Part shown: piece by piece, positions 1 to 64,000 of the stretch
Layout of the letters: each line of letters starts with the position of its first letter
Numbering within the stretch: the first letter of the stretch is position 1
Source: Dictyobacter aurantiacus
GTDB taxonomy: Bacteria > Chloroflexota > Ktedonobacteria > Ktedonobacterales > Ktedonobacteraceae
Assembly (NCBI RefSeq): GCF_003967515.1
Contig: NZ_BIFQ01000001.1
Span: 3,844,001 to 3,908,000, forward strand
DNA length: 64,000 nucleotides
Direction of reading: 5' to 3'
Notes under the pieces: model-generated
Told to the model about the DNA's origin: nothing
What the model saw: only the letters and a program-made list of their open reading frames with translations
The model's database searches: none
Translations under genes and position numbers: made by a program

Positions 1-727
1 GGCGGAAACCAAGTCCCAGTTCGATATCCTGTACAGCAACATTCCGGTTCCGACTCTCTATCGCTCTTGCCAGGCCAAGCAAGGTCTCTGAACACAGAGC
101 AAGGGCTGGTTGGGCTGTTGTGAGTATCTGTAATCCAGCTTTGAAGGTGTCAGATTCCATAAAGCGCAAAAGCGCTTCATCTCGTTCGTTGAGAACATTG
201 ATTGTGCGGCATTTGAGGACGATGCCTTCAGGGCCAACATTGAGCCCGATGAAGATTGGATAGCCGTGAATACCGACACGTTCTCCCTCTTGAACACGAT
301 AAGTCGCACTAAAATGCAGTGGTTCAATTCGATCAGCAATCTGATTTTGAGCATTCGTATGAAGAAGAATATGGTGAATGCCACGCCCGGGATAGTGTGC
401 TGCCCGTAACTGATTGAGCGTGATTTTGATGCGAGCATGCTGTAAAGAGTGATCTGGATCAACCGATTCAAGAGCGAGGATAGGTTGTGGGTCATTCTTT
501 GGAATGGGGTGGATATACCCAAAGGCATGAGATGTTGATGCCCAGGGATGCTGCTTTGAGAATGGCCACCACCATTTTCCGGATTCGCCGCTTCTCACAG
601 GGTTCAATTCGGCCCTTTCAAGCTTCTCTGCGAGTTCAAACTCTCCGATTTCACGGAGTTTGATGATTGCTTGTGTTGGTGCCATGTCGCCGATTACAGG
701 AGTCGTGAACCAGGTTGATGCATCCAT
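1..727 (-). CDS. Hypothetical protein, 3' end cut by window edge
   Basis: An open frame runs from an ATG whose complement is at 725-727 to the left edge with no stop, giving at least 242 residues (starts MDASTWFTTPVIGDMAP). A GAGGAG-type ribosome binding site lies just upstream. The visible part has no signal peptide and no membrane segment; it mixes charged helical stretches near the start with a beta-rich part containing GIHGYPIFIGLNVGPEG. I do not recognise a family. A competing minus-strand frame inside it (58-528) lacks a ribosome binding site and is treated as a shadow. The carboxyl end lies outside the window. Confidence 0.7.
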   Translation of the reverse strand, partial: MDASTWFTTPVIGDMAPTQAIIKLREIGEFELAEKLERAELNPVRSGESGKWWWPFSKQHPWASTSHAFGYIHPIPKNDPQPILALESVDPDHSLQHARIKITLNQLRAAHYPGRGIHHILLHTNAQNQIADRIEPLHFSATYRVQEGERVGIHGYPIFIGLNVGPEGIVLKCRTINVLNERDEALLRFMESDTFKAGLQILTTAQPALALCSETLLGLARAIESRNRNVAVQDIELGLGFR

Positions 728-1388
728 ACACTATTCTCCTCATAAAAGTCTTTGTCTTTGTATAGTTGCTATCTATCAAATTCAACACCATTGACCCATA
801 TTATTTTCTTCGCTGAAACAATACCTGCAATGCCTGCTTCCAGTACACCTACCCAGATTGTTGAAGGATAGTAGGCATAGACACGCCTATTTTCCTCTAA
901 ATAATCGCCCACATTGCGCAACAATCCTTCTTTTTGTGTAATATTGCTTGTTTGTCATTTGGCACCTGTATGTCTGAATAAAATAATATATCCTCTATTC
1001 ATATGGTTTATTTCTATAAAAGTATATTACAATAATCCATTTTAAGAAGCAAGCTTTGAGGGCATACCTCTTTCCTGTGCCGTTGTAGAACATGATTAGC
1101 TATGCCGATCATGTTCTACAACGGCACAGGTATAGTTATGACAAAACAATATTTAACTTAGTATGTTCTAAGCCCTCTACATAATAAGTTAAAAGCAACA
1201 TGATAGCCAGGACGCAGGTCAATGTACTGTGCCGTTATGTGTTGGATCTTCCGTTTGGTGATGAATCTTTAGTCAATCAATGAACCATGCGTGAGAAAGC
1301 TATGTAAAGACCTGAAATCGTAAGCTATAGCTTTTAACGCGAAAGTTGCTTTTTTTGAAAAATAGAGACAAAGGTGAAAGGGAATTTG
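728..1388. other. Gene-free stretch, AT-rich, one long hairpin
   Basis: About 660 bases separate the divergent genes at 727 (minus) and 1389 (plus). The stretch is AT-rich and must hold both promoters, but I cannot assign -35/-10 boxes with confidence. The only clear structure is the perfect palindrome at 1074-1130. Confidence 0.6.
1074..1130. repeat. Perfect palindrome, 23-bp arms, 11-nt loop
   Basis: The arms at 1074-1096 and 1108-1130 are exact reverse complements (start CCTGTGCCGTTGTAG) around an 11-base loop. It lies between two divergently transcribed genes, so it is not a terminator for either. It has the same arm and loop lengths as the hairpin at 33160-33216 but a different sequence. 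Confidence 0.8.
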
Positions 1389-2087
1389 ATGATGCATCAA
1401 AAAGAACATGCGAGGAAATTTCTGTCACATACAACTTCCGCTATGCGGGTGTCAGTATTCTTTATTCTGCTGCTGGTGAGTATGTCATCTATCCTGCATA
1501 CCGCACGGGCCGCGTCGATCTCCAGCAGGGATGTGAATAGTACTGTTCATTCCGTTCAGCGTTTACTGATGTATGGGCGTAAGGACATCCCTACGACAGT
1601 AACTACAACAACGACAGCAGCAACGGCCGTAGCGACAGTTGCAGCCACAGCCGCAGCCACAGTGGTAGCTACATCCACGCCTATGTCATATGATGAGGTG
1701 AACCAGACGGTCGATGTGGGGAACGGTCCGCAGGTCCCTAGCAATCAGGGACAGCCGATAAATGGCGCCCAGGATCCACAGAGTTCCGCCAATTTTGACG
1801 GCATTGATAACAACGACGAGAGCAAGGTCATTAACGTTGACGATAATACAAAGATCGTGCTTGATCAGGGGAGCTCGGTGGTTGTGATTAATAGTGACGA
1901 AAACTGCGACAACGACCATAATGATCACCACCACAATGATCACCATCATCATCACCACAACAACAACCGTAGCAGTGGTCATGTCTTTGCCGCAGGCGGC
2001 GTGGTCGCAGGAGCGGTCGCTCCCAGAGGTGGATATCCGGCGATGCCCTTTACCGGTGGCGACCCACGACCACAGGCGAGCAAATAG
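1389..2087 (+). CDS. Exported Thr/Ala- and His-rich protein
   Basis: About 232 residues. The ATG at 1389 is preceded by AAAGGGAATTTG; a GTG at 1374 is also possible. A signal peptide is evident: basic start, hydrophobic core VSVFFILLLVSMSSIL and a plausible cleavage site TARA-A. The mature protein has a low-complexity Thr/Ala/Val stretch (PTTVTTTTTAATAV and following), an Asp/Asn-rich middle, and a run dominated by His, Asp and Asn (DHNDHHHNDHHHHHHNN) that could bind metal. It ends near PAMPFTGGDPRP, which resembles an LPXTG motif, but no hydrophobic tail follows, so sortase anchoring is unlikely. Function unknown; metal binding or surface association is inference. A terminator follows. Confidence 0.75.
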   Translation: MMHQKEHARKFLSHTTSAMRVSVFFILLLVSMSSILHTARAASISSRDVNSTVHSVQRLLMYGRKDIPTTVTTTTTAATAVATVAATAAATVVATSTPMSYDEVNQTVDVGNGPQVPSNQGQPINGAQDPQSSANFDGIDNNDESKVINVDDNTKIVLDQGSSVVVINSDENCDNDHNDHHHNDHHHHHHNNNRSSGHVFAAGGVVAGAVAPRGGYPAMPFTGGDPRPQASK

Positions 2088-2155
2088 GTGCGGTCAACGA
2101 TCAGCATACCTCTCTCAAGCTGTCCTCTTTGAGAACTTGAGATCTTGAGAACGTA

Positions 2156-2199
2156 AGAAGCCGTTACTCCTGATTCATAAGGGGTAACGGCTTCTTTTT
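2156..2199 (+). terminator. Rho-independent terminator
   Basis: AGAAGCCGTTAC at 2156-2167 pairs with GTAACGGCTTCT at 2184-2195, followed by T residues. It ends the exported His-rich gene. The next gene converges from the right. Confidence 0.85.
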
Positions 2200-2224
2200 A
2201 CAGCATCTTTTAAAGTGGTTCAAG

Positions 2225-3310
2225 CTAAGAACGAGGTTCGCTTTTTCCTGAAAACCATTGGTTCCCTCCAAGATGCCATACTGAAATATTTCTGATCCCA
2301 AGGCTTTCGATCAGGCTACGCCTGGTATTTAATGTTTGCGTATCAGCATAGTCATAGAAGACACCGGCGTTGGTGAACATCATTTCCGCGGACGAATTAT
2401 CTCGTTTTGCGGTTGCGTACCCGGGATACATCTGAGATTGTGCATTGGTGTCGATAGTAATTTTAGTGCTTCCCTTTTGCCCATGATACCCATAAGCAGG
2501 AATACCCACAACGATCTTATTGATATCGCTTATCTTCGCTATGATCCCCCTGGTTGTATCTTCTTCTCGTGCCAATGGCGCGATTGGAGTCCCAACACCA
2601 AAGTCATATTGCCAATCATATTCCATGACAACAATGTAATCGATAGGAAGCGTATTAAAGTCCTCATACCGCCACTGGTATTGCGATGTATCATCAGCAA
2701 TCATCGGTGGTCCATCAACCATCAGTTTAAATCCACCTTGATGGAGCGCTTCTCCTAGTTGTGTCAGGAAGGATTTGTATCCGTGATATTGCTGTGGTGT
2801 CCATTGAGAAAATTCTTCAAAATCAATTTCGACGCCCGTAAATTTTACGGTATCCACAAAGGTTTTTAATGTGTTTACAGCCCGAAGCATTTTATCCTGA
2901 TCCGTAACCAGAGCACCCATGCTGGTAGCATCGCCCGCGACAGTCACATACTGGTGAGCAGAGTGCTGTTTTATGTCTGCCGCGTTTTCCTGCGAGTATG
3001 CATTACAGCCTTTGTCTGCCGCGTCAAGCTGGATGAGCACCCCTGACTGATTAAGGGTATAGTATTGTGGCTTCAAGGTGTCTATGATCCTGCCATCCTT
3101 ATATTCATTGGCGGCATTGCATGCGGGAGGGCCGGGATAGATCCAGGCCATAACGTGTGCTTTCCACGCATTCGCTGGTTGCGTAGGCTTTGAGGGCAAA
3201 GAGGCAGCGTGTTGTGGACTATTCTGTGCTTGTGCATAATGGAGCACAATCACTACTGTGGGTATGGCAATAATAAGAATGCAGAGAGTAACAAATATTA
3301 ATTTTTTCAC
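2225..3310 (-). CDS. GH18-like glycoside hydrolase, membrane-anchored or exported
   Basis: 361 residues from a GTG preceded by AGAGGATTAGC. Residues 4-28 form a hydrophobic signal or anchor. The GH18 signature is recognisable although degenerate: FTGVEIDFEEF at about 157-167, where D163 and E165 sit as the DxE of the DxxDxDxE motif, with E165 as probable acid/base. MEYDWQYDFG (about 229-238) and GIPAYGYHG (about 269-277) match later conserved strands of the barrel, most like YaaH-type spore-germination/chitinase proteins. It should act outside the membrane on a beta-1,4-linked amino sugar polymer. It lies beside a GT2 synthase on the same strand. Family confidence is good; the exact substrate is unknown. 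Confidence 0.8.
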   Translation of the reverse strand: MKKLIFVTLCILIIAIPTVVIVLHYAQAQNSPQHAASLPSKPTQPANAWKAHVMAWIYPGPPACNAANEYKDGRIIDTLKPQYYTLNQSGVLIQLDAADKGCNAYSQENAADIKQHSAHQYVTVAGDATSMGALVTDQDKMLRAVNTLKTFVDTVKFTGVEIDFEEFSQWTPQQYHGYKSFLTQLGEALHQGGFKLMVDGPPMIADDTSQYQWRYEDFNTLPIDYIVVMEYDWQYDFGVGTPIAPLAREEDTTRGIIAKISDINKIVVGIPAYGYHGQKGSTKITIDTNAQSQMYPGYATAKRDNSSAEMMFTNAGVFYDYADTQTLNTRRSLIESLGIRNISVWHLGGNQWFSGKSEPRS

Positions 3311-3396
3311 GCTAATCCTCTTTCGGCTAGATTGTAAGATATATGTTCCAATGTACTCTCATTTTCTCTAATATTGCAACCCATAGCCGGTCTGCT

Positions 3397-4767
3397 TCAC
3401 TTATCTATGACTCCTACGCGTTGCCATTTCTGCCATCTGAGCTCACGCTTACGTATCATGCCCCACACAGCTTGCAGCAGAGCACAAAACTCGACGAATG
3501 TTGTCACATAAAAAAGAAGCCAACCGATCGGGCTCAGTAACAAATAGGACAGCTTGCGTGTGTGCCTGTCGTCAAAGAGTTGAATGAAAAACATCACCGA
3601 GACTACCAGCACTCCACTGAGAAAGGCGGAAAAGTCTCGGGCCACAAGCGAAAAGAGGAAGAGGACCAGGATGAAGAACGGCTCAAAGCCCAATTGGAGC
3701 TCCCCAAATAAGGCGAGTGGCAATATCACCCAGGTGAGCAGTTTATTATGCTCGGGTTTGCAACTGAAAAATAATGAACGATGGTCCCGGAAGGTTTCAA
3801 ATCTACCGCGTTTCCAGCGGAGGCGTTGTTTTATCAACCCCCGGATGGTGCTCGCACCTTCAGTATAGATGACCGCGCCTGGAGCATAGACAATTTTCCA
3901 GCCCGCTTTCTGGATGCGCACAGACAACTCGATATCTTCGGTAATGTTATGAACGCTATAGCCCCCCAGTCGCTCGAACACTTCACGGCGGAAAGCACCT
4001 GCGGCCCCCCCGATGATATAGATCGTATTCATGATGGAGTCGGCCTTCTTGAAGTAGAAGGAGAAGAGGTATTCAAGTTGTTGAATCGCTCCAACCAGGG
4101 TTCTTGTGTTGCCAATTTTGACGTTCCCTACTGCAGCCATGACCTTCGGATCGCGGAAGCAGGTGACGAAATTAGCTATCGCATCACGATGCACCAGGCA
4201 GTCAGCATCGATAGAAACAATGATCTGCCCATGTGAAAGGCTAATTCCGGTGTTGAGAGCGCGTCCCTTACCTCCATTGGCCTGGTAATAATACACCAGG
4301 CGGGGCATGTCTCTTCTGCCTAAGGTTTGCCGTTCATATTTGTACGCAAATGTACGCATAAGAGCATCGGAACCATCGGTGGAGCCGTCGTTGACAACGA
4401 CGATTTCCAGGTTCCGATATGTACTTTCAAGCAGCGTTTTCACTGTGCCCAGCAATCCAATCTCCTCGTTCCAGGCTGGAATAATCACTGAGACAAGTGG
4501 ATTGTACGGTCTACTAAGGGATTGATGTTGACGCGTGCGCATCTGGCGAATCTCGTACCAGGGGCTCAGGAACATATAGATTGTGTATTTGGTCAGGAGT
4601 ACGCCGGCAAAAGAAATAATGATGTCACGAGTGATATCCACCAGCGGCGACTCCACCGGCCGTGGCTGGAGGAGCGCTATCGCGGTGAAGATTGAGAGCG
4701 TTGCTGCATAAAGAAGGCTATAGACGACCAGTTTGGCCAGCAGTGCCATGCGTGCCCTGATTACCAT
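3397..4767 (-). CDS. Membrane glycosyltransferase, GT2 (PgaC/chitin synthase-like)
   Basis: 456 residues. Two membrane segments near the amino end (about 8-34 and 48-70) precede a processive GT2 domain. The visible landmarks are VSVIIPAWNEE, VVNDGSTDGS (D126), SIDADC (the DxD pair 187/189), TED (D278, catalytic base) and QRLRW (314-318, the processivity motif). Four or so more membrane helices follow. This arrangement is typical of enzymes that polymerise and export beta-linked polysaccharide such as poly-N-acetylglucosamine or chitin-like chains. Its ATG overlaps the stop of the upstream gene by 7 bases (ATGGTAA), so the two are probably translationally coupled. The polymer made is inference. 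Confidence 0.9.
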   Translation of the reverse strand: MVIRARMALLAKLVVYSLLYAATLSIFTAIALLQPRPVESPLVDITRDIIISFAGVLLTKYTIYMFLSPWYEIRQMRTRQHQSLSRPYNPLVSVIIPAWNEEIGLLGTVKTLLESTYRNLEIVVVNDGSTDGSDALMRTFAYKYERQTLGRRDMPRLVYYYQANGGKGRALNTGISLSHGQIIVSIDADCLVHRDAIANFVTCFRDPKVMAAVGNVKIGNTRTLVGAIQQLEYLFSFYFKKADSIMNTIYIIGGAAGAFRREVFERLGGYSVHNITEDIELSVRIQKAGWKIVYAPGAVIYTEGASTIRGLIKQRLRWKRGRFETFRDHRSLFFSCKPEHNKLLTWVILPLALFGELQLGFEPFFILVLFLFSLVARDFSAFLSGVLVVSVMFFIQLFDDRHTRKLSYLLLSPIGWLLFYVTTFVEFCALLQAVWGMIRKRELRWQKWQRVGVIDK

Positions 4768-5795
4768 ACCCTATACTCCTGTTCCTGAGGAAGGCTCTGG
4801 GCTGGCGAACCAGGTTTGAAGACAAAGCAGAGCGCCTTAAGATATCCGGTCGTGTCACTGATATCTTTAAGTATAGGGTGTCCTCCTGTATCTTCATCGT
4901 GCGATGGAGCGGCAGTAGAGTGATGTTCCGCCTCTAGAGGCTGTATCTTTGACTTTAGCTGGTGATAGTAATCGCGTACTTCCCGGCTGAGCAGGTTCGA
5001 TAACACGATGATGAGGATCGCCCAGGTTACGACAAGATAGGTAGGAAAGCGCAGGAGCCAGAAAGAAGCTAATCCCCCTACAAGCACTCCAGTCCCTACC
5101 ATGATGATTATTTTCATCATGACATGTGCCTTTGTTTTACGTGGTGCCTCTGCGCTCGTCAGCGGTTCCGTCCGTGGAAGCGTACGCTGCCAGGATTGAT
5201 CTGGCTCTCTCAAGAATTGTGATGTGCTCGGTGCCTGTGTTGTTCGAGAAGGAAGGGGGGCTGATACGCCAGGATATGCGTCAGTTGAAATAGTATGTGA
5301 AGGCATAGTGAAAATGCTACGTTTTTGCGTGATTGGATTGCCAGTAGCATAAGTTTCACCTGTACTGACAGAAGGGATAGCCTGGGAACTGGGAAGAGGC
5401 CTTATCGGACGCGTATCCTGTAACTCGATGTTGGAGCGATGTATCTCAGACGGAGAAGAATATCTACTTTGCTCTTTCCTCTTTTCCGTCTGATATACAG
5501 CGGGTTGTGATGCACTGGTCACCCGATATAGTGAGGCACCATCAAAAAAAGATGCTTCCATTGCTAAATATTGTTGGTTTGGCTGCCTCAGTGCGCCAGT
5601 TTTAGTGGTCAGAGGTGCTTTAAATTGTGATCCCCTGCTGGGGAACGTTCTTTCGGATGTATCGGAAGATTGTTGTTCTTGCAATGTGCCCGTCTGAGTT
5701 TTCAGAGGTGCTTTAAATTGTGATCCTCCCTTAGAAGGGTATATCCTTCCGAACCTCTGTTGATTAGAGCTCTCTCTATAATTAGCAGTATTCAT
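4761..5795 (-). CDS. Two-TM membrane protein coupled to the GT2 synthase
   Basis: 344 residues. The first ~220 are polar, rich in Ser, Thr, Gln and Pro, and predicted disordered. They contain a repeated motif SQFKAPL at residues 25-31 and 56-62, each followed by a Thr-rich TG tail. Two hydrophobic helices follow (about 227-270), then a short charged cytosolic tail. No catalytic motif is visible. Overlap with the GT2 gene suggests a subunit or regulator of the synthase, comparable in topology only to the small two-TM PgaD partner of PgaC. An AAGGGATAAAG ribosome site precedes the ATG. Confidence 0.75.
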   Translation of the reverse strand: MNTANYRESSNQQRFGRIYPSKGGSQFKAPLKTQTGTLQEQQSSDTSERTFPSRGSQFKAPLTTKTGALRQPNQQYLAMEASFFDGASLYRVTSASQPAVYQTEKRKEQSRYSSPSEIHRSNIELQDTRPIRPLPSSQAIPSVSTGETYATGNPITQKRSIFTMPSHTISTDAYPGVSAPLPSRTTQAPSTSQFLREPDQSWQRTLPRTEPLTSAEAPRKTKAHVMMKIIIMVGTGVLVGGLASFWLLRFPTYLVVTWAILIIVLSNLLSREVRDYYHQLKSKIQPLEAEHHSTAAPSHDEDTGGHPILKDISDTTGYLKALCFVFKPGSPAQSLPQEQEYRVW

Positions 5796-6116
5796 TACTT
5801 TATCCCTTGAAACCGACCTGATTCAGATCTTAGTGATAGGCAATTCTCAAATCATAAGATCGCCCATATGAGAGTTTTCTCTCTGGACCCCGATGAGTAT
5901 GTGCGTGTTCTGAGCTCCGTCCAGGAAGAGGTTGTCTCATATAGGATCAGTTGGAAGCCGGTCCATTGTGGTTACGGGATACTAGTATATTGTATCGAAA
6001 ATAGTACCTCCAGGTTATGTTGCAGTGGATCATTGCTGTAGTAACTATTCTCTGAGGATCCTCGCCTGCAAGAATGGCAAGGGATAAACCCTGACCGATT
6101 GGAAGGTACGTGTGCG
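5796..6116. other. Gene-free stretch
   Basis: About 320 bases between two minus-strand genes: upstream of the two-TM protein gene and downstream of the GH99-like gene. It should hold the promoter of the 5795-2225 group. I see no strong hairpin, repeat or gene in it. Confidence 0.5.
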
Positions 6117-7286
6117 TTAGCCATGCCATCTTTGTGTGAACTGGCGTGTGAGATCGAGGTACTGGTTGCCGTAGGTGACGCTGGGCTCGATCATCGCACC
6201 TTCATACCATTCATTAAAACTTGTAATCGTTATCCAATCGGGGGCGCTGCCGATGGCGGCGTTCCAGCTGGTGGTGTAGGCGGCGCCGTTATTGCGTGGC
6301 ACGACGAAGGTATTCTTGCGGCCGGGAACGCGGGTATCGTCATAGCCGGGCATGACGCCGGCCGCCCAGATTTTCTGGGTGTTGTGCGCCTTGTTGTAGG
6401 CGTTGATCTTGTCGCGAAAGCCCTGATCTACCTGCGGCATGCTATTGTTCTGCAATCCCCAGTAGCCGGCGCTGAAGAGATGGATGCCGTCGAAGACGCT
6501 TAATAGATCGGTATTGACGCCTTCGGCTGACCAGATCATCTGGTGATGGGGATCAACCTGCTGGCGGATGGTGGTCCACTGGGCCAGGGTGCGCCCGTTG
6601 CCCAGTGGATCCCAGAAGAAGAGCACGGGTTTTCCCTGCCAGTGAAAGAAGTATGGGTTTGCGCTATAGTGGCTATTGACGTAGTTCAGGGCGCTGACCA
6701 TCTTCTCCGGACTGTTCAGGTTGGGCGCGTCGCTCTCAATGTAGAGGCTGGAGGCGAAGTGATAGTGGTCCTGTGCCTCCAGGTTGGCGGCCCTGGCGAG
6801 TAGCTTGCCGAAGTTCACATCGGTCTTGTCGCCCGCTCCCCACCACGAGCTGATAAAGCCGGTAATGCCTGCGCCAGCCGCCTCATCGAGCTGACGATCG
6901 ATGGTGGTATCGTCTCCCGAGTTGTACTCGCTGGCTGGCAGGTCAGACATCTGAGTGCGGGTCCATGACTGCTGATTATACCAGGTATAGTAAAATGCCA
7001 GCACGGGACGGCCATGATCGTTGGTCATGGGCGGGATCGCCGGTTTGCTGGCTGGTTGCGTTGACGTAGCTCCGGGTAAGGGTGTGGCGGCGGAGCCGGT
7101 CGGTGTTGGCAGCGGTGGAAAATGCAGCGGTCCAGAACTGTCGGTGCTTCGCGGTGTCGGCGGAGCTGGCACCCTTGTCGGCTGCCGGGTCACGGTCGTA
7201 GCGGGCGTCAGCTGGCAGGCAGTCAGACAGAATAGCAGGCATAGCCACGTACCAACGATGTGAAAATATCTTCTCTCTACACGCAT
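6117..7286 (-). CDS. GH99-like lipoprotein glycoside hydrolase
   Basis: 389 residues. The amino end is a lipoprotein signal with lipobox LTAC (Cys24), then a Pro/Thr linker to about residue 90. The catalytic region begins with GRPVLAFYYTWYNQQSW and contains ITGFISSWWG and, near the end, TSFNEWYEGAMIEPS. These match the GH99/GH71-type endo-alpha-mannosidase family, where the FNEW-E-G block lies in the active site. It is probably tethered outside the membrane and cuts or binds mannan-like glycans. Together with the adjacent GH18 and GT2 genes it suggests cell-surface polysaccharide turnover. The substrate is not determined. Confidence 0.8.
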   Translation of the reverse strand: MRVERRYFHIVGTWLCLLFCLTACQLTPATTVTRQPTRVPAPPTPRSTDSSGPLHFPPLPTPTGSAATPLPGATSTQPASKPAIPPMTNDHGRPVLAFYYTWYNQQSWTRTQMSDLPASEYNSGDDTTIDRQLDEAAGAGITGFISSWWGAGDKTDVNFGKLLARAANLEAQDHYHFASSLYIESDAPNLNSPEKMVSALNYVNSHYSANPYFFHWQGKPVLFFWDPLGNGRTLAQWTTIRQQVDPHHQMIWSAEGVNTDLLSVFDGIHLFSAGYWGLQNNSMPQVDQGFRDKINAYNKAHNTQKIWAAGVMPGYDDTRVPGRKNTFVVPRNNGAAYTTSWNAAIGSAPDWITITSFNEWYEGAMIEPSVTYGNQYLDLTRQFTQRWHG

Positions 7287-7317
7287 ATATAAATCCTGCT
7301 ACCCTACTAGAGTTAGT

Positions 7318-7351
7318 GCATCCGGAAAAAACCACGTTTTTTTTCGGATGC
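7318..7351. terminator. Hairpin with A/T tracts between ABC operon and GH99 gene
   Basis: GCATCCG and CGGATGC enclose poly-A and poly-T arms, giving a 34-base palindrome. It lies downstream of the ABC permease gene and upstream of the GH99-like gene, both on the minus strand, so it may end the ABC transcript. The strand and function are inferred. Confidence 0.45.
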
Positions 7352-7424
7352 GCTTGCAAAATAAGAAGTTCTGCCTATTACTACGTGAATGCAGTGTTCT
7401 GTGTTGTTCTCTATGAGATCCGCC

Positions 7425-8225
7425 TCATTTGTTGCGTTCACTGCGCACAAAAACGATGGTACCAAAGATAAGAAAGAGCGTAAAAAGGAGTGCCACGATG
7501 ATGAAATTCAAGATCGGGTTGATCAAGACGATCTTTCCGTATGCTGGCGAGCCCAGAAAGTAGACGCTACGCATCAGGTCGGCGGCATAGCGCAGGGGTG
7601 CTATTCTGGATAGGATATCCATGTACCATGGCAGGTGGTTGATGGGGCTAAAGATGCCGGCCAGGAAAAACTGGGGGAAGATTAAAAAGGGCATAATCTG
7701 ATTAGCGGCGCGCTGGCTGCCAAAGAGCGAGAGCATAATCAGGCCAAATGAGCCTCCAAAGAGGCAGATGACCAACGAGATCAGCAGTAAGGCCAGGAAC
7801 ATGAAGGGGGTCAGGGGCAGGCCGATAACTAGCCCGAAGATCAGCACCACCACAGCCTGCACCATCGCTACCAGTGATTCACCGAAGATCTTGCCAAATA
7901 CGATGGTATAGCGTGAGATGGGCGAGATAAAGATCTCCTGGCTAAAGTTATTTTCGCGGTCCTCGATCAAAGAGACGATGCCGGAACTGGTCGAGAGAAA
8001 GACCGTCTGGGCCAGCACACCGGTAAAAATGAACTGCAGCACGTCATAGCCGATACTATTGCCGTAGCCATTCTGGAAGCCCGCGCCCAGTACCCCCACA
8101 AAGAGGATAGGAAAGATAAGTGTGCCCAGCAGGCGCGCCGGGTCGCGAAAGAAACGCAGCAGGTCGCGGTAGGCAATCGTCAGGACCGCGTTGATGCCGT
8201 GGTTAATCTCTACCATATTTACCAT
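7425..8225 (-). CDS. ABC-2 type transporter permease
   Basis: 266 residues with a cytosolic start and about six membrane helices (for example VFLSTSSGIVSLIEDRENN preceding a helix, and SGIVSLIEDRE followed by FSQEIFISPISRYTIVFGK). This is the usual ABC-2 membrane domain of DrrB/NodJ-type exporters. The start lies only a few bases beyond the stop of the ATPase gene, so they form one operon. The transported compound is unknown; drug or lipid-linked export is typical of the family. Confidence 0.88.
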   Translation of the reverse strand: MVNMVEINHGINAVLTIAYRDLLRFFRDPARLLGTLIFPILFVGVLGAGFQNGYGNSIGYDVLQFIFTGVLAQTVFLSTSSGIVSLIEDRENNFSQEIFISPISRYTIVFGKIFGESLVAMVQAVVVLIFGLVIGLPLTPFMFLALLLISLVICLFGGSFGLIMLSLFGSQRAANQIMPFLIFPQFFLAGIFSPINHLPWYMDILSRIAPLRYAADLMRSVYFLGSPAYGKIVLINPILNFIIVALLFTLFLIFGTIVFVRSERNK

Positions 8226-8230
8226 TGTTA

Positions 8231-9205
8231 TTATTTTCCTATAATCTCCATATATGCATCCTCCAGCGAAGGCAGATGGGTTTCAATAAGCGTGAGTGGG
8301 GTCTCGATAGCTTTGAGGACGGAGTGCAGCCTATCATGGGCCAGCGAAACTTTAAAGGGAACCTGTTCACCCACTGAGAGATCCAGGCGCCGCAGCTCCG
8401 CCAGAAGACTGGCACGGTCATCGGCATCGAGCAGCACATATTCTTCGACTAACTCGGCCTTGACCTGCGCGGGCGTGCCATGCGCTACGATGTTGCCTTT
8501 ATTAATGATGCAGATATCATCCGCCTTCTCGGCCTCTTCCAGATAGTGGGTGGTCAGAAAGATCGTCGTTTGCTGCTCAAGGCGCACCTTGCTCAGATAC
8601 TCCCACAGGCTCCTCCGGCTCGACGGATCCAGTCCTGTTGTGGGCTCATCCAGAAACAGGACGCGCGGATTGTGGAGCAGGCTGCGCAGAATCTCCAGCT
8701 TGCGCATCATGCCGCCCGAAAATTTCTTGACCGGCTTAAAAAGATCCTCACGAATCTCCAACACGTTTGCCAGTTCATCGATGCGTTGCTGATAACCCTT
8801 CGGCATCGTTTTATAGGATGGCCGGAAAGGATAGAGTCCGTAGAGGGTGGCGTGGAAGCGGACATTCTCCTCGGCCGTCAGGTTGAGGTCAAGGCTGGGC
8901 TTTTGAAAGATGATGCCGATATTCTTGCGCACCGCACTGGCCTGCCGGGATATGTCATAGTCAGCGATCATGACCGAGCCCGACGTTGGCTGTAGGGTCG
9001 TGGTCAGGATTGAGATTGTCGTCGTCTTGCCCGCCCCGTTGGGTCCCAGCAAGGAGAAAAGCGAGCCGGGACGTACACTGAACGAGATTTCGTTAACGGC
9101 ATTCGTCTCGGCTTTCTTGTAGCGCTTCACCAGCCGTTCGACTTTGATGATTGGCGCCACTGGAGGTGATAGAGCACTACTGGACGCATCTTGCTTCTGT
9201 ATCAT
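8231..9205 (-). CDS. ABC transporter ATP-binding protein (DrrA-like)
   Basis: 324 residues. Walker A GPNGAGKT is at 54-61, the signature SGGMM at 163-167 and Walker B with D-loop FLDEPTTGLDP at about 184-194; the switch His is in LTTHYLEEAEKAD. A carboxyl extension of about 90 residues resembles the DrrA/DUF4162 tail. It energises the permease encoded directly downstream. The ATG follows GAGGGATGA. All catalytic motifs are intact. Confidence 0.92.
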   Translation of the reverse strand: MIQKQDASSSALSPPVAPIIKVERLVKRYKKAETNAVNEISFSVRPGSLFSLLGPNGAGKTTTISILTTTLQPTSGSVMIADYDISRQASAVRKNIGIIFQKPSLDLNLTAEENVRFHATLYGLYPFRPSYKTMPKGYQQRIDELANVLEIREDLFKPVKKFSGGMMRKLEILRSLLHNPRVLFLDEPTTGLDPSSRRSLWEYLSKVRLEQQTTIFLTTHYLEEAEKADDICIINKGNIVAHGTPAQVKAELVEEYVLLDADDRASLLAELRRLDLSVGEQVPFKVSLAHDRLHSVLKAIETPLTLIETHLPSLEDAYMEIIGK

Positions 9206-9387
9206 TCATCCCTCGTTGTTCTGGCTAACTTTGATAATGTATCTGAAAAACATATTATTTTTTCGCGATATCTATCTATATAAGTTTTCCTATTGTAATA
9301 GTATACGTGTACCCCGTCCATGAGTTAGAGTAGCTTTTATATAGACTGGCACGGGCAAGGGGAGAGATATAGAGGTGGTAGTAGGGC

Positions 9388-11073
9388 TCAGGCTTGATGA
9401 GCCAGGGGTGCGATGCGTTTGGGTGATCCATAGTGATTGAGCTCAAAATCAATGGTATGCTCATAGGCCGCGAACGTTTTTTTGAGGCGGGTCAGGTTGT
9501 CGGCCGCGTCATCTTTGATGGTGTACATGAGGGCATAATGGTCTTCACTGGAGATCGCCTGCTTGAAGATCTCTCGGGCTTCCATGTGTTGCTGCAGCAT
9601 TTGCAGCGCGATGATCTTGCCGATGAGGGCGAGGGTGGTATCGCAGTCGATGTTGAGCGCCTGCTCAAACGATGTCAGAGCCTCTTCGGCGCGCCGCAGA
9701 TAGAGCAACGCCACCCCGCGTCCGATATGGGGTCTGGAGCTATCGGGATCGATACGCATGGCCTGCTCATAAGCGCTGAGTGCCTCTTCATAGCGCGCCA
9801 GTTTGAGGGACATGATGCCGGTTTTGCGATAGACCAGCGCATAGTGGGAGCCAAGACGGATGGCGTGCATGCGTGTGGCCTGCCGATAGGCGGCCAGCGC
9901 CTCCTCGTGATGCTGGAGAATCTCCAGTACCAGGCCGGTATTATAATAGGCCAGCGCGTACTGCGGATCGATGATGGTGGCCTGTTTATACGCCCGCAGC
10001 GCTTCCGGATAGCGCCTGAGCTGCCGCAGGACGGTCCCTTTATTGTTGTGGGCTAGCGCGAAATCAGGCTCGATCTTGATCGCTTGTTCATATGCTTCCA
10101 GCGCCTCCTCATAGCGTTGGAGATTAGCCAGGGCGATGCCCCGGCTGTGATAGATGCGCGCGTTATCCGGTGTCAGGCGCAGCGCCTGCTGATAGCAGAT
10201 GGCCGCCTTTTCATATTGCTGGGCGCTGAAGAGTTGATTGCCCTCCTGTAGCCATTCCCGCGCCGATTTGTCGATGGCATGCACAAAGCTCAACATATCG
10301 GGATGTCTGGCTGTACGTTCCCTGGCGATCGCCTTCATGACCGCCTGCGAAATGTGTTCGGGAATCTGGGGATTGATCTGATGGAGCGCTGGCGGCTGTT
10401 CAGAGAGATGATTGAAGGCCATTGTATAGATATCGGCGTTGGGAAAAGGGGTCTTGCCCGTCAGTAGTTCGTAGGCGATACACCCCAGGGCGTATTGATC
10501 ACTTTCCTTGCTGATCATGCCCCGGAACTGCTCGGGCGCCATATACGCGGGGGTGCCAGCTACGCTCCCGTTTTTGATACTCTGCGATTGCAGCGTCTGT
10601 GACATCCCAAAGTCGGCGATCAAGATATCGTTCTTCTCATTGAACAGAATGTTTTCTGGTTTGAGATCGCGATGGATGATGTTATGCTGATGGGCGAACT
10701 GGAGCGCTGTGGCGATCTGATGCAGGATCTGTTTGATCTGTTCGAACGACAGTGGTTGGGTCGCCGTGTTGCGCAAGAGCTGGCGCAACGATCCGCCCGT
10801 AGCCAGTTCCGTCACCAGATAAGGGGTAAACTCATGCAGGCCCACATCAATCACTCGCAGGATGAACGGATGCTGCAGCATTTCAAGCAGCTTGGCTTCA
10901 CGGAAAAACCCCTCTCTATCGGACTGCGTTTGCAGGAATGCTCCATGTAAGATTTTTATGGCAACCACACGATTGCTTAATACCAGGTGCTCCGCCCGAT
11001 AGACACGTCCGTATGTTCCGCTAGAGATGGGTTCGAGCAGGCGATAATTGCCGATGGTTGCAAGTTGTTCCAT
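9388..11073 (-). CDS. Ser/Thr protein kinase with TPR repeats
   Basis: 561 residues. Residues 1-270 form a PknB-type kinase domain: glycine loop SSGTYGRVYRAE, Lys40 in VVAIKIL, HRDLKPEN at 134-141, DFG at 154-156 and GTPAYMAPEQ in the activation segment. From about 275 onward there are six to seven tetratricopeptide repeats (for example YEEALEAYEQAIKIEPD). There is no membrane helix, so it is probably cytosolic, with the TPRs recruiting substrates or partners. It stands alone and is transcribed away from the lys operon. The start follows AGGGATTAAGT. Confidence 0.92.
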   Translation of the reverse strand: MEQLATIGNYRLLEPISSGTYGRVYRAEHLVLSNRVVAIKILHGAFLQTQSDREGFFREAKLLEMLQHPFILRVIDVGLHEFTPYLVTELATGGSLRQLLRNTATQPLSFEQIKQILHQIATALQFAHQHNIIHRDLKPENILFNEKNDILIADFGMSQTLQSQSIKNGSVAGTPAYMAPEQFRGMISKESDQYALGCIAYELLTGKTPFPNADIYTMAFNHLSEQPPALHQINPQIPEHISQAVMKAIARERTARHPDMLSFVHAIDKSAREWLQEGNQLFSAQQYEKAAICYQQALRLTPDNARIYHSRGIALANLQRYEEALEAYEQAIKIEPDFALAHNNKGTVLRQLRRYPEALRAYKQATIIDPQYALAYYNTGLVLEILQHHEEALAAYRQATRMHAIRLGSHYALVYRKTGIMSLKLARYEEALSAYEQAMRIDPDSSRPHIGRGVALLYLRRAEEALTSFEQALNIDCDTTLALIGKIIALQMLQQHMEAREIFKQAISSEDHYALMYTIKDDAADNLTRLKKTFAAYEHTIDFELNHYGSPKRIAPLAHQA

Positions 11074-11371
11074 ACTTAATCCCTATGTCTAAAAATTCCA
11101 TTTCTTGCTGAGGTCTTTTCTTCCTTGAAAAGAACGAATGTAGTATATAAATTCATCAAAACACTTGTCAATAAAAAAGGAATTATATTTATATTTCTAT
11201 GCCGGGCAATTTTATGTAATGGGAGCGTATTTTATGGCTGAATTTGTCACGATGGTGATTTTGTCCATAGGCATAGTATGTTTGTTGTAGATATTTCCGG
11301 TTTGTTGTCCCGAGCAAAAATTTGGCTATGTAGCCATTGACAATCCGAAATGAGCGTGTTATAAATTTGAA
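11074..11371. other. Divergent promoter region
   Basis: About 300 bases between the kinase gene (minus) and the lys leader (plus), AT-rich. The lys promoter at 11337-11365 is the only element I can assign. Confidence 0.6.
11337..11365 (+). promoter_or_regulatory. Promoter of the lysine operon
   Basis: TTGACA at 11337-11342, a 17-base spacer and TATAAA at 11360-11365 make a near-consensus sigma-70 promoter. Transcription would start near 11372, shortly before the first T-box stem I. No comparable promoter is seen between the two T-boxes. Confidence 0.8.
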
Positions 11372-11403
11372 CAAGGAAAACACACAACCGCATAGCGAAA
11401 AAG

Positions 11404-11677
11404 CTTTGACAGGACAAGTAGCGATTATCCGTTACGGACAGAGAGTAGATAGCTGGTGAGAAGTCTACACGCTAACCAATCGCGAATAAGACCCTGAAGC
11501 TGCGAGAAGAAATCGCTTGTACGCGAAAGTAGAACTGCGCCGGTGGCCACCGTAATCGGGCCTGAGTATGTATCATACATACTTGCTGAGGTCAATATCG
11601 TGAGGTATTGGCGAATGCAGGTGGCAACACGAGAGTATAACGCTCTTCGTCCTGAGTAGTAGGATGAAGGGCTTTTT
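11404..11677 (+). promoter_or_regulatory. T-box leader 1 (tRNA-Lys sensing, putative)
   Basis: Stem I carries the AGTA loop-E sequence (11417-11420), and GCGATT (11421-11426) pairs with AATCGC (11478-11483). The opposite strand of the specifier loop is GAATAAGACC (11484-11493), in which AAG (11488-11490, Lys) followed by A is the best specifier. The T-box sequence is GCAGGTGGCAACACG near 11617-11631, with UGGC as the tRNA-end pairing bulge (11622-11625). A terminator follows: GCTCTTCGTCCT pairs with AGGATGAAGGGC, then T6 (11642-11677). The T-box deviates slightly from the usual AGGGTGGNACCGCG. It should stop transcription unless uncharged tRNA-Lys binds. Confidence 0.85.
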
Positions 11678-11730
11678 TGTTGGTCCTTTATCGATACGCA
11701 CATAGAAAAAGTAAAGATTGATAAGCGGTG

Positions 11731-12007
11731 TAGGGACAAGTAGCGGACCCCTGGGACATCCAGAGAGCGAACTGTTGGTGGAATGTTCGTATGACCAGCC
11801 CGTGAATAAGACCTGAAAGCTACGGAGAAGAAATCGCACGTGCGAAAGTAGAACTCTGTCGACCTGACCCTCGTTAACGGGTTCGCTACAGAACACACCA
11901 GGTGTTCTGCACGCCGAGGCCCATATCGTAAGGTATGGGTGAATGAGGGTGGTACCACGAGAGTTCGATGCTCTTCGTCCTTACAAGGGGGATGAAGGGC
12001 TTTTTTT
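11731..12007 (+). promoter_or_regulatory. T-box leader 2 (tRNA-Lys sensing, putative)
   Basis: This is a second complete T-box, with its specifier exactly 320 bases downstream of that of the first. It repeats GGACAAGTAGCG at the stem I base, GAATAAGACC in the specifier loop (AAG at 11808-11810) and the shared GCGAAAGTAGAAC linker. The T-box AGGGTGGTACCACG (11946-11959) is canonical, with UGGU at 11950-11953. Its terminator is GCTCTTCGTCCTT pairing with GGGGGATGAAGGGC, followed by T7 (about 11970-12007). lysW starts 57 bases later. Two terminators in series should give tighter and steeper control than one. Confidence 0.9.
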
Positions 12008-12063
12008 GTAACAAAAATTTAGCGTTAAATATAGCAATAAGCAACAAAAGAGGAGAAAAGAAG

Positions 12064-12228
12064 ATGGCGGCACAATGTCCAGAATGCGAAGCGAACGTAG
12101 AAGTACAGGGTCTGATGGTTGGCGAGATCACCTTTTGCCCTGACTGTAACGCGGAACTGGAAGTGATCAACGTAGAGCAACCTGAAGTAGCCCTGGCCCC
12201 AGAGGTCGAGGAAGATTGGGGAGAGTAA
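12064..12228 (+). CDS. lysW: LysW amino-group carrier protein
   Basis: 54 residues. The ATG at 12064 follows AGAGGAGAAAAGAAG; the frame is open further upstream, but that part lies in the T-box terminator. Two zinc-binding pairs (CPEC near residue 5 and CPDC near 26) and the acidic carboxyl terminus ending EDWGE are diagnostic. In this family the side chain of the last Glu is joined to alpha-aminoadipate, so that the pathway intermediates stay bound to the protein. It is the first gene of the operon, 4 bases before lysX. Confidence 0.96.
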
Positions 12229-12232
12229 CCCT

Positions 12233-13096
12233 ATGCGCCTGGCTATCCTGACATCGCGAGTTCGCGTGGAAGAGAAATTGTTGGTGGAAGCGTTGCGACA
12301 GCGCTCGATCGAATTTGACCTGATTGATGATGGTGAACTGCTATTCGATCTGGCGCAGCCGCAGGAGCGCTGGCACAGATATGATGCCGTGCTCTGCCGC
12401 AGCGTGAGTCAGTCCCGTGGCCTGGCTGTCTTACACGTGCTGGAGCACTGGGGGATCCCGGTGTTTAACTCGGCGGCCGTGACCGCTCTCTGCAACGACA
12501 AACTGTTGACGACCCTGGCGCTGATCCGCGCCGGACTGCCCGTGCCGCGCACGCTGCTGGCCTTCGATGCCGAGCGTGCTCTGGAGGGGATCGAGTCCGT
12601 CGGTTATCCGGCCGTCTTAAAACCGGTCACCGGTTCCTGGGGACGCCTGCTGGCGCGCGTCAATGATCGCGACGCCGCCGAAGCTGTACTGGAGCACCAG
12701 GAGACCCTGGGGTCGTATCAACACCATATCCATTATATTCAGCAGCATGTAGATAAGCCGAACCGCGACATCCGAGCCTTTGTCATCGGTGACCGCACGA
12801 TCTGTGCCATTTATCGCACCAGCGCCCACTGGGTGACAAATACCGCTCGCGGAGCTGTAACCGACAACTGTCCCGTGACTCCCGAATTGGATAGCCTGTG
12901 TACCCGTGCCGCGCGGGCCGTTGGCGGCGGCATCCTGGCGGTGGACGTCTTTGAGGATCCCGAGCGGGGCCTGCTGGTCAACGAGATCAACGGCACCATG
13001 GAGTTTCGCAATAGCATCGCTCCCACGGGCGTGAATATTCCGCAGGAGATGATCGAGTACGTATTGAGCAATGTGCGGGAAGGGGTGGCGTTATGA
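12233..13096 (+). CDS. lysX: LysX, LysW-aminoadipate ligase (ATP-grasp)
   Basis: 287 residues of the RimK/LysX ATP-grasp family. Visible blocks are [20 protein letters not shown] (substrate/ATP lid region), [19 protein letters not shown] (ATP-binding lysine and glycine loop) and [14 protein letters not shown] (metal-binding Glu/Asn near the end). It attaches alpha-aminoadipate to the LysW terminal Glu using ATP. ArgX paralogues use glutamate; the homocitrate genes downstream favour the lysine assignment here. The stop overlaps the next start by 4 bases (ATGA). Confidence 0.93.
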
Positions 13097-14151
13097 GCCG
13101 AGTACGCGTCGCCATCGTGGGCGGATCCGGCTATACCGGCGGCGAACTGATCCGCCTGCTCCTCTTCCATCCGCAGGTGGAGATCACGCAGGTGGCCTCG
13201 GGCAGCCAGGCGGGGCACTTCGTCCACAGCGCCCACCCGAATCTGCGCAAGATTAGCACACTGCGTTTCTGTCATCCCGACGACCTGACGTCTTGCGACG
13301 TACTGTTTCTCTGCCTGCCGCATGGCGTCTCTTCGGGCGAGATTGCGCGCTACCGGGCGATCGCCCCGCGCGTCATCGATCTGTCTGGCGATTTCCGCCT
13401 GCGCTCGCCCGAGCTGTATCAGCGCTGGTATGGACACGAGCATAAAGCTCCCTCGCTGCTATCCGAGGCGGTCTACGGTCTGCCCGAACTGCACCGTTCC
13501 GAGCTGACGGAGGCCACGCTGGTCAGCGGTACCGGATGTATGGCTACCACGTCGATCCTCGGCCTGGCACCGCTGTATCGCGCGGGCATTGTCAATCAAT
13601 CCATCCCATTGGTGGTGGAGGCCAAGGTTGGCTCTTCGGCGGCCGGCGCCAAGGCGGGACCTGCCAGTCACCATCCGGATCGCAGCGGGGCGGTACGCTC
13701 CTTTGAGCCAACGGGACATCGCCACACCGCCGAGCTGATTCAGGAACTGGGACAGTCGGGTGGCGAGCTGCGACAGACGGTCGCCTTCTCAGCCACCGCC
13801 ATCGAGTTGGTACGCGGTATCCTGGTGACCGCGCATGTGTTCCTGAACGAGCGCCTGGACGAGCGGGCCATCTGGCGCGTCTATCGCGAAGCCTATCAGC
13901 GCGAACCATTCATGCGCCTGGTCAAAGAGCGCAACGGTGTCTACCGCTATCCGGAACCCAAGATCCTGGCTGGCAGCAACTACTGTGACGTGGGTTTTGA
14001 GCTGGATGTTGAGCAGCAGCGCGTCGTCGTTATCGCCGCCCTGGACAATTTGATGAAGGGCGCCGCCGGCAACGGCGTGCAGGCCCTGAACTGCATGATG
14101 GGGTGGGACGAGACGCTGGGGCTGACCTTCCCCGGCCTGCATCCGGTGTAG
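13093..14151 (+). CDS. lysY: LysY, LysW-aminoadipyl-6-phosphate reductase
   Basis: 352 residues, homologous to ArgC N-acetyl-glutamyl-phosphate reductase. The amino end has the NADP-binding loop [14 protein letters not shown]. The catalytic cysteine is in [10 protein letters not shown], as in LysY proteins rather than the NPGCYPT of most Arg[16 protein letters not shown] and [12 protein letters not shown] follow. It reduces the phosphorylated, LysW-bound aminoadipate to the semialdehyde. It overlaps lysX and precedes lysZ by about 70 bases. Confidence 0.93.
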
Positions 14152-14224
14152 ACCACCGCTGAAGAACTGGCTTTCTTATACCCTTGAAGAGATGGACATA
14201 ACGAGAAGAGAAATGGAGCATGCG

Positions 14225-15139
14225 ATGACACTGGTCGTAAAAATTGGCGGGGGCGCGGGCGTCGCCACCACAGCTATTGTGCAAGAAATCGCCCGCCTGG
14301 TTGCTGAAGGGGAGCGCGTGGTTCTCCTGCACGGTGGTTCTGACCTGACCAATACGCTGTCGGAGCGGCTGGGGCATCCAATGCGCATGATCACTTCTCC
14401 TAGCGGCATGACCAGCCGCTATACCGATAGCGAGACCCTGCAGATCTTCGCCATGGCCGTGGCTGGTCAGATCAATACAGAGCTGGTGGCGCAGTTGCAG
14501 CAGGCGGGCGTGAATGCCTTCGGCATGGCTGGCGTAGATGGCCGTCTGCTGGTGGCCCGGCGCAAAGCGGTCGTGCGCTCGGTAACCCCCGAGGGCCGCG
14601 TACAGATCTTGCGCGACGACTACACCGGTCAGATCGAACAGGTGAACAGCGCGCTGGTGGAGCAGCTGTTGTCCGCCGGCTACACACCCGTGATCGCGCC
14701 GCTGGCCCTGAGCCACCAGGGAGAGCGCCTGAACGTGGATGGTGATCGGGCCGCCGCCGCCGTGGCTGCCGCCCTGCATGCCGATACGCTGGCGATCATG
14801 ACCAACGTTCCCGGTTTGCTGCAAGATCCACAGGATGCCTCGACCCTGATCGAGACCATTCCAGCCGCGCAACTGGATACCTACATGCAGTACGCCAGAG
14901 GGCGCATGCGCAAGAAATTACTGGGCGCCCAGGAGGCGTTGCAGGGTGGGGTCTCCCGCGTTTGCATCGGCAGCGCCTCGCTGCGTGCCGTCATTAATGG
15001 CGCCGGTACCACGATCACCACCGCAGAATCAGAAGAAGAGGAAGAGCAGCGCACTGCTTCTGATCCACGCACGACGGAAGCAGTGCGCCAGACAGATACA
15101 ATCCACACAGCGATGCGCGAGATGGTGTCGCTGAGCTAA
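14225..15139 (+). CDS. lysZ: LysZ, LysW-aminoadipate kinase
   Basis: 304 residues from an ATG at 14225 (GGAG six bases upstream; MTLVVKIGGGAG is the typical family start; in-frame upstream ATGs at 14192 and 14213 are less likely). It is an amino acid kinase fold enzyme of the ArgB type: VVKIGGGAG and VVLLHGGSD near the start, then LNVDGDRAAAAVAAALHAD for nucleotide binding. It phosphorylates LysW-bound aminoadipate. The carboxyl end carries about 40 extra residues rich in Glu (ESEEEEEQRTASD) that the family normally lacks. Confidence 0.92.
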   Translation: MTLVVKIGGGAGVATTAIVQEIARLVAEGERVVLLHGGSDLTNTLSERLGHPMRMITSPSGMTSRYTDSETLQIFAMAVAGQINTELVAQLQQAGVNAFGMAGVDGRLLVARRKAVVRSVTPEGRVQILRDDYTGQIEQVNSALVEQLLSAGYTPVIAPLALSHQGERLNVDGDRAAAAVAAALHADTLAIMTNVPGLLQDPQDASTLIETIPAAQLDTYMQYARGRMRKKLLGAQEALQGGVSRVCIGSASLRAVINGAGTTITTAESEEEEEQRTASDPRTTEAVRQTDTIHTAMREMVSLS

Positions 15140-15176
15140 ATAGAGGTAAAGGAAAAAGAGAGGAAGGAGGTCCCAG

Positions 15177-17474
15177 ATGGGCACAAATCTAATTGAACTG
15201 GAAAACACATATACGAGCGGTGTCTATGGGAAGCGACCTGTCGCCATCGTGCGCGGTCAGGGTGCCACATTATGGGACGCTGAGGGACGCAGCTATATTG
15301 ATTGCATGGCCGGACATGGTGTGGCGAATATCGGACATGGGCGCAGCGAGATCGCGGCGGCCCTGGCGGCCCAGGCGCAGCGACTGATCACCTGTCCCGA
15401 AGTTGTCTATAATGATGTGCGTGCGCGCCTGTTAGAGCGCCTGGCGCAGATCACGCCGGCCGGGTTAGAGCATTTCTTCCTCTGCAACAGTGGCACCGAG
15501 GCGGTTGAGGGAGCCTTCAAGTTCGCCCGCCTGGCTACGGGCCGCACCGGTATCGTCGCCACGCTGCGCGGCTTCCACGGTCGCAGCATGGGCGCGCTCT
15601 CCGCCACCTGGGAGAAGCACTACCGCGAGCCCTTCGCGCCGCTGGTCCCGGATGTTTCACATATCCGCTACAACGATCTGAGCGCCGCCGAGGCGGCCAT
15701 CACCGACAATACCGCGGCCGTCATCATTGAGCTGGTGCAGGCTGAAGGCGGCGTACACGTTGCCCAGGAGGCCTATGTACAGGGATTGGCCGCCCTCTGT
15801 CGTGAGCGCGGCGCCCTGTTGATTATCGATGAGATCCAGACGGGCTTTGGACGTACTGGTACCCTGTTCGCCTGTGAGCAATATGGCGTAGAGCCAGACA
15901 TCCTCTGCCTGGCTAAATCCCTGGCCGGAGGCGTTCCTATGGGAGCTGTCTGCCTGGGACAGCGCGTGATGGAGAGCGGCCGCGTCACCCGTGGCGCACA
16001 CGGCAGCACCTTTGGCGGCAATCCTCTCGCCTGCGCCGCCGCCCTGGCGACGCTTGATGTGCTCGAAAGAGAAAATCTGGCGACCCGTGCCGTAGAACTG
16101 GGCGAGCACGCGCGTGAGCGCCTGCGCTCCATTCAATCTCCCCTTATTCGTGAGGTGCGTGGTCGCGGCCTGCTCATCGGGATCGAACTGAGCAAGCGCG
16201 TCCAGCCGTATCTGGAAGCACTCTGTGAGCGTGGTGTACTGGCCTTGCCGGCTGGTCCCAATGTCCTGCGCCTGCTGCCGCCGCTGGTGATCAGCCAGGA
16301 GCAGCTAGACCAGGCCATCGACATCATCAGCGAGATACTGACCGGATCTACCAGTTCAGTCCCGCTACCCGAGGTTGTCCCTGTGCAGAACCGCGAGGTT
16401 GACCTTTTACAGCGCATGTTGACCATCCCCAGCCTCTCACGACAGGAAGGGGCGCTGGCCCGCTACCTGGTTGAGCAGGCGCGGCAGATGGGACTGCACG
16501 CCTACATCGATGAGGTAGGCAACTTCGTGGCTAGCACCCACGCGGAACTAGATGGCCAGCAGCCGGTCGTTTTGTTGGGGCATATGGATACGGTGCCGGG
16601 CAATATTCCGGTACGCATCGAGAATGGTCTGCTCTTTGGTCGCGGGGCCGTCGATGCCAAGGGACCGCTGGCCGCCTTTATCTGTGCCGCCGCCCGCGTG
16701 GCGTCCGGCGGTGCGCCTGCCCGTCCTATCGTCGTCGTCGGGGCGGTTGAAGAAGAAGCGGCGACCTCGCGTGGTGCGCGTGGAGTCGTCAACCGCTATC
16801 AGCCATCGGCCTGTATCATTGGCGAGCCAAGCAGCAGTCAGGCCGTCACCATCGGATACAAAGGACGTCTGCTCATCGATGGCTGCGTCTCGCACCAATC
16901 AAGTCACAGTGCTGGACCTTTGCAGAGTAGCAATGAAGTGGCCACCGCTTTCTGGGAGCGCGTGCGTCGCCATGCCGATGAATGGAACCAGGAGCACGCG
17001 GGGGCGTCAACCTTCGCCGCCTTGCTGCCGTCGCTGCGCCGCATCAACAGCGAGCACGACGGCCTGGAGGAGCGTACCAGCTTCACCATCGGCTATCGTC
17101 TGCCGCCCAACTTTGACATTGCCGCCTTACGCGAGCAACTGCAGCGCTGGGCCTACACCGACGACATTCACCTGATCTTCTCAGGTGAAGAGGTCGCCTT
17201 TCAGACGAACCGCGCCATTCCCCTGGCCCGAGCCTTCATGGCCGCCATCCGCGCCACCGGCGGGCAGCCAACCTTTAAAAACAAAACGGGAACGTCAGAT
17301 ATGAATGTTGTGGGCCCGGTCTGGGGGCAGAACATCGTCGCCTATGGACCTGGCGACTCACGCCTCGATCATACGCCCAATGAGCACATCCGGGTGGATG
17401 AATATACCCACGCAATTGATGTGCTGGAACATGTTCTGCACGAAACTGCATCGCAAAGGGAAATAGCATTATGA
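15177..17474 (+). CDS. LysJ-LysK fusion: LysW-aminoadipate-semialdehyde aminotransferase + LysW-lysine hydrolase
   Basis: 765 residues joining two normally separate enzymes. Residues 1 to about 390 are a class III PLP aminotransferase (LysJ/ArgD type): [28 protein letters not shown] and the PLP lysine K247 in CLAKSLAGG. From about 405 to 765 there is an M20 metallopeptidase (LysK): [12 protein letters not shown] (H469), [29 protein letters not shown] and a final DHTPNEH metal ligand. LysJ converts the bound semialdehyde to lysine; LysK frees lysine from LysW. Both halves keep their catalytic residues, with only a short linker and no internal stop. The start follows GGAAGGAGG; the end overlaps the homocitrate synthase start by 4 bases. 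Confidence 0.93.
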
Positions 17475-18619
17475 GATCTCTGGCTATTCTGGATAGCACC
17501 CTGCGCGAGGGGGAGCAATTCATCAAAACCTACTTCAACCTGGAGCAGCGTGTGATGATTGCGCGCCTGCTCGATCGGCTCGGGGTGACGTTCATTGAGG
17601 TACCCTCGCCCATCGCTTCGCCTGAGACGCGCGAGGCTATCCAGGCCATCTGCGCGCTCAACCTGCGCTCGCACGTGGTGGCCCATGTGCGCTGTGTCGA
17701 GGCCGATGTGCAGGCTGCGCTGGATACCGATGTCTATGGCCTGAACCTGTTCTTCGGTACCTCTCAGGAACTGCGCTCATATAGCCATGGCAGAAGGATC
17801 GAGCAGATCGCCACCGAGGCGGTCCCGTTGATCCGCCGCATTCGTGAGGCCGGCCGCTACGTGCGCTTCTCGGCCGAAGATGCCTTTCGCAGCGACCTGG
17901 TCGATCTGCTGACGGTCTTTGATGCTGTAGTCGATGCTGGTGTCGAACGCATCGGCCTGCCAGATACAGTTGGTATAGCGACCCCACGTCAGGTTGACCG
18001 TCTGGTGAGCCTGATCGCCAGTCGCTATCCCAATGTCGGCATCGAGTTTCATGGGCATAACGATACTGGCTGCGCCATCGCCAACACCATCTCGGCCTTT
18101 GAGGCCGGGGCGGACTGCCTGGACGTCACCGTCATGGGCATCGGCGAGCGCAACGGCATCGCCTCTCTGAGCGGCATCATCTCACAACTCTATATCCATT
18201 ATCCTGATCTGCTCGCTACCTACGATCTGACCCAGCTGGTGGAGCTGGACCAGTATGTAGCGGACTGTCTGAATATCAATATTCCCTATAATATGCCGAT
18301 TACCGCCCCCAGCGCCTTTACGCATCGCGCCGGGGTGCATACTAAAGCGGTCCTGCGCAATCCACATGCGTATGAGATCCTCAATCCTACCGACTTTGGT
18401 GTCGCGCGCCATGTCGATATTGGATCGCGCTTCACCGGACGCTATGCCGTAGGGCATAGAGCCGTCTCATTGGGACTGCAACTGACTCCTGAAGAGCTCG
18501 CGCGACTCACGCAGGCGCTGAAAGAGCGTGCGGAGAGCGGCTCGCTCAGCGATGAAGAGGTCAATACATTTATTCTTGCCTGGTATGAAGAGAAAGGAAG
18601 CCTGGTATGGGAACGCTAG
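17471..18619 (+). CDS. hcs: Homocitrate synthase
   Basis: 382 residues of the DRE-TIM metallolyase family. DSTLREGEQF near residue 8 gives the Asp-Arg-Glu motif, and EFHGHNDTGCAIANT holds the metal-binding His-x-His. GIGERNGIASLSG and HRAGVHTKA are typical of homocitrate rather than isopropylmalate synthases, as is the length without a regulatory LeuA domain. It condenses 2-oxoglutarate with acetyl-CoA, the first step of the pathway. It overlaps the gene before by 4 bases and the gene after by 13. Confidence 0.92.
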   Translation: MRSLAILDSTLREGEQFIKTYFNLEQRVMIARLLDRLGVTFIEVPSPIASPETREAIQAICALNLRSHVVAHVRCVEADVQAALDTDVYGLNLFFGTSQELRSYSHGRRIEQIATEAVPLIRRIREAGRYVRFSAEDAFRSDLVDLLTVFDAVVDAGVERIGLPDTVGIATPRQVDRLVSLIASRYPNVGIEFHGHNDTGCAIANTISAFEAGADCLDVTVMGIGERNGIASLSGIISQLYIHYPDLLATYDLTQLVELDQYVADCLNINIPYNMPITAPSAFTHRAGVHTKAVLRNPHAYEILNPTDFGVARHVDIGSRFTGRYAVGHRAVSLGLQLTPEELARLTQALKERAESGSLSDEEVNTFILAWYEEKGSLVWER

Positions 18620-19875
18620 CTGAAGAGATTTTTAGTTATAAATTGGGACGCCCCGTTCATGCGGGGGAGACTGTGGTGGTGGATGTCGATCATGTGATGA
18701 GCCATGATACGACGACTCCCCTGGCCATCAAAGCTTTCCGCAAGCTGGCCAAACAGAATAACGGTCGTGTGTTTGATCAGAAGCGTTCGCATATCGTTTT
18801 TGACCATATCATCCCGGCCGCGACCATCGCGGCGGCCACCCTGCATCGCGAGGTACGCTCGTTCGCCCAGGAGCAGGAGATCCCGATTTTGCAGGAAGGC
18901 ATCTGTCACCAGGTGATGCCCGAGAAGGGCTTTGTGCTGCCGGGCAGCATCATCGTGGGCGCTGATAGCCACTCCTGCACTTATGGAGCCTTTGGCGCCT
19001 TTGGCACTGGTATGGGTTCGACCGATATCGGCGTGGCCTACGCCACCGGCCGCAGCTGGTTCCGCGTGCCGGAGACCATCAATGTCAACATTACCGGCAC
19101 CCTGCCTCCAGGAGTGTTCGCCAAAGATATCTCGCTTGAGATCGTGCGTCGTCTGGGTGTGGATGGCGCCAACTATCGCGCTATCGAATATACCGGCGAG
19201 GTGATCGAGAACTTCTCGATGAGCGAACGTATGACCTTCTCCAACATGGCCATCGAGATGGGTGGTAAAGCGGGACTGATCGCGGCCGATGCCACCACGC
19301 AGGAATGGCTACGCGGTCGCACCGATAAAGAGTATCCGCTGCTGCGTGCCCAGAATCCGCACTACGAGCGGGTGATCGAGATCGATGTCACCAACATGCA
19401 GCCGCTGGTGGCCTGTCCCCCTGACGTCAACATCGTGCATCCGGCCGCAGAGGTGCAGGACGTCCAGATCGATCAGGTCTTCCTGGGTACCTGCACCAAT
19501 GGTCGCCTGGACGATCTGGAGATCGCTGCCAACATTCTGCGCGGCCGCACGATCAGCCCGAGCCTGCGCATGGTTGTCATCCCCGCCTCGCGTGAGATCT
19601 ATCTGGAGGCCATGCGCCGTGGTTATCTGGAAATCTTCGCTCAGGCCGGCGCCTCCGTTGGCACGCCCGGCTGTGGACCCTGCATCGGACGCCACTTCGG
19701 CGTGCTGGCTCCCGGAGAGCGCGCGCTGACCACGATGAATCGCAACTTTACCGGTCGCATGGGTGATCCCACCGCCGAAATCTACCTGGGCAGTCCCGCG
19801 ACCATCGCCGCCACCGCGCTGACCGGCCATATCACCGATCCACGCAGCGTCTTACTGGCGGAAAATCCCGCCTAG
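18607..19875 (+). CDS. lysT: Homoaconitase large subunit
   Basis: 422 residues of the aconitase superfamily, large subunit of the two-subunit type. GADSHSCTYGAFGAFGTGMG and the FLGTCTNGR and GTPGCGPCIGRH blocks provide the three cysteines for the 4Fe-4S cluster. It isomerises homocitrate to homoisocitrate together with LysU. Its start lies inside the homocitrate synthase gene. Its stop TAG forms the first bases next to the terminal repeat of a foldback element (19874-20029), so the final codons may have been shaped by that insertion. Confidence 0.93.
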   Translation: MGTLAEEIFSYKLGRPVHAGETVVVDVDHVMSHDTTTPLAIKAFRKLAKQNNGRVFDQKRSHIVFDHIIPAATIAAATLHREVRSFAQEQEIPILQEGICHQVMPEKGFVLPGSIIVGADSHSCTYGAFGAFGTGMGSTDIGVAYATGRSWFRVPETINVNITGTLPPGVFAKDISLEIVRRLGVDGANYRAIEYTGEVIENFSMSERMTFSNMAIEMGGKAGLIAADATTQEWLRGRTDKEYPLLRAQNPHYERVIEIDVTNMQPLVACPPDVNIVHPAAEVQDVQIDQVFLGTCTNGRLDDLEIAANILRGRTISPSLRMVVIPASREIYLEAMRRGYLEIFAQAGASVGTPGCGPCIGRHFGVLAPGERALTTMNRNFTGRMGDPTAEIYLGSPATIAATALTGHITDPRSVLLAENPA

Positions 19876-20029
19876 TACTCTGTCAACTTTCAACGGATGG
19901 GTGAGCGGGGATGCAAGGGGCGGCCAGCCCCTTGACTGGGGGATCGGGGGCTGTGCCCCCGGCGATTCCTCCCCCCTCTCGCCCGCGTAGCGGGCGAACA
20001 ACCCATCAGACAAGGTTTGACAAAGTACT
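19874..20029. repeat. MITE-like foldback element between lysT and lysU
   Basis: About 156 bases. The ends are inverted copies: AGTACTCTGTCAAC at the left and, read inversely, AGTACTTTGTCAAAC at the right, followed inward by GGATGGGT and GATGGGT. The interior has GC-rich nested hairpins (GGGGCGGCCAGCCCC, GGGGGCTGTGCCCCC, CGCCCGCGTAGCGGGCG). It holds no gene. It separates two subunits of one enzyme in an otherwise tightly packed operon. Confidence 0.7.
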
Positions 20030-20072
20030 AACCTGAAGAGTTTAACACGATCGATAGAAGGAGAAAAAGAGA

Positions 20073-20567
20073 ATGGGACGCATCTGGAAAGTCGGTGACA
20101 ACATCAATACCGACCTGATCATTCCTGGCCGCTATAACGTGACGACCGATCATGCACAGCTGGCGAAATACTGCCTCTACGAGGCCTATCCCGAATTTTC
20201 ACAGGGCGTGCAGCCCGGCGACATCTTGATGGGAGGCCACAACTTCGGTTGTGGCTCCTCCCGTGAGCACGCGCCGACCGCCATCCTGGCCAACCAGGTC
20301 AAAGTCGTGATCGCGCGTAGCTTCGCGCGCATCTTCTACCGCAACGCCGTCAACATCGGCCTGCCGGTCCTGGTCTGTGAGGACGCTGTGCTCAACAGCG
20401 AAGCCGGGCAGGAGCTCGACGTTAATCTTGAGACTGGTGAGATCCGTAACCTCACCACCGGCCAGACCTTCCAGGCCGAGCCGCTCGACCCATTTGTCGC
20501 GCGCATCGTGGCCGCTGGTGGCATCATCAATTACATCGAAGCCAACAACGGCCAATTGGTATATTAA
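20073..20567 (+). CDS. lysU: Homoaconitase small subunit
   Basis: 164 residues, the swivel domain of the two-subunit homoaconitase. MGRIWKVGDNINTDLIIPGR and GHNFGCGSSREHAPTA are the substrate-binding signatures. The ATG follows AGAAGGAGAAAAAGAG. It forms a complex with LysT. The stop TAA adjoins the left end of another inverted repeat (20566-20676). Confidence 0.94.
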   Translation: MGRIWKVGDNINTDLIIPGRYNVTTDHAQLAKYCLYEAYPEFSQGVQPGDILMGGHNFGCGSSREHAPTAILANQVKVVIARSFARIFYRNAVNIGLPVLVCEDAVLNSEAGQELDVNLETGEIRNLTTGQTFQAEPLDPFVARIVAAGGIINYIEANNGQLVY

Positions 20568-20676
20568 AACGCAAACGACGAATCCCCGTAGGTGCGCCCC
20601 TTGCGGGCGCTTGCCGCGAAGCGGCCCTGTGCCCGCAAGGGGCGCACGTTTCACCAACGCGGGATTTGTGCGTTTT
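20566..20676. repeat. Foldback inverted repeat between lysU and hicdh
   Basis: About 111 bases. The outer arms AAAACGCAAACGACGAATCC and, inverted, AAAACGCACAAATCCCGCG are imperfect; the inner arms GTGCGCCCCTTGCGGGC and GCCCGCAAGGGGCGCAC are perfect, closing on a small GC-rich loop. The left end overlaps the lysU stop and the right end sits just before the next ribosome binding site. Confidence 0.7.
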
Positions 20677-20690
20677 GGGAGAAGGGTAAT

Positions 20691-21788
20691 ATGCACAACC
20701 GACAATTTCATAATCCGCCGCAGGTGTGCGTGGTTGCAGGGGATGATGCGGCCCCTGAGGTGGTGCGGCCGACGGTAGAGATTCTGCGTGAGCTGGCGCC
20801 GGAGATCCGTTTTACGGAGGCGCCGTGTGGACGCGAGGCCCAGGCGCGGTATGGAACACCGTTTCCGGATGTGACGCGTGAGGCGATCGACGCAGCGGAC
20901 TGCACGCTCTTCGGCGCCAGCGGCGGACCCAGCCGTCCAATCCTGTGGTATCTGCGCTGGAACAAGGAGACCTATATCAATGTGCGCTCCGTGCGCTGGA
21001 TCCCCGGCTATCGCAGCCCCATGCAGCATCCGGAGCGCATCGATTATGTGATCGCGCGCGATAACCTGGAGGGGATGTATCCCCCACGCGAGGGCGATGT
21101 GGCCGAACTGGCGGCCCTGCCCAGCAGCGGTAGCTGGTGGATGGCCCCGCCGGTCGAGAAGGCGGGCGCCTACTCGATCAAGGTGAGCACCGATGAGCAG
21201 ATGCAGCGCGTGGCTAACCATGCCTGTCAGCTCGCCTTGCAGCGGCAGGCCGCCGGCTATCCCGGACGTGTCACACTGGGCGCCAAATACTCGATCCAGC
21301 CGCGCACCGATGGCCGCTTCCGCGCCATCGTCAAAGAGGCGGTCAGCCAGCATCCTTCCCTGACCTACCAGGAGTTCCTGGTCGATGACATGGCGCGCCG
21401 CCTGGTTGCTTCCCCGGAACAGCTGGATGTGGTCGTGCTGGGGAACGAGCATGGAGATATTCTGGCCGACGTCTCCAGTGGTACCATCGGGGGACTTGGC
21501 CTCTCACCCAGCGCCTGCTATGGTGAGGACTACGCCTACTTTGAGCCGGTCCATGGGTCCGCCCCCGACCTGGCCGGCCAGGGCATCATCAATCCTACCG
21601 CCATGTTATTATCGGGCGCGTTGATGCTTGATTACCTGGGGTATAATAAACAGGCAAGTGCTTTAACGTCCGCCATCGAACAGACCTATCGAGAAGGCAG
21701 CCTGCTCCCGGTCGACCAGGGTGGACAGGCAGGAACGAGTGAATTCGTGCAGGCCATCCGGGCGCGCTTGTCAGAGCATGGATCATAA
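20691..21788 (+). CDS. hicdh: Homoisocitrate dehydrogenase (isopropylmalate dehydrogenase family)
   Basis: 365 residues from the ATG at 20691, which follows GGGAGAAGGGTAAT; the frame is open 33 codons further upstream, through the hairpin, and that part is rejected. NEHGDILADVSSGTIGGLG holds the metal-binding aspartates of the family, and FEPVHGSAPDLAGQGIINP is the NAD-binding region. RWNKETYINVRSVRWIPG and ARDNLEGMYPPREG are the substrate region. It oxidises homoisocitrate to 2-oxoadipate. It belongs to an unusual branch compared with Thermus enzymes, so activity on isocitrate or isopropylmalate cannot be excluded. It is the last gene of the operon. Confidence 0.87.
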   Translation: MHNRQFHNPPQVCVVAGDDAAPEVVRPTVEILRELAPEIRFTEAPCGREAQARYGTPFPDVTREAIDAADCTLFGASGGPSRPILWYLRWNKETYINVRSVRWIPGYRSPMQHPERIDYVIARDNLEGMYPPREGDVAELAALPSSGSWWMAPPVEKAGAYSIKVSTDEQMQRVANHACQLALQRQAAGYPGRVTLGAKYSIQPRTDGRFRAIVKEAVSQHPSLTYQEFLVDDMARRLVASPEQLDVVVLGNEHGDILADVSSGTIGGLGLSPSACYGEDYAYFEPVHGSAPDLAGQGIINPTAMLLSGALMLDYLGYNKQASALTSAIEQTYREGSLLPVDQGGQAGTSEFVQAIRARLSEHGS

Positions 21789-22114
21789 ACGCCCATTCCC
21801 CCGTGAATAAAGAAAGATAAATTGGGCGCCAGTGAGGGAGCGTTGCTCCCCTTATGCTGACCATGAATGAGATCGTAATGTATAACCATTCCGCCGGTAA
21901 GAGGCGGAATGGTTATGTTTGGTATATGTTGTTGGTTGTGAGGCTCGCCGTACGAGAAGAAATTGCTCGGCATGTCGATGTGTGGATTATTCAGGCTATC
22001 CCCTATAGCAATTCTTGCCCTGTCATGAAGACGCTTGCAAGCTAAACTGATACAATAATAAGCATCGAAAAATACTAAAGATATAAAGCGAGCTATAATT
22101 GGAGATAGTGAACA
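21789..22114. other. Gene-free stretch after the lys operon
   Basis: 326 bases between hicdh and lysS. Two hairpins are seen: GGGAGC/GCTCCC at about 21836-21850 and ATAACCATTCCGCC/GGCGGAATGGTTAT at 21882-21916. Neither is followed by a clear T run. No T-box motif is visible before lysS. Confidence 0.55.
21882..21916 (+). terminator. Hairpin, possible end of the lys operon
   Basis: Perfect 14-bp arms with a 7-base loop. The downstream sequence GTTTGG is only weakly T-rich, so termination is possible but not certain. Confidence 0.45.
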
Positions 22115-23776
22115 ATGAAAGCTGATTGGGTAACAAAAGTCGCTGACCGTGTCGAAGCCAGCGTGCGACAGCGTAAGGGTGAGAACGCCACTATCGTGTG
22201 CGCCTCCGGCATCAGTCCCTCAGGTCCGATTCACCTGGGTAATCTGCGCGAGCCATTTACCGTCCACCTGGTGGTTGAGGAACTGCGTGGCCGTGGGTGG
22301 AAGGTGGAGCATATCCATTCCTGGGACGACTATGACCGTCTGCGCAAGGTGCCAGCCGGTATCCCGGCCGAGTACGCGCAGTACATCGGCATGCCCTATG
22401 CCGATATCCCCGACCCTTTTGGGGAGTATGATTCATATGCCACGCGCTATATCACCGACTTTACAAACGGTTTGAGCCGCCTGGGTATCCGACCCCGCTA
22501 TATTCGCCAGTCACAGGCCTATCGTCGTGGCGATTATCGCGAACAAATCAAGATGGCTATTCGCCAGCGTGGAGAGATCTTCGATATCCTGGCCGAGTAT
22601 CAAAATCTAGAGGGCCAGAAAGAGACCGTGGACGAGCGCCGCGCTGCCTATTATCCCTTTAAGCCCTACTGTGACAATTGTCATAAGGACATGACGCACC
22701 TGACCTCGTATCGCGATGAGGATGCTTTCCTTACCTACGTCTGCGATAACTGCGGGCACGAGGGCAGCTATAGCCTGAACGAGCGCATCGACGGCAAGCT
22801 TGTCTGGAAGGTTGACTGGCCCATGCGTTGGAGCTACGAGCAGGTCGACTTTGAGCCCGGTGGCGAGGACCACTCCTCTCCCGGCAGTAGCTATACCGTG
22901 GGACAGCGTATCGTGCAGAAGGTGTATGGCGCCGTGGCACCGCAGTTTATCGGCTACGCCTTCGTCGGCATGGGCGGCCGCTCCAAGATCTCAAGCTCGG
23001 TCGGTACCACGGCCACCGTCTCTTCGGCGCTTGAGATTATCGAGCCCGCTATCCTGCGCTGGCTCTATGCGCGCCGTGCCAACAATCAGGCCTTTGATAT
23101 CGATTATGGTCAGGGTCTGCTGCGTCTCTACGAGGAGTGGGACGCTCTGGTGCGCCAGATCAACAAGGGGACGGCCAACGAGGTCAATCAGCGCCTGTTC
23201 GAGCGCGCTACGCGCACCAGCACCGATGAGATCGTCTATACCCATAAGGCAGTGCCGTTCCCGTTGCTGACTTCGGTCATCGATGTGACCCAGGCCAATG
23301 AAGAGCAGGTCCTGCGCATCATTTCGCAGACCCTGCCGGAACTGCAGGATCTGGGTACGTTGCGTGCCGAACTGGAGCCGCGCTTCACCTGCGCCCTCAA
23401 CTGGGTCAACAACTACCTGCCCGACGATGAGCGCACGCAGATTCGCACTAGCTTTGATAGCGAGGCCTTCGCCAGCTTCTCTGAGATGGACCAGGCCAGC
23501 ATCCGCATGCTGGCTGAGCGCCTGGACGACTCCTGGAACCTGGCTAGCCTGACCGAACTGATGTACAGTATCCCCAAGGTCGTACGCGGCCTGGCGGTAG
23601 ATACTCCTCCCAACGACGAGCTGAAGCAGGCGCAGCGCTCCTTCTTTATTGCGTTGTACAACCTGATCTGCGGCCGCGATACCGGTCCGCGCATTCCAAC
23701 GCTTCTGCTCTCCATTGGCCTGGAGCGCGCCAAGCAGCTGCTAACGCCCACTGCCGTGGCGGTGGCGCAAAAATAG
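22115..23776 (+). CDS. lysS: Class I lysyl-tRNA synthetase
   Basis: 553 residues of the archaeal-type class I LysRS, structurally unrelated to the usual bacterial class II enzyme. The HIGH-like motif is PSGPIHLGN (about 36-44) and the KMSKS equivalent is KISSS at 291-295. Two Cys pairs (CDNCHKD and CDNCGHEG, near residues 189 and 210) suggest a zinc site. It charges tRNA-Lys, the molecule that the T-boxes upstream of lysW would sense. The start follows TTGGAGATAGTGAACA. No truncation. Confidence 0.95.
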   Translation: MKADWVTKVADRVEASVRQRKGENATIVCASGISPSGPIHLGNLREPFTVHLVVEELRGRGWKVEHIHSWDDYDRLRKVPAGIPAEYAQYIGMPYADIPDPFGEYDSYATRYITDFTNGLSRLGIRPRYIRQSQAYRRGDYREQIKMAIRQRGEIFDILAEYQNLEGQKETVDERRAAYYPFKPYCDNCHKDMTHLTSYRDEDAFLTYVCDNCGHEGSYSLNERIDGKLVWKVDWPMRWSYEQVDFEPGGEDHSSPGSSYTVGQRIVQKVYGAVAPQFIGYAFVGMGGRSKISSSVGTTATVSSALEIIEPAILRWLYARRANNQAFDIDYGQGLLRLYEEWDALVRQINKGTANEVNQRLFERATRTSTDEIVYTHKAVPFPLLTSVIDVTQANEEQVLRIISQTLPELQDLGTLRAELEPRFTCALNWVNNYLPDDERTQIRTSFDSEAFASFSEMDQASIRMLAERLDDSWNLASLTELMYSIPKVVRGLAVDTPPNDELKQAQRSFFIALYNLICGRDTGPRIPTLLLSIGLERAKQLLTPTAVAVAQK

Positions 23777-23799
23777 CTTCCTACAATAAACACCCATGT

Positions 23800-23863
23800 T
23801 ATCCAGTGGGAATAAGCAGGCGGACCGCTCACGAGCGGTCCGCCTGCTTATTCCCACTGGATA
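23800..23863. repeat. Perfect palindrome, 31-bp arms, 2-nt loop
   Basis: Arms of 31 bases (TATCCAGTGGGAATAAGCAG onward) are exact reverse complements around AC. It begins about 24 bases after the lysS stop and could end that transcript, although no T tract follows directly. Confidence 0.85.
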
Positions 23864-23981
23864 TGTTAAATAGACAGAATTATGATCAATTTATAACATT
23901 CTCTTTATCTCTTCTTTACATCCGGCTGGCATAATACGCACTGAGAGCGCATGTCTCTTCCGTAAGAGGAAGGAGTTTCCA

Positions 23982-24221
23982 ATGAACAATTGTATCTTGC
24001 CCGCCCACGAATTTTTTATTTTTGTGCCAACCAGAAGCGATGTTCGACAACCTTCAAACGTTAACCGTATAGAGACGCATAATGTGTCTGATGCTCATAG
24101 TATGCAGAAAAGCGCAAGCGTGCCCGTGTCCCTGCAGTCATGGACGAAAATAATGGTCGCTGATACGCTCGATGTCTATGCCTGTCTGCAAGAAGATGAG
24201 CAAATATGCCAACCCTGCTAG
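23982..24221 (+). CDS. Possible small protein (79 aa)
   Basis: The ATG follows an excellent ribosome binding site (GAGGAAGGAGTTTCCA), the main argument that it is real. The product has no membrane helix or signal and ends with Cys-containing residues (YACLQEDEQICQPC). No family is recognised. It sits alone in a repeat-rich gap, so it may also be a decayed gene. Confidence 0.4.
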   Translation: MNNCILPAHEFFIFVPTRSDVRQPSNVNRIETHNVSDAHSMQKSASVPVSLQSWTKIMVADTLDVYACLQEDEQICQPC

Positions 24222-24472
24222 ATAGCCTCCTCTATGCCAGCCGTGAGCCGCTATCGTAGCGTTGCTCACGGTTGCACCATAGGGAATGCTCATCAGCTGA
24301 TCTATGGTGAAGTGACGGCACCTCCTTGCTGTGATGGCGATGTATATCCCGGCGCCCGGTCACGCTTTTAACGATACCTCAATAGACGCCGACGCCGCAT
24401 CCACCTCCCCTGATGGTAGTGTACTAATGACACCACATGCTTTCATGTTTCGTGCTATGATGAGAGAGAAAT

Positions 24473-24527
24473 GTTTTGTATTGGTGCATAGGGTGTGTAT
24501 TCGCACACCTATGCACCAATACAAAAC
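24473..24527. repeat. Intergenic palindrome A
   Basis: GTTTTGTATTGGTGCATAGG and its reverse complement form the arms, with one extra G in the left arm, around a core GTGTATTCGCAC. The TTGGTGCA outer motif is shared with other copies. Confidence 0.8.
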
Positions 24528-24550
24528 AGCCTGAGATGCTCGGCTGTCCA

Positions 24551-24602
24551 TTGTATGTTGGTGCATGGGGTGCGCATGCGCACTCCATGCACCAACATAC
24601 AA
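24551..24602. repeat. Intergenic palindrome B
   Basis: TTGTATGTTGGTGCATGG and its reverse complement flank the centre GGTGCGCATGCGCACT; one position would be a G-U pair in RNA. It is followed by CAGTGCGGCCGCG, the GC-rich module found beside several other copies. Confidence 0.8.
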
Positions 24603-24701
24603 AATCAGTGCGGCCGCGTGTGCGGGGGCTATCAAGGGCCACACGATGATTAAAGTCAAACACTGAGTTAGTTAGTTGTTGTATAGAAAGTGAGGAATAG
24701 T

Positions 24702-25295
24702 GTGGGTAAGATTACAGTGGAAAAAGAGCGTGTTATCAATGCCAGTCCGGAGAAGATCTTCTCCGTTTTGTCTAACTATAAAGAGCAGCGTCCCAGGATG
24801 CTGACGCCAAATTTTATTGACTACAAGGTAGAGAAAGGTGGCAAGGGGAGCGGCACGGTCATCAGCTACCTGCTGCGCGCGGCCAACCGGGAGCGTGCCT
24901 ATCGCATGAGCGTTGATGAAGCGGTCAAGGGTCGTGTGCTGACCGAGCGCGACAACAACTCATCGCTGGTCACCACCTGGGCACTCTCGCCTGTCAGCGG
25001 TGGCGATAAGACCAGGGTCAGCGTGGCTAGCGAGTGGGAGGGTGGTAAAGGTGTGGGGGGCTTCTTTGAACGAACCTTCGCCCCCCTGGGCCTGCGCCGC
25101 ATTTATGGCAGCATGCTTACCTCTTTGATTGATATCCTGGGCGTCTCCGGTGAAGAGGTTACCGCGGTGCAGGGCAAGGAGTACCGCCCGACCGAGAACC
25201 TGCGCGGCCTCATCTTGATCTTATCGCTGGTGGTTGGCTTCGCCTTTGGTCTCAACTATATCCAGAAAGCTAATCGCGAAAAGGCGCAGAGATAG
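24702..25295 (+). CDS. SRPBCC-family protein with carboxyl-terminal membrane anchor
   Basis: About 197 residues from a GTG at 24702, preceded by GTGAGGAATA; an in-frame GTG 12 bases earlier overlaps that site. The sequence ITVEKERVINASPEKIFSVL is the usual start of a polyketide-cyclase/SRPBCC fold that binds a small hydrophobic ligand. A single hydrophobic segment, GLILILSLVVGFAFGLNYI, near the end would fix it to the membrane. The ligand is unknown. Confidence 0.8.
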   Translation: MGKITVEKERVINASPEKIFSVLSNYKEQRPRMLTPNFIDYKVEKGGKGSGTVISYLLRAANRERAYRMSVDEAVKGRVLTERDNNSSLVTTWALSPVSGGDKTRVSVASEWEGGKGVGGFFERTFAPLGLRRIYGSMLTSLIDILGVSGEEVTAVQGKEYRPTENLRGLILILSLVVGFAFGLNYIQKANREKAQR

Positions 25296-25296
25296 G

Positions 25297-26175
25297 CTAG
25301 CGTCTCTGCTTCAGGAGCGCCTCTTTGCCGCGCACGACCGGATTGCGCAGAGTCCCTAGTTGCTCGATGGTGATGTGTACGACATCGCCCTGCTCAAGCG
25401 TAAAGGGTTGATCGGGGACAAGGGCGGTGCCGGTGCACAGGATGGCCCCTGCGGGAAACTCATTGTCGCGATACAGGTATGAGACCAGCTCTTCCAGGCT
25501 TCGCTTGAGTCCGTTGGTGTTGGTCTCACCTTCCCAGCAGACCTTGCCATCGCGTTCAATCTGCATCTGCATCGCTAGCTGGCGCGCATCCCCAATGGTC
25601 CAGGCCAGGGTGATGCCGGGTCCCAGAGCGCAGCTACCGGCGTAGACCTTGGCCTGCGGGAGGTAGAGGGGATTCTCGCCCTCAATGCTGCGCGAGCTGA
25701 CATCGTTAGCGATGGTATAGCCGACGATCTCACCATGGGCGTTGGCGACCACCGCCAGTTCGGGCTCCGGGACATCCCAACGCGAATCCGAGCGCACCGC
25801 GATCAGCTCATCCTGTCCACTCACGCGATAGGCTGTAGCTTTAAAAAAAAGTTCAGGGCGCTCGGCCTGGTAGACCCGCGCATAAATATCGGGCGTATCA
25901 CTCTCCTCTTTACGTGCCTCCTCCGAGCGCTGGTAAGTTACCCCCGCCGCCCACACTTCGGTATCGCCATCGATAGGAGCCATTATCTTCTCTCTCTCGA
26001 TCACATGGCCGTCCTGTATAACGCGTGAGATCAACTGGCGCAGCTCATCAACGCGTAGACGCAAAAGATCAGATAGGGTCGTATTGGGTGCGGGAAAGGT
26101 TCCCACTAGGCGATCATTAGCCAGCAGCCCCAGGACAGTGGTACCGTCCGTAGAGCGGTAACGTACTAATTGCAC
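25297..26175 (-). CDS. Fumarylacetoacetate hydrolase-family protein
   Basis: 292 residues from a GTG following AAGGAGAAGAAGCT. The FAH fold is shown by AAGVTYQRSEEARKEE, FFKATAYRVSG and the metal-binding acidic residues in VPEPELAVVAN and IANDVSSRSIEGENPLYLPQ. Members hydrolyse or hydrate 2-keto acids in sugar-acid or aromatic degradation. Two SDR dehydrogenases are encoded nearby, which would fit a sugar-acid route, but this is inference. It converges with the SRPBCC gene, one base apart. Confidence 0.87.
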   Translation of the reverse strand: MQLVRYRSTDGTTVLGLLANDRLVGTFPAPNTTLSDLLRLRVDELRQLISRVIQDGHVIEREKIMAPIDGDTEVWAAGVTYQRSEEARKEESDTPDIYARVYQAERPELFFKATAYRVSGQDELIAVRSDSRWDVPEPELAVVANAHGEIVGYTIANDVSSRSIEGENPLYLPQAKVYAGSCALGPGITLAWTIGDARQLAMQMQIERDGKVCWEGETNTNGLKRSLEELVSYLYRDNEFPAGAILCTGTALVPDQPFTLEQGDVVHITIEQLGTLRNPVVRGKEALLKQRR

Positions 26176-26436
26176 AGCTTCTTCTCCTTAACATGTTATG
26201 GCGCGTCACGTCTGTATTGCCGTATTCCTTGTTGCTCATCACCTGAATTATCGCATGCATGTATGCGATAATCAATTCGTTCTCCACACTATTCTCAACT
26301 ACATCATATTTTTCTCTCCTATGTATAATGTGCAGCGTTGATTATGATAGATATATAACAGATATACAGTTGTATCTGGTTCTGATTTGCCGTAGAATGC
26401 ACGCAGTATTAATAAAAAGAGGGAGGGTAGAGTTCT

Positions 26437-27222
26437 ATGGGTGCTCTATCAGGGCAGGTCGCGCTGGTGACTGGCGCGGGCGTTGGTATCGGGCAAGCCA
26501 TCGCCATCGAACTGGGCCGCCAGGGGGCGAAGGTGGCTCTGCATTACGCCAGTAGCGCGGCTGGCGCGCACGAGGCTGCGGCCGAGATCAACCATCTGGG
26601 CGGCACTGCGATGACCGTTTCGGGCAAGCTGGGCGTGGTAGAGGAGTGCCGCCGCGTCGTTGACGAGGTGATCAATCATTTTGGTGGCATCGATATCCTG
26701 GTCAACAATGCCGGTGTCACGCGTGCCGATAAATTTGAAAACATTACGCAAGAACTTTTCGACGACGTTTTCCACCTTAACATACGCGGCTACTTCTTTT
26801 GTGCCCAGGAGGCGGTAAAATCGATGGAGCAGCGTGGTGGTGGCTCGATCATCAATATCACCTCGGTCCATGGCTACGCCGGCTTTACCAACCACTCGGT
26901 CTATGCGGCCACCAAGGGCGCTATCATCGCTTTCACGCGCGAGCTGGCTATTGAACTGGCTCCCAAACATATCCGCGTCAACGCGGTTGGACCCGGCCTG
27001 ATCGAGGTGCCACGCTACGCCAACATCCCCACCTACAGCACCGAGTTTGGCGACAGCCTGGTGCCGCTGGGACGTGTGGGCCGGCCGAAAGACATCGCCC
27101 CGGCCGTGGCCTTTCTAGCCTCCGATGCCGCCGACTTCATTACGGGCCAGGTCCTCTACATCGACGGCGGCACCACCGCCAAAATGGCCCTCGATTGGGA
27201 CCAGGGCGACCATCCTCAATAG
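26437..27222 (+). CDS. SDR-family oxidoreductase (FabG/glucose dehydrogenase-like)
   Basis: 261 residues. Dinucleotide-binding GAGVGIGQA (about 12-20), NNAG, the catalytic Ser in [11 protein letters not shown] and YAATK for Tyr/Lys are all present. [14 protein letters not shown] and [14 protein letters not shown] are typical of classical SDRs. The substrate cannot be deduced: 3-oxoacyl-ACP, glucose and related sugars are all possible. The start follows AGAGGGAGGGTAGAG. Confidence 0.9.
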
Positions 27223-27248
27223 AGGATCGCCCCGGTCCGCCCGCGCGA

Positions 27249-28016
27249 CTAGCGCGGTGCCATTCTTACAGCACCGTCCAGCCTGACAACCTCGCCATTG
27301 AGCATCTCGTTCTCGATGATGTGTCTGGCCAGGGCGGCGTACTCTTCTGGGCGTCCCAGGCGCGAGGGGAAGGGGACCTGCTGCCCCAGGGAGATGCGGG
27401 CGGCCTCCGGCAGGCCGGCCAGCAGGGGAGTATCGAAGAGGCCGGGGGCGATGGTCATGACGCGAATGCCGTAGCGGGCAAACTCGCGGGCAATCGGCAG
27501 CGTCATGCCGACGATACCACCCTTGGATGCTGAGTATGCGGCCTGCCCGATCTGACCATCGAAGGCGGCCACCGATGCGGTATTGATAATCACGCCGCGC
27601 TCACCGCTCTCCTCAGGCGTATTCTGGCTCATGACCGCGCTCGCCAGGCGGATCACGTTGAAGGTGCCGATCAGGTTGATATTGATGACGCGGGTAAAGC
27701 TCTCCAGGCTGCTGGGACCATCCTTCCCCAGCACCTTTTCCGCCACCCCGATGCCGGCGCAGTTGATGACGCCGTGCAGCGTGCCGAACTGCTTCTGGGC
27801 GGCCTGGATGGCCTGTTGCACGCTCTGCTCATCGACCACATTGGTCTGCGCGAACAGGGCCGCCTCCCCCAGTTCTCCAGCCAGAGCCGTTCCCGTCTCC
27901 TGATTGAGATCGGCCAGCACTACGTGGGCGCCTGATTTTGTTAGCAGGCGCGCGCAGGCCGCCCCCAGGCCCGAGGCCCCGCCGGTAATGAAAAATGTTT
28001 TATTCTCTACGTGCAT
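27249..28016 (-). CDS. SDR-family oxidoreductase (3-hydroxyacyl-CoA dehydrogenase-like)
   Basis: 255 residues from the ATG at 28016, preceded by GAGGAAAGGGAATATCAG; a 28-codon upstream extension is judged non-coding. [15 protein letters not shown] binds NAD, NCAG and [21 protein letters not shown] hold the catalytic Ser, Tyr and Lys. The pattern is closest to HSD10/type II hydroxyacyl-CoA dehydrogenases, which act in beta-oxidation. It converges with the preceding SDR gene. Confidence 0.88.
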
Positions 28017-28285
28017 CTGATATTCCCTTTCCTCGTTGAATAGAGTAGATTGCGTAGGTTGGGTCGCATCTGAATGATCAAAAAATATGGCGGAATACAT
28101 ACATTATGGAGATAGCCGCGATATCCGCCAGAGATACGCCTGTCTTTATTGTCCACACAGTTTATGATACCTCGTAGCAAGAGATGCTTACAAGTGACCT
28201 TCTCTCTTGTCTAGGACCATGCGAAGTGCTAGACTGGAACAATAATTAGTCCATTGTGCCAGACAGGAAAAGGATATATTGTAGA

Positions 28286-30139
28286 GTGGATAAAAAACAA
28301 GAAAGACTACAGTTGTTGGAGTCCCAGGTCGGGCGCCTGCAACGTCGCATAGATGCCCTGACGCCACGCAGCAATGTTTATTCGTGGTCGCGCGTCGCTA
28401 TCTTCTTCGCAGGGATAGCGCTCGCCGTATTGCTGTTCATTGCCGGACTCTGGTGGCTGGCCATCCCTGTCTTTGTGGTGTTTATGGTGTTTTTTGGGAT
28501 TATGGCCCACTTTCACGGCTTGATCGACCAGAGCATCGCCCGTCATACGCTGTGGATGCACATCAAGTCCGCCCACATTGCCCGCATCAAGCTGGACTGG
28601 GAGCGCATGCCCGAGGTGATGACCGAAGCGCCAGTGGAGGGACATCCTTTTGAGGTTGACCTGGACATTACCGGCTCGCGCTCAATCCATCGGCTGGTGA
28701 ACACCGGGGTATCACGCGAGGGGATGGAGCGCTTGCGCGACTGGCTGCTACAGACCACGCCGCAGCTAGAGACCATCCAGCGGCGCCAGGCTCTGGTGCG
28801 CGAGCTGATCCCCATGACGCGTTTCCGCGATCGCCTGATCCTTAATTCTCTGCTGGCCTCGGGCGGCAGGTCAAACCAGCTGGAGGGTCAGCGGCTGCTG
28901 CGCTGGCTGGAGCAGCAAAATCCATCGGCGGGTCTGGGCATTCTGTTCGTGGTCTCACTGCTCATCAACGTGTTGACCGCCGTGCTCTTTCTGCTCTCGC
29001 TCTTTGCCATCGTTCCCCCGCTGTGGGGCTGGTCGCTGGGCGCCGGCGTGATCCTGTTCTTCGCCACCGCCAATCAGCGCGGTGATATTTTTGAGGACGC
29101 CTCCTATCTGCGCTACGGCTTTGGCACCCTCAGCGCCATCTTTTCGTATCTGGAGAAATATCCGTATCGCGCCCAATCGCGGCTGCAGGCGTTGTGCGAA
29201 CCATTCACGCGACAGAGCGAGTCGGGACCGTCGGCTCTGCTCAAAGGGACGGCTCGCATCTCAGCTGCGGCGACCCTCAAGAGCAATGGTATCCTCTGGG
29301 TCGTTGTCAACGCCCTTGTACCCTGGGATCTGTACTGCGCCATGAAGCTGGTCCGGTACAAGTCGCAACTGAGCGCCCGCTTGCCTGACTGGCTGGACAC
29401 CTGGTTTGAGCTGGAAGCCATCTGTTCGCTGGCCGCCTTTGCCTATCTCAACCCTGAATATATCCTGCCTGAGATCGAAGCGGAGCAGAAACTGCAGCAG
29501 AAGGACCGGGCGCTCTTCCAGGTTGCGCACCTGGGTCATCCTATGCTGCCCGCCGAAAAGAAGGTCACCAACAATTTTGGTTTGCAAACGTTGGGCGAGG
29601 TCATCATCATTACGGGCTCCAATATGGCGGGTAAAAGTACGTTTCTGCGTACCCTGGGCGTGAATCTCTGCCTGGCCTACGCGGGTGGCCCGGTCTGTGC
29701 CAGCACGTTTACATCCACCCTCTTCCGTCTGTTCACCTGTATCCGGGTGACCGACTCGGTGACGGAGGGCTACTCTTATTTCTATGCTGAAGTACGTCGC
29801 CTGCACTCTCTGCTCGATGCGCTCAAGCAGCCAGGACAGCCGCCTCTCTTCTTCCTGGTAGACGAGATCTTCAAGGGCACAAACAACCGCGAACGCCTGA
29901 TCGGGAGCCGTTCATTTGTGAAGTCCCTGGTCGGCCACAATTGTGTTGGTTTGATCTCAACCCATGACCTGGAGCTGGCAACGCTGGCTGAGAGTGTACC
30001 CCAGGTTCACAATCAGCACTTCCGCGAAGAGGTGATCGATGGGCAGATGGTCTTTGATTATATCCTCCGCGAAGGCCCGTCCCCAACGACCAACGCCTTA
30101 AAAATTATGGCCATGGAGGGTCTGCCCATCGATGGCTAG
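28286..30139 (+). CDS. Membrane MutS-like ATPase
   Basis: About 617 residues from GTG at 28286; GTG at 28256 is an alternative and neither has an ideal ribosome binding site. A short coiled coil leads to a pair of helices (VAIFFAGIALAVLLFIAG and LAIPVFVVFMVFFGIM), with further hydrophobic stretches in the middle. The last third is a MutS domain V ATPase: IIITGSNMAGKSTFLRTLG (Walker A), FFLVDEIFKGTNNRER (Walker B and signature) and LISTHDLELA. The DNA-mismatch recognition domains are absent. Such MutS-related membrane proteins are widespread but lack a known function. Confidence 0.85.
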   Translation: MDKKQERLQLLESQVGRLQRRIDALTPRSNVYSWSRVAIFFAGIALAVLLFIAGLWWLAIPVFVVFMVFFGIMAHFHGLIDQSIARHTLWMHIKSAHIARIKLDWERMPEVMTEAPVEGHPFEVDLDITGSRSIHRLVNTGVSREGMERLRDWLLQTTPQLETIQRRQALVRELIPMTRFRDRLILNSLLASGGRSNQLEGQRLLRWLEQQNPSAGLGILFVVSLLINVLTAVLFLLSLFAIVPPLWGWSLGAGVILFFATANQRGDIFEDASYLRYGFGTLSAIFSYLEKYPYRAQSRLQALCEPFTRQSESGPSALLKGTARISAAATLKSNGILWVVVNALVPWDLYCAMKLVRYKSQLSARLPDWLDTWFELEAICSLAAFAYLNPEYILPEIEAEQKLQQKDRALFQVAHLGHPMLPAEKKVTNNFGLQTLGEVIIITGSNMAGKSTFLRTLGVNLCLAYAGGPVCASTFTSTLFRLFTCIRVTDSVTEGYSYFYAEVRRLHSLLDALKQPGQPPLFFLVDEIFKGTNNRERLIGSRSFVKSLVGHNCVGLISTHDLELATLAESVPQVHNQHFREEVIDGQMVFDYILREGPSPTTNALKIMAMEGLPIDG

Positions 30140-30153
30140 AGGAGGGCGGCTTT

Positions 30154-30861
30154 TTACCTGGATGGGGACGGCAGGTCAACGCTATCGATCATAGAAGGAT
30201 CGACTTTTTGGATCAGTAGCGTGGTATTCTCATCCAGGTTGGCCCTCTGGGTATGGATCTGTGGAGAGCGTAGCTCTGGCCGACTTTCGACCTGCTGACC
30301 ATCTTTCAGGATGCCGCCGCCTTGCTCGTAGGCATTGGGAAGCAAGATCCAACCGCCTACATAGGTAGTGTGTTCGCTACGCGTTTTGGTCCAGTAGAGG
30401 CCAGCGTCGCCAGTGGCCTTTGTCGCCTTCACGTTATAGCTTTTATCCTGTCCCTGGTTGTGCACGATGAAGCGGCCGGTAACCTGTTCACGGTCGACTT
30501 TCACATCTACCGCCCACGCCTGCTTATTCTGCAGGGAAGATCTTTTAAAGCCAACCTCTGACTTCACCGTGTGATTCTGTATCACAACTTTATTGGAGTA
30601 GATAGAGGTAAGCGTTGCCACAGCGATGAGCGCTTTCCCCTGATTGACCGTAAAGGAGAGATAATAATCGCGGCCGTTTGAGCCCGTGCCTGCCTCTACC
30701 TTACCCACGAAGGCGCCGCTGATAGCCTTATCGCTGGCTGAAGTCGCGGAGGTACTGGAATTTAGAAGGAGACTACCTCCCAGTACCAGGAGGCAGAGTA
30801 CAGCTACGACTAGCAAGCGTGTTAAACGATGATTGCGTACAGAAAAAAAGCTTCCTGCCAA
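30154..30861 (-). CDS. Exported hypothetical protein
   Basis: 235 residues from a TTG start supported by AAGGAGGTTCTATT. A basic amino end and hydrophobic segment LLVVAVLCLLVLGGSLLL make a signal peptide or anchor. The rest is beta-rich without cysteines: FVGKVEAGTGSNGRDYYLSF, then a repeated pattern of paired strands. No family is recognised. It converges with the MutS-like gene. Confidence 0.7.
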   Translation of the reverse strand: MAGSFFSVRNHRLTRLLVVAVLCLLVLGGSLLLNSSTSATSASDKAISGAFVGKVEAGTGSNGRDYYLSFTVNQGKALIAVATLTSIYSNKVVIQNHTVKSEVGFKRSSLQNKQAWAVDVKVDREQVTGRFIVHNQGQDKSYNVKATKATGDAGLYWTKTRSEHTTYVGGWILLPNAYEQGGGILKDGQQVESRPELRSPQIHTQRANLDENTTLLIQKVDPSMIDSVDLPSPSR

Positions 30862-31086
30862 AATAGAACCTCCTTGTAGAATGAGTAGAGTAGTAATCTG
30901 GCCTTACCGATAAATACGTTGGCTGTGGTAAGGCGGACTCATGTGATTACTCAACTCTAACCCATAAATACCTGGAAGAATGGTTGTATCGCCAGGTTGA
31001 ATTGTGCATAAAAAAATAGAGCATGTTACACGTACAGTATCGCCTGTATGATATCAAACCAGTGTAGATGATGCAAGGCAGATGTA

Positions 31087-31968
31087 TTAATTAAGCTGGG
31101 CGATCGTCTGGCGGATCTGTTTGATGTGGTTGCGCATCTCATAGCGATCGCTGGCTTTGGGATTGCGTTCAAGATACGCCTGCAGGTCTTGCATGGCACG
31201 CCCATAGTGTTTGAGCTCTAGATGAAGCAGGCCGCGATCGCGCTGCTCGACGGTCGCATCTGGCAGTAGCAGCAGCATTAGATCGCTGATGGCCAGGGCA
31301 TGGGGAAAATCGTCGTGACGGATATAAACGCTTTTCAGGTTATTCAGGATGCGCACCAGCATCTGTCTGGGCGTCACTGCTTCCAACCAGCGCTGGTGCA
31401 GGGCCCCCCGGTGATGAGTCCTCTGCTGTATACGCTCAAGGCACTCCGCTTCATTCAGCAGCAGGCCTCTGGCAAAGGGATCGATATAGATTCTCCCCTC
31501 GGGCCATGAGTAGCGCACCATAAAATGGTAGGGGAAACCAATCCCTTCCAGCGGGATGCCCGCGCGTTTGCCCACTTCCATGTAAAGCAAGGAGAGGGTA
31601 ATCGGCAGCCCTGTATGTTCTTCTAACACTTTGTTCAGGAAGCTATTATCAGGATGATAATAGTTGCTCTCATTGCCATGGAAGTGCTCATCTTCGAATA
31701 GCACATGGTTCAGCGAGCCGATCAGTTCGAGCGGATTAACCTGTTCTGAAGTGCTGGAAGCGATTTGCGCGTGCAACTGTATAACTCGTCGTGCCAGCGC
31801 GTCGAGGTAGGATAAAGAGGGAACGGGATCTAGATCGGGGTAGGCCACCTTTGCTATCTGTAGTGCGGCCTGGGCGAGGTCGATCGTGTTCTCATCTCTA
31901 CTGACCAGGCTTGTGAATTCCCGGTAGATACGTTGTTGTATAGCCTCTTGTGAAAATTTATCAGTCAT
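31087..31968 (-). CDS. SirB1/transglutaminase-like family protein with TPR tail
   Basis: 293 residues from ATG at 31968; an in-frame GTG at 32028 is an alternative start with GGTGGGA upstream. The core NHVLFEDEHFHGNESNYYHP followed by LEEHTGLPITLSLLYMEVGKR and FPYHFMVRYSW is the SirB1 (transglutaminase-like core 2) domain. The carboxyl part (ALAISDLMLLLLPDATVEQ onward) has TPR-like helices. The cysteine of true transglutaminases is absent from this block. The role is unknown. Confidence 0.82.
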   Translation of the reverse strand: MTDKFSQEAIQQRIYREFTSLVSRDENTIDLAQAALQIAKVAYPDLDPVPSLSYLDALARRVIQLHAQIASSTSEQVNPLELIGSLNHVLFEDEHFHGNESNYYHPDNSFLNKVLEEHTGLPITLSLLYMEVGKRAGIPLEGIGFPYHFMVRYSWPEGRIYIDPFARGLLLNEAECLERIQQRTHHRGALHQRWLEAVTPRQMLVRILNNLKSVYIRHDDFPHALAISDLMLLLLPDATVEQRDRGLLHLELKHYGRAMQDLQAYLERNPKASDRYEMRNHIKQIRQTIAQLN

Positions 31969-32089
31969 GCTTCTGGCATTTAACCATAGAATGCCAGGGA
32001 TAAGCAAGTCCTCAATGCGTGGCGCCACTATAGTCCCACCGCATTTTCCCCTGCCGAATCCCCGCGCTATCCCAACGGTTCAGGTGGTG

Positions 32090-32503
32090 TTAATGATCGC
32101 TACGCACGCCGCGTGAACGCTGAAGAAGAGGAGATTCATCGGGCAGATCGTTGCCCGAAGTGGGGTTCAAATAATGATCCATGGCCAGCCAGAGTCCACG
32201 GCTGGGGCGGAACAGCAGCAATGGCAGTATCAAGGCGAACGGGCCACCGATCAATAGTACCGGCAAAACCGGGATACTTGGAATAGCCGCCAGGGGCAGT
32301 ACAACCGCCGCCGCGATAAGCTCGCTGACCACCAGGTTAATGGCCATAGAACTGGTATAATATCCTTCTTCGCGCTCAAACTTAAACTGGCATACCGGAC
32401 AATGCTCATTCATCTTGTAGATGCCGCTGAAGAGCTTGCCCTGTCCGCATACGGGACAACGTAAGAGCAGACCACGCATGAGTAATAGCAAAAATCTTTT
32501 CAT
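32090..32503 (-). CDS. DUF983-family zinc-ribbon membrane protein
   Basis: 137 residues. CPVCGQGKLFSGIYKMNEHCPVC makes a four-Cys zinc ribbon at about 16-38, followed by EREEGYYTSSMAIN and two membrane helices. This is the DUF983 layout. The function is not known. It is separated from the SirB1-like gene by about 120 bases. Confidence 0.87.
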   Translation of the reverse strand: MKRFLLLLMRGLLLRCPVCGQGKLFSGIYKMNEHCPVCQFKFEREEGYYTSSMAINLVVSELIAAAVVLPLAAIPSIPVLPVLLIGGPFALILPLLLFRPSRGLWLAMDHYLNPTSGNDLPDESPLLQRSRGVRSDH

Positions 32504-32712
32504 ATAATAATAATCTCTGTAACTTTCCGGACCGCAAAGACCACCGATGAATGCCTGGTTAGATTGCTGGTGCGTACCTATATGTTTATGTGTATAATTG
32601 TATCACGTTGGTGCCAGTCTGTATTGTTTTCCCTTTCGCTCTGGCAGCTCCAGGGTCGGATCTCATATGGGATAAGAGCATTGTGTCCGTTTATCAGAGG
32701 AGGCGAGTCGTG

Positions 32713-33153
32713 ATGCGCTTAGAAAGAAGTATCGCTATTGCCAGGCCAATCGAGGTTGTTTTTGCGTACGTGACTACTATGGACAACGTTAAGTCATGGC
32801 TGCCCGTCAAAGATATCCGTGCCGTTTCAGAGGGGCCTATGCGTGTAGGTGCTACATACGCGCAGACCGCCGTCTTCATGGGACGACAATTCGATTCTAC
32901 GATCGAGGTTACCCGGTATGAGCCTCCACGCCTGTTCGCCTTTAAAATGATCCATGGCCCCTTCCCACTGGCAAACACTATGACCTTCGCCCCTACTCCC
33001 GATGGTGGAACGATGCTGACGGTGATTGGAGAGGCTGAACCCGGCAATGCCCTCAATTTTGTCGGCCCCCTGGTAACGCCGATCGTGAAGAAGCAGCTAG
33101 AAAACCAGGTCTCGGCATTGAAACAGGCCATCGAGGTCAGGCCGGCAGGATAA
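32713..33153 (+). CDS. SRPBCC-family protein
   Basis: 146 residues. The ribosome site AGAGGAGG suits either GTG at 32710 or ATG at 32713; longer upstream readings are rejected. MRLERSIAIARPIEVVFAYV is the start of an SRPBCC ligand-binding fold (coenzyme Q-binding/polyketide cyclase-like), with GGTMLTVIGEAEPG and a long final helix. The ligand is unknown. Confidence 0.8.
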   Translation: MRLERSIAIARPIEVVFAYVTTMDNVKSWLPVKDIRAVSEGPMRVGATYAQTAVFMGRQFDSTIEVTRYEPPRLFAFKMIHGPFPLANTMTFAPTPDGGTMLTVIGEAEPGNALNFVGPLVTPIVKKQLENQVSALKQAIEVRPAG

Positions 33154-33159
33154 CCAGTG

Positions 33160-33216
33160 TCAAGAAAGATTCTCCATGTGCCTCTGTTACACCGGCACAT
33201 GGAGAATCTTTCTTGA
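33160..33216. terminator. Bidirectional hairpin between convergent genes
   Basis: Perfect 23-bp arms (TCAAGAAAGATTCTCCATGT onward) and an 11-base loop between two convergent stops. It probably ends both transcripts. Confidence 0.7.
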
Positions 33217-33235
33217 TATCATCGGGTTGAAACTT

Positions 33236-34207
33236 TTAACGAGCCAGCAAGGAGCGCACGAAGCTCCACTTTTCGATCTCGTGGAATTCGCTGCCGCCTT
33301 CATGTCCGTTGTAGGGATAGACCTTGAGCGTCTTTGGACAGGTGAGATGATTATAGACGGCGAAGCCGGTTGATGGTGGACAGATCGTATCGAGCAGGCC
33401 CACCGATAGCAAGGTTGGACACGTGATGCGTGGCGCCAGGTTCATACCATCAAAATAGCTCAGGGTGTGATAGCTCTGCTCCACATCGTAGGGATGCTTC
33501 TTCCAGAAATCGACCAGTTCGCGGTACGGACCATCTGCAAACATCTCGATCGCGCGCCGGAAATGGCAGAGATATGGTACATCTGGCATGGCAGCGGCGA
33601 TGCCTTTGTCCTTGGACAGAGCCGCTACCGCGATGGTCAGGCCGCCGCCCTGGCTTCCACCGGCCAGAATGATAGGTCCCGTCTCCTCGCGGCTACGCAC
33701 AAAATCAACGGCGCGCACGCAATCCATGTACGCGTAGCGATAGTAATAGTTCTCCGGATCTAAAATTCCCTTTGACATGCAGCCCAGAATGCTGCCACTA
33801 CTATATGTGTTGTTATCAGGAGTTTCCCCATTCTGTCCACGCGTATCCACCGCGAAGACGCAATAGCCCTGCAATGCCCAGCTCATCTGGCGTACCGGTA
33901 AGCCCTTAGAATCGCTATAGCCATGATACTGAACCAGGGTTGGCGTCTTCCCATCGACCTCCAGCCGATACGGCTTCTGGGGTACAAGATACCAGCCAGC
34001 TACACGTGTATTCTGCCCAAAGCCATCGTAACGGACCCGGTACACCGTCACGCGATCGCTCGGAAATGGATATTCCTCCACGCTGGCATTCAGCGGTTGA
34101 CCATCGCTCTCCCTAACCGTCCTCGTCCAGAACGCATCGAAGTCGCTCTCCGCGTTTAACGCCGGGCGATACTGCTCTAATTTAGCTAATGGCATATCAA
34201 CAATCAT
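33236..34207 (-). CDS. Acetylxylan esterase/cephalosporin-C deacetylase-like (CE7)
   Basis: 323 residues from ATG at 34207; a longer reading to 34450 crosses palindrome C and is rejected. The CE7 alpha/beta hydrolase pattern includes PTLVQYHGYSDSKG, FAVDTRGQNG (the RGQ motif), AGGSQGGGL (nucleophile Ser), LLDTICPPST (Asp) and GHEGG (His). It removes acetyl groups from xylo-oligosaccharides or similar compounds. No signal peptide is seen, so it is probably cytosolic. Confidence 0.92.
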   Translation of the reverse strand: MIVDMPLAKLEQYRPALNAESDFDAFWTRTVRESDGQPLNASVEEYPFPSDRVTVYRVRYDGFGQNTRVAGWYLVPQKPYRLEVDGKTPTLVQYHGYSDSKGLPVRQMSWALQGYCVFAVDTRGQNGETPDNNTYSSGSILGCMSKGILDPENYYYRYAYMDCVRAVDFVRSREETGPIILAGGSQGGGLTIAVAALSKDKGIAAAMPDVPYLCHFRRAIEMFADGPYRELVDFWKKHPYDVEQSYHTLSYFDGMNLAPRITCPTLLSVGLLDTICPPSTGFAVYNHLTCPKTLKVYPYNGHEGGSEFHEIEKWSFVRSLLAR

Positions 34208-34362
34208 AAATACTTCTTTCTCTTTCTTACCCTGGTGGACGCAATACAACGCTGCAAATATATAAAATAAATGATAATCACGAGCATAAGCCCTGTCAAT
34301 GAAATGTCGGCTGCCAACCAGGCTGAAATAAGACTCGTGCCCCCGGCGCTCACGTGTTTTTT

Positions 34363-34424
34363 TAGGAGTTGGTGCAATGCCATGGGGGTGCATCCGCACC
34401 CCCATGGCATTGCACCAACTCCTA
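34363..34424. repeat. Intergenic palindrome C
   Basis: TAGGAGTTGGTGCAATGCCA and onward, with an exact inverse copy, centre GGGTGCATCCGCACCC. It is preceded by GGCGCTCACG, part of a module seen beside other copies. It lies between divergent genes. Confidence 0.85.
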
Positions 34425-34520
34425 GATTGTAAGGGCTGGGGCAGCGTCATGGGCGGGTGCTTAGTCTCCCTATTAAGAAGATGGCGCGGATAATGATAAC
34501 TGAACAGCGCAGAGATAAGA

Positions 34521-34564
34521 TATAATAGGGTTAAATGAAAACTATGCAGTTTTCATTCAACCCT
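34521..34564 (+). promoter_or_regulatory. Putative -10 box with adjoining operator-like palindrome
   Basis: TATAAT at 34521-34526 is followed at once by AGGGTTAAATGAAAACT and its inverse (34548-34564), one mismatch in 17 pairs with a 4-base spacer. The location at the expected transcription start suggests a repressor operator or a 5' RNA hairpin controlling the acetoacetyl-CoA synthetase gene. No good -35 box is visible. Confidence 0.5.
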
Positions 34565-34620
34565 GTACATTACCAGAGCTACCCATACTGCAATGTTTTT
34601 ATATGGAAAGGCAGCATGAA

Positions 34621-36630
34621 ATGGAAACTCCATTGGGCAAAGATCAGCCTCTCTGGTCCCCATCTGAAAAAGACAGACGTGAAGCGAATATATCGCAATA
34701 TATGCATTGGCTAACGCAGGAACGTGGCCTGCGTTTTGAAAACCGTGAAGAGCTCTGGGGCTGGTCCGTCGAGCACCTGGAAGACTTCTGGGCCTCCATC
34801 TGGTCGTATTTTCATATCCAGGCCTCTCAGCCATACACGCAGGTGCTTTCCGAGCGCAAAATGCCGGGCGCAGACTGGTTTGCGGGCGCGAAACTGAATT
34901 ATGCCGAGCATGCGTTTCGCCACGCCACGTCCGATCGACCGGCGATGATATTTCAATCTGAACGGCAGGGCCTGACGGAAATTTCCTGGCAGCAATTAAA
35001 GCGCAACGTGGGCGCCGTCGCCCATGCCCTGCGTGCCATGGGAGTACAAACTGGCGATCGCGTGGTGGCTTATCTACCAGACATTCCGGAAGCGATCACC
35101 GCTTTTCTGGCCTGTGCCAGTATTGGTGCCATCTGGTCCAGCTGTTCTCCCGATTTCGGTACCAGCAGCGTCATCGATCGCTTCAAGCAGATCGAGCCAA
35201 CCGTCCTCTTCGCCATTGACGGCTATCAGTACAATGGCAAGACCTTTGATCGCAAAGAGGTGGTCAAAGAACTGCGGCGTGAGTTGCCGACGCTGCAAAA
35301 AGTTGTGCTGGTGCCCTATTTACACGCTGATGCATCGGCCGCTGACATCCCCAACGGACTTCTCTGGTCTGAGGTTGTGCGCGAAGAGGCGGAACTGGTT
35401 TTTGAGCAGGTCCCCTTCTCCCATCCACTCTGGGTCCTGTACTCATCGGGAACCACTGGTCTGCCGAAGCCGATTGTGCAGGGACATGGTGGTATCCTGC
35501 TAGAACATCTCAAGGCTCTGACGCTGGACGTAGACCTCAAGCCCGGTGATCGCTTCTTCTGGTTTACCACGACCGGCTGGATGATGTGGAACTTCCTGGT
35601 TGGTGGTCTGCTGGCGGGCGCGGTCATCCTCCTTTATGATGGCAGTCCGGGCTATCCCAATATTGAGACACTCTGGCGTTTTGCTCAGGAGAGCAAGATG
35701 ACCTTCTTCGGTACCAGCGCCAGCTATATCTCCTCTTGTATGAAGGCCGGGATCGAGCCGGGGCAGACCTATGATCTGAGCCGCCTGAGAGGTCTGGGTT
35801 CTACAGGCTCGCCGCTGCCCCCTGAAGGCTTCCACTGGATTTACGAGCATGTCAAAGAAGATTTATGGGTGGCATCCGTCAGTGGCGGTACCGATGTCTG
35901 TTCCGCGTTCATCACGGGCTCCATTCTGCTCCCCGTTCGGGCGGGGGAACTGCAGTGCCGCTCACTGGGCGCCAATGTACAGTCTTTCGACGAAGAGGGT
36001 CATCCACTGATTGACGAGGTGGGAGAACTGGTGGTGACGCACCCCTTACCCTCTATGCCCCTCTACTTCTGGAACGATCCCGATCAGCAACGCTACCGCG
36101 AAAGCTACTTCGCGCAGTATCCCGGCGTCTGGCGGCACGGCGACTGGATTCGCATTACGCCTGAGGGAAGCGCCGTCATCTATGGTCGCTCCGACTCCAC
36201 TATCAATCGCATGGGTATTCGCATGGGGAGCAGCGAGATCTATCGTATCGTCGAGGGTCTGCCGGAGATTATGGATAGCTTGATCGTCGGGGTTGAACTG
36301 CCGCACGGCAATTATTACTTGCCGCTGTTCGTTGTGTTGCGCGAAGGTGTCCAGCTGGATGAGACGCTGAAAGCAAAGATCAAGCAGGCGTTGCGCTCCA
36401 ACATCTCACCACATCATGTGCCCGACGAGATCCTGGTGATTCAGGAGGTGCCGCGCACCCTGAGCGGGAAAAAACTGGAGGTGCCGGTGAAAAAGCTGCT
36501 GATGGGCATCCCTGCTGAAAAAGCTGTCAGCGTCGATGCCCTCAGCAATCCTCAGAGTATCGATTACTTCCTGGAGGTCGCCCGGCGTGTTGACGCGCTC
36601 AAACAGGGATCAGCGGGCGAGGCGAAATAA
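34621..36630 (+). CDS. Acetoacetyl-CoA synthetase
   Basis: About 669 residues from ATG at 34621 (AAAGG nine bases upstream; ATG at 34603 has no ribosome site). It is an acyl-CoA synthetase (ANL) with the long amino-terminal segment of acetoacetate-CoA ligases (DFWASIWSYFHIQAS, MPGADWFAGAKLNYAEHAF). The AMP motif is YSSGTTGLPKPIVQGHGG, and the carboxyl-terminal catalytic Lys is in RTLSGKKLEVPVKKLL. It activates acetoacetate for use in ketone-body or polyhydroxybutyrate metabolism. Confidence 0.92.
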   Translation: METPLGKDQPLWSPSEKDRREANISQYMHWLTQERGLRFENREELWGWSVEHLEDFWASIWSYFHIQASQPYTQVLSERKMPGADWFAGAKLNYAEHAFRHATSDRPAMIFQSERQGLTEISWQQLKRNVGAVAHALRAMGVQTGDRVVAYLPDIPEAITAFLACASIGAIWSSCSPDFGTSSVIDRFKQIEPTVLFAIDGYQYNGKTFDRKEVVKELRRELPTLQKVVLVPYLHADASAADIPNGLLWSEVVREEAELVFEQVPFSHPLWVLYSSGTTGLPKPIVQGHGGILLEHLKALTLDVDLKPGDRFFWFTTTGWMMWNFLVGGLLAGAVILLYDGSPGYPNIETLWRFAQESKMTFFGTSASYISSCMKAGIEPGQTYDLSRLRGLGSTGSPLPPEGFHWIYEHVKEDLWVASVSGGTDVCSAFITGSILLPVRAGELQCRSLGANVQSFDEEGHPLIDEVGELVVTHPLPSMPLYFWNDPDQQRYRESYFAQYPGVWRHGDWIRITPEGSAVIYGRSDSTINRMGIRMGSSEIYRIVEGLPEIMDSLIVGVELPHGNYYLPLFVVLREGVQLDETLKAKIKQALRSNISPHHVPDEILVIQEVPRTLSGKKLEVPVKKLLMGIPAEKAVSVDALSNPQSIDYFLEVARRVDALKQGSAGEAK

Positions 36631-36635
36631 GACCG

Positions 36636-36684
36636 TAAGAGAGGAAGGGGCGACACCGATCGTCGTCAATCCTTTCCTCTCTTA
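36636..36684. terminator. Bidirectional terminator hairpin
   Basis: TAAGAGAGGAAGG pairs with CCTTTCCTCTCTTA between two convergent stops. Confidence 0.6.
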
Positions 36685-36697
36685 AGTTCTTAAGCTC

Positions 36698-37249
36698 CTA
36701 TTCCGCCGCTTCTGTGGATTGTGGCTTGAGCAAGGAGCGGCGATAGCGATGCTGGGTCCCGATCCAGATGGCGATGAAGACGAGCGGTGAGGCCCCGATC
36801 AGCCAGGCCAGCCAGGGAGGCATGGCCCCCGGTGCGCCTACTGTCACAGGGATGCTGGCATGGCCAGGACCCTGAGGGCCGTCTAGCTGGACAATAATGT
36901 TCCAGGCGCCCTGGACGGGAATTTGGACGCTGGCCCGCAGACTTCCATCTTTATCTCCCGCTGCCTGGAGCGCCGTCGGTATATCGGTCCCATCAGTGCC
37001 GGGTCCCGGCTGCACAATAACTTTTCCGCTCAACTTCTGCGCGCTATTGTGTGGTACAACGGTAACATCAAAGGCTTCATCCACATAGGGAGGATCCTTA
37101 GAAAGGCTCACGTTAATAATATAGGCTCCCGCGGCCACCGTATCCGTGCGCGCTGGCTTGCTCGCTGCACTGGCACTGCCCGCCAGGAGAATGAGCAGAC
37201 TGATCCAGATCAGGCTGAGACGCATAAACGTAGAAAGCACCTTATACAT
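36698..37249 (-). CDS. Exported YtkA/FixH-like protein
   Basis: 183 residues. A signal peptide ends near SASAAS, followed by one beta-sandwich domain (AAGAYIINVSLSKDPPYVDE, FDVTVVPHN, GAWNIIVQLDGPQGPGHASI) and a membrane helix WLAWLIGASPLVFIAIWIGT near the end. The domain resembles the YtkA-like family often found with copper or cytochrome-oxidase proteins. It is encoded directly downstream of a polytopic membrane protein and is probably co-transcribed with it. Confidence 0.72.
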   Translation of the reverse strand: MYKVLSTFMRLSLIWISLLILLAGSASAASKPARTDTVAAGAYIINVSLSKDPPYVDEAFDVTVVPHNSAQKLSGKVIVQPGPGTDGTDIPTALQAAGDKDGSLRASVQIPVQGAWNIIVQLDGPQGPGHASIPVTVGAPGAMPPWLAWLIGASPLVFIAIWIGTQHRYRRSLLKPQSTEAAE

Positions 37250-37267
37250 AGTATAACCTCGTATGGT

Positions 37268-38503
37268 TTAGCGCCTGTTCCAGCGCCAGATATCTCCAAA
37301 ATCCTCGCCTAACCACGCACCCAGTGCTCCAACAGCCATAGCAATGAATAAGGAAATGATAACAATAGCGGTCATCTGAGCCGGTTCAAATGGAACTCCT
37401 TTTTCCGGCAAGAAGATGGGGGCGTAAGGCGTGTAATCCCGCAGAATCAGCGGCGTGAAGAATACGATGGGTAGGGTTACTATAATTCCTTGTATGATCG
37501 TTTGCAGCATTGAACTATTTGGACTACCCGTCTTGCGCACGCGCAGATAGGCAATGCCATCGATAATCACAGCTGAGAGCAGGAAGGCGGCGGGAAGAAA
37601 CGCGTAGTCCAGGCGGAATTCAGGCACCAGATTGGCCACGCGATAAGGAATAGCTTGTTGCGCGACCGCTGTGCGAATGGCCCAGGGTACAAACAACTCC
37701 ACTGCCAGGGTGTGCAGGAAGAGGACGAAGGTGAGCAAGGTGGCGATACCAGCGCGCTGGGTCGTGCGCAACGCGGCTATCATAAACATGACGCAGCCAG
37801 CTATGAGTGGAAGTGGATAGGTAGAGATATGGATCGTACCAACGGTGACCACCGGAAACTGCAGGAAGCCGGTCAACACATAGTTCATAATGCTGCCCAT
37901 CGCCATGGTAATTCCCAGTTCCAGCGCGGTCAGTCCCAGGAAGCGCCGGGGCGTGGCCCCGGATTGGCGCTCGATGGCCGCCTCCGAAGCAAAGACATAG
38001 ACCATACCCAGCATGCCAATCAAGCCACCGGTCACTCCCATCATATGGAAGGGAGCCCACAGCGCGATATCGATGCCATAGAGTTCATGCCAGTAGTTAT
38101 CCAGCGGTGCCGCGATCAACGACAGGAGCGCCCCGAAGCCGAGCACGCTAAAGCCCAGGGGAGCATGGAAGAAACGAAAAATAGGTACCGTCGAGGTATC
38201 ATCTACCCCGGGAACGTGGCCTCGATAGCGAAACGTTTCTATCAGTACGACGGCCAGGGCCAGCAGGCCCGCCCCGGCCACACAAGAATAGATCAACGTA
38301 TGTGGTGGAGTCCAGAACTGATCCCGTCCAACAAATGCATGCCACTCTCGATCCCAAACGGCCCCTAATTCGCCCTGCAGCAAAAACAGGAGCAAGAGCC
38401 AGGCACTGACACGGCGCAACCAGCGTTCCTGCACATTTTGCGAAACCTGTGCCAGCTTACTTAATGTGGCAGATGACGTTGAATGGACTTCTGTACGAGC
38501 CAT
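37268..38503 (-). CDS. Polytopic membrane protein
   Basis: 411 residues with about 9-10 hydrophobic helices. His-rich loops face the membrane edges (WDREWHAFVGRDQFWTPPHT, YWHELYGIDIALWAPFHMMG). No catalytic domain is recognised. Paired His residues and the YtkA-like neighbour would suit a metal- or heme-linked role, but this is only inference. The start follows TAGGAGATCGCTGT. Confidence 0.75.
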   Translation of the reverse strand: MARTEVHSTSSATLSKLAQVSQNVQERWLRRVSAWLLLLFLLQGELGAVWDREWHAFVGRDQFWTPPHTLIYSCVAGAGLLALAVVLIETFRYRGHVPGVDDTSTVPIFRFFHAPLGFSVLGFGALLSLIAAPLDNYWHELYGIDIALWAPFHMMGVTGGLIGMLGMVYVFASEAAIERQSGATPRRFLGLTALELGITMAMGSIMNYVLTGFLQFPVVTVGTIHISTYPLPLIAGCVMFMIAALRTTQRAGIATLLTFVLFLHTLAVELFVPWAIRTAVAQQAIPYRVANLVPEFRLDYAFLPAAFLLSAVIIDGIAYLRVRKTGSPNSSMLQTIIQGIIVTLPIVFFTPLILRDYTPYAPIFLPEKGVPFEPAQMTAIVIISLFIAMAVGALGAWLGEDFGDIWRWNRR

Positions 38504-38745
38504 ACAGCGATCTCCTATCGTGAGAAATAAAAGTACAAATATAAGGTAAAAATAAAGATGGATGCATCAATCACTGAATATTTATAGAGAGAAGACCTGT
38601 TGGGTGAAATCCTTCTCCATACAGTCCTGATGTATATTTAGCCCTTTGTATTTTAGCGTACCATATATTTGTTTACCATGCTATCGCCTTACACCTGCTA
38701 GCGCTATTTAGAGCGTGTTTGACTTCCGTCATGTTGGGGGCACGT

Positions 38746-38841
38746 GAGCGCCGCCGCACGGGCGTCCGCTGCGCGGCCGCACCGGTTTTGTGTGTTGGTG
38801 CATCGGGCGCGCTGATGCGCGCCCGATGCACCAACACACAA
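38746..38841 (-). repeat. Compound repeat D (module + palindrome)
   Basis: A 35-base module (38746-38780, ends GCGCGGCCGC) is followed by CCGGTTTTG and palindrome 38788-38841, whose arms start TTGTGTGTTGGTGCATCGGG. The module is identical, in inverse orientation, to 39154-39188 next to palindrome F. Confidence 0.85.
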
Positions 38842-38950
38842 TGGAATTCTGAGCGCCGCAGGTGCGAAACCCCATGCAGGCCGCAGGCCATCATCATGAG
38901 AGTCAGGCACGCTCTTAAAACGAGTGCCCCATATAGGCGGCCGCGCTAGA

Positions 38951-39006
38951 ATTGAGGGTTGGTGTGGCAGGGGCGCATTCGTGCCCCTGCCACACCAACC
39001 CTCAAT
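38951..39006. repeat. Intergenic palindrome E
   Basis: ATTGAGGGTTGGTGTGGCAG and onward, with an exact inverse copy around GCATTCGT. No module is attached directly. Confidence 0.85.
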
Positions 39007-39093
39007 AGAGTGCTAAGAAGGTTCGGCCCTGGCAGTCGATTTCCCCTCGCCGCCGTTTCCGTGGTCCTCGCGTTTGGTGGACATGGGTGCTAT

Positions 39094-39188
39094 TTGGGAC
39101 GGTACATCGGGGGCGCATCCGCGCCCCCGATGTACCGTCCCAACAAAACAAACGCGGCCGCGCAGCGGACGCCCGTGCGGCGGCGCTC
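39094..39188 (+). repeat. Compound repeat F (palindrome + module)
   Basis: Palindrome 39094-39143 (TTGGGACGGTACATCGGG arms, core GGGCGCATCCGCGCCC) is followed by AAAACAAAC and the 35-base module 39154-39188. This is the mirror image of repeat D. Confidence 0.85.
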
Positions 39189-39600
39189 AAGCACGCTAAC
39201 GAGAAGAGCGTAATTCACTCCCTTTACACCCTGAAGGTGAAAAATGAAGTCAAGGAAAAAAGGCGTATACCATGATATGTGGCGAAAGGGTACATTTTGG
39301 TAGAGGAGAGATTGTATATTTGCCTAAATGCTAATGAGGATGGTAATATGTTCCTTACTAACTAAGATAGTAACTGGTTGCCTTTATGTGTACTCACACA
39401 CATAGAGTTGGCCAATCTACTGGAATATGATATGCGTCGTGCTCCTTTTTAGGTGACGAAGAGTACCTCATCCTCATGGCAGAAGCAATATAGTTGTTAT
39501 CCAGATTGTGGCTAGAGGCGACTATTCTACCTATGCTAAGAGAAACAAGTATACGCAGCGATTGCTTGGGATGAGCCATTGACGAAATGGGGGTGTGCGT

Positions 39601-40566
39601 ATGGTAACTGCGCCTAAGGTGCTAATCATTGATGATAGTTCTACCCAGTGTTTGTATATGCGACAGGCGTTGCAGAACGCTGGTTACCAGGTGCTAGTTG
39701 CTAATGATGGTCCAGAGGGGTTGCGCATGATGGCGCATGAGGCTCCCCAATGCCTGGTGCTGGATATTATTTTGCCAGGCATGAATGGTTTTGAGGTGTG
39801 CCGCCATCTACGCTCACAGGAAGCATGGCGCACGCTACCCATCATTATCGTGAGCTCAAAAAATGCCTCTTCAGACCGTTTCTGGGCTATGCGACAGGGC
39901 GCGAATGCTTACCTGACCAAGCCGTTTAAGGGTGAAGAACTGGTTGAGGAGGTAAGGAAAGTTGTTACGGATCGCCCTCGTCAGTCTAATGCCTCATTGC
40001 GACCCGAGGGCAGTGGAACGACGGGTTCGCAGCGGCCTGTAAATCCTAGCACTCCCTTGCCTGCCGGTGGTTGGGGTACAGGACCCCAACAATCAATTAA
40101 AACACCTCAGGCCTCTCCCATGCATGCCAGCAACGGCCAGGATTTGCAATCAAGCTCCCACTTTGCCTTCTTACGACGTGGGGGCATCAGGCCAGGCAAT
40201 GCTAACTCCTCATATCCACCGGGAAATACCGGTCAGCCATCAGCGCTGCCACGCCGCTTGAATGAAACTGGTCCCCAGCAACCGATCAAGGTGTACTCCA
40301 TGGGCGCCCTGCCCCTGTTGATCCCTCGACGTGTCGAGGGGACCGAAATGCCGTTCATCAACCAGCAGGAGCGCCTATCTCCCGCTGAGCATCGGGCACG
40401 TCAGCTTTACCTGGCTATCGATGGGCAAAAGAATATCGAGGAGCTCACTTATGTCATCCACATGAATAAGGAAGAGCTCGTCAGTGCCCTCAGTATGCTC
40501 ATCCAGCAGCAACGTATTCTGCTCTATGAGCCGGGTGGCCGCCTGGTTGACAGCTCCTTCCTATAG
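39601..40566 (+). CDS. Response regulator with unknown carboxyl domain
   Basis: 321 residues from ATG at 39601 (GGGGG seven bases upstream). Residues 5-122 form a receiver domain: IIDDSSTQC (acidic pocket), phospho-acceptor D55 in LVLDIILPG, IIIVSS and the Lys in YLTKPF. A polar, Pro/Gly-rich linker follows to about 235. The final 85 residues (LSPAEHRARQLYLAIDGQKN) are helical and may sense or bind partners. There is no DNA-binding domain, so it probably acts through protein contacts. No kinase is encoded beside it. Confidence 0.88.
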   Translation: MVTAPKVLIIDDSSTQCLYMRQALQNAGYQVLVANDGPEGLRMMAHEAPQCLVLDIILPGMNGFEVCRHLRSQEAWRTLPIIIVSSKNASSDRFWAMRQGANAYLTKPFKGEELVEEVRKVVTDRPRQSNASLRPEGSGTTGSQRPVNPSTPLPAGGWGTGPQQSIKTPQASPMHASNGQDLQSSSHFAFLRRGGIRPGNANSSYPPGNTGQPSALPRRLNETGPQQPIKVYSMGALPLLIPRRVEGTEMPFINQQERLSPAEHRARQLYLAIDGQKNIEELTYVIHMNKEELVSALSMLIQQQRILLYEPGGRLVDSSFL

Positions 40567-40883
40567 ATGGAGTGTGTCAGACCCACTTTTATAGGGGCGC
40601 GTGATAGCGTCCGCGGCGCGGCCGCACTGTTTTTGTAAGTTGGTGCAAATGCACCAACTTACATGACTATAGAGCACCACCGGTGCGAAAGCTGACTTTT
40701 TGATATGGTTTGATAAAATATGGTTTAGTGTGTGATACTATAATTTGTATAATCAGCGTGAGTTTATTGATTGCGCGGAGCCAGTTGCGAGCGAGTGGCG
40801 TCGCCTTATTGTTCGCGGGTAGTAAGCGGACATTGGTGTAGGATGTTGGGAGTGCGGAGCATTTAGACGGAGCAGGGAGTATA
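40567..40883. other. Gene-free stretch with palindrome G
   Basis: About 317 bases. It holds an inverse GC-rich module (GCGCGGCCGC, about 40616-40625), palindrome G and two TATAAT-like hexamers (40739-40744, 40748-40753) that could serve recQ. No gene is seen. Confidence 0.55.
40634..40663. repeat. Intergenic palindrome G (short form)
   Basis: TGTAAGTTGGTGCA and its exact inverse with only AA between. It retains the TTGGTGCA outer arm but lacks the GC-rich core of the other copies. Confidence 0.8.
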
Positions 40884-43106
40884 TTGAAATTGTTGCATGT
40901 CGATCAAGCGCTAAAACAGTATTTCGGATATGATACCTTTCGGCCAGGGCAAAAAGATGTTGTGGAAGCGGTATTAGAGCAGCAAGATATGCTGGTGTTG
41001 ATGCCGACTGGTGGTGGTAAGTCACTCACGTATCAGTTGCCGGCTTTGCTTTTGCCGGGACTTACCATAGTTGTTTCCCCTCTGATTGCCTTAATGCAGG
41101 ACCAGGTCAGTCGGTTGCAGGCCAATGGTATTGAAGCAACATTTGTGAATAGCTCATTGTCGTATGAAGAGGGTGCCCGGCGTGAGCGGGCGGCCATGAG
41201 CGGGCAGATCAAACTTCTCTATGTGGCTCCCGAGCGCCTGTTGAAGCCTAGCTTTCTTACATTCCTCGAACATGTGAAGAAGACGGTTGGCCTGTCTTTG
41301 CTGGCCGTTGATGAGGCGCACTGTGTCAGTGAATGGGGACACGATTTTCGCCCCGAGTATCGCCAGATAGGCACGTTGCGCAATCGCTTCCCCGACTTAC
41401 CGATTCTGGCGCTGACCGCGACCGCTACAGAGCGTGTGCGGCGCGATATCCTTGAGCAATTAAAGTTACGCCAACCTATTATCCATATCGCCAGCTTTAA
41501 CCGCCCCAACCTCTCCTACGAGGTACGCAAAAAACACAAAGGATCGTACGCGGAACTGGTGCAGATCCTCCGTCAGAAGCAGGGTGAATCGGTCATCATT
41601 TATTGTTTGAGCCGCTCGGGCGTCGAGAAGCTGAGCGCTGATCTGCAGGCGGATGGCATCGATAATCTGCCCTATCACGCGGGCCTCTCCCCACGAGTGC
41701 GATCAGAGAATCAAGAGCGTTTCATCCGCGATGATGTACCCGTGCTGGTAGCTACAATCGCCTTTGGCATGGGGATCGCCAAGCCAGACGTGCGCGCTGT
41801 TATCCACTATGACTTACCCAAAAATCTTGAAGGCTACTATCAGGAATCTGGCCGCGCAGGGCGCGATGGTGAGCCAGCCGATTGTATCCTCTTCTTTAAC
41901 TATGGGGATCGCATGCGGGCAGAGTACTTCATTACGCAAAAAGAAAATGAGCAGCAGCAAATAATCGCGCTCAATCAGCTGCAGCAGGTGATCCAATATA
42001 GTGAGAGCACGCAGTGTCGCCGCCGTCTCTTGTTGAGCTACTTCAGTGAAGAGTTACCGGAGGGCAACTGCAACAATTGTGATAACTGTACCCGTTCGAT
42101 AGAGACCGAGGATCGCACCGAGGATGCGCGCAAATTCCTGACCTGCGTCTACCAGACGCGTGAACGCTTCGGGCTCAATCATATCATCGATATCATTCGT
42201 GGCGCCAACACCCAGAAGATCCGTGATTATCATCATAATCAGCTCACAACCTATGGCTGTGGCAAGGAACGTAGCCGTGATGAATGGATGGCTATCGGCC
42301 ATGCCTTGTTGCAGCAGCATTTTCTGACAGAACGGCGCGATAATTATCCAACCTATCATCTGAACTCCAACGCAGTAAAATTGCTCAAGGGCCAGGCGGA
42401 ATTCTATATGGAGGTAGAGGCTCGCCCCACCTATAGCATGCCCGCTACCGCGACGGACACGTTCAATAGCCATCCATTGGACGCCAACCAGAGCGCCCTG
42501 CTGCAGAGCCTGCGCGCATTGCGTAAGCGTCTGGCCGATGAACTGGGTGTGGCCCCCTATGTTATCTTTACCGATGCCGCTCTGCTGGGGATGGTCCACA
42601 ACCTTCCGACCAGCGAGTCGGAGTTCTTAAAAATTCCAGGTGTCGGCCAGAAAAAGCTGCAATCGTACTACGTGCCCTTTACCAATGAGATCAAAGTCCA
42701 CATGGGCCAGCATCCCGACCTGGTTCCCGTCCCGCAGCCAGCGGATCAACAAAAGCCGACTGAGACGACCAGGGCGCCTTCCCGCGCGGCCCAGCAGGCG
42801 CGCGGCAACGCCGTTGGCCTGGCTCAGCAGGGCTTCACCCTGAACGAGATCGCCCAGGCCTGCGGGCGCCAGCCCGCGACTGTGTTAGAGTATCTGAGCA
42901 GCGCGCTAGAAGAAGGGGAGCAGTTCGATCTGAGCAACCTGGTAGCAGCGGATCACTATGAGGTAATCGCGCAAGCGATCCAGGAGGTTGGGGATGCCAA
43001 ACTCAAACCGATCAAAGAGCACCTGGGCGACGACTACTCATATGATGAGATTCGCCTGGTGCGCGCGCAACTGCGCGGCCAGCAGGCCCAATCCTTAGCC
43101 AATTAG
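40884..43106 (+). CDS. recQ: RecQ family ATP-dependent DNA helicase
   Basis: 740 residues from a TTG start with GGGAG upstream. Walker A TGGGKS is at 42-47 and the DEAH box is in AVDEAHCVSEWGHDFRP. QESGRAGRDGEP is motif VI. The RQC zinc cysteines are in CRRRLLLSYF and CNNCDNC, and an HRDC domain follows (LLQSLRALRKRLADELGVAP). About 130 further residues form a helix-turn-helix-like tail (GFTLNEIAQACGRQPATVLE). It unwinds DNA 3'-5' in recombination and replication-fork repair; the extra tail is also seen in some other RecQ proteins. Confidence 0.95.
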   Translation: MKLLHVDQALKQYFGYDTFRPGQKDVVEAVLEQQDMLVLMPTGGGKSLTYQLPALLLPGLTIVVSPLIALMQDQVSRLQANGIEATFVNSSLSYEEGARRERAAMSGQIKLLYVAPERLLKPSFLTFLEHVKKTVGLSLLAVDEAHCVSEWGHDFRPEYRQIGTLRNRFPDLPILALTATATERVRRDILEQLKLRQPIIHIASFNRPNLSYEVRKKHKGSYAELVQILRQKQGESVIIYCLSRSGVEKLSADLQADGIDNLPYHAGLSPRVRSENQERFIRDDVPVLVATIAFGMGIAKPDVRAVIHYDLPKNLEGYYQESGRAGRDGEPADCILFFNYGDRMRAEYFITQKENEQQQIIALNQLQQVIQYSESTQCRRRLLLSYFSEELPEGNCNNCDNCTRSIETEDRTEDARKFLTCVYQTRERFGLNHIIDIIRGANTQKIRDYHHNQLTTYGCGKERSRDEWMAIGHALLQQHFLTERRDNYPTYHLNSNAVKLLKGQAEFYMEVEARPTYSMPATATDTFNSHPLDANQSALLQSLRALRKRLADELGVAPYVIFTDAALLGMVHNLPTSESEFLKIPGVGQKKLQSYYVPFTNEIKVHMGQHPDLVPVPQPADQQKPTETTRAPSRAAQQARGNAVGLAQQGFTLNEIAQACGRQPATVLEYLSSALEEGEQFDLSNLVAADHYEVIAQAIQEVGDAKLKPIKEHLGDDYSYDEIRLVRAQLRGQQAQSLAN

Positions 43107-43213
43107 CATGGTATTCATGCCCCCGGCGTGGGGAACGCAGGCGTCCCCATCCCCATTAATATGTGTGTACTCAGAGAGGTGGGGAACGCATGCGTCCTCA
43201 TTCTCTTTCTCAA

Positions 43214-43497
43214 TGAGGTGGTGCAATATATGAGTCATCCCGAACATTTGAAAAAGTTCCCAAAACCGGGGGTGCAGGGTCCTCCCTGCCGGGGTGTGGG
43301 GTGTCCCCACATTCTCCCTTCTCCTCTCGCGCCGCCTGCGGCGGCGCGAAAAAGAAGAAAAAGACGTTTTTGTGGGGACACCCCACACCCCGGCAGGAGG
43401 GCTCGCCGCCCTCCTGCACCACCCGCTTTGGGAGCGCTGAACCTGTTTTGCGGATTTTTCAAAAATCCGGGATGACTCATATGTTGCACCACCTCAT
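43214..43497. repeat. Large nested foldback element
   Basis: 284 bases. The outer inverted repeats are 28 bases with one mismatch (TGAGGTGGTGCAA...ATGAGTCATCCC at both ends). An inner pair, CCGGGGTGTGGGGTGTCCCC and its inverse, surrounds GC-rich hairpins including GCGCCGCCTGCGGCGGCGC. It encodes nothing and resembles a MITE with long subterminal repeats. The GCGGCCGC module begins 12 bases after its right end (43509). Confidence 0.8.
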
Positions 43498-43549
43498 ACA
43501 AAACCAGTGCGGCCGCGTAGGCGGACGCCTGTGCGGGGGGCGCTCATGC

Positions 43550-43586
43550 AAAAAAAACCTATCAGAAAATCATTGTCTGATAGGTT
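43550..43586 (-). terminator. Rho-independent terminator
   Basis: AACCTATCAGA and TCTGATAGGTT, followed on the minus strand by a run of eight T residues. It ends the small gene at 43610-43810. Confidence 0.8.
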
Positions 43587-43609
43587 ACTTGGTAAGGGAG
43601 GAGTCGACG

Positions 43610-43810
43610 TTAGCTAACAAAATCTGTCAATTTGCCGGTTTGAAATAACCAGCGTGTAAATTCGAGACGACGATGATCATCGGGGGTTTGATCCAGTTCG
43701 CCCGGGATAAAATGCTTGCGAAACCTTGTGATACGATCGATCTCTACATGGCTGAAGCCCGCCTTACGCAGCACCTCTATTGCTTCTTTATGATCCATAT
43801 AGTGAAACAT
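43610..43810 (-). CDS. Small hypothetical protein (66 aa)
   Basis: ATG at 43810 with AAGGAGACGCGT upstream; the frame is open a little further. The product begins MFHYMDHKEAIEVLRKAGFS and is helical and charged (VEIDRITRFRKHFIPGELDQ). No family is recognised, but the ribosome site and terminator argue that it is expressed. Confidence 0.72.
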   Translation of the reverse strand: MFHYMDHKEAIEVLRKAGFSHVEIDRITRFRKHFIPGELDQTPDDHRRLEFTRWLFQTGKLTDFVS

Positions 43811-44049
43811 ACGCGTCTCCTTACCAGAACCTGGTCGCCTCACAATGCATTAGTGCTCCTACTTCCAATACGAATATTGCCCCCGGTTAGATCTACATTC
43901 TTGATCCAATTTTTTGCTGATGAGTTGAAAATCTCTCTCTTTTTGTTGAGAATATGATAAAAACACTTTTCGCTTCCCTCTAACCTTTCTGATACACTGG
44001 CGTAATACATGGTAGAAATGTTTTTCGTTATGGACGGAGGGATGCTCCC

Positions 44050-44709
44050 ATGAGTACAAATCCTAATCAAAATCAACAACCCGATCCATCCAGACCATAT
44101 GGTGGCTATGGGGGATATAATCCATCGAATCCAGCTGATGACCCCTATGGAGCAAATCAGCCTCAGCCCGCTGTTGGTGGGCAGCAAAGTGATCCCAGCT
44201 ATGTATATGGGCAGGGTGGTCAACAATATACAACCGGGCAATATCAGCAACAGCAGCAGCAGCAATCCAATGCCTATGTTCCTCCCAGTAGCGTGAGCCG
44301 GGGGAGCAGCGGACAGAGCCAGGGCACGATTGACGCCAGGGCGAGACGCAATGCGTTGTTGAGCTATCTGGGCTTGTGTTTTACCGGCATTGTATTCTTC
44401 TTTATCGGTCGCAAAAATAGTTTTGTGCGCTTCCATGCCGCGCAGTCTATTGTCGTGTTCACTCCTCTTATCATTGTGTATGGTATTGTTTCCGCCCTGG
44501 CAAAATTCATCTCGGGGATCTTCATCGTAGGAGCCCTGGTTGGCTCCGCCTTTGGCTGTATCGCTTTCTTGATCGGAGCCGCGATCTTTGTCCTGTGGGT
44601 CTTTTTGATGTTTCAGGCCTATCGCGGGGTCAGGTTTAAGCTGCCAGTCGTTGGCGATTACGCGGAAGCACTGATGGCACGCTTCTCCAGGAAGGGGGCT
44701 GGCATCTAG
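44050..44709 (+). CDS. DUF4870-like membrane protein with Gln-rich start
   Basis: 219 residues. The first ~95 are low-complexity Pro/Gly/Tyr/Gln/Asn (GGYGGYNPSN, YQQQQQQQSN). Three hydrophobic helices follow with FFIGRKNSFVRFHAAQSIVV between the first two, the mark of the DUF4870/Tic20-like group. The gene ends inside palindrome H, whose left arm includes the stop codon. A second gene of the same style starts at 63722. Confidence 0.82.
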   Translation: MSTNPNQNQQPDPSRPYGGYGGYNPSNPADDPYGANQPQPAVGGQQSDPSYVYGQGGQQYTTGQYQQQQQQQSNAYVPPSSVSRGSSGQSQGTIDARARRNALLSYLGLCFTGIVFFFIGRKNSFVRFHAAQSIVVFTPLIIVYGIVSALAKFISGIFIVGALVGSAFGCIAFLIGAAIFVLWVFLMFQAYRGVRFKLPVVGDYAEALMARFSRKGAGI

Positions 44710-44788
44710 TTTTATGAGGAGTTGGAGCAACACAATGGGTGCATTCGCACCCATTGTGTTGCTCCAACTCCTCATAAAACTAGATGCC
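44701..44788. repeat. Palindrome H, 42-bp arms, overlaps a stop codon
   Basis: 88 bases, exact inverted arms of 42 and loop ATTC. The left arm begins inside the last codons of the DUF4870-like gene (GGCATCTAG), and the right arm ends just beyond the next gene's stop region. Core GGGTGCATTCGCACCC. It lies between convergent genes and can terminate both. Confidence 0.9.
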
Positions 44789-44807
44789 ATTCATACTCTC
44801 CTTTGCA

Positions 44808-46262
44808 CTAGAATCCCAATATGTGCGGCATAAACAGAATCGTGGTGGAGAAGAAGCAGAGGGCGAAAACAAGGTATATCGCTGTGAAGAGATAGCCCAG
44901 CGTTAGCCCAACCGTCGCGGTGTCCGCGCTGGTGCCTGTTCGCCTGGCAAAATCGCGTCCTTTATGCCCGAAAACAATACCCAGTACTGATGGTGCCAGG
45001 AGCAGCGCATAGATGAATAATGTAATTGGAATATGCCGCTGTAGTATGAATAGGATCTGGGTTGAGGCCAGGCATAGGAATGGCGGCATAAAGATACCGA
45101 TCAGACTGCACAGAATGCTATACAACTGGTAGCGGTTAGATGGAGGTGGTGTTGTACTCTGGGCGAACGGCGAGGCGGCATAAAAGGTCTGTTGTTGCTG
45201 CTGCTGTTGTTGTACAAAGGTGGCTACGCCAGCGTTGTTGGGCGTGGGGGTGGATGGCAGCGGTTGTGCGTAGGCGGCTGTCTGAAACGTTCTGGAGAGG
45301 GTCGGCCGGTAATACTGACTGGAGAGGCCCTGCTGATGGTAATGGAGCCGCGAAATTTCTTGCAGGGACTCCTGTACCTCGACCATCGAGTCGGGACGCC
45401 GCTGGCTATCCAGCGCTACCATGCGCTGTAGCAGGGTATCCAGTTTCGCCACTGCCTGCTGATGGAGATTGGGGAGAGGAGCGAAGGCAAAGGGAGATTG
45501 ACTGGGATCGCTACCAGTCATCAGTTGATGGAGAATCGCTCCCAGGCTATAGATATCCGAGCGGGGCGTCGTCTGCGCCTTCCCATATTGTTCTGGCGCG
45601 GCATACCCCGGTGATCCAAAGGGGATAGTGTCCTTCGGCTTCCCCTGCTTGAACTGACGCGCGATGCCAAAGTCAATCACATAGATATAGCCCGCCGACG
45701 TTACCATAATATTGGCAGGTTTGAGATCGCGGAAAATAATCGGTGGCTGATTGGAGTGGAGGTAGTCCAGCACATCGCAGAGGATAGTGCCGATGTCCAG
45801 TACCTCTTCCAGGCGAAACGGCATCTGCTGATGGCGTTCCAGGTACTTTTCCAGCGTTTCCCCTTCTATGTAATCCATGACCATGTACCAGCACTCGGCG
45901 TCCGAAAAATGCCGATAGAGGCGAGGAAGGTTCCGATGGGTTAATTTCGTCAGGATCGTCACTTCACGATTGAAGGCGTCGGTCGCCTCAATCTTCTCCT
46001 GGGCTGAGAGTCCGCGCAGGCTGACAGCTTTAACCGCGACAACCTGCCGCGTCTGGATATCTTCAGCGCGATAAACGATGCTAAAGCCACCCTCGCCTAT
46101 CTTATTCAACAGCCGATAGCGTTGCTGGAGAAGAATTTCTGGTGCCGTAGTATCGGCAGGCGCATCAGCATCCGCAAGGGTATGGCCACAGGCAAAACAG
46201 TGTACCTCCTCTTTGTGATTGCTTGCCCCACAATGGGAACAATAGATATCTAACTGTTCCAT
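44808..46262 (-). CDS. Ser/Thr protein kinase with zinc ribbon and membrane tail
   Basis: 484 residues from ATG at 46262 (GAGG four bases upstream); ten earlier codons are rejected. A zinc ribbon leads (CSHCGASN and CFACG, 8-27), then a PknB-type kinase: GEGGFSIVYRAE, VVAVKAV, FRDLKPANIM, DFG and SPGYAAPEQ. A Gln-rich linker precedes three hydrophobic segments at the end. The catalytic motif reads RDLKPAN with Phe before it instead of His, a known variant. The target is unknown. Confidence 0.9.
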   Translation of the reverse strand: MEQLDIYCSHCGASNHKEEVHCFACGHTLADADAPADTTAPEILLQQRYRLLNKIGEGGFSIVYRAEDIQTRQVVAVKAVSLRGLSAQEKIEATDAFNREVTILTKLTHRNLPRLYRHFSDAECWYMVMDYIEGETLEKYLERHQQMPFRLEEVLDIGTILCDVLDYLHSNQPPIIFRDLKPANIMVTSAGYIYVIDFGIARQFKQGKPKDTIPFGSPGYAAPEQYGKAQTTPRSDIYSLGAILHQLMTGSDPSQSPFAFAPLPNLHQQAVAKLDTLLQRMVALDSQRRPDSMVEVQESLQEISRLHYHQQGLSSQYYRPTLSRTFQTAAYAQPLPSTPTPNNAGVATFVQQQQQQQQTFYAASPFAQSTTPPPSNRYQLYSILCSLIGIFMPPFLCLASTQILFILQRHIPITLFIYALLLAPSVLGIVFGHKGRDFARRTGTSADTATVGLTLGYLFTAIYLVFALCFFSTTILFMPHILGF

Positions 46263-46387
46263 GTGTCCTCTATCTAACTCAATCCATCGCAACTATATTT
46301 TTGACTTGTTCATAGTATAGTGAAAAACACGTACTATAGTCCATGTCAAATGACTCATTCACTTTGTGAAAACAAAGAGTTTTATAG

Positions 46388-46456
46388 AGTATTCTTGTAT
46401 GGATGCAGAAAATGGTCGGCATTGCCGACCATTTTCTGCATCCATACAAGAATACT
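46388..46456. repeat. Palindrome O, 33-bp arms, 3-nt loop
   Basis: AGTATTCTTGTATGGATGCA and onward, with an exact inverse copy around ATT; core GGTCGGCATTGCCGACC. It lies upstream of the kinase gene and downstream of the nitroreductase gene, both on the minus strand. Confidence 0.88.
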
Positions 46457-46488
46457 ATTTTGCTGATACTACAGTAGCTATCGGGATT

Positions 46489-47145
46489 CTACCAGCTATT
46501 CCAGTGGATGATTTTCTCCAGTGGCTGGCGCGCACCGGCTTTAAAATCGGTTCCCAGGGTGTAGGCGACCGGGATCAGGGAGGTCTGGGTGATCTTCTCG
46601 TAAGGGATGCCCAGCAGCTCCGCCGCTTCTTTTTCATAGGGCAGGTGCAGGGTTGTCCAGACTGTTCCCAGGCTACGTGCCCGGGCCGCCAGCATGAAGC
46701 TCCACACGGCTGGCAGGATGGAGCCCCAGACGCCCGCTTGCTGCTGCGTGGTGGCGCCGTCGAAGCGGCCGCGCATACAAGGGATTACATGTACCGGTAC
46801 CTCGTGCAGGTGTTCCGCCAGATAGTCCGCGGAAGAGGCCACGCGCTGCTGAACCTGAGCCAGCTCTGGCTTACTGGCCCTGAGTTTTTCAATGCTTTCA
46901 GCGGCGTTGAGGCGATACTGGCTAAAGCTTTTTCGATATAGCTCGGCCAGTCCCAGGCGCTTCTCGGCATCGGTCACCACGACGAAATGCCATTGCTGGC
47001 TATTGCTGCCGCTGGGTGCCTGGGTCGCGATCTCAATGCATTCTTTTACCAGCTCCGGCTCAACCGGACGCGATAGATCCAGGCGCTTGCGTACGGCGCG
47101 CGTGGTCGTCAAAAGCTGGTCTGGGGTAAGATCAAGTTGGGACAT
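46489..47145 (-). CDS. Nitroreductase family protein
   Basis: 218 residues. TTTRAVRKRLDLSRPVEPEL and ATQAPSGSNSQQWHFVVVTD are the FMN-binding start of the nitroreductase fold, and GSILPAVWSFMLAARARSLG is the central helix. It reduces nitro compounds or quinones with NAD(P)H; the natural substrate is unknown. The start follows GGAGGAAACATCGT. Confidence 0.9.
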   Translation of the reverse strand: MSQLDLTPDQLLTTTRAVRKRLDLSRPVEPELVKECIEIATQAPSGSNSQQWHFVVVTDAEKRLGLAELYRKSFSQYRLNAAESIEKLRASKPELAQVQQRVASSADYLAEHLHEVPVHVIPCMRGRFDGATTQQQAGVWGSILPAVWSFMLAARARSLGTVWTTLHLPYEKEAAELLGIPYEKITQTSLIPVAYTLGTDFKAGARQPLEKIIHWNSW

Positions 47146-47203
47146 ACGATGTTTCCTCCATGCTTTACCTTACGATACTGATGAAATGTCATCATAGAAC
47201 ATT

Positions 47204-48391
47204 CTATGCTGTCGGACGTTCATTTACCAGCAGAGACGCATCTAGCTGGCTGATCGAGGAGAAGCCACTCACCGCCAGCGTTAGATCCAGGTCTGCCAGT
47301 AGATTCTGGAGCACCTGCTGCACGCCGGCCTCACCGTCCAGTGCCAGTCCCCAGATATAGGGCCTGCCGAGTAAGACCGCCCGCGCGCCCAGCGCGATGG
47401 CCTTCAGCACGTCCGAGCCGCGCCGGATGCCGCTATCGAAGAGAACGGGTACCTGTCCCCCGGCGGCCTCAACCACGGCCGGCAACGCATCCAGCGCCGC
47501 CCGTGATCCTCCCACCTGGCGCCCACCATGATTAGACACAATAATGCCATCCATGCCCGCATCAATGGTTTGACGGGCATCATCTGGATGCAGGACGCCT
47601 TTAAGGAAGATGGGGAGGCTCGTATGCTGCCTTAAGAAAGCGAGTTGATCCCAGGTCAATGACGGATTGAGGAAGATATCAATGAAATAGCGAATAGCCA
47701 TGGCCGGGTCTTTTTCCGGCGACTGAGCCAGCGCCTGGCGGAAGACCGGATCGCTGAAATAATTGGCCAGTCCCTCACCCTGTAAAAAGGGAAGGTACGC
47801 GTTCTGGATATCTTGCTCACGCCAGCTCAGGAGCCTGGTGTCCAGCGTCACAACGATGGCGCTATAGCCTGCCTGCTCTGCGCGGTGGACCAGGCTGGCG
47901 TTGAGATCTGGATTTTTGCTCCAGTAGAGCTGAAACCAGCGGGGCGTGTCAGCAAGCTCCTGGGCGACCGCTTCGATGCTACGCGAGGCGGCCGTACTGA
48001 GGATCATTGGTACCCCGGTCGCTCGTGCCGCCCTGGCCACCGCCAGCTCGGCTTCGGGATGGATAATCGATTGCACGCCGATGGGGGCCAGTAATAGTGG
48101 TATGGGCAGCTGCATGCCCAGGATGGTGGTGGATAACTGGCGCCGTGAAACGTCGCGCAGCATGCGCGGAAGAATGCTCCAACGTTGGAACGCGCGCAGG
48201 TTGGCCTGCATCGTATCATCCATCCCGGCCAGGTAGCCGGCGGCCTGCTGACTCAGGTGCGCCAGTGCTTGCTGCTCCAATACCTCAGGTGAGACAGGGA
48301 GCGAGGGAAGCTGTCCCTGCAATCCCTGCATATAGACCTGCATCTGTCGTCCAAGACCATAGGATGGGATGCTTTGTTGATCATCTTTCAT
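47204..48391 (-). CDS. FMN-dependent alpha-hydroxy acid oxidase (lactate 2-monooxygenase-like)
   Basis: 395 residues. PIPLLLAPIGVQSIIHPEAE, SNHGGRQVGGSRAALDALP with the catalytic His, and FDSGIRRGSDVLKAIALGAR for FMN phosphate are all present. The long start and the IQNAYLPFLQGEGLANYFSD insertion favour the lactate 2-monooxygenase subgroup. It oxidises 2-hydroxy acids to keto acids or the decarboxylated acid. It is on the same strand as the nitroreductase, 58 bases upstream. Confidence 0.9.
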   Translation of the reverse strand: MKDDQQSIPSYGLGRQMQVYMQGLQGQLPSLPVSPEVLEQQALAHLSQQAAGYLAGMDDTMQANLRAFQRWSILPRMLRDVSRRQLSTTILGMQLPIPLLLAPIGVQSIIHPEAELAVARAARATGVPMILSTAASRSIEAVAQELADTPRWFQLYWSKNPDLNASLVHRAEQAGYSAIVVTLDTRLLSWREQDIQNAYLPFLQGEGLANYFSDPVFRQALAQSPEKDPAMAIRYFIDIFLNPSLTWDQLAFLRQHTSLPIFLKGVLHPDDARQTIDAGMDGIIVSNHGGRQVGGSRAALDALPAVVEAAGGQVPVLFDSGIRRGSDVLKAIALGARAVLLGRPYIWGLALDGEAGVQQVLQNLLADLDLTLAVSGFSSISQLDASLLVNERPTA

Positions 48392-48429
48392 GCGTCAACC
48401 CCTTTGTGCCGCCTGGCAAGAGAGAACAA

Positions 48430-48464
48430 ATACAATACAACTGCTTCTATCAGTTGTATTGTAT
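48430..48464. promoter_or_regulatory. Inverted repeat upstream of the FMN oxidase gene
   Basis: ATACAATACAACTG and its exact inverse, 7-base spacer, about 40 bases upstream of the minus-strand start at 48391. An operator or 5' hairpin is possible. Confidence 0.45.
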
Positions 48465-48492
48465 CACTCGGGGCTTTGAATGCTTGAGGATG

Positions 48493-48722
48493 CGTGCCTT
48501 CGGCCATGACGCTACGCGCCTTCGGCGCTCACAGGAGTTTATGTGGCGTTATGGTGCCATGCGTGCGCTCAGCGCACGCATGGCACCATAACGCCACATA
48601 AGAAGAAAATCGTGTACGGCAGGTGTGTGTTTGTGCACGCATGGCACCATAACGCCACATAAGAAGAAAATCGTGTACGGCAGGTATGTGTTTGCGCGCG
48701 CATGGCACCATAACGCCACATA
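48493..48722. repeat. Palindrome N with module and 61-bp tandem extension
   Basis: The 40-base module at 48493-48532 leads to palindrome 48539-48601 (31-bp arms, TTATGTGGCGTTATGGTGCC onward). Its right arm and the following AGAAGAAAATCGTGTACGGC unit are then repeated with a 61-base period: CATGGCACC occurs at 48579, 48640 and 48701. The copies differ at only a few bases. Confidence 0.85.
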
Positions 48723-48874
48723 AGAAGAAAAAAAGAGCATATCTGTACTACGGGTCCGGTAGCATAGATATGCGAAATTTGTCTATAAATTTGACGAGTG
48801 CCTTTAAAGTATGCTAGGGTTGCTTGAAGGCCTCTGGTAAAGGTTGTGGCGAGCCGATGAATAGAGGCGAACTG

Positions 48875-50257
48875 ATGATCGTTTTCTCAAATATATGTAT
48901 ATGGATTGAATATATGGCTTTGATCGCTTCATCGAAAGATATCTCAAAATCGCAAGATACCCCGAAATCACAAGATATCCCGAAAAAGAATACTATTACG
49001 GTACTGGATGGTGTACGTGGCTTTGCGTGTCTACTGGTAATTTTCTACCACGTCAGCGCCTTTACACGTGTGAAGCACATCTGGAGTTTTAAAGAAGTAG
49101 GAACTATTCCTTCTGCTATAGCTTTGGTCGGAAGCTATGGCGTGACCCTCTTTTTTGTGCTATCTGGTTTCTTGCTCTTTTTGCCCTATGCTAAAGCGAT
49201 GATTTTTCAGGAGTCCTGGCCTTCGATGCGCACTTTCTACATACGGCGTATTTGCCGCATCTGGCCAGGCTACTATGTCGCGCTCTTTTTGATGATCATA
49301 TTTGCGGCACCGGTCTATCTACAGATCGATCATTGGAAGCAACTCGCTCTCTTCCTGACCTTTTTGATGGACTCCTCCCATTCCACATATCAGGCGATTA
49401 ACGGTCCCTTCTGGACGCTGGCGGTCGAGTGGCAATACTACATGCTCTTACCATTTATCGCCCTGGGGATACGCTGGTTTGTCTCGCGCAGTGAGGATAA
49501 ATGGAAGGTCGCCACGCTTTTTACCTGCCTGCTGGCAATGATCCTGTGGGGTCTGGCGACGCGCGCCTGGGGGCGTTCCTGGGACATCAATCCTCACCAG
49601 CCGTTATGGCTGCCCTTGCCTGTGCATTACGCCGTTCGCTTTGTAATCTATGGGCAGAGCGGAAAATTTTTCGAAGATTTCGCTATTGGCATGATGGTTT
49701 GTACATGTTACCTTTTAACACAGCGGCGGCCCGAACAGAGTATGAGCATCTTGATCAAGCGCTATAGCTGGTGTATCTGGCTGCTGGGTGTGCTCGGTTT
49801 TTGTTTTATGACTTTCTGGTACGACACTTCCTGGTATTCTGTACTGGTGCCTTATATCGGGGCGCATAACTGGCTGTGTGAGCTTGGTTTCGCTCTTAGC
49901 TTTGGCCTGTGTATTCTCGGGGTGCTCTTTGGACCTCCTGTGATTACCTGGTTATGGGAAAGCGCGCCGTTGTGTAAGATCGGCATGTTATCCTATGGAC
50001 TCTATATCTGGCACGAGCCGACTCTACTCTGGTTTATGGATAACGTCTTCCCCTATTTCAACTCCTGGCCCACTGTAGCCCGCTATGGATTGTACTGGGT
50101 CTGCGTATTTGGTCTACTGGTGCCTTTTTGCTACCTCATCTATCGCTTTATTGAGGCGCCCGCCGTCCGGCTGGGTGCTTCTCTGACCAGGTCTCAAAAA
50201 GCTATGCGGCCGGTGACCGATCAAACTACCAAAGAGATGGTGACTATGCAGCCATAG
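48875..50257 (+). CDS. Acyltransferase 3 family membrane protein
   Basis: 460 residues from ATG at 48875 (GAGG seven bases upstream); earlier in-frame ATGs exist. LDGVRGFACLLVIFYHVSAF holds the conserved His of the OafA/YrhL family, followed by TLFFVLSGFLLF and RICRIWPGYYVAL. About ten membrane helices follow. It transfers acyl groups, often acetyl, to surface carbohydrates. No partner gene is adjacent. Confidence 0.9.
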   Translation: MIVFSNICIWIEYMALIASSKDISKSQDTPKSQDIPKKNTITVLDGVRGFACLLVIFYHVSAFTRVKHIWSFKEVGTIPSAIALVGSYGVTLFFVLSGFLLFLPYAKAMIFQESWPSMRTFYIRRICRIWPGYYVALFLMIIFAAPVYLQIDHWKQLALFLTFLMDSSHSTYQAINGPFWTLAVEWQYYMLLPFIALGIRWFVSRSEDKWKVATLFTCLLAMILWGLATRAWGRSWDINPHQPLWLPLPVHYAVRFVIYGQSGKFFEDFAIGMMVCTCYLLTQRRPEQSMSILIKRYSWCIWLLGVLGFCFMTFWYDTSWYSVLVPYIGAHNWLCELGFALSFGLCILGVLFGPPVITWLWESAPLCKIGMLSYGLYIWHEPTLLWFMDNVFPYFNSWPTVARYGLYWVCVFGLLVPFCYLIYRFIEAPAVRLGASLTRSQKAMRPVTDQTTKEMVTMQP

Positions 50258-50341
50258 GATGGTGGTTCATCTCGTTGCAAGTGTCATTCGTGTAACAAGA
50301 AAGTGAGATCGCTTTCTTAACGTAGAGAAAGGAAAGACACT

Positions 50342-50584
50342 ATGGCAGACTTAAGTACGCATAAACGAGATAAGTTAGACGATAGCGATTTTGCCTTCCC
50401 GAAGGAGCGCAAAGAGCCGCTGACCGATGCTCCGCATGTCAGGAACGCGGTGGCGCGTTTCGACCAGGTGGAAGGGGTCAGCGACTCCGAGAAGGACGAG
50501 GCCTGGAAGCGTATCAAGCGCGCCGCTAAAAAGTTTGATGTCGATATCCATGAGAACGACTGGCGCGAATTACCCAAACACTAA
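50342..50584 (+). CDS. DUF6582-like small protein
   Basis: 80 residues. STHKRDKLDDSDFAFPKERK and DAPHVRNAVARFDQVEGVSD are conserved in a widespread family of unknown role. It is highly charged and soluble. A ribosome site (AGAAAGGAAAG) and terminator frame the gene. Confidence 0.85.
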   Translation: MADLSTHKRDKLDDSDFAFPKERKEPLTDAPHVRNAVARFDQVEGVSDSEKDEAWKRIKRAAKKFDVDIHENDWRELPKH

Positions 50585-50624
50585 CAAAGCAGCACCTGGC
50601 GTAATCAGGTGCTGCTTTGTTTCT
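50584..50624 (+). terminator. Rho-independent terminator
   Basis: ACAAAGCAGCACCTG and its inverse (50606-50620), followed by TTCT. Confidence 0.8.
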
Positions 50625-51190
50625 ATCTAATTTTTTCACGCTCTCCCTTTATCGAGGAGTGTGAGTGCTCCCCTCGGGCGCCCGCATGCGCGGGCGCACT
50701 CATTTTGTATGGTGGTGCATCGGGAGCGCATTTGCGCTCCCGATGCACCACCATACAAAAGAGAATGGGGACGCCTGCGTTCCCCACGTTCGGGGCATGC
50801 CAGCAATCTGACGCTCTCCCCCAAGACCTCCATGTGGGACGCTAACCTTAAGCACTGCAGTGAAATGTCTACTTTAAGATGAAGAACACAGTTGGATCAT
50901 ATATAGCCAGAGAAATTGGCCTTGTGATATGATAGCGGTTGGCTTGTTCTGGTACTGAATGTCAGTACGAGTAAGAATTTGGTAGCTAGCTAACAGTATC
51001 TTCTACCTATTGAGCGGTAACATACCCACAATAGCATGGTAATCTTTTCAATACGTGTTACAATTATGTGGGATATGTCTATTAAAACACTGAGTATTTG
51101 GGTACGCACTCCAGATGAGTCAGAGCTACCCTGAACGAAAGCACATTCTCCAACCCCACAAATAGTTACTAAAAAAAATCAGGAGACATC
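50585..51190. other. Gene-free region upstream of the pyruvate dehydrogenase operon
   Basis: About 600 bases. It contains the DUF6582 gene terminator, palindrome K, GGGGACGCCTGCGTTCCCC (50767-50785, the inverse of 43131-43149) and an AT-rich stretch that should contain the pdh promoter. No gene is seen. Confidence 0.6.
50703..50760. repeat. Intergenic palindrome K
   Basis: TTTTGTATGGTGGTGCATCG and its exact inverse with core GGGAGCGCATTTGCGCTCCC. It is bordered on the left by the separate hairpin GCGCCCGCATGCGCGGGCGC. Confidence 0.85.
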
Positions 51191-52255
51191 ATGAGTACTG
51201 AGCAGCAAAAGCGACCAGATGGACGCGATGCCACCACCACAGATAAGCCTCGTGTCGTCGCGCTGCCTGAAGACGAAAATCGAGAGACGTTGGTAAACTA
51301 CTATCACCAGATGTTGCTCGTCCGTCGTTTTGAAGAAAAATCGGACGAGATGTACAAGATGGCCCGTATCGGCGGCTATTGCCACTTGAACCTGGGTGAA
51401 GAGGCCACTGTTGTCGGATTCTGTGCAGGCTTGGAAGCAAAAGATTACCTTTATACGAATTATCGCGAGCATGGATATGCACTGGGCCGTGGCATCTCTG
51501 CGAATGCAGTAATGGCTGAATTGTTTGGCAAAGAGACAGGGTGTTCCTATGGTCGCGGTGGTTCTATGCACATGTTTAGTCTGGAACACCGTTTACTGGG
51601 CGGCTATGGTATTGTTGGCGGCCAGGTGCCGCTGGCAGTTGGCGCGGCATTCGCGGTTGCCTATCGCGGCTCTGATGAGGTCGTGGCGGTGCAGATGGGT
51701 GATGGCGCAACCAATGGCGGCCCATTCTACGAGTCGTTGAACCTGGCTAAGATTTACAAATTGCCAGTTATCTTCTTTGTCGTCAACAACCAGTACGGCA
51801 TGGGTCTACCGGTGGAAAAAGGGTCCGCGGTCGCTGAGCTGTATCGCAAGGGCTGTGCCTTTGATGTACGCGGTGAGCGTGTCGATGGTAATGACGTGAT
51901 CGCGGTACGTGACGCCGTGCGCCGCGCGGCCAAAGTCGCACGCGAAGAGCACGAGCCATATATCGTCGAGGCCGTCAGTTTCCGCCATCGTGGACACTCT
52001 GTCATCGATCCAGATCGCTATCGCGATGAAGAGGTGGTGCGCCGTGGCCGTGCGCTTGATCCCGTGCCCGCCTTCGCTAAACGTCTGCAGGATGCGCATC
52101 TGATTGATGAGCAGGGCCTGCAAGCGCTCGAAGAGCAGGTCGAGCAAGTGGTAAACGAAGCCGTCAGATTTGCTGAGGAAAGCCCCTTCCCACCGGTTGA
52201 GAGTCTCTTCGACCATATCTACGCGTCTGACGAACATTTACAGGAGAGTAAGTAA
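51191..52255 (+). CDS. pdhA: Pyruvate dehydrogenase E1 alpha subunit
   Basis: 354 residues. The thiamine diphosphate motif is QMGDGATNGGPFYESLNLAK ending at FFVVNNQYG. GGYGIVGGQVPLAVGAAFA and SFRHRGHSVIDPDRYRDEEV are typical E1alpha segments. It decarboxylates pyruvate with E1 beta. It is the first gene of a three-gene operon; the start follows AGGAGACATC. Confidence 0.94.
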   Translation: MSTEQQKRPDGRDATTTDKPRVVALPEDENRETLVNYYHQMLLVRRFEEKSDEMYKMARIGGYCHLNLGEEATVVGFCAGLEAKDYLYTNYREHGYALGRGISANAVMAELFGKETGCSYGRGGSMHMFSLEHRLLGGYGIVGGQVPLAVGAAFAVAYRGSDEVVAVQMGDGATNGGPFYESLNLAKIYKLPVIFFVVNNQYGMGLPVEKGSAVAELYRKGCAFDVRGERVDGNDVIAVRDAVRRAAKVAREEHEPYIVEAVSFRHRGHSVIDPDRYRDEEVVRRGRALDPVPAFAKRLQDAHLIDEQGLQALEEQVEQVVNEAVRFAEESPFPPVESLFDHIYASDEHLQESK

Positions 52256-52259
52256 CAAA

Positions 52260-53249
52260 ATGGCCGAAATAAGTTATCGACAGGCGCTCAACGAGACGTT
52301 GCGCGAGGAGCTCAAGCGCGACGAGAATGTCTTCTTGATGGGTGAAGAGATCGGTGTGTTTGAGGGTTCATACAAGATCACCGCGGGCCTGCTCAAGGAA
52401 TTCGGACCCAAACGTGTGGTCGACACCCCGATTGCCGAGAATGGTTTTATCGGCATGGCGGTTGGATCCGCTATGCTGGGTCTGCGTCCCGTAGTTGAGA
52501 TCATGACCTTCAATTTTATCGCCCTGGCGATGGACGAGATCTTGAATCATGCCGCCAAGATCTATTACATGTTTGGTGGTCAGACGCCGGTCCCCATGGT
52601 CATTCGTACCCCTGGTGGCGGCGGTCAGCAGCTATCGGCGACCCACTCGCAGAATCTGGAGGCGTGGTTCGCCCACATCCCTGGATTGTATGTCGTTGCA
52701 CCCTCTACGCCAGCCGATGCCAAAGGCATGCTGAAAACGGCGATCCGCAACAACAATCCAGTTATTTTCATTGAGCACCTGGGGCTCTATAACACCAGGG
52801 GCGAGGTGCCCGCAGAAGACTACCTGGTCCCCTTTGGCAAGGCGAAAGTCTCTAAAGAAGGCCGCGACCTGACCGTGATTAGCTATTCGCGTATGGCGGC
52901 CATGGCGCTGGATGTGGCCAGACGTCTGGAGCAGGAAAACAAATGGAATGTTGAGGTCGTCGACATTCGCTCCCTGCGTCCATTGGATAAGGAGACCATC
53001 GTCAATTCGGTCAAAAAGACTGGTCGCGCCATCATCTTTGAAGAAGATTGGCGCTCATATGGCATTGGCGCTGAAATTGCCGCGACCATCCAGGAAGAGG
53101 CCTTTGATTACCTGGATGCTCCTGTCAAACGCGTGGCTAATGTCGAGGTACCGCTGCCCTATTCCAAGCCCCTGGAGTCAGCTGCCCTGACCGGCGCCAG
53201 GCAACTGTTAGACGCCATCAACGAACTTGCACCCCGCCGGAGGAGATAA
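52260..53249 (+). CDS. pdhB: Pyruvate dehydrogenase E1 beta subunit
   Basis: 329 residues from ATG at 52260, 5 bases after pdhA; an earlier reading inside pdhA is rejected. EISYRQALNETLREELKRDE, LMGEEIGVFEGSYKITAG and PIAENGFIGMAVGSAMLGLR are conserved, with the E1-activating Glu in the last block. It forms the alpha2beta2 E1 enzyme. AGGAGAGTAAGTAACAAA lies upstream. Confidence 0.95.
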   Translation: MAEISYRQALNETLREELKRDENVFLMGEEIGVFEGSYKITAGLLKEFGPKRVVDTPIAENGFIGMAVGSAMLGLRPVVEIMTFNFIALAMDEILNHAAKIYYMFGGQTPVPMVIRTPGGGGQQLSATHSQNLEAWFAHIPGLYVVAPSTPADAKGMLKTAIRNNNPVIFIEHLGLYNTRGEVPAEDYLVPFGKAKVSKEGRDLTVISYSRMAAMALDVARRLEQENKWNVEVVDIRSLRPLDKETIVNSVKKTGRAIIFEEDWRSYGIGAEIAATIQEEAFDYLDAPVKRVANVEVPLPYSKPLESAALTGARQLLDAINELAPRRRR

Positions 53250-53254
53250 CGAGT

Positions 53255-54559
53255 ATGCCTGAAGTGAATATGCCCCGACTCAGCGATACCATGCAGGAAG
53301 GCACTATCACGCGCTGGTTGAAGAAGCCTGGTGATGAGGTAAAGAAGGGCGAAGTTGTTGCTGAGGTTGAGACCGACAAAGCCAATATGGAGATCGAGTC
53401 GTTTAGCGCCGGCGTACTGGAACAGATTCTGGTCGCTGAAGGGGAGACGGCCCCGATCGGTCAGCCCATCGCTATTGTAGGCACTGGCACGAACGTACAG
53501 ACGCAGCAGCAGGCCTCTGGCGTGAAGGCTGCACCCGCGCCCGCTCAAAAAAGCACAGCCGTGAGCGAGCCTGGTAATGGCGTTGTAAGCCAGCCCTCTG
53601 TCGCCTCTAATCAGCCTGCTCAGAATGCGCGCGCCAACGGTGGGGCGATTAAATCTTCTCCCCTGGCCCGGCGCATGGCTGAAGAGCATGGCATCGATCT
53701 CCAGCAGATCAAGGGGACCGGCCCGGGTGGACGTATTGTACGCGACGATATCGAGGACTATATTGAGCAGCAGCGCACGACGCAGGCGGTTTCACAGACC
53801 CAGGCTCCCACGCCGGTAGCCGCTCCCGAGGCCGCGGCTGTAGCCTCCGTCCAGCCCCAGGTGTCTACCGAGGATACCGAGGTCGTCACGCTCTCCACGA
53901 TGCAGAAGACTATCGCGCGCCGCCTGACCGAGTCCAAGCAGAGCGTGCCCCACTTTTATATCGGCAATGACATTGATCTCACGGATGCGCTGGAGATGCG
54001 CCAGAAGCTCAATGCCAATGCCGGAGAGGGTGGAGTCAAGATTAGCGTTAATGACCTGATCATCAAGGCCTGTGCCCTGGCTCTGGAGAAGTTCCCCGAG
54101 GTTAATGGTTCATACCGCGATGGCCAGTTCTTACTGCACAAGCATATTAATATCGGGATCGCCGTCGATGTCCCGGCCGGCCTGGTTGTTCCGGTCATTC
54201 GCGACGCCAATATTAAGGGCCTGCGCACTATCGCGCGCGAGGCGAAAGCCCTGGTCGCCAAGGCGCAGACGGGCAAGCTCACCCCGGCCGATCTTGATGG
54301 TGGCACATTCTCAATATCCAATCTGGGCATGATGGATGTGACAGACTTCGCGGCCGTGATCAATCCTCCACAGTCAGCCATTCTGGCGGTGGCGGCGGCA
54401 CGCAAAACCTTTGTCCCCATCGATAATCAGCCAGTCATCCGTGACATCATGCACGTCACCCTGTCGGCTGATCATCGCATCCTGTACGGCGCAACTGTGG
54501 CGCGCTTCCTGCAAGAAGTCAAGCGCCTGCTCCAAAACATCTATCTGCTGCTCGGCTAA
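53255..54559 (+). CDS. pdhC: Dihydrolipoamide acetyltransferase (E2)
   Basis: 434 residues. The lipoyl domain carries its lysine in VETDKANMEIESF near residue 43. A peripheral subunit-binding domain (SSPLARRMAEEHGIDLQQIK) and the catalytic core ending in VTLSADHRILYGATVARFL follow. Only one lipoyl domain is present. E3 (lipoamide dehydrogenase) is not encoded here and must lie elsewhere. The start follows GGAGGAGATAACGAGT. Confidence 0.95.
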   Translation: MPEVNMPRLSDTMQEGTITRWLKKPGDEVKKGEVVAEVETDKANMEIESFSAGVLEQILVAEGETAPIGQPIAIVGTGTNVQTQQQASGVKAAPAPAQKSTAVSEPGNGVVSQPSVASNQPAQNARANGGAIKSSPLARRMAEEHGIDLQQIKGTGPGGRIVRDDIEDYIEQQRTTQAVSQTQAPTPVAAPEAAAVASVQPQVSTEDTEVVTLSTMQKTIARRLTESKQSVPHFYIGNDIDLTDALEMRQKLNANAGEGGVKISVNDLIIKACALALEKFPEVNGSYRDGQFLLHKHINIGIAVDVPAGLVVPVIRDANIKGLRTIAREAKALVAKAQTGKLTPADLDGGTFSISNLGMMDVTDFAAVINPPQSAILAVAAARKTFVPIDNQPVIRDIMHVTLSADHRILYGATVARFLQEVKRLLQNIYLLLG

Positions 54560-54570
54560 ACATTGGCTAA

Positions 54571-54619
54571 ATAAAAGAAGTTCGGCCCTGCATGATGCAG
54601 GGCTGAACTTCTTTTATTT
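54571..54619 (+). terminator. Terminator of the pdh operon
   Basis: ATAAAAGAAGTTCGGCCCTG onward pairs with the inverse ending CTTCTTTTAT, one G-U pair, 1-base loop region. Confidence 0.8.
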
Positions 54620-55080
54620 ATATGTGGGTGTTTCGTACCTTCGGCTATGACACTACGCGCCTATGGCGCTCACCTGGTTTTTAGGAGGAGTTGGAGCAAC
54701 ACAATGGGTGGGTGCGTCCGCACCCACCCATTGTGTTGCTCCAACTCCTCCTAATTAAAAGGGGGCGGCCGCGCATGCGGACGCCCGTGCGGGGGCGCGC
54801 ATGCTCCCCCGATAGCAGGTAAGCTTGACGCACTGTCAAAAAAACGACAGACAAATAGGCTATCTTACATTGAATATGGTGCATTAAAGGGCGCGTAAAT
54901 GCTATTCTTATATATGATATACAAATCATTATAGCAAATCATTCTACCGGTGAAATAGCATAGATCGGTAGATTATATTTGCTACTACTGATACATATAG
55001 AAGACGTGACTATGTGTACTATTGTGGGAATATGAAAAGTTTTTGGATCGTGGCATAGGTCGTGAGGGAAAGGAAGCTGT
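54620..55080. other. Gene-free region with palindrome I
   Basis: About 460 bases. It has a 40-base module (54634-54673), palindrome I and the GCGGCCGC module (54765-54804). The remainder is AT-rich. No gene is seen. Confidence 0.6.
54634..54804 (+). repeat. Compound repeat I (module + palindrome + GC-rich module)
   Basis: The left module 54634-54673 matches 48493-48532 at 35 of 40 positions. Palindrome 54681-54754 has arms TTAGGAGGAGTTGGAGCAAC onward, sharing TTGGAGCAACACAATGGGTG with palindrome H. GCGGCCGCGCATGCGGACGC follows at 54765. This is the most complete example of the compound element. Confidence 0.85.
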
Positions 55081-55995
55081 ATGTCGTACGATGCGTCCCG
55101 GCAGCAATTTGAGCATATTATCGCCACCATTTTTACCTGCCGCAGTGTTGTCAAGTATAATCTGACCTTAAGCGAAATGCAGAAGAGCGAGTTGCTGGAT
55201 GATATCGATTCCGCTCTTGACGTCTTGCGTGCTCAGCTCATTACTACTACATCTCCCGAGCTTGAAAAGGTTTCGGTCTCCCGAGGCCAGGGTAGCAGGA
55301 TGATCGTACCTGTGACCGGAAGCGAGCCCGCCATCCAGAAGCCAGCAAGCGCCACCAGCGATCAGACATTGCAGGCGCTCTATCGCATGTATCACGTGTA
55401 CCTGGATACCCAGCAGACCACTAATATCAGTACCTTTGTGACGCGCTTTAATGAGATCATGACCATTATCAATGATTTGCAGCGCCTGATCGAGGCCAAT
55501 TATAGTTCGTATGAAGCCTTTGCCTATCAGATCTCATCCGATGATCCCCTGCAGCGCGTGCGCGTCTTCATCGCGGACCTCTACTATATTTTCATGGAAT
55601 TTGTGCGGCTGCTTTCGGATGTGCTGCAGCAGAACAATGTGCACCTGGATACCGATAAGCTCTCCTCAATGCGTGACGATCTCGATATCAGGCTATTAAG
55701 TTCCTATGGCGGCGAATTTATGGAGGAGCAGACGGGACCCCACTATGACTTTTCCTCGCTAGCGCAGGTTTATACGAGTCATCAGCAGCTAGATAAGATC
55801 AAGCATCTGTCCAATCAGGTTAGCGATACCACGGCCTTTTTAGGGTTTCTGAAAGAGCATATCGGTACCGGCACACATAAGCGCGATGAGATCGCGGCGC
55901 AGATCACGCGTGCCGCGCAGTTGCTCACCGACATGCAGCGTCTTTTGCTCGAATATGAGCGAGCGGCCTCGTTCTTGCTGCATCCAGATAGGTAA
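55081..55995 (+). CDS. Hypothetical helical protein
   Basis: 304 residues from ATG following AAAGGAAGCTGT. It is rich in Leu, Asp and Gln and looks all-helical (YDASRQQFEHIIATIFTCRS, LLDDIDSALDVLRAQL). No membrane segment, no signal and no motif is recognised. It may be co-transcribed with the next gene. Confidence 0.75.
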   Translation: MSYDASRQQFEHIIATIFTCRSVVKYNLTLSEMQKSELLDDIDSALDVLRAQLITTTSPELEKVSVSRGQGSRMIVPVTGSEPAIQKPASATSDQTLQALYRMYHVYLDTQQTTNISTFVTRFNEIMTIINDLQRLIEANYSSYEAFAYQISSDDPLQRVRVFIADLYYIFMEFVRLLSDVLQQNNVHLDTDKLSSMRDDLDIRLLSSYGGEFMEEQTGPHYDFSSLAQVYTSHQQLDKIKHLSNQVSDTTAFLGFLKEHIGTGTHKRDEIAAQITRAAQLLTDMQRLLLEYERAASFLLHPDR

Positions 55996-56097
55996 GTGAT
56001 CGTGTTTGTGCTTGAGGGTGAAGCGAACTCGGCGGGGGCAGAATATTATATACTAGTGGCTACAGATGTTTTGTTTGTGTAGGAGGGAGTTTTTTTT

Positions 56098-56442
56098 ATG
56101 AATGCAATGGCTATCGGGCACGCGGAACTGTATATCTACCCGGAAAAGGTGACGCCGCAGGATCGCATCTCGTCGCCGCAGCGCATTGATGTGACGGGCA
56201 CGCAAGAGTTGTTAGAGGTCTTGACCTCGATGCCAGCCGAGACCAGCTTTAGCGTCCTGCTCGTCATCAATGATTGCGTGGTGGGCAACGGCAAGTACTT
56301 TATGACGCATGAAACCGTGACGATTCTGCACGAGTATGGGGCCTGCGTCGGCTTCCTGGTGAAGCCGCTGGCGATCCTGCGCGAGGCGCGCCAGGAACAC
56401 CAGCGCCGCTATAGCAGTGGCCAGGATCATGTCCGGGAATAA
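56098..56442 (+). CDS. Hypothetical protein (114 aa)
   Basis: ATG with AGGAGGGAG upstream. Soluble, begins MNAMAIGHAELYIYPEKVTP. The stretch FSVLLVINDCVVGNGKYFMT is beta-like. No family is recognised. Two copies of CTGGACATAATCCC follow the stop. Confidence 0.7.
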   Translation: MNAMAIGHAELYIYPEKVTPQDRISSPQRIDVTGTQELLEVLTSMPAETSFSVLLVINDCVVGNGKYFMTHETVTILHEYGACVGFLVKPLAILREARQEHQRRYSSGQDHVRE

Positions 56443-56526
56443 CGCCTGGACATAATCCCTGGACATAATCCCGCCTCCGGCATGTATCCGGAATGTGCTA
56501 TAGCCTCGCCCCGAGTGATGACACCT

Positions 56527-57657
56527 TTATAGTTTGGCGCGTTCGTACTGTTTGGGCCAGGCGATGTCCTGCGACAGTTCGCGTGCCGCGCGCAGGGGAA
56601 AGTGTGGATCGCGCAGGAACTCGCGGGCCAGGAAGATCAGATCCGCCTGCTGCTGCTCTAAGATCTGGTTGGCCTGCCGGGGCTCGGTAATCAGACCGAC
56701 GGCTCCGGTGGGAACGTGCGCTTCGCGGCGAATAGCCTCGGCAAAGGGAACCTGGTAGCCGGGTCCAACGGGGATTCTGGCCTTTTCAACGTTGCCGCCG
56801 GATGAGACATCGATCAGATCGACGCCATGTTCATGCAGGGCTCGGCTGATCTCTATGCTCTCTTCAATCGTCAGACCACCCTCGATCCAATCGCTGGCCG
56901 AGATGCGCGCCAGCAACGGCAGTTCCGCGGGCAGCACCTGGCGAATGGCATCGGTCACCTCCAGCAGGAAACGCATGCGGTTTTGCAGGGAGCCGCCATA
57001 CTCATCGGTGCGGTGGTTTGAATAGGGGGAGAGGAACTCATGGATCAGGTAGCCATGGGCGGCGTGGATCTCCAGAATCTGGAAACCCGCCTGCAGGGCT
57101 CGGCGGGCCCCCGTCTGGAAGCTCTGAACCACCTTCGCGATCTCGTCCTGTGAAAGCTCAACCGGCAATGGATAGTTTTGTGAGAAGCGCAGCGCGCTCG
57201 GCCCCACTGTCTCCCAGCCGCCATCCTCACGCTTTACCTCGCCGCTGCCACTCCATGGTCTGAACGTGCTGGCCTTCCTCCCCGCATGGGCTAATTGCAT
57301 CGCCGGGATAGCTCCCTGAGACTTGATGAACGAGGCGATGCGCGAAAGCATCTCGATGTGCTCATCTCTATAGATACCCAGATCCTGGGGAGAGATGCGT
57401 CCGCGCGCCTCAACGGCGGTCGCCTCGGTCATTACGATGGCCGCGCCTCCGACCGCGAACGAGCCCAGGTGGACCAGGTGCCAATCGCTGGCAAAGCCGT
57501 CGGTCGATGAATACTGACACATAGGAGCTACAGCGATACGATTGCGCAGGGTCAGGCCGCGTAGCGTATATGGTTGAAACAATGGAACGATAGATTGATC
57601 GTGTTCCTGTTCAGTTGATGCAGTATTTTGCGTATTATTTATCGGCAATGTCGCCAT
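56527..57657 (-). CDS. NADH:flavin oxidoreductase, old yellow enzyme family (YqjM-like)
   Basis: 376 residues. LRGLTLRNRIAVAPMCQYSS is the FMN-binding start of the YqjM class; IHAAHGYLIHEFLSPYSNHR supplies the substrate-binding histidines and DEYGGSLQNRMRFLLEV follows. It reduces activated carbon-carbon double bonds with NADPH. Start after AAGGAGTATTTCAAA. It lies downstream of the ALDH-like gene on the same strand. Confidence 0.93.
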   Translation of the reverse strand: MATLPINNTQNTASTEQEHDQSIVPLFQPYTLRGLTLRNRIAVAPMCQYSSTDGFASDWHLVHLGSFAVGGAAIVMTEATAVEARGRISPQDLGIYRDEHIEMLSRIASFIKSQGAIPAMQLAHAGRKASTFRPWSGSGEVKREDGGWETVGPSALRFSQNYPLPVELSQDEIAKVVQSFQTGARRALQAGFQILEIHAAHGYLIHEFLSPYSNHRTDEYGGSLQNRMRFLLEVTDAIRQVLPAELPLLARISASDWIEGGLTIEESIEISRALHEHGVDLIDVSSGGNVEKARIPVGPGYQVPFAEAIRREAHVPTGAVGLITEPRQANQILEQQQADLIFLAREFLRDPHFPLRAARELSQDIAWPKQYERAKL

Positions 57658-57828
57658 TTTGAAATACTCCTTGTTTATATTGATGCTGCTGGAGAAGAGA
57701 TATTTTTATTCATTCTGAGATCATCAGAGACGCCATGCTATCCACCAGCTACCACCCGCTTCTCTGATGGTGTGATTCGTAATTTCTTACATACAAACAA
57801 GGAAGCTGCTGTGCATTATTCCAACCGG

Positions 57829-57906
57829 TCTACAGGTAAGTTGCTGTGACACCACGGCCGGGTGCATCCGCACCCGGCCGTGGTGTCACAGCAACTTACC
57901 TGTAGA
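57829..57906. repeat. Intergenic palindrome J
   Basis: Exact 37-bp arms (TCTACAGGTAAGTTGCTGTG onward) around loop ATCC; core GGGTGCATCCGCACCC. It lies between the OYE and ALDH-like genes, both on the minus strand, and its right end is 7 bases from the ALDH stop, so it could end that transcript. Confidence 0.88.
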
Positions 57907-57912
57907 TCTGTG

Positions 57913-59667
57913 CTATCCGAGGATGGCCGTCTTGACGATGGCGGGTAGCTTGAGCCAGGAGGGAGATTGCTCAAATTGCGTCAGTTGTCTGAAGAGTTTG
58001 GACGCGGACCTGGCCTGGCTGGTAAACCAGGGGGGCGTCGGTATGCTACGGAACGGGGCGTACACGACGCTTTTCTGCGCGCGTGAGAACATCAGCGAGT
58101 TGTGCACGACGTCATTGCCGGACTGGATATCGTAGATCTCATGGCCGGGGAAGGCGCCCCAGGTGGTTGATCCCAGTACGAAGCTGGTGCCAGCCCAGTA
58201 GTTGACGCCGATACTGCCATAGCGCAGTTGGGCGATGGCCCTGCCAACGGCTTCCGCTATAGTGGGATCTTGCAGGGAGCGTGGATGGACCAGCAGCGTG
58301 GCGTTGAGGGTGCCCCAGAGTTGCTCATTGGCGAATTGTACGGCACGCTCGATATAGTCGACCACGCTGGCCGCGTCGAGGGCGGTTTCGGCGAAGAGGC
58401 TGCAGAACGCTTCGGTGGTAAAGCAGATGTCGTCCTTATTGGTGGCGTCAACGTCTGAGATCAGCGTCCAGGGCAGATTCTGGGGATCGTTTGAGCCACC
58501 AAACTCTTCGGCCTCTGGATGGGCAGCCACAAAGTCCTGGTAGCGCTGGCGAGCGCCTGGATAATAGGCCTTGCGCGTTGGCAGTTGTGAGAGCACATTG
58601 CGGACCTGCTGCAGCAATTGTGGACGTAGCGCCCAGTCTTTATGCTGGATGATGACGCGGGTCGCGTTGCAGTTATAGCCGGCGTTATTGACGAGCATTG
58701 AGGCGATATGGATGGCCTGGTCGTCCATATCGCGTTCGTTCCAGGGACCTGGTACCACGATGACGGGACTGACATTGCCCAGTTCGCCCGTTACACGCTT
58801 GGTGACCAATGGCTGCCTGGCCGCCTTGCGGGCCGCGCCCTCAGCTCCGGGTCCAAAGACGATGGCGTCAAACGTTTTGTCGGAGCCTGTGATATGGATC
58901 TCATCAATGCTGGCATGCTGGCAGAGGTAGCTGCCTTCCTCGGCTCCGCCGTGGACGATGCGCAGGTAGCCAGCATCGATCAGCGAGTGAAAGGCCTCGG
59001 CCATCAAAGGACCCAGGTATGCGTTGACGGGATTGGCCTTGAAGAGTACGACCTGGTTGTCGGTAAATAGCTTGTAGAGCACGTCCAGTGGACCAATGCT
59101 GGCGACGTTGCCGGCGCCGAGTACCAGCGCTACCTTGCCCGTCGGGAGGGGCGCTTGATAGTTGACGGCCTGGGTTGAAGCCAGCGTCTCGGCTGTTACG
59201 CCTGGCTGCATCCAGACCTCGGCCTTTACACCCGGAAAGAGCACGCGGTCGTAGGGGCGGAAAGGGAAGACCTGGGCCTTTACCTGCCCGTCGTGACGCG
59301 TCCGTATCGGTCCAGGAATATGCGGGTGCCCATCTTGCTGGATATCGATCAGCGCCTGGCGCAACTGACGCAGGCTGTGGAGCAGCGCCCACGTGCCAGC
59401 TACCCATTCCTCGCCGGCGTAAGGGGAATCCTCCTCAAGCCCTTTGGCCTGCAGGCTGGCCGCCACCCAGCGTGGTGCCAGTGCCGAAAAATCAGCGATC
59501 AGGCTATCCACGATGCGGATGCGCTCGGCGACCGGCGTCTTCACCCAGTTGTCTTTTTGCTCAACCAGTACACCGATGGCGCGATCCATCTCCTCGCGAC
59601 TGGAAGGAGCCAGCGCACTGCTCGCTGTAGGGAATGATGGGCTTCCGTGCTGTGTATTAATCGTCAT
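57913..59667 (-). CDS. Aldehyde dehydrogenase-family protein
   Basis: 584 residues, about 90 longer than typical ALDHs. The ALDH pattern is present in KVALVLGAGNVASIGPLDVL (cofactor site), TGELGNVSPVIVVPGPWNE (the Glu-containing motif) and NNAGYNCNATRVIIQ (catalytic Cys). The carboxyl end has additional residues after the oligomerisation region. The Cys is in YNC rather than the common GQxC, so substrate range is uncertain. Confidence 0.88.
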   Translation of the reverse strand: MTINTQHGSPSFPTASSALAPSSREEMDRAIGVLVEQKDNWVKTPVAERIRIVDSLIADFSALAPRWVAASLQAKGLEEDSPYAGEEWVAGTWALLHSLRQLRQALIDIQQDGHPHIPGPIRTRHDGQVKAQVFPFRPYDRVLFPGVKAEVWMQPGVTAETLASTQAVNYQAPLPTGKVALVLGAGNVASIGPLDVLYKLFTDNQVVLFKANPVNAYLGPLMAEAFHSLIDAGYLRIVHGGAEEGSYLCQHASIDEIHITGSDKTFDAIVFGPGAEGAARKAARQPLVTKRVTGELGNVSPVIVVPGPWNERDMDDQAIHIASMLVNNAGYNCNATRVIIQHKDWALRPQLLQQVRNVLSQLPTRKAYYPGARQRYQDFVAAHPEAEEFGGSNDPQNLPWTLISDVDATNKDDICFTTEAFCSLFAETALDAASVVDYIERAVQFANEQLWGTLNATLLVHPRSLQDPTIAEAVGRAIAQLRYGSIGVNYWAGTSFVLGSTTWGAFPGHEIYDIQSGNDVVHNSLMFSRAQKSVVYAPFRSIPTPPWFTSQARSASKLFRQLTQFEQSPSWLKLPAIVKTAILG

Positions 59668-60123
59668 CGTTTTCTCTCTCTATCACGGACTGGTTTTTTA
59701 TAGTGGTGCATGGGCTGCGCGAATGCGCAGCCCATGCACCACTATAAAAAATACTTTGTGAGCTTATTCTATGCCAGCGTCGTTTGGATAGCAATATGCG
59801 AATGTGTTGCTCGCGGTGGTCATAAGGCTGAAGTTAACAATTTTCTGATGGATGCGCGTTTAATCTACTATAGAGGATGAGAACACGCTTTTGTTAACAT
59901 GCCCTTCACACATACCGAATCAACACGCTTGTTTAGACGATCTGGTCAGCGCTATGTTACAATATAGTCCATCCAATAGATGCCGTAGCTGGTGTAATCA
60001 TATTTCGCCTATGCATATTTCAATTATAGAGAGGGCATGGGCATCTCGATAGTGCCTCATTTGTTGAATAGCAAAGCCGTATTACCTATGTCCTCAATCA
60101 CGTACTTCAGGTAAGGAGTCAGC
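59668..60123. other. Divergent gene-free region with palindrome L
   Basis: About 455 bases between two divergent starts, AT-rich apart from palindrome L. Promoters of both genes should lie here. No gene is seen. Confidence 0.55.
59694..59751. repeat. Intergenic palindrome L
   Basis: TTTTTTATAGTGGTGCATGG and its exact inverse around GAAT; 27-bp arms. It resembles a terminator with A and T tracts on both sides, but it sits upstream of both adjacent genes. Confidence 0.85.
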
Positions 60124-63100
60124 ATGCCATCACAGGGTTATGTACGTTTTCCAAACATTTTCCAGGAGCAGATCGTCTTCGTCGCTGAAGATGATCTCTG
60201 GTTAGTTTCAGCCGAGGGGGGGCGGGCCGAACGTTTAACCGCGGGGGTTGGTGAGGTAAGATATCCCCATTTCTCTCCAGATGGTCAGTTAATCGCTTTT
60301 GTCGGCCGCGAAGAGGGGCCGAGCGAAGTTTATGTTATGCCCGCCCAGGGCGGTCCCGCTCAGCGTCTGACCTTCCAGGCCGGTAATTGCCGCGTGCTCG
60401 GCTGGTCACCTGATGGGGAAGAGATCCTCTACTCCAGCAATGCCGGTCAGTTCGCGGGCCGTTTTGAAGTGATCTATGGGATCAAGCCGAGCGGGGGGAT
60501 GCCGCATCAGTTGCCGCTGGGTATGGCCAATGACATCTCTTACAGTAAAGATGGTGGTGTGGTCATCGGTCGTAACGTGAATATTCGTGAGTTTTCGCAC
60601 TGGAAGCGTTACCGTGGTGGCACGGCCGGTCATCTGTGGTGCGATCGCCAGGGGGATGGCAATTTTAAGCGCTTACTGCAGCTTACCGGTAATGTGGCCG
60701 ATCCCTGCTGGATTGGTGAGCGGATCTACTTTCTCTCGGACCACGATGGGATAGGGAACATCTATTCCTGTACACCGGATGGTGAGGATCTGCGCCAGCA
60801 TACACGGCATACCGATTTCTATGCGCGCCACCTCTCAACCGATGGCACGCGCCTGGTCTATCACTCGGCCGCCGATCTCTACCTGTTTGATCCCCGCAAT
60901 GAGGAGGCCAAACACCTGGAGATCTCCTTGCCCAGCATTCGTACGCAGCGCAGCCGCAAGTTTGTGTCGGCCGCCAATTACCTTGACTCCTATGCTCTGC
61001 ATCCGCAGGGACATATGCTGGCGTTGACCACGCGCGGCAAGGCCTTTACGTTCGGCAACTGGGAGGGCCCGGTTCTACAGTATGGTGAGCCCGATGGGGT
61101 ACGCTACCGCTTCTTAGAATGGCTCGCCGATGGCAGGCGGCTGGTGGCGGTGCACGATGCGCCGGGACATGAAGAACTGATTATCTTCGCGCCCGACGGT
61201 GCGACGGAGCCACAGACGTTCCCTGACATCGACCTTGGTCGCGTCACCGATTTTGTCGTTTCTCCTACCGAGAACGCCCTGGCGATCGCCAATCACCGCA
61301 ACGAACTGCTGCTGGTAGATCTGGATAAAGGGAGCTCACAGGTACTGGATCGTAGCGAGGCGGGCCGCATCGATGGGATTTCCTGGTCGCCCGATGGTGG
61401 CTGGATCGCTTATGGCTTCGCTATCTCGTCCAATAAGAGCGCGATCAAGCTGTGCAGGATTGAGACGGGTGAGACGCACCAGGTAACCGATCCTATTCTG
61501 CAGGATAGCGATCCGGCCTTCGATCCGGAGGGCAAATATCTCTACTTCCTGGGCCAGCGCGTCTTCAATCCTGTATCGGACAATCTGCACTTTGACCTGG
61601 GCTTCCCACGTGGCGTCAAACCGTATGTCATTATCCTGCGTAAAGATCTGCGTTCTCCATTTATCCCGGAATCGAAGTCGCCCGATGAGAAAGAGAAGGA
61701 GAAGGAGAATGGCAGCGAGAAGAAGGCCCAGGAGGAGATCGATGCTCCAAAGGATGCCGATCAGGAGAACAGCAAAGAGAAGAAAGACGAGGGGAGCAAA
61801 AAGGGCTCGACCATGACCATCGACCTGGACGGCATCAGCGAGCGTATCCTGCCCTTCCCGGTCGCAGAGGGTCGCTATACCCAGGTGCGAGGCATAAGGG
61901 GGAAGGCACTCTTCCTTTCCCATCCCGTGGAAGGGAACCTCAATAACTCTTCGCGTGCCAAAGGTGTGCTGGAATACTATGATTTTGAGAACTACAAGAC
62001 CGAGAAGGTGCTGGATGGCGTAGGCAGCTTTGACCTGTCGCGCGACAGCAAGTTCCTGGTCTATCGCAGCCAGCAGAAGCTGCGCGTGGTTAAAGCTGGT
62101 GAGAAGCTCAAGACCGAGCAGAATAACAACGAACGGGCCAGCCGGGAGAGCGGCTGGATCGATCTGCAGCGCGTCAAGGTTTCGGTCCAACCGTTCGCCG
62201 AGTGGAAGCAGATGTTCGCCGAGGCCTGGCGCCTGCAACGCGAGCAGTTCTGGTCCGAGGACATGTCTGGCATCGACTGGGACGGTATCTATCAGCAGTA
62301 CGCGCCCCTGGTTGAGCGTATCAGCTCGCGTTCAGAGCTCTCTGATCTGCTGTGGGAACTGCATGGAGAACTGGGGACCTCGCACGCCTATGAGATGGGG
62401 GGCGACGTACGGCATGGTCCCCATTATCGCCAGGGTTTCCTGGGGGTTGACTGGGTGTATGACGCGGATCAGGAGCGCTACCGCATCGCGCGCATCGTCA
62501 AGGGCGATTCCTCCGATAGCCAGACGACCTCGCCTTTTACCAGTCCTGGTCTGAATGTCAAGGTCAATGACGCCGTCCTGGCGATCAATGGTCAGCGGGT
62601 CGGACCCGGCTGGGGTCCACAGGAACTGCTGGTCAACCAGGCTGGCAACGAGGTGCAGATTACCATTGAGGACGCGGAAACGAAAGAGAGCCGTGTCGTG
62701 GTGGTGAAGGCCCTATCCAGTGAGACGTCGGCCCGCTATCGCGAGTGGGTAGAGAACAATCGGCGCACCGTCCACAAATTATCCAATAATCGCGTTGGAT
62801 ACATCCATATTCCCGACATGGGCAGCAACGGCTACGCCGAGTTCCATCGCGGCTACCTGTCTGAGTACGATTATCCCGCGCTGCTGGTGGATGTGCGCTG
62901 GAATGGTGGCGGCAACGTTTCTGGCCTGCTGCTTGAGAAGCTGGCGCGTCGTCGTATCGGCTATGACTTCCCTCGCTGGGGCCAGCCCGAGCCATATCCC
63001 GGTGAGTCGCCACGGGGACCGATGGTGGCGTTGACCAACGAGCACGCCGGCTCGGATGGAGACATCTTCAGCCATAGCTTCAAGCTGATGGGCCTGGGTC

Positions 63101-63405
63101 CCTTGATTGGTAAGCGCACCTGGGGTGGCGTTATCGGTATCTATCCCCGCCATAGGCTGGTGGATGGGACGGTGACGACGCAGCCAGAGTTCTCGTTCTG
63201 GTTCAAGGATGTGGGCTGGAACGTTGAGAATTACGGTACCGATCCAGATATCGAGGTGGATATCGCGCCGCAGGATTTTGTGCGCGAGGTTGATCCGCAA
63301 CTTGAGCGGGCGCTGGCCGAAGCCCTGCGCCTGGCGGACGAGTATCCAACCCTCGAACCCAAACCAGGCGAGCGTCCCCGCCTGGGCCGACTCAACAACC
63401 ACTGA
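60124..63405 (+). CDS. Tricorn-type S41 protease
   Basis: 1093 residues, the size of archaeal tricorn. An amino-terminal beta-propeller (VRYPHFSPDGQLIAFVGREE and other WD/PD40-like repeats) is followed by a second propeller, a PDZ domain and an S41 catalytic core. Candidate catalytic residues are His754 (GTSHAYEMGG) and Ser977 (HAGSDGDIFS), matching tricorn H746 and S965. Residues about 518-560 are a highly charged Lys/Glu insertion (EKEKEKENGSEKKAQEE) between propeller parts. It degrades peptides downstream of other proteases. No signal peptide is seen. Confidence 0.93.
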   Translation: MPSQGYVRFPNIFQEQIVFVAEDDLWLVSAEGGRAERLTAGVGEVRYPHFSPDGQLIAFVGREEGPSEVYVMPAQGGPAQRLTFQAGNCRVLGWSPDGEEILYSSNAGQFAGRFEVIYGIKPSGGMPHQLPLGMANDISYSKDGGVVIGRNVNIREFSHWKRYRGGTAGHLWCDRQGDGNFKRLLQLTGNVADPCWIGERIYFLSDHDGIGNIYSCTPDGEDLRQHTRHTDFYARHLSTDGTRLVYHSAADLYLFDPRNEEAKHLEISLPSIRTQRSRKFVSAANYLDSYALHPQGHMLALTTRGKAFTFGNWEGPVLQYGEPDGVRYRFLEWLADGRRLVAVHDAPGHEELIIFAPDGATEPQTFPDIDLGRVTDFVVSPTENALAIANHRNELLLVDLDKGSSQVLDRSEAGRIDGISWSPDGGWIAYGFAISSNKSAIKLCRIETGETHQVTDPILQDSDPAFDPEGKYLYFLGQRVFNPVSDNLHFDLGFPRGVKPYVIILRKDLRSPFIPESKSPDEKEKEKENGSEKKAQEEIDAPKDADQENSKEKKDEGSKKGSTMTIDLDGISERILPFPVAEGRYTQVRGIRGKALFLSHPVEGNLNNSSRAKGVLEYYDFENYKTEKVLDGVGSFDLSRDSKFLVYRSQQKLRVVKAGEKLKTEQNNNERASRESGWIDLQRVKVSVQPFAEWKQMFAEAWRLQREQFWSEDMSGIDWDGIYQQYAPLVERISSRSELSDLLWELHGELGTSHAYEMGGDVRHGPHYRQGFLGVDWVYDADQERYRIARIVKGDSSDSQTTSPFTSPGLNVKVNDAVLAINGQRVGPGWGPQELLVNQAGNEVQITIEDAETKESRVVVVKALSSETSARYREWVENNRRTVHKLSNNRVGYIHIPDMGSNGYAEFHRGYLSEYDYPALLVDVRWNGGGNVSGLLLEKLARRRIGYDFPRWGQPEPYPGESPRGPMVALTNEHAGSDGDIFSHSFKLMGLGPLIGKRTWGGVIGIYPRHRLVDGTVTTQPEFSFWFKDVGWNVENYGTDPDIEVDIAPQDFVREVDPQLERALAEALRLADEYPTLEPKPGERPRLGRLNNH

Positions 63406-63721
63406 TCCTCTTTCCCTTCAACAAGGGTCGTCTGTTATACATCGGGCGGCCCTCTTTTATATTCCCTGTTTTTGTGTTGGTGCGACAGGGGCGCGCATGC
63501 GCGCCCCTGTCGCACCAACACAAAAAAACCGGGCGGCCGCGCAGCGGCCGCCCGAGAGGCGCTCACGCGCCCCGTAAAAAGTGTGTCTGACACCCACCAT
63601 CTTGCGACAAATTTGTGACAAATTTGCGATAATTTCTCCACATTTCAATTCTATACTGTGATCAATGAATGATGAGAAATTTGAATAGCAATAATCACTG
63701 ATGGGAAAGGGAGCAGTTTTC
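63406..63721. other. Gene-free stretch with palindrome M
   Basis: 316 bases with palindrome M, a GCGGCCGC module and an AT-rich promoter-like part near the next start. Confidence 0.55.
63469..63575 (+). repeat. Compound repeat M (palindrome + module)
   Basis: Palindrome 63469-63536 (TTTTTGTGTTGGTGCGACAG onward, core GGGGCGCGCATGCGCGCCCC) is followed by GGGCGGCCGCGCAGCGGCCG and GGCGCTCACG, the same arrangement as palindrome F. Confidence 0.85.
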
Positions 63722-64000
63722 ATGCAGCAATCATATCGTCCTGTCCATGAACATATGCAGCAGGAACAAAATTATCATAATACCTATACGACCGGCTATG
63801 CAGCGCCCCAGCTTGATCCTCAACACTATGAGCAGCAGTTTTACAGCGGCCAGCCTGGCAATCAGGCCAGCGGACCCGCACAGCCTGTTTATCCCGCTAT
63901 CCCGCTGTTTAATTTTGCGTTTATGCGGCAGGGGCCAACGGCTGAAGCCAAACTGGCCGCCGTTGTCAGCTACCTGGGTGGCTGGCTGACCGGCATGCTC
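63722..64000 (+). CDS. DUF4870-like protein, 3' end cut by window edge
   Basis: ATG at 63722 with GGGAG upstream; open to the window edge (93 codons). The start is Gln/Tyr/Pro-rich (MQQSYRPVHEHMQQEQNYHN), like the gene at 44050. The last visible residues, EAKLAAVVSYLGGWLTGML, begin the first helix of a DUF4870/Tic20-like domain. The rest is outside the window. Confidence 0.75.
   Translation, partial: MQQSYRPVHEHMQQEQNYHNTYTTGYAAPQLDPQHYEQQFYSGQPGNQASGPAQPVYPAIPLFNFAFMRQGPTAEAKLAAVVSYLGGWLTGML

What the first reader, a model, noticed from the sequence alone, without database searches (positions are those of the whole stretch)
11404..12007. Tandem T-box leaders controlling an aminoadipate-pathway lysine operon
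Two complete T-boxes, specifiers 320 bases apart, each with AGTA loop, GAATAAGACC specifier loop, T-box sequence and its own terminator, sit between one strong promoter and lysW. T-box control of class I LysRS and of amino acid genes is established; serial T-boxes driving a LysW-carrier operon is, as far as I know, not a described arrangement. Two terminators in series should give steep, low-leak induction when tRNA-Lys is uncharged.
Basis: partly seen in the sequence, partly recalled or inferred. Interest (0 to 1): 0.82.

Follow-up and report, generated by a model that had tools for sequence, protein, structure and literature searches.

The report
Two lysine T-boxes in series
A bacterial lysine-making operon is preceded by two complete RNA switches in a row that read uncharged lysine tRNA; the pair is shared by relatives, double switches of this kind are known on other operons, but this target and an odd mismatch in the first switch look new and can be tested.

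Summary
Window 11397-11657 and 11719-11985 each match the full Rfam T-box model (92.5 and 72.3 bits; E 6.5e-19 and 1e-13; both below the gathering score of 93). Each has a Lys specifier AAG, an antiterminator and an overlapping terminator; one promoter precedes both; a LysW-type aminoadipate lysine operon follows.

The genome is a Dictyobacter-like Ktedonobacterium. In its family 26 of 29 genomes searched have lysX; all 22 with a complete leader have the pair, four are cut by contig ends. The two lysX-bearing genomes of sister families have one T-box each. Both switches show conserved pairing in both states.

Double T-boxes sensing one tRNA are known in Firmicutes and already proposed to sharpen the response, so the principle is not new. 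New, as far as my searches show, are the operon, the lineage and a conserved asymmetry: in six genomes (window's genus plus Tengunoibacter) the first T-box bulge is UGGCAAC, which cannot fully pair with A73 of tRNA-Lys(CUU); the second is UGGUACC, which can. Whether the first switch is a weak gate, reads another tRNA, or is decaying is open. Steep induction is untested.

The parts
11337..11365 (+). promoter-like site TTGACA-N17-TATAAA, the only good one ahead of both T-boxes
   Evidence: similar site in all 21 other tandem leaders; not reported by the stricter scan
11397..11657 (+). T-box 1 (TB1), RF00230, full length
   Evidence: 92.5 bits, E 6.5e-19
11488..11490 (+). TB1 specifier AAG (Lys)
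   Evidence: model alignment; unpaired in fold; position
11618..11654 (+). TB1 antiterminator
   Evidence: pair counts
11622..11628 (+). TB1 bulge UGGCAAC; C at the variable position does not pair with A73
   Evidence: tRNA-Lys
11642..11678 (+). TB1 terminator hairpin and T run
11719..11985 (+). T-box 2 (TB2), RF00230, full length
   Evidence: 72.3 bits, E 1e-13
11808..11810 (+). TB2 specifier AAG (Lys)
11946..11982 (+). TB2 antiterminator
   Evidence: pair counts
11950..11956 (+). TB2 bulge UGGUACC; U pairs with A73
11970..12007 (+). TB2 terminator hairpin and T run
12064..12228 (+). lysW (carrier protein)
   Evidence: TIGR01206 E 1.3e-13, 50.6 bits, just below its cut-off of 53.2
12233..13096 (+). 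lysX
   Evidence: TIGR02144 343 bits, over cut-off
13093..14151 (+). lysY (ArgC-type reductase)
   Evidence: best model argC TIGR01850, 383 bits; LysY by position
14192..15139 (+). lysZ ([LysW]-aminoadipate kinase)
   Evidence: NF010659 337 bits, over cut-off
15177..17474 (+). lysJ-lysK fusion (transaminase plus [LysW]-lysine hydrolase)
   Evidence: LysJ model 460.6 bits (below cut-off 700), hydrolase NF003367 402.6 bits (over cut-off)
17471..18619 (+). homocitrate synthase
   Evidence: TIGR02146 398 bits, below cut-off 413.55
18607..19875 (+). lysT, homoaconitase large subunit family
   Evidence: TIGR01343 550.5 bits, over cut-off
20073..20567 (+). lysU, homoaconitase small subunit family
   Evidence: TIGR02087 187.5 bits, over cut-off
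20592..21788 (+). homoisocitrate/isopropylmalate-type dehydrogenase
   Evidence: TIGR02088 229.8 bits, below cut-off 409.8; start codon uncertain, homology begins about residue 44
22115..23776 (+). class I lysyl-tRNA synthetase; same transcript not shown
   Evidence: TIGR00467 360.7 bits, over cut-off; 326-nt gap with a hairpin read by eye at 21884-21914

Best explanation
Two transcription-attenuating T-box riboswitches stand in series in one leader. RNA polymerase starts at 11337-11365 and meets TB1, then TB2. At each box an uncharged tRNA-Lys(CUU) pairs with the AAG specifier and its acceptor end with the T-box bulge, which holds the antiterminator and prevents the overlapping terminator. 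With charged tRNA-Lys both terminators form. Only transcripts that pass both reach lysWXYZ-JK-hcs-lysTU-hicdh, so read-through probabilities multiply. Shown here: the two structures, the matching specifiers, the single promoter, conservation of both states in relatives, and the cognate tRNA gene. Inferred: tRNA binding, antitermination, the shape of the response. In the window's genus and Tengunoibacter TB1 has lost the fourth acceptor-end pair (UGGC against A73); I think it most likely works as a weaker gate than TB2, with its antiterminator otherwise kept.
For: Full-length RF00230 matches with AAG in the specifier columns. tRNA-Lys(CUU) gene in the genome. One promoter, conserved. Antiterminator and terminator share the same strand and both form in each box; in relatives TB1 antiterminator 99.0% and terminator 97.0% of cells paired, TB2 99.6% and 98.9%, against 39-75% when partners are slid. 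In the five genomes of the window's genus TB1 helix A1 changed A-U to C-G on both sides. Pair present in 22 of 22 complete leaders of the family, single in the two lysX-bearing genomes of other families in the class. LysW-type operon downstream, conserved in relatives.
Against: No experiment. Scores are below the Rfam gathering score. Two-sided change in the TB1 antiterminator is confined to one pair, no more pairs than in shuffles (444 of 500 shuffles reach it). TB1 bulge UGGCAAC departs from UGGNACC at a base that stabilises the domain and mismatches A73, so TB1 may respond poorly or not at all. tRNA binding and steepness were not tested.
Confidence: 0.82

Rival explanations
1. Only TB2 regulates. 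TB1 is a decaying duplicate in this clade: its bulge no longer reads tRNA-Lys and its terminator is merely leaky.
For: UGGCAAC in TB1 of six genomes whose tRNA-Lys(CUU) all carry A73; of 18 other T-box bulges read in this genome, the 17 whose downstream gene was assigned pair with a discriminator of the matching tRNA set, by my hand reading.
Against: TB1 keeps specifier, AGTA and AGAGA loops, a 13-pair terminator with T run, and a compensatory pair in helix A1. Promoter-to-lysW transcripts must cross it. The same bulge is shared by six genomes while the rest of TB1 diverges to 56-93% by domain. Long direct repeats would allow easy deletion.
Confidence: 0.2
2. TB1 in this clade reads a second tRNA with G73, for example tRNA-Asn(GUU) as a near-cognate of AAG, so the two boxes form a two-input gate.
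For: UGGC pairs fully with G73 (duplex -4.2 against -1.9 kcal/mol for A73); tRNA-Asn here has G73; the B. cereus lysK T-box was reported to respond to uncharged tRNA-Asn as well as tRNA-Lys (passages of PMC2916919).
Against: AAG with GUU makes only two pairs (+3.2 against +0.3 kcal/mol for CUU); the specifier stays AAG in all six. No test of binding.
Confidence: 0.06
3. The duplicate is a recent, neutral tandem copy without function of its own.
For: Some genera show near-identical 3' parts of TB1 and TB2 (97-100% in L133, 98-99% in L121).
Against: In the window TB1 and TB2 are only 65-75% identical by domain, while TB1 and TB2 are each 78-93% identical to their own counterpart in D. kobayashii; the six TB1 stems group apart from the TB2 stems (no support values read); pair in 22 of 22 complete leaders. 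High 3' identity beside 75-79% in stem I points to conversion.
Confidence: 0.03

Closest known systems
Tandem (double) T-boxes of Firmicutes, e.g. trp, ilv-leu, thrS, his transporter (PMC12452182, PMC9413887; passages seen)
   Same: Two complete T-boxes of the same specificity in series, each with its own terminator; sharper or pseudo-cooperative response proposed there
   Different: Those passages give Bacillota/Firmicutes and other amino acids, and call the duplications potentially recent; here a family of Ktedonobacteria, lysine, an older duplication by the trees, and an upstream copy with a non-matching bulge in one clade
B. cereus lysK T-box (class I LysRS; PMC2916919, passages seen)
   Same: Lys-reading T-box; genome holds both a class I and a class II LysRS, and no T-box hit lies beside the class II gene
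   Different: Single T-box on one synthetase gene; here two T-boxes ahead of a biosynthetic operon
Single Lys T-box ahead of LysW-pathway genes (L134, L135; L103 from a bin named only 'bacterium'; L089 Thermomicrobium)
   Same: Same kind of target and Lys-type specifier in L134, L103 and L089
   Different: One T-box only. In L089 no lysW was detected between T-box and lysX
LysW-mediated aminoadipate lysine pathway of Thermus and archaea (recalled)
   Same: lysW, X, Y, Z, J, K, homocitrate synthase, homoaconitase and dehydrogenase genes
   Different: lysJ and lysK fused; T-box leader

Membership tests
T-box riboswitch (RF00230) | Match to the covariance model over its length | tested here: met
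   1-219 of 219 in both, E 6.5e-19 and 1e-13; below the gathering score of 93. PMC12452182 (passage) reports that this threshold excludes genuine T-boxes
T-box riboswitch (RF00230) | Specifier codon in the stem I loop with a cognate tRNA and a fitting downstream gene | tested here: met
   AAG in both; tRNA-Lys(CUU); lysine operon
T-box riboswitch (RF00230) | UGGN bulge pairs with the tRNA discriminator | tested here: inconclusive
   TB2 UGGU with A73: met. TB1 UGGC with A73: not met
T-box riboswitch (RF00230) | 3' ACC of the bulge | tested here: inconclusive
   TB2 ACC: met. TB1 AAC: not met
T-box riboswitch (RF00230) | Mutually exclusive antiterminator and terminator | tested here: met
T-box riboswitch (RF00230) | Uncharged tRNA induces read-through | not testable with these tools
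   needs transcription assay
Tandem T-box (independent switches in series) | Two full T-boxes, each with its expression platform, on one transcript | tested here: met
   single transcript inferred from the one promoter
LysW-type aminoadipate operon | lysW, lysX and lysZ present with LysW-specific models | tested here: met
   lysX and lysZ over cut-off; lysW 50.6 bits against a cut-off of 53.2
LysW-type aminoadipate operon | Route used for lysine rather than another product | tested here: inconclusive
   dapB not found at E<=0.001, Lys T-boxes; but two lysA-type matches over cut-off

The most novel reading that the evidence does not exclude
In the window's genus and Tengunoibacter the upstream T-box has been retuned at its acceptor-end contact (UGGC) to a G73 tRNA such as tRNA-Asn, or to no acceptor match at all, so that the lysine operon is read through two unequal gates in series: a two-input or two-threshold tRNA logic element built from an old T-box duplication.
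Probability: 0.3. Interest if true: 0.75.

Novelty: new variant of a known kind. Interest (0 to 1): 0.5.

Why it matters
[quoted passage not shown] Here nature supplies a series: one T-box, two matched T-boxes, and two T-boxes of which the first has lost the discriminator match, all ahead of lysine genes in related bacteria. That makes it possible to ask what the second box adds and how much the discriminator pair matters. It also extends T-box control to LysW-carrier lysine synthesis, outside Firmicutes.

Tried and rejected
Rfam at the gathering threshold gave no hits in the window; the E-value mode was needed. The whole-window E-value list also holds 30 other rows, mostly eukaryotic microRNA families, taken as chance. 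Another specifier frame was rejected because the model alignment places AAG in both boxes. In some relatives (L114 both boxes, L121, L122 second box, L123) the loop reads AAA or is ambiguous between AAA and AAG; different isoacceptors for the two boxes of one genome were considered and not supported except possibly in L122. An internal promoter between the boxes was considered; best score 9 of 12. Stronger terminator in TB2 as a general design: 17 of 21 leaders, but only 3 of 6 in the clade with UGGC, and the folds sometimes include a small upstream hairpin. T-box control of other LysX loci: regex on 30 loci found a T-box core upstream near lysX only in the Ktedonobacteria and L089, plus L103 3.2 kb upstream; Rfam on four of the others found none. 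A script that measured antiterminators failed and was rewritten; another failed and was rewritten.

L122 was left out of the pair-count alignments because its second terminator holds a long insertion; L123, with one visible T-box, was counted with TB2.

Full report
Identity of the feature. The Rfam T-box model matches window 11397-11657 (92.5 bits) and 11719-11985 (72.3 bits) over its whole length, E 6.5e-19 and 1e-13 in the whole window. Both fall short of the gathering score of 93, so the default scan is empty. A passage of PMC12452182 says that this threshold excludes genuine T-boxes. The genome has 22 matches at E<=10, 20 of them at E<=1e-5, ahead of genes such as leuS, serS, proS, valS, pheS, trpS, thrS, glyS, hisG and metX. 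The two in the window are the only pair of hits that lie next to each other in the same orientation with under 100 nt between them.

Anatomy. In each box AAG lies in the specifier columns and is unpaired in the fold, the AGTA and AGAGA elements are present, and the 3' 94 bases of the two are 80% identical. Each has an antiterminator around the bulge and a 13-pair terminator with 6-7 T that uses the same strand. The promoter is TTGACA-N17-TATAAA at 11337-11365. The stricter scan did not list it.

Target. The genes are lysW, lysX, an ArgC-type lysY, lysZ, a lysJ-lysK fusion, homocitrate synthase, homoaconitase subunits and a homoisocitrate-type dehydrogenase. lysX and lysZ exceed LysW-specific cut-offs; lysW (50.6 against 53.2), homocitrate synthase, LysJ and the dehydrogenase are below the equivalog cut-offs. 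dapB was not found at E<=0.001, which suggests that this is the lysine route, although two lysA-type genes are present. A class I LysRS starts 326 nt further on; a class II LysRS lies elsewhere. By homology hits within the flanks held, the class I gene follows in L076, L078, L079 and L080 but was not seen in L077, L083, L084 or L085.

Conservation. lysX was found in 28 of 47 genomes of the class: 26 of 29 in the window's family, two elsewhere. Rfam found two T-boxes ahead of lysX in 21 of the 25 other family genomes. Of the remaining four, three show one T-box core within 36-215 nt of a contig end and one has no upstream sequence. With the window this is 22 of 22 complete leaders. The two genomes of other families have one each (L134, L135). 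Thermomicrobium L089 has one, without a detected lysW. L103 has one ahead of hcs-lysTU-lysWXYZ. Four other LysX loci gave no T-box by Rfam. Genomes named were tied to G handles by their contig coordinates (for example L076 D. kobayashii and G024).

Structure under selection. On 21 TB1 leaders (18 distinct) 99.0% of antiterminator and 97.0% of terminator cells pair; on 22 TB2 rows (21 distinct; one is the single visible box of L123) 99.6% and 98.9%. Sliding the partners lowers this to 39-75%. Both-sided changes: TB1 antiterminator one pair, not more than shuffles (444 of 500); TB1 terminator three (12 of 500); TB2 antiterminator three and terminator five (0 of 500). In the five genomes of the window's genus TB1 carries C-G where the others have A-U in helix A1.

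Age. Within the window the boxes share 69, 65 and 75% in stem I, middle and 3' domains, while TB1 shares 91, 79 and 93% and TB2 91, 78 and 88% with their counterparts in D. kobayashii. In the stem I tree the six TB1 of the window's genus and Tengunoibacter group together, apart from their TB2 (support values not read). In other genera the middle and 3' domains of the two boxes are nearly identical while stem I is not, which suggests conversion; in L116 and L117 the two stem I also group by genome.

The asymmetry. TB1 has UGGCAAC in six genomes (five of the window's genus, and Tengunoibacter), UGGCACC in L115; the other TB1 and every TB2 have UGGU. Both tRNA-Lys genes found in the window's genome have A73, and so do 17 of 17 tRNA-Lys(CUU) genes read in relatives, among them the five other genomes with UGGCAAC; none was read for L115's genome. 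The first look of the tRNA search scored 150 of 223 candidates, so a missed tRNA-Lys is not excluded. By hand, the 17 other T-box bulges of this genome with an assigned gene pair, by Watson-Crick or wobble, with a discriminator of the matching tRNA set. A review passage assigns UGGN to the tRNA end and ACC to stability of the domain (PMC7583486), so TB1 departs at both. Since polymerase must cross TB1, I favour a weaker gate over a dead one, but the data do not decide.

What is known. PMC9413887 says that double T-boxes are reported for amino acid operons of diverse Firmicutes, perhaps by recent duplication, and might give a sharper response (passage). PMC12452182 describes tandem T-boxes on trp, ilv-leu, thr operons and thrS of Bacillota and expects pseudo-cooperative, digital behaviour (passages). 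PMC2916919 reports Lys-reading T-boxes on LysRS genes in four species of 891 genomes, each with a second LysRS without one, and a response to tRNA-Asn (passages). PMC3766115 counts Chloroflexi among phyla with T-boxes (passage). Searches pairing LysW or Ktedonobacter with T-box gave no paper on this leader.

Verdict. A real, conserved pair of T-boxes in series on a new target in a little-studied lineage; the principle is known, the discriminator mismatch in the first box is the new and testable part.

Noticed in passing
L002 1501-1818 (minus); L172-L177: The T-box ahead of leuS (108.9 bits) contains a complete tRNA-Ala(GGC) gene just before its T-box sequence, with tRNA-Ala(CGC) upstream. The same order, tRNA-Ala(CGC), tRNA-Ala(GGC), then a T-box core 20-35 nt on, was seen in six other family genomes (L172-L177) and not in three other stretches fetched (L178-L180), which may not be the same locus.
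   Followed up: partly
L158-L163; L164: In six genomes of the Thermogemmatispora group the tRNA-Lys(CUU) gene is interrupted in the anticodon loop by a 642-667 nt insert that begins GTGCG and ends AC; Rfam group II intron matches in the two loci scanned (59.0 and 50.6 bits in L158 and L161). A tRNA 3' half preceded by similar sequence lies in L164. Paper listings showed none that I recognised as describing it.
   Followed up: partly
L006 1501-2006 (minus): metX leader with a SAM riboswitch (77.9 bits) followed by a T-box (93.0 bits): two different methionine-related sensors in series.
   Followed up: no
window 15177-17474: lysJ and lysK are one reading frame here and align as one piece in 9 of 10 family loci compared; in D. 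kobayashii (L076) the match breaks into two frames. lysZ of L077 also breaks into two frames. Sequencing error not excluded.
   Followed up: partly
window 11629, 11957 and other T-boxes of the genome: The base after the bulge is A (ACCACG) in most T-boxes here, giving A-U where a review passage describes a conserved G-U wobble as the main sensor of charged tRNA.
   Followed up: no
window 21884-21914: Inverted repeat AACCATTCCGCC...GGCGGAATGGTT between the dehydrogenase and LysRS genes, without a T run; read by eye.
   Followed up: no
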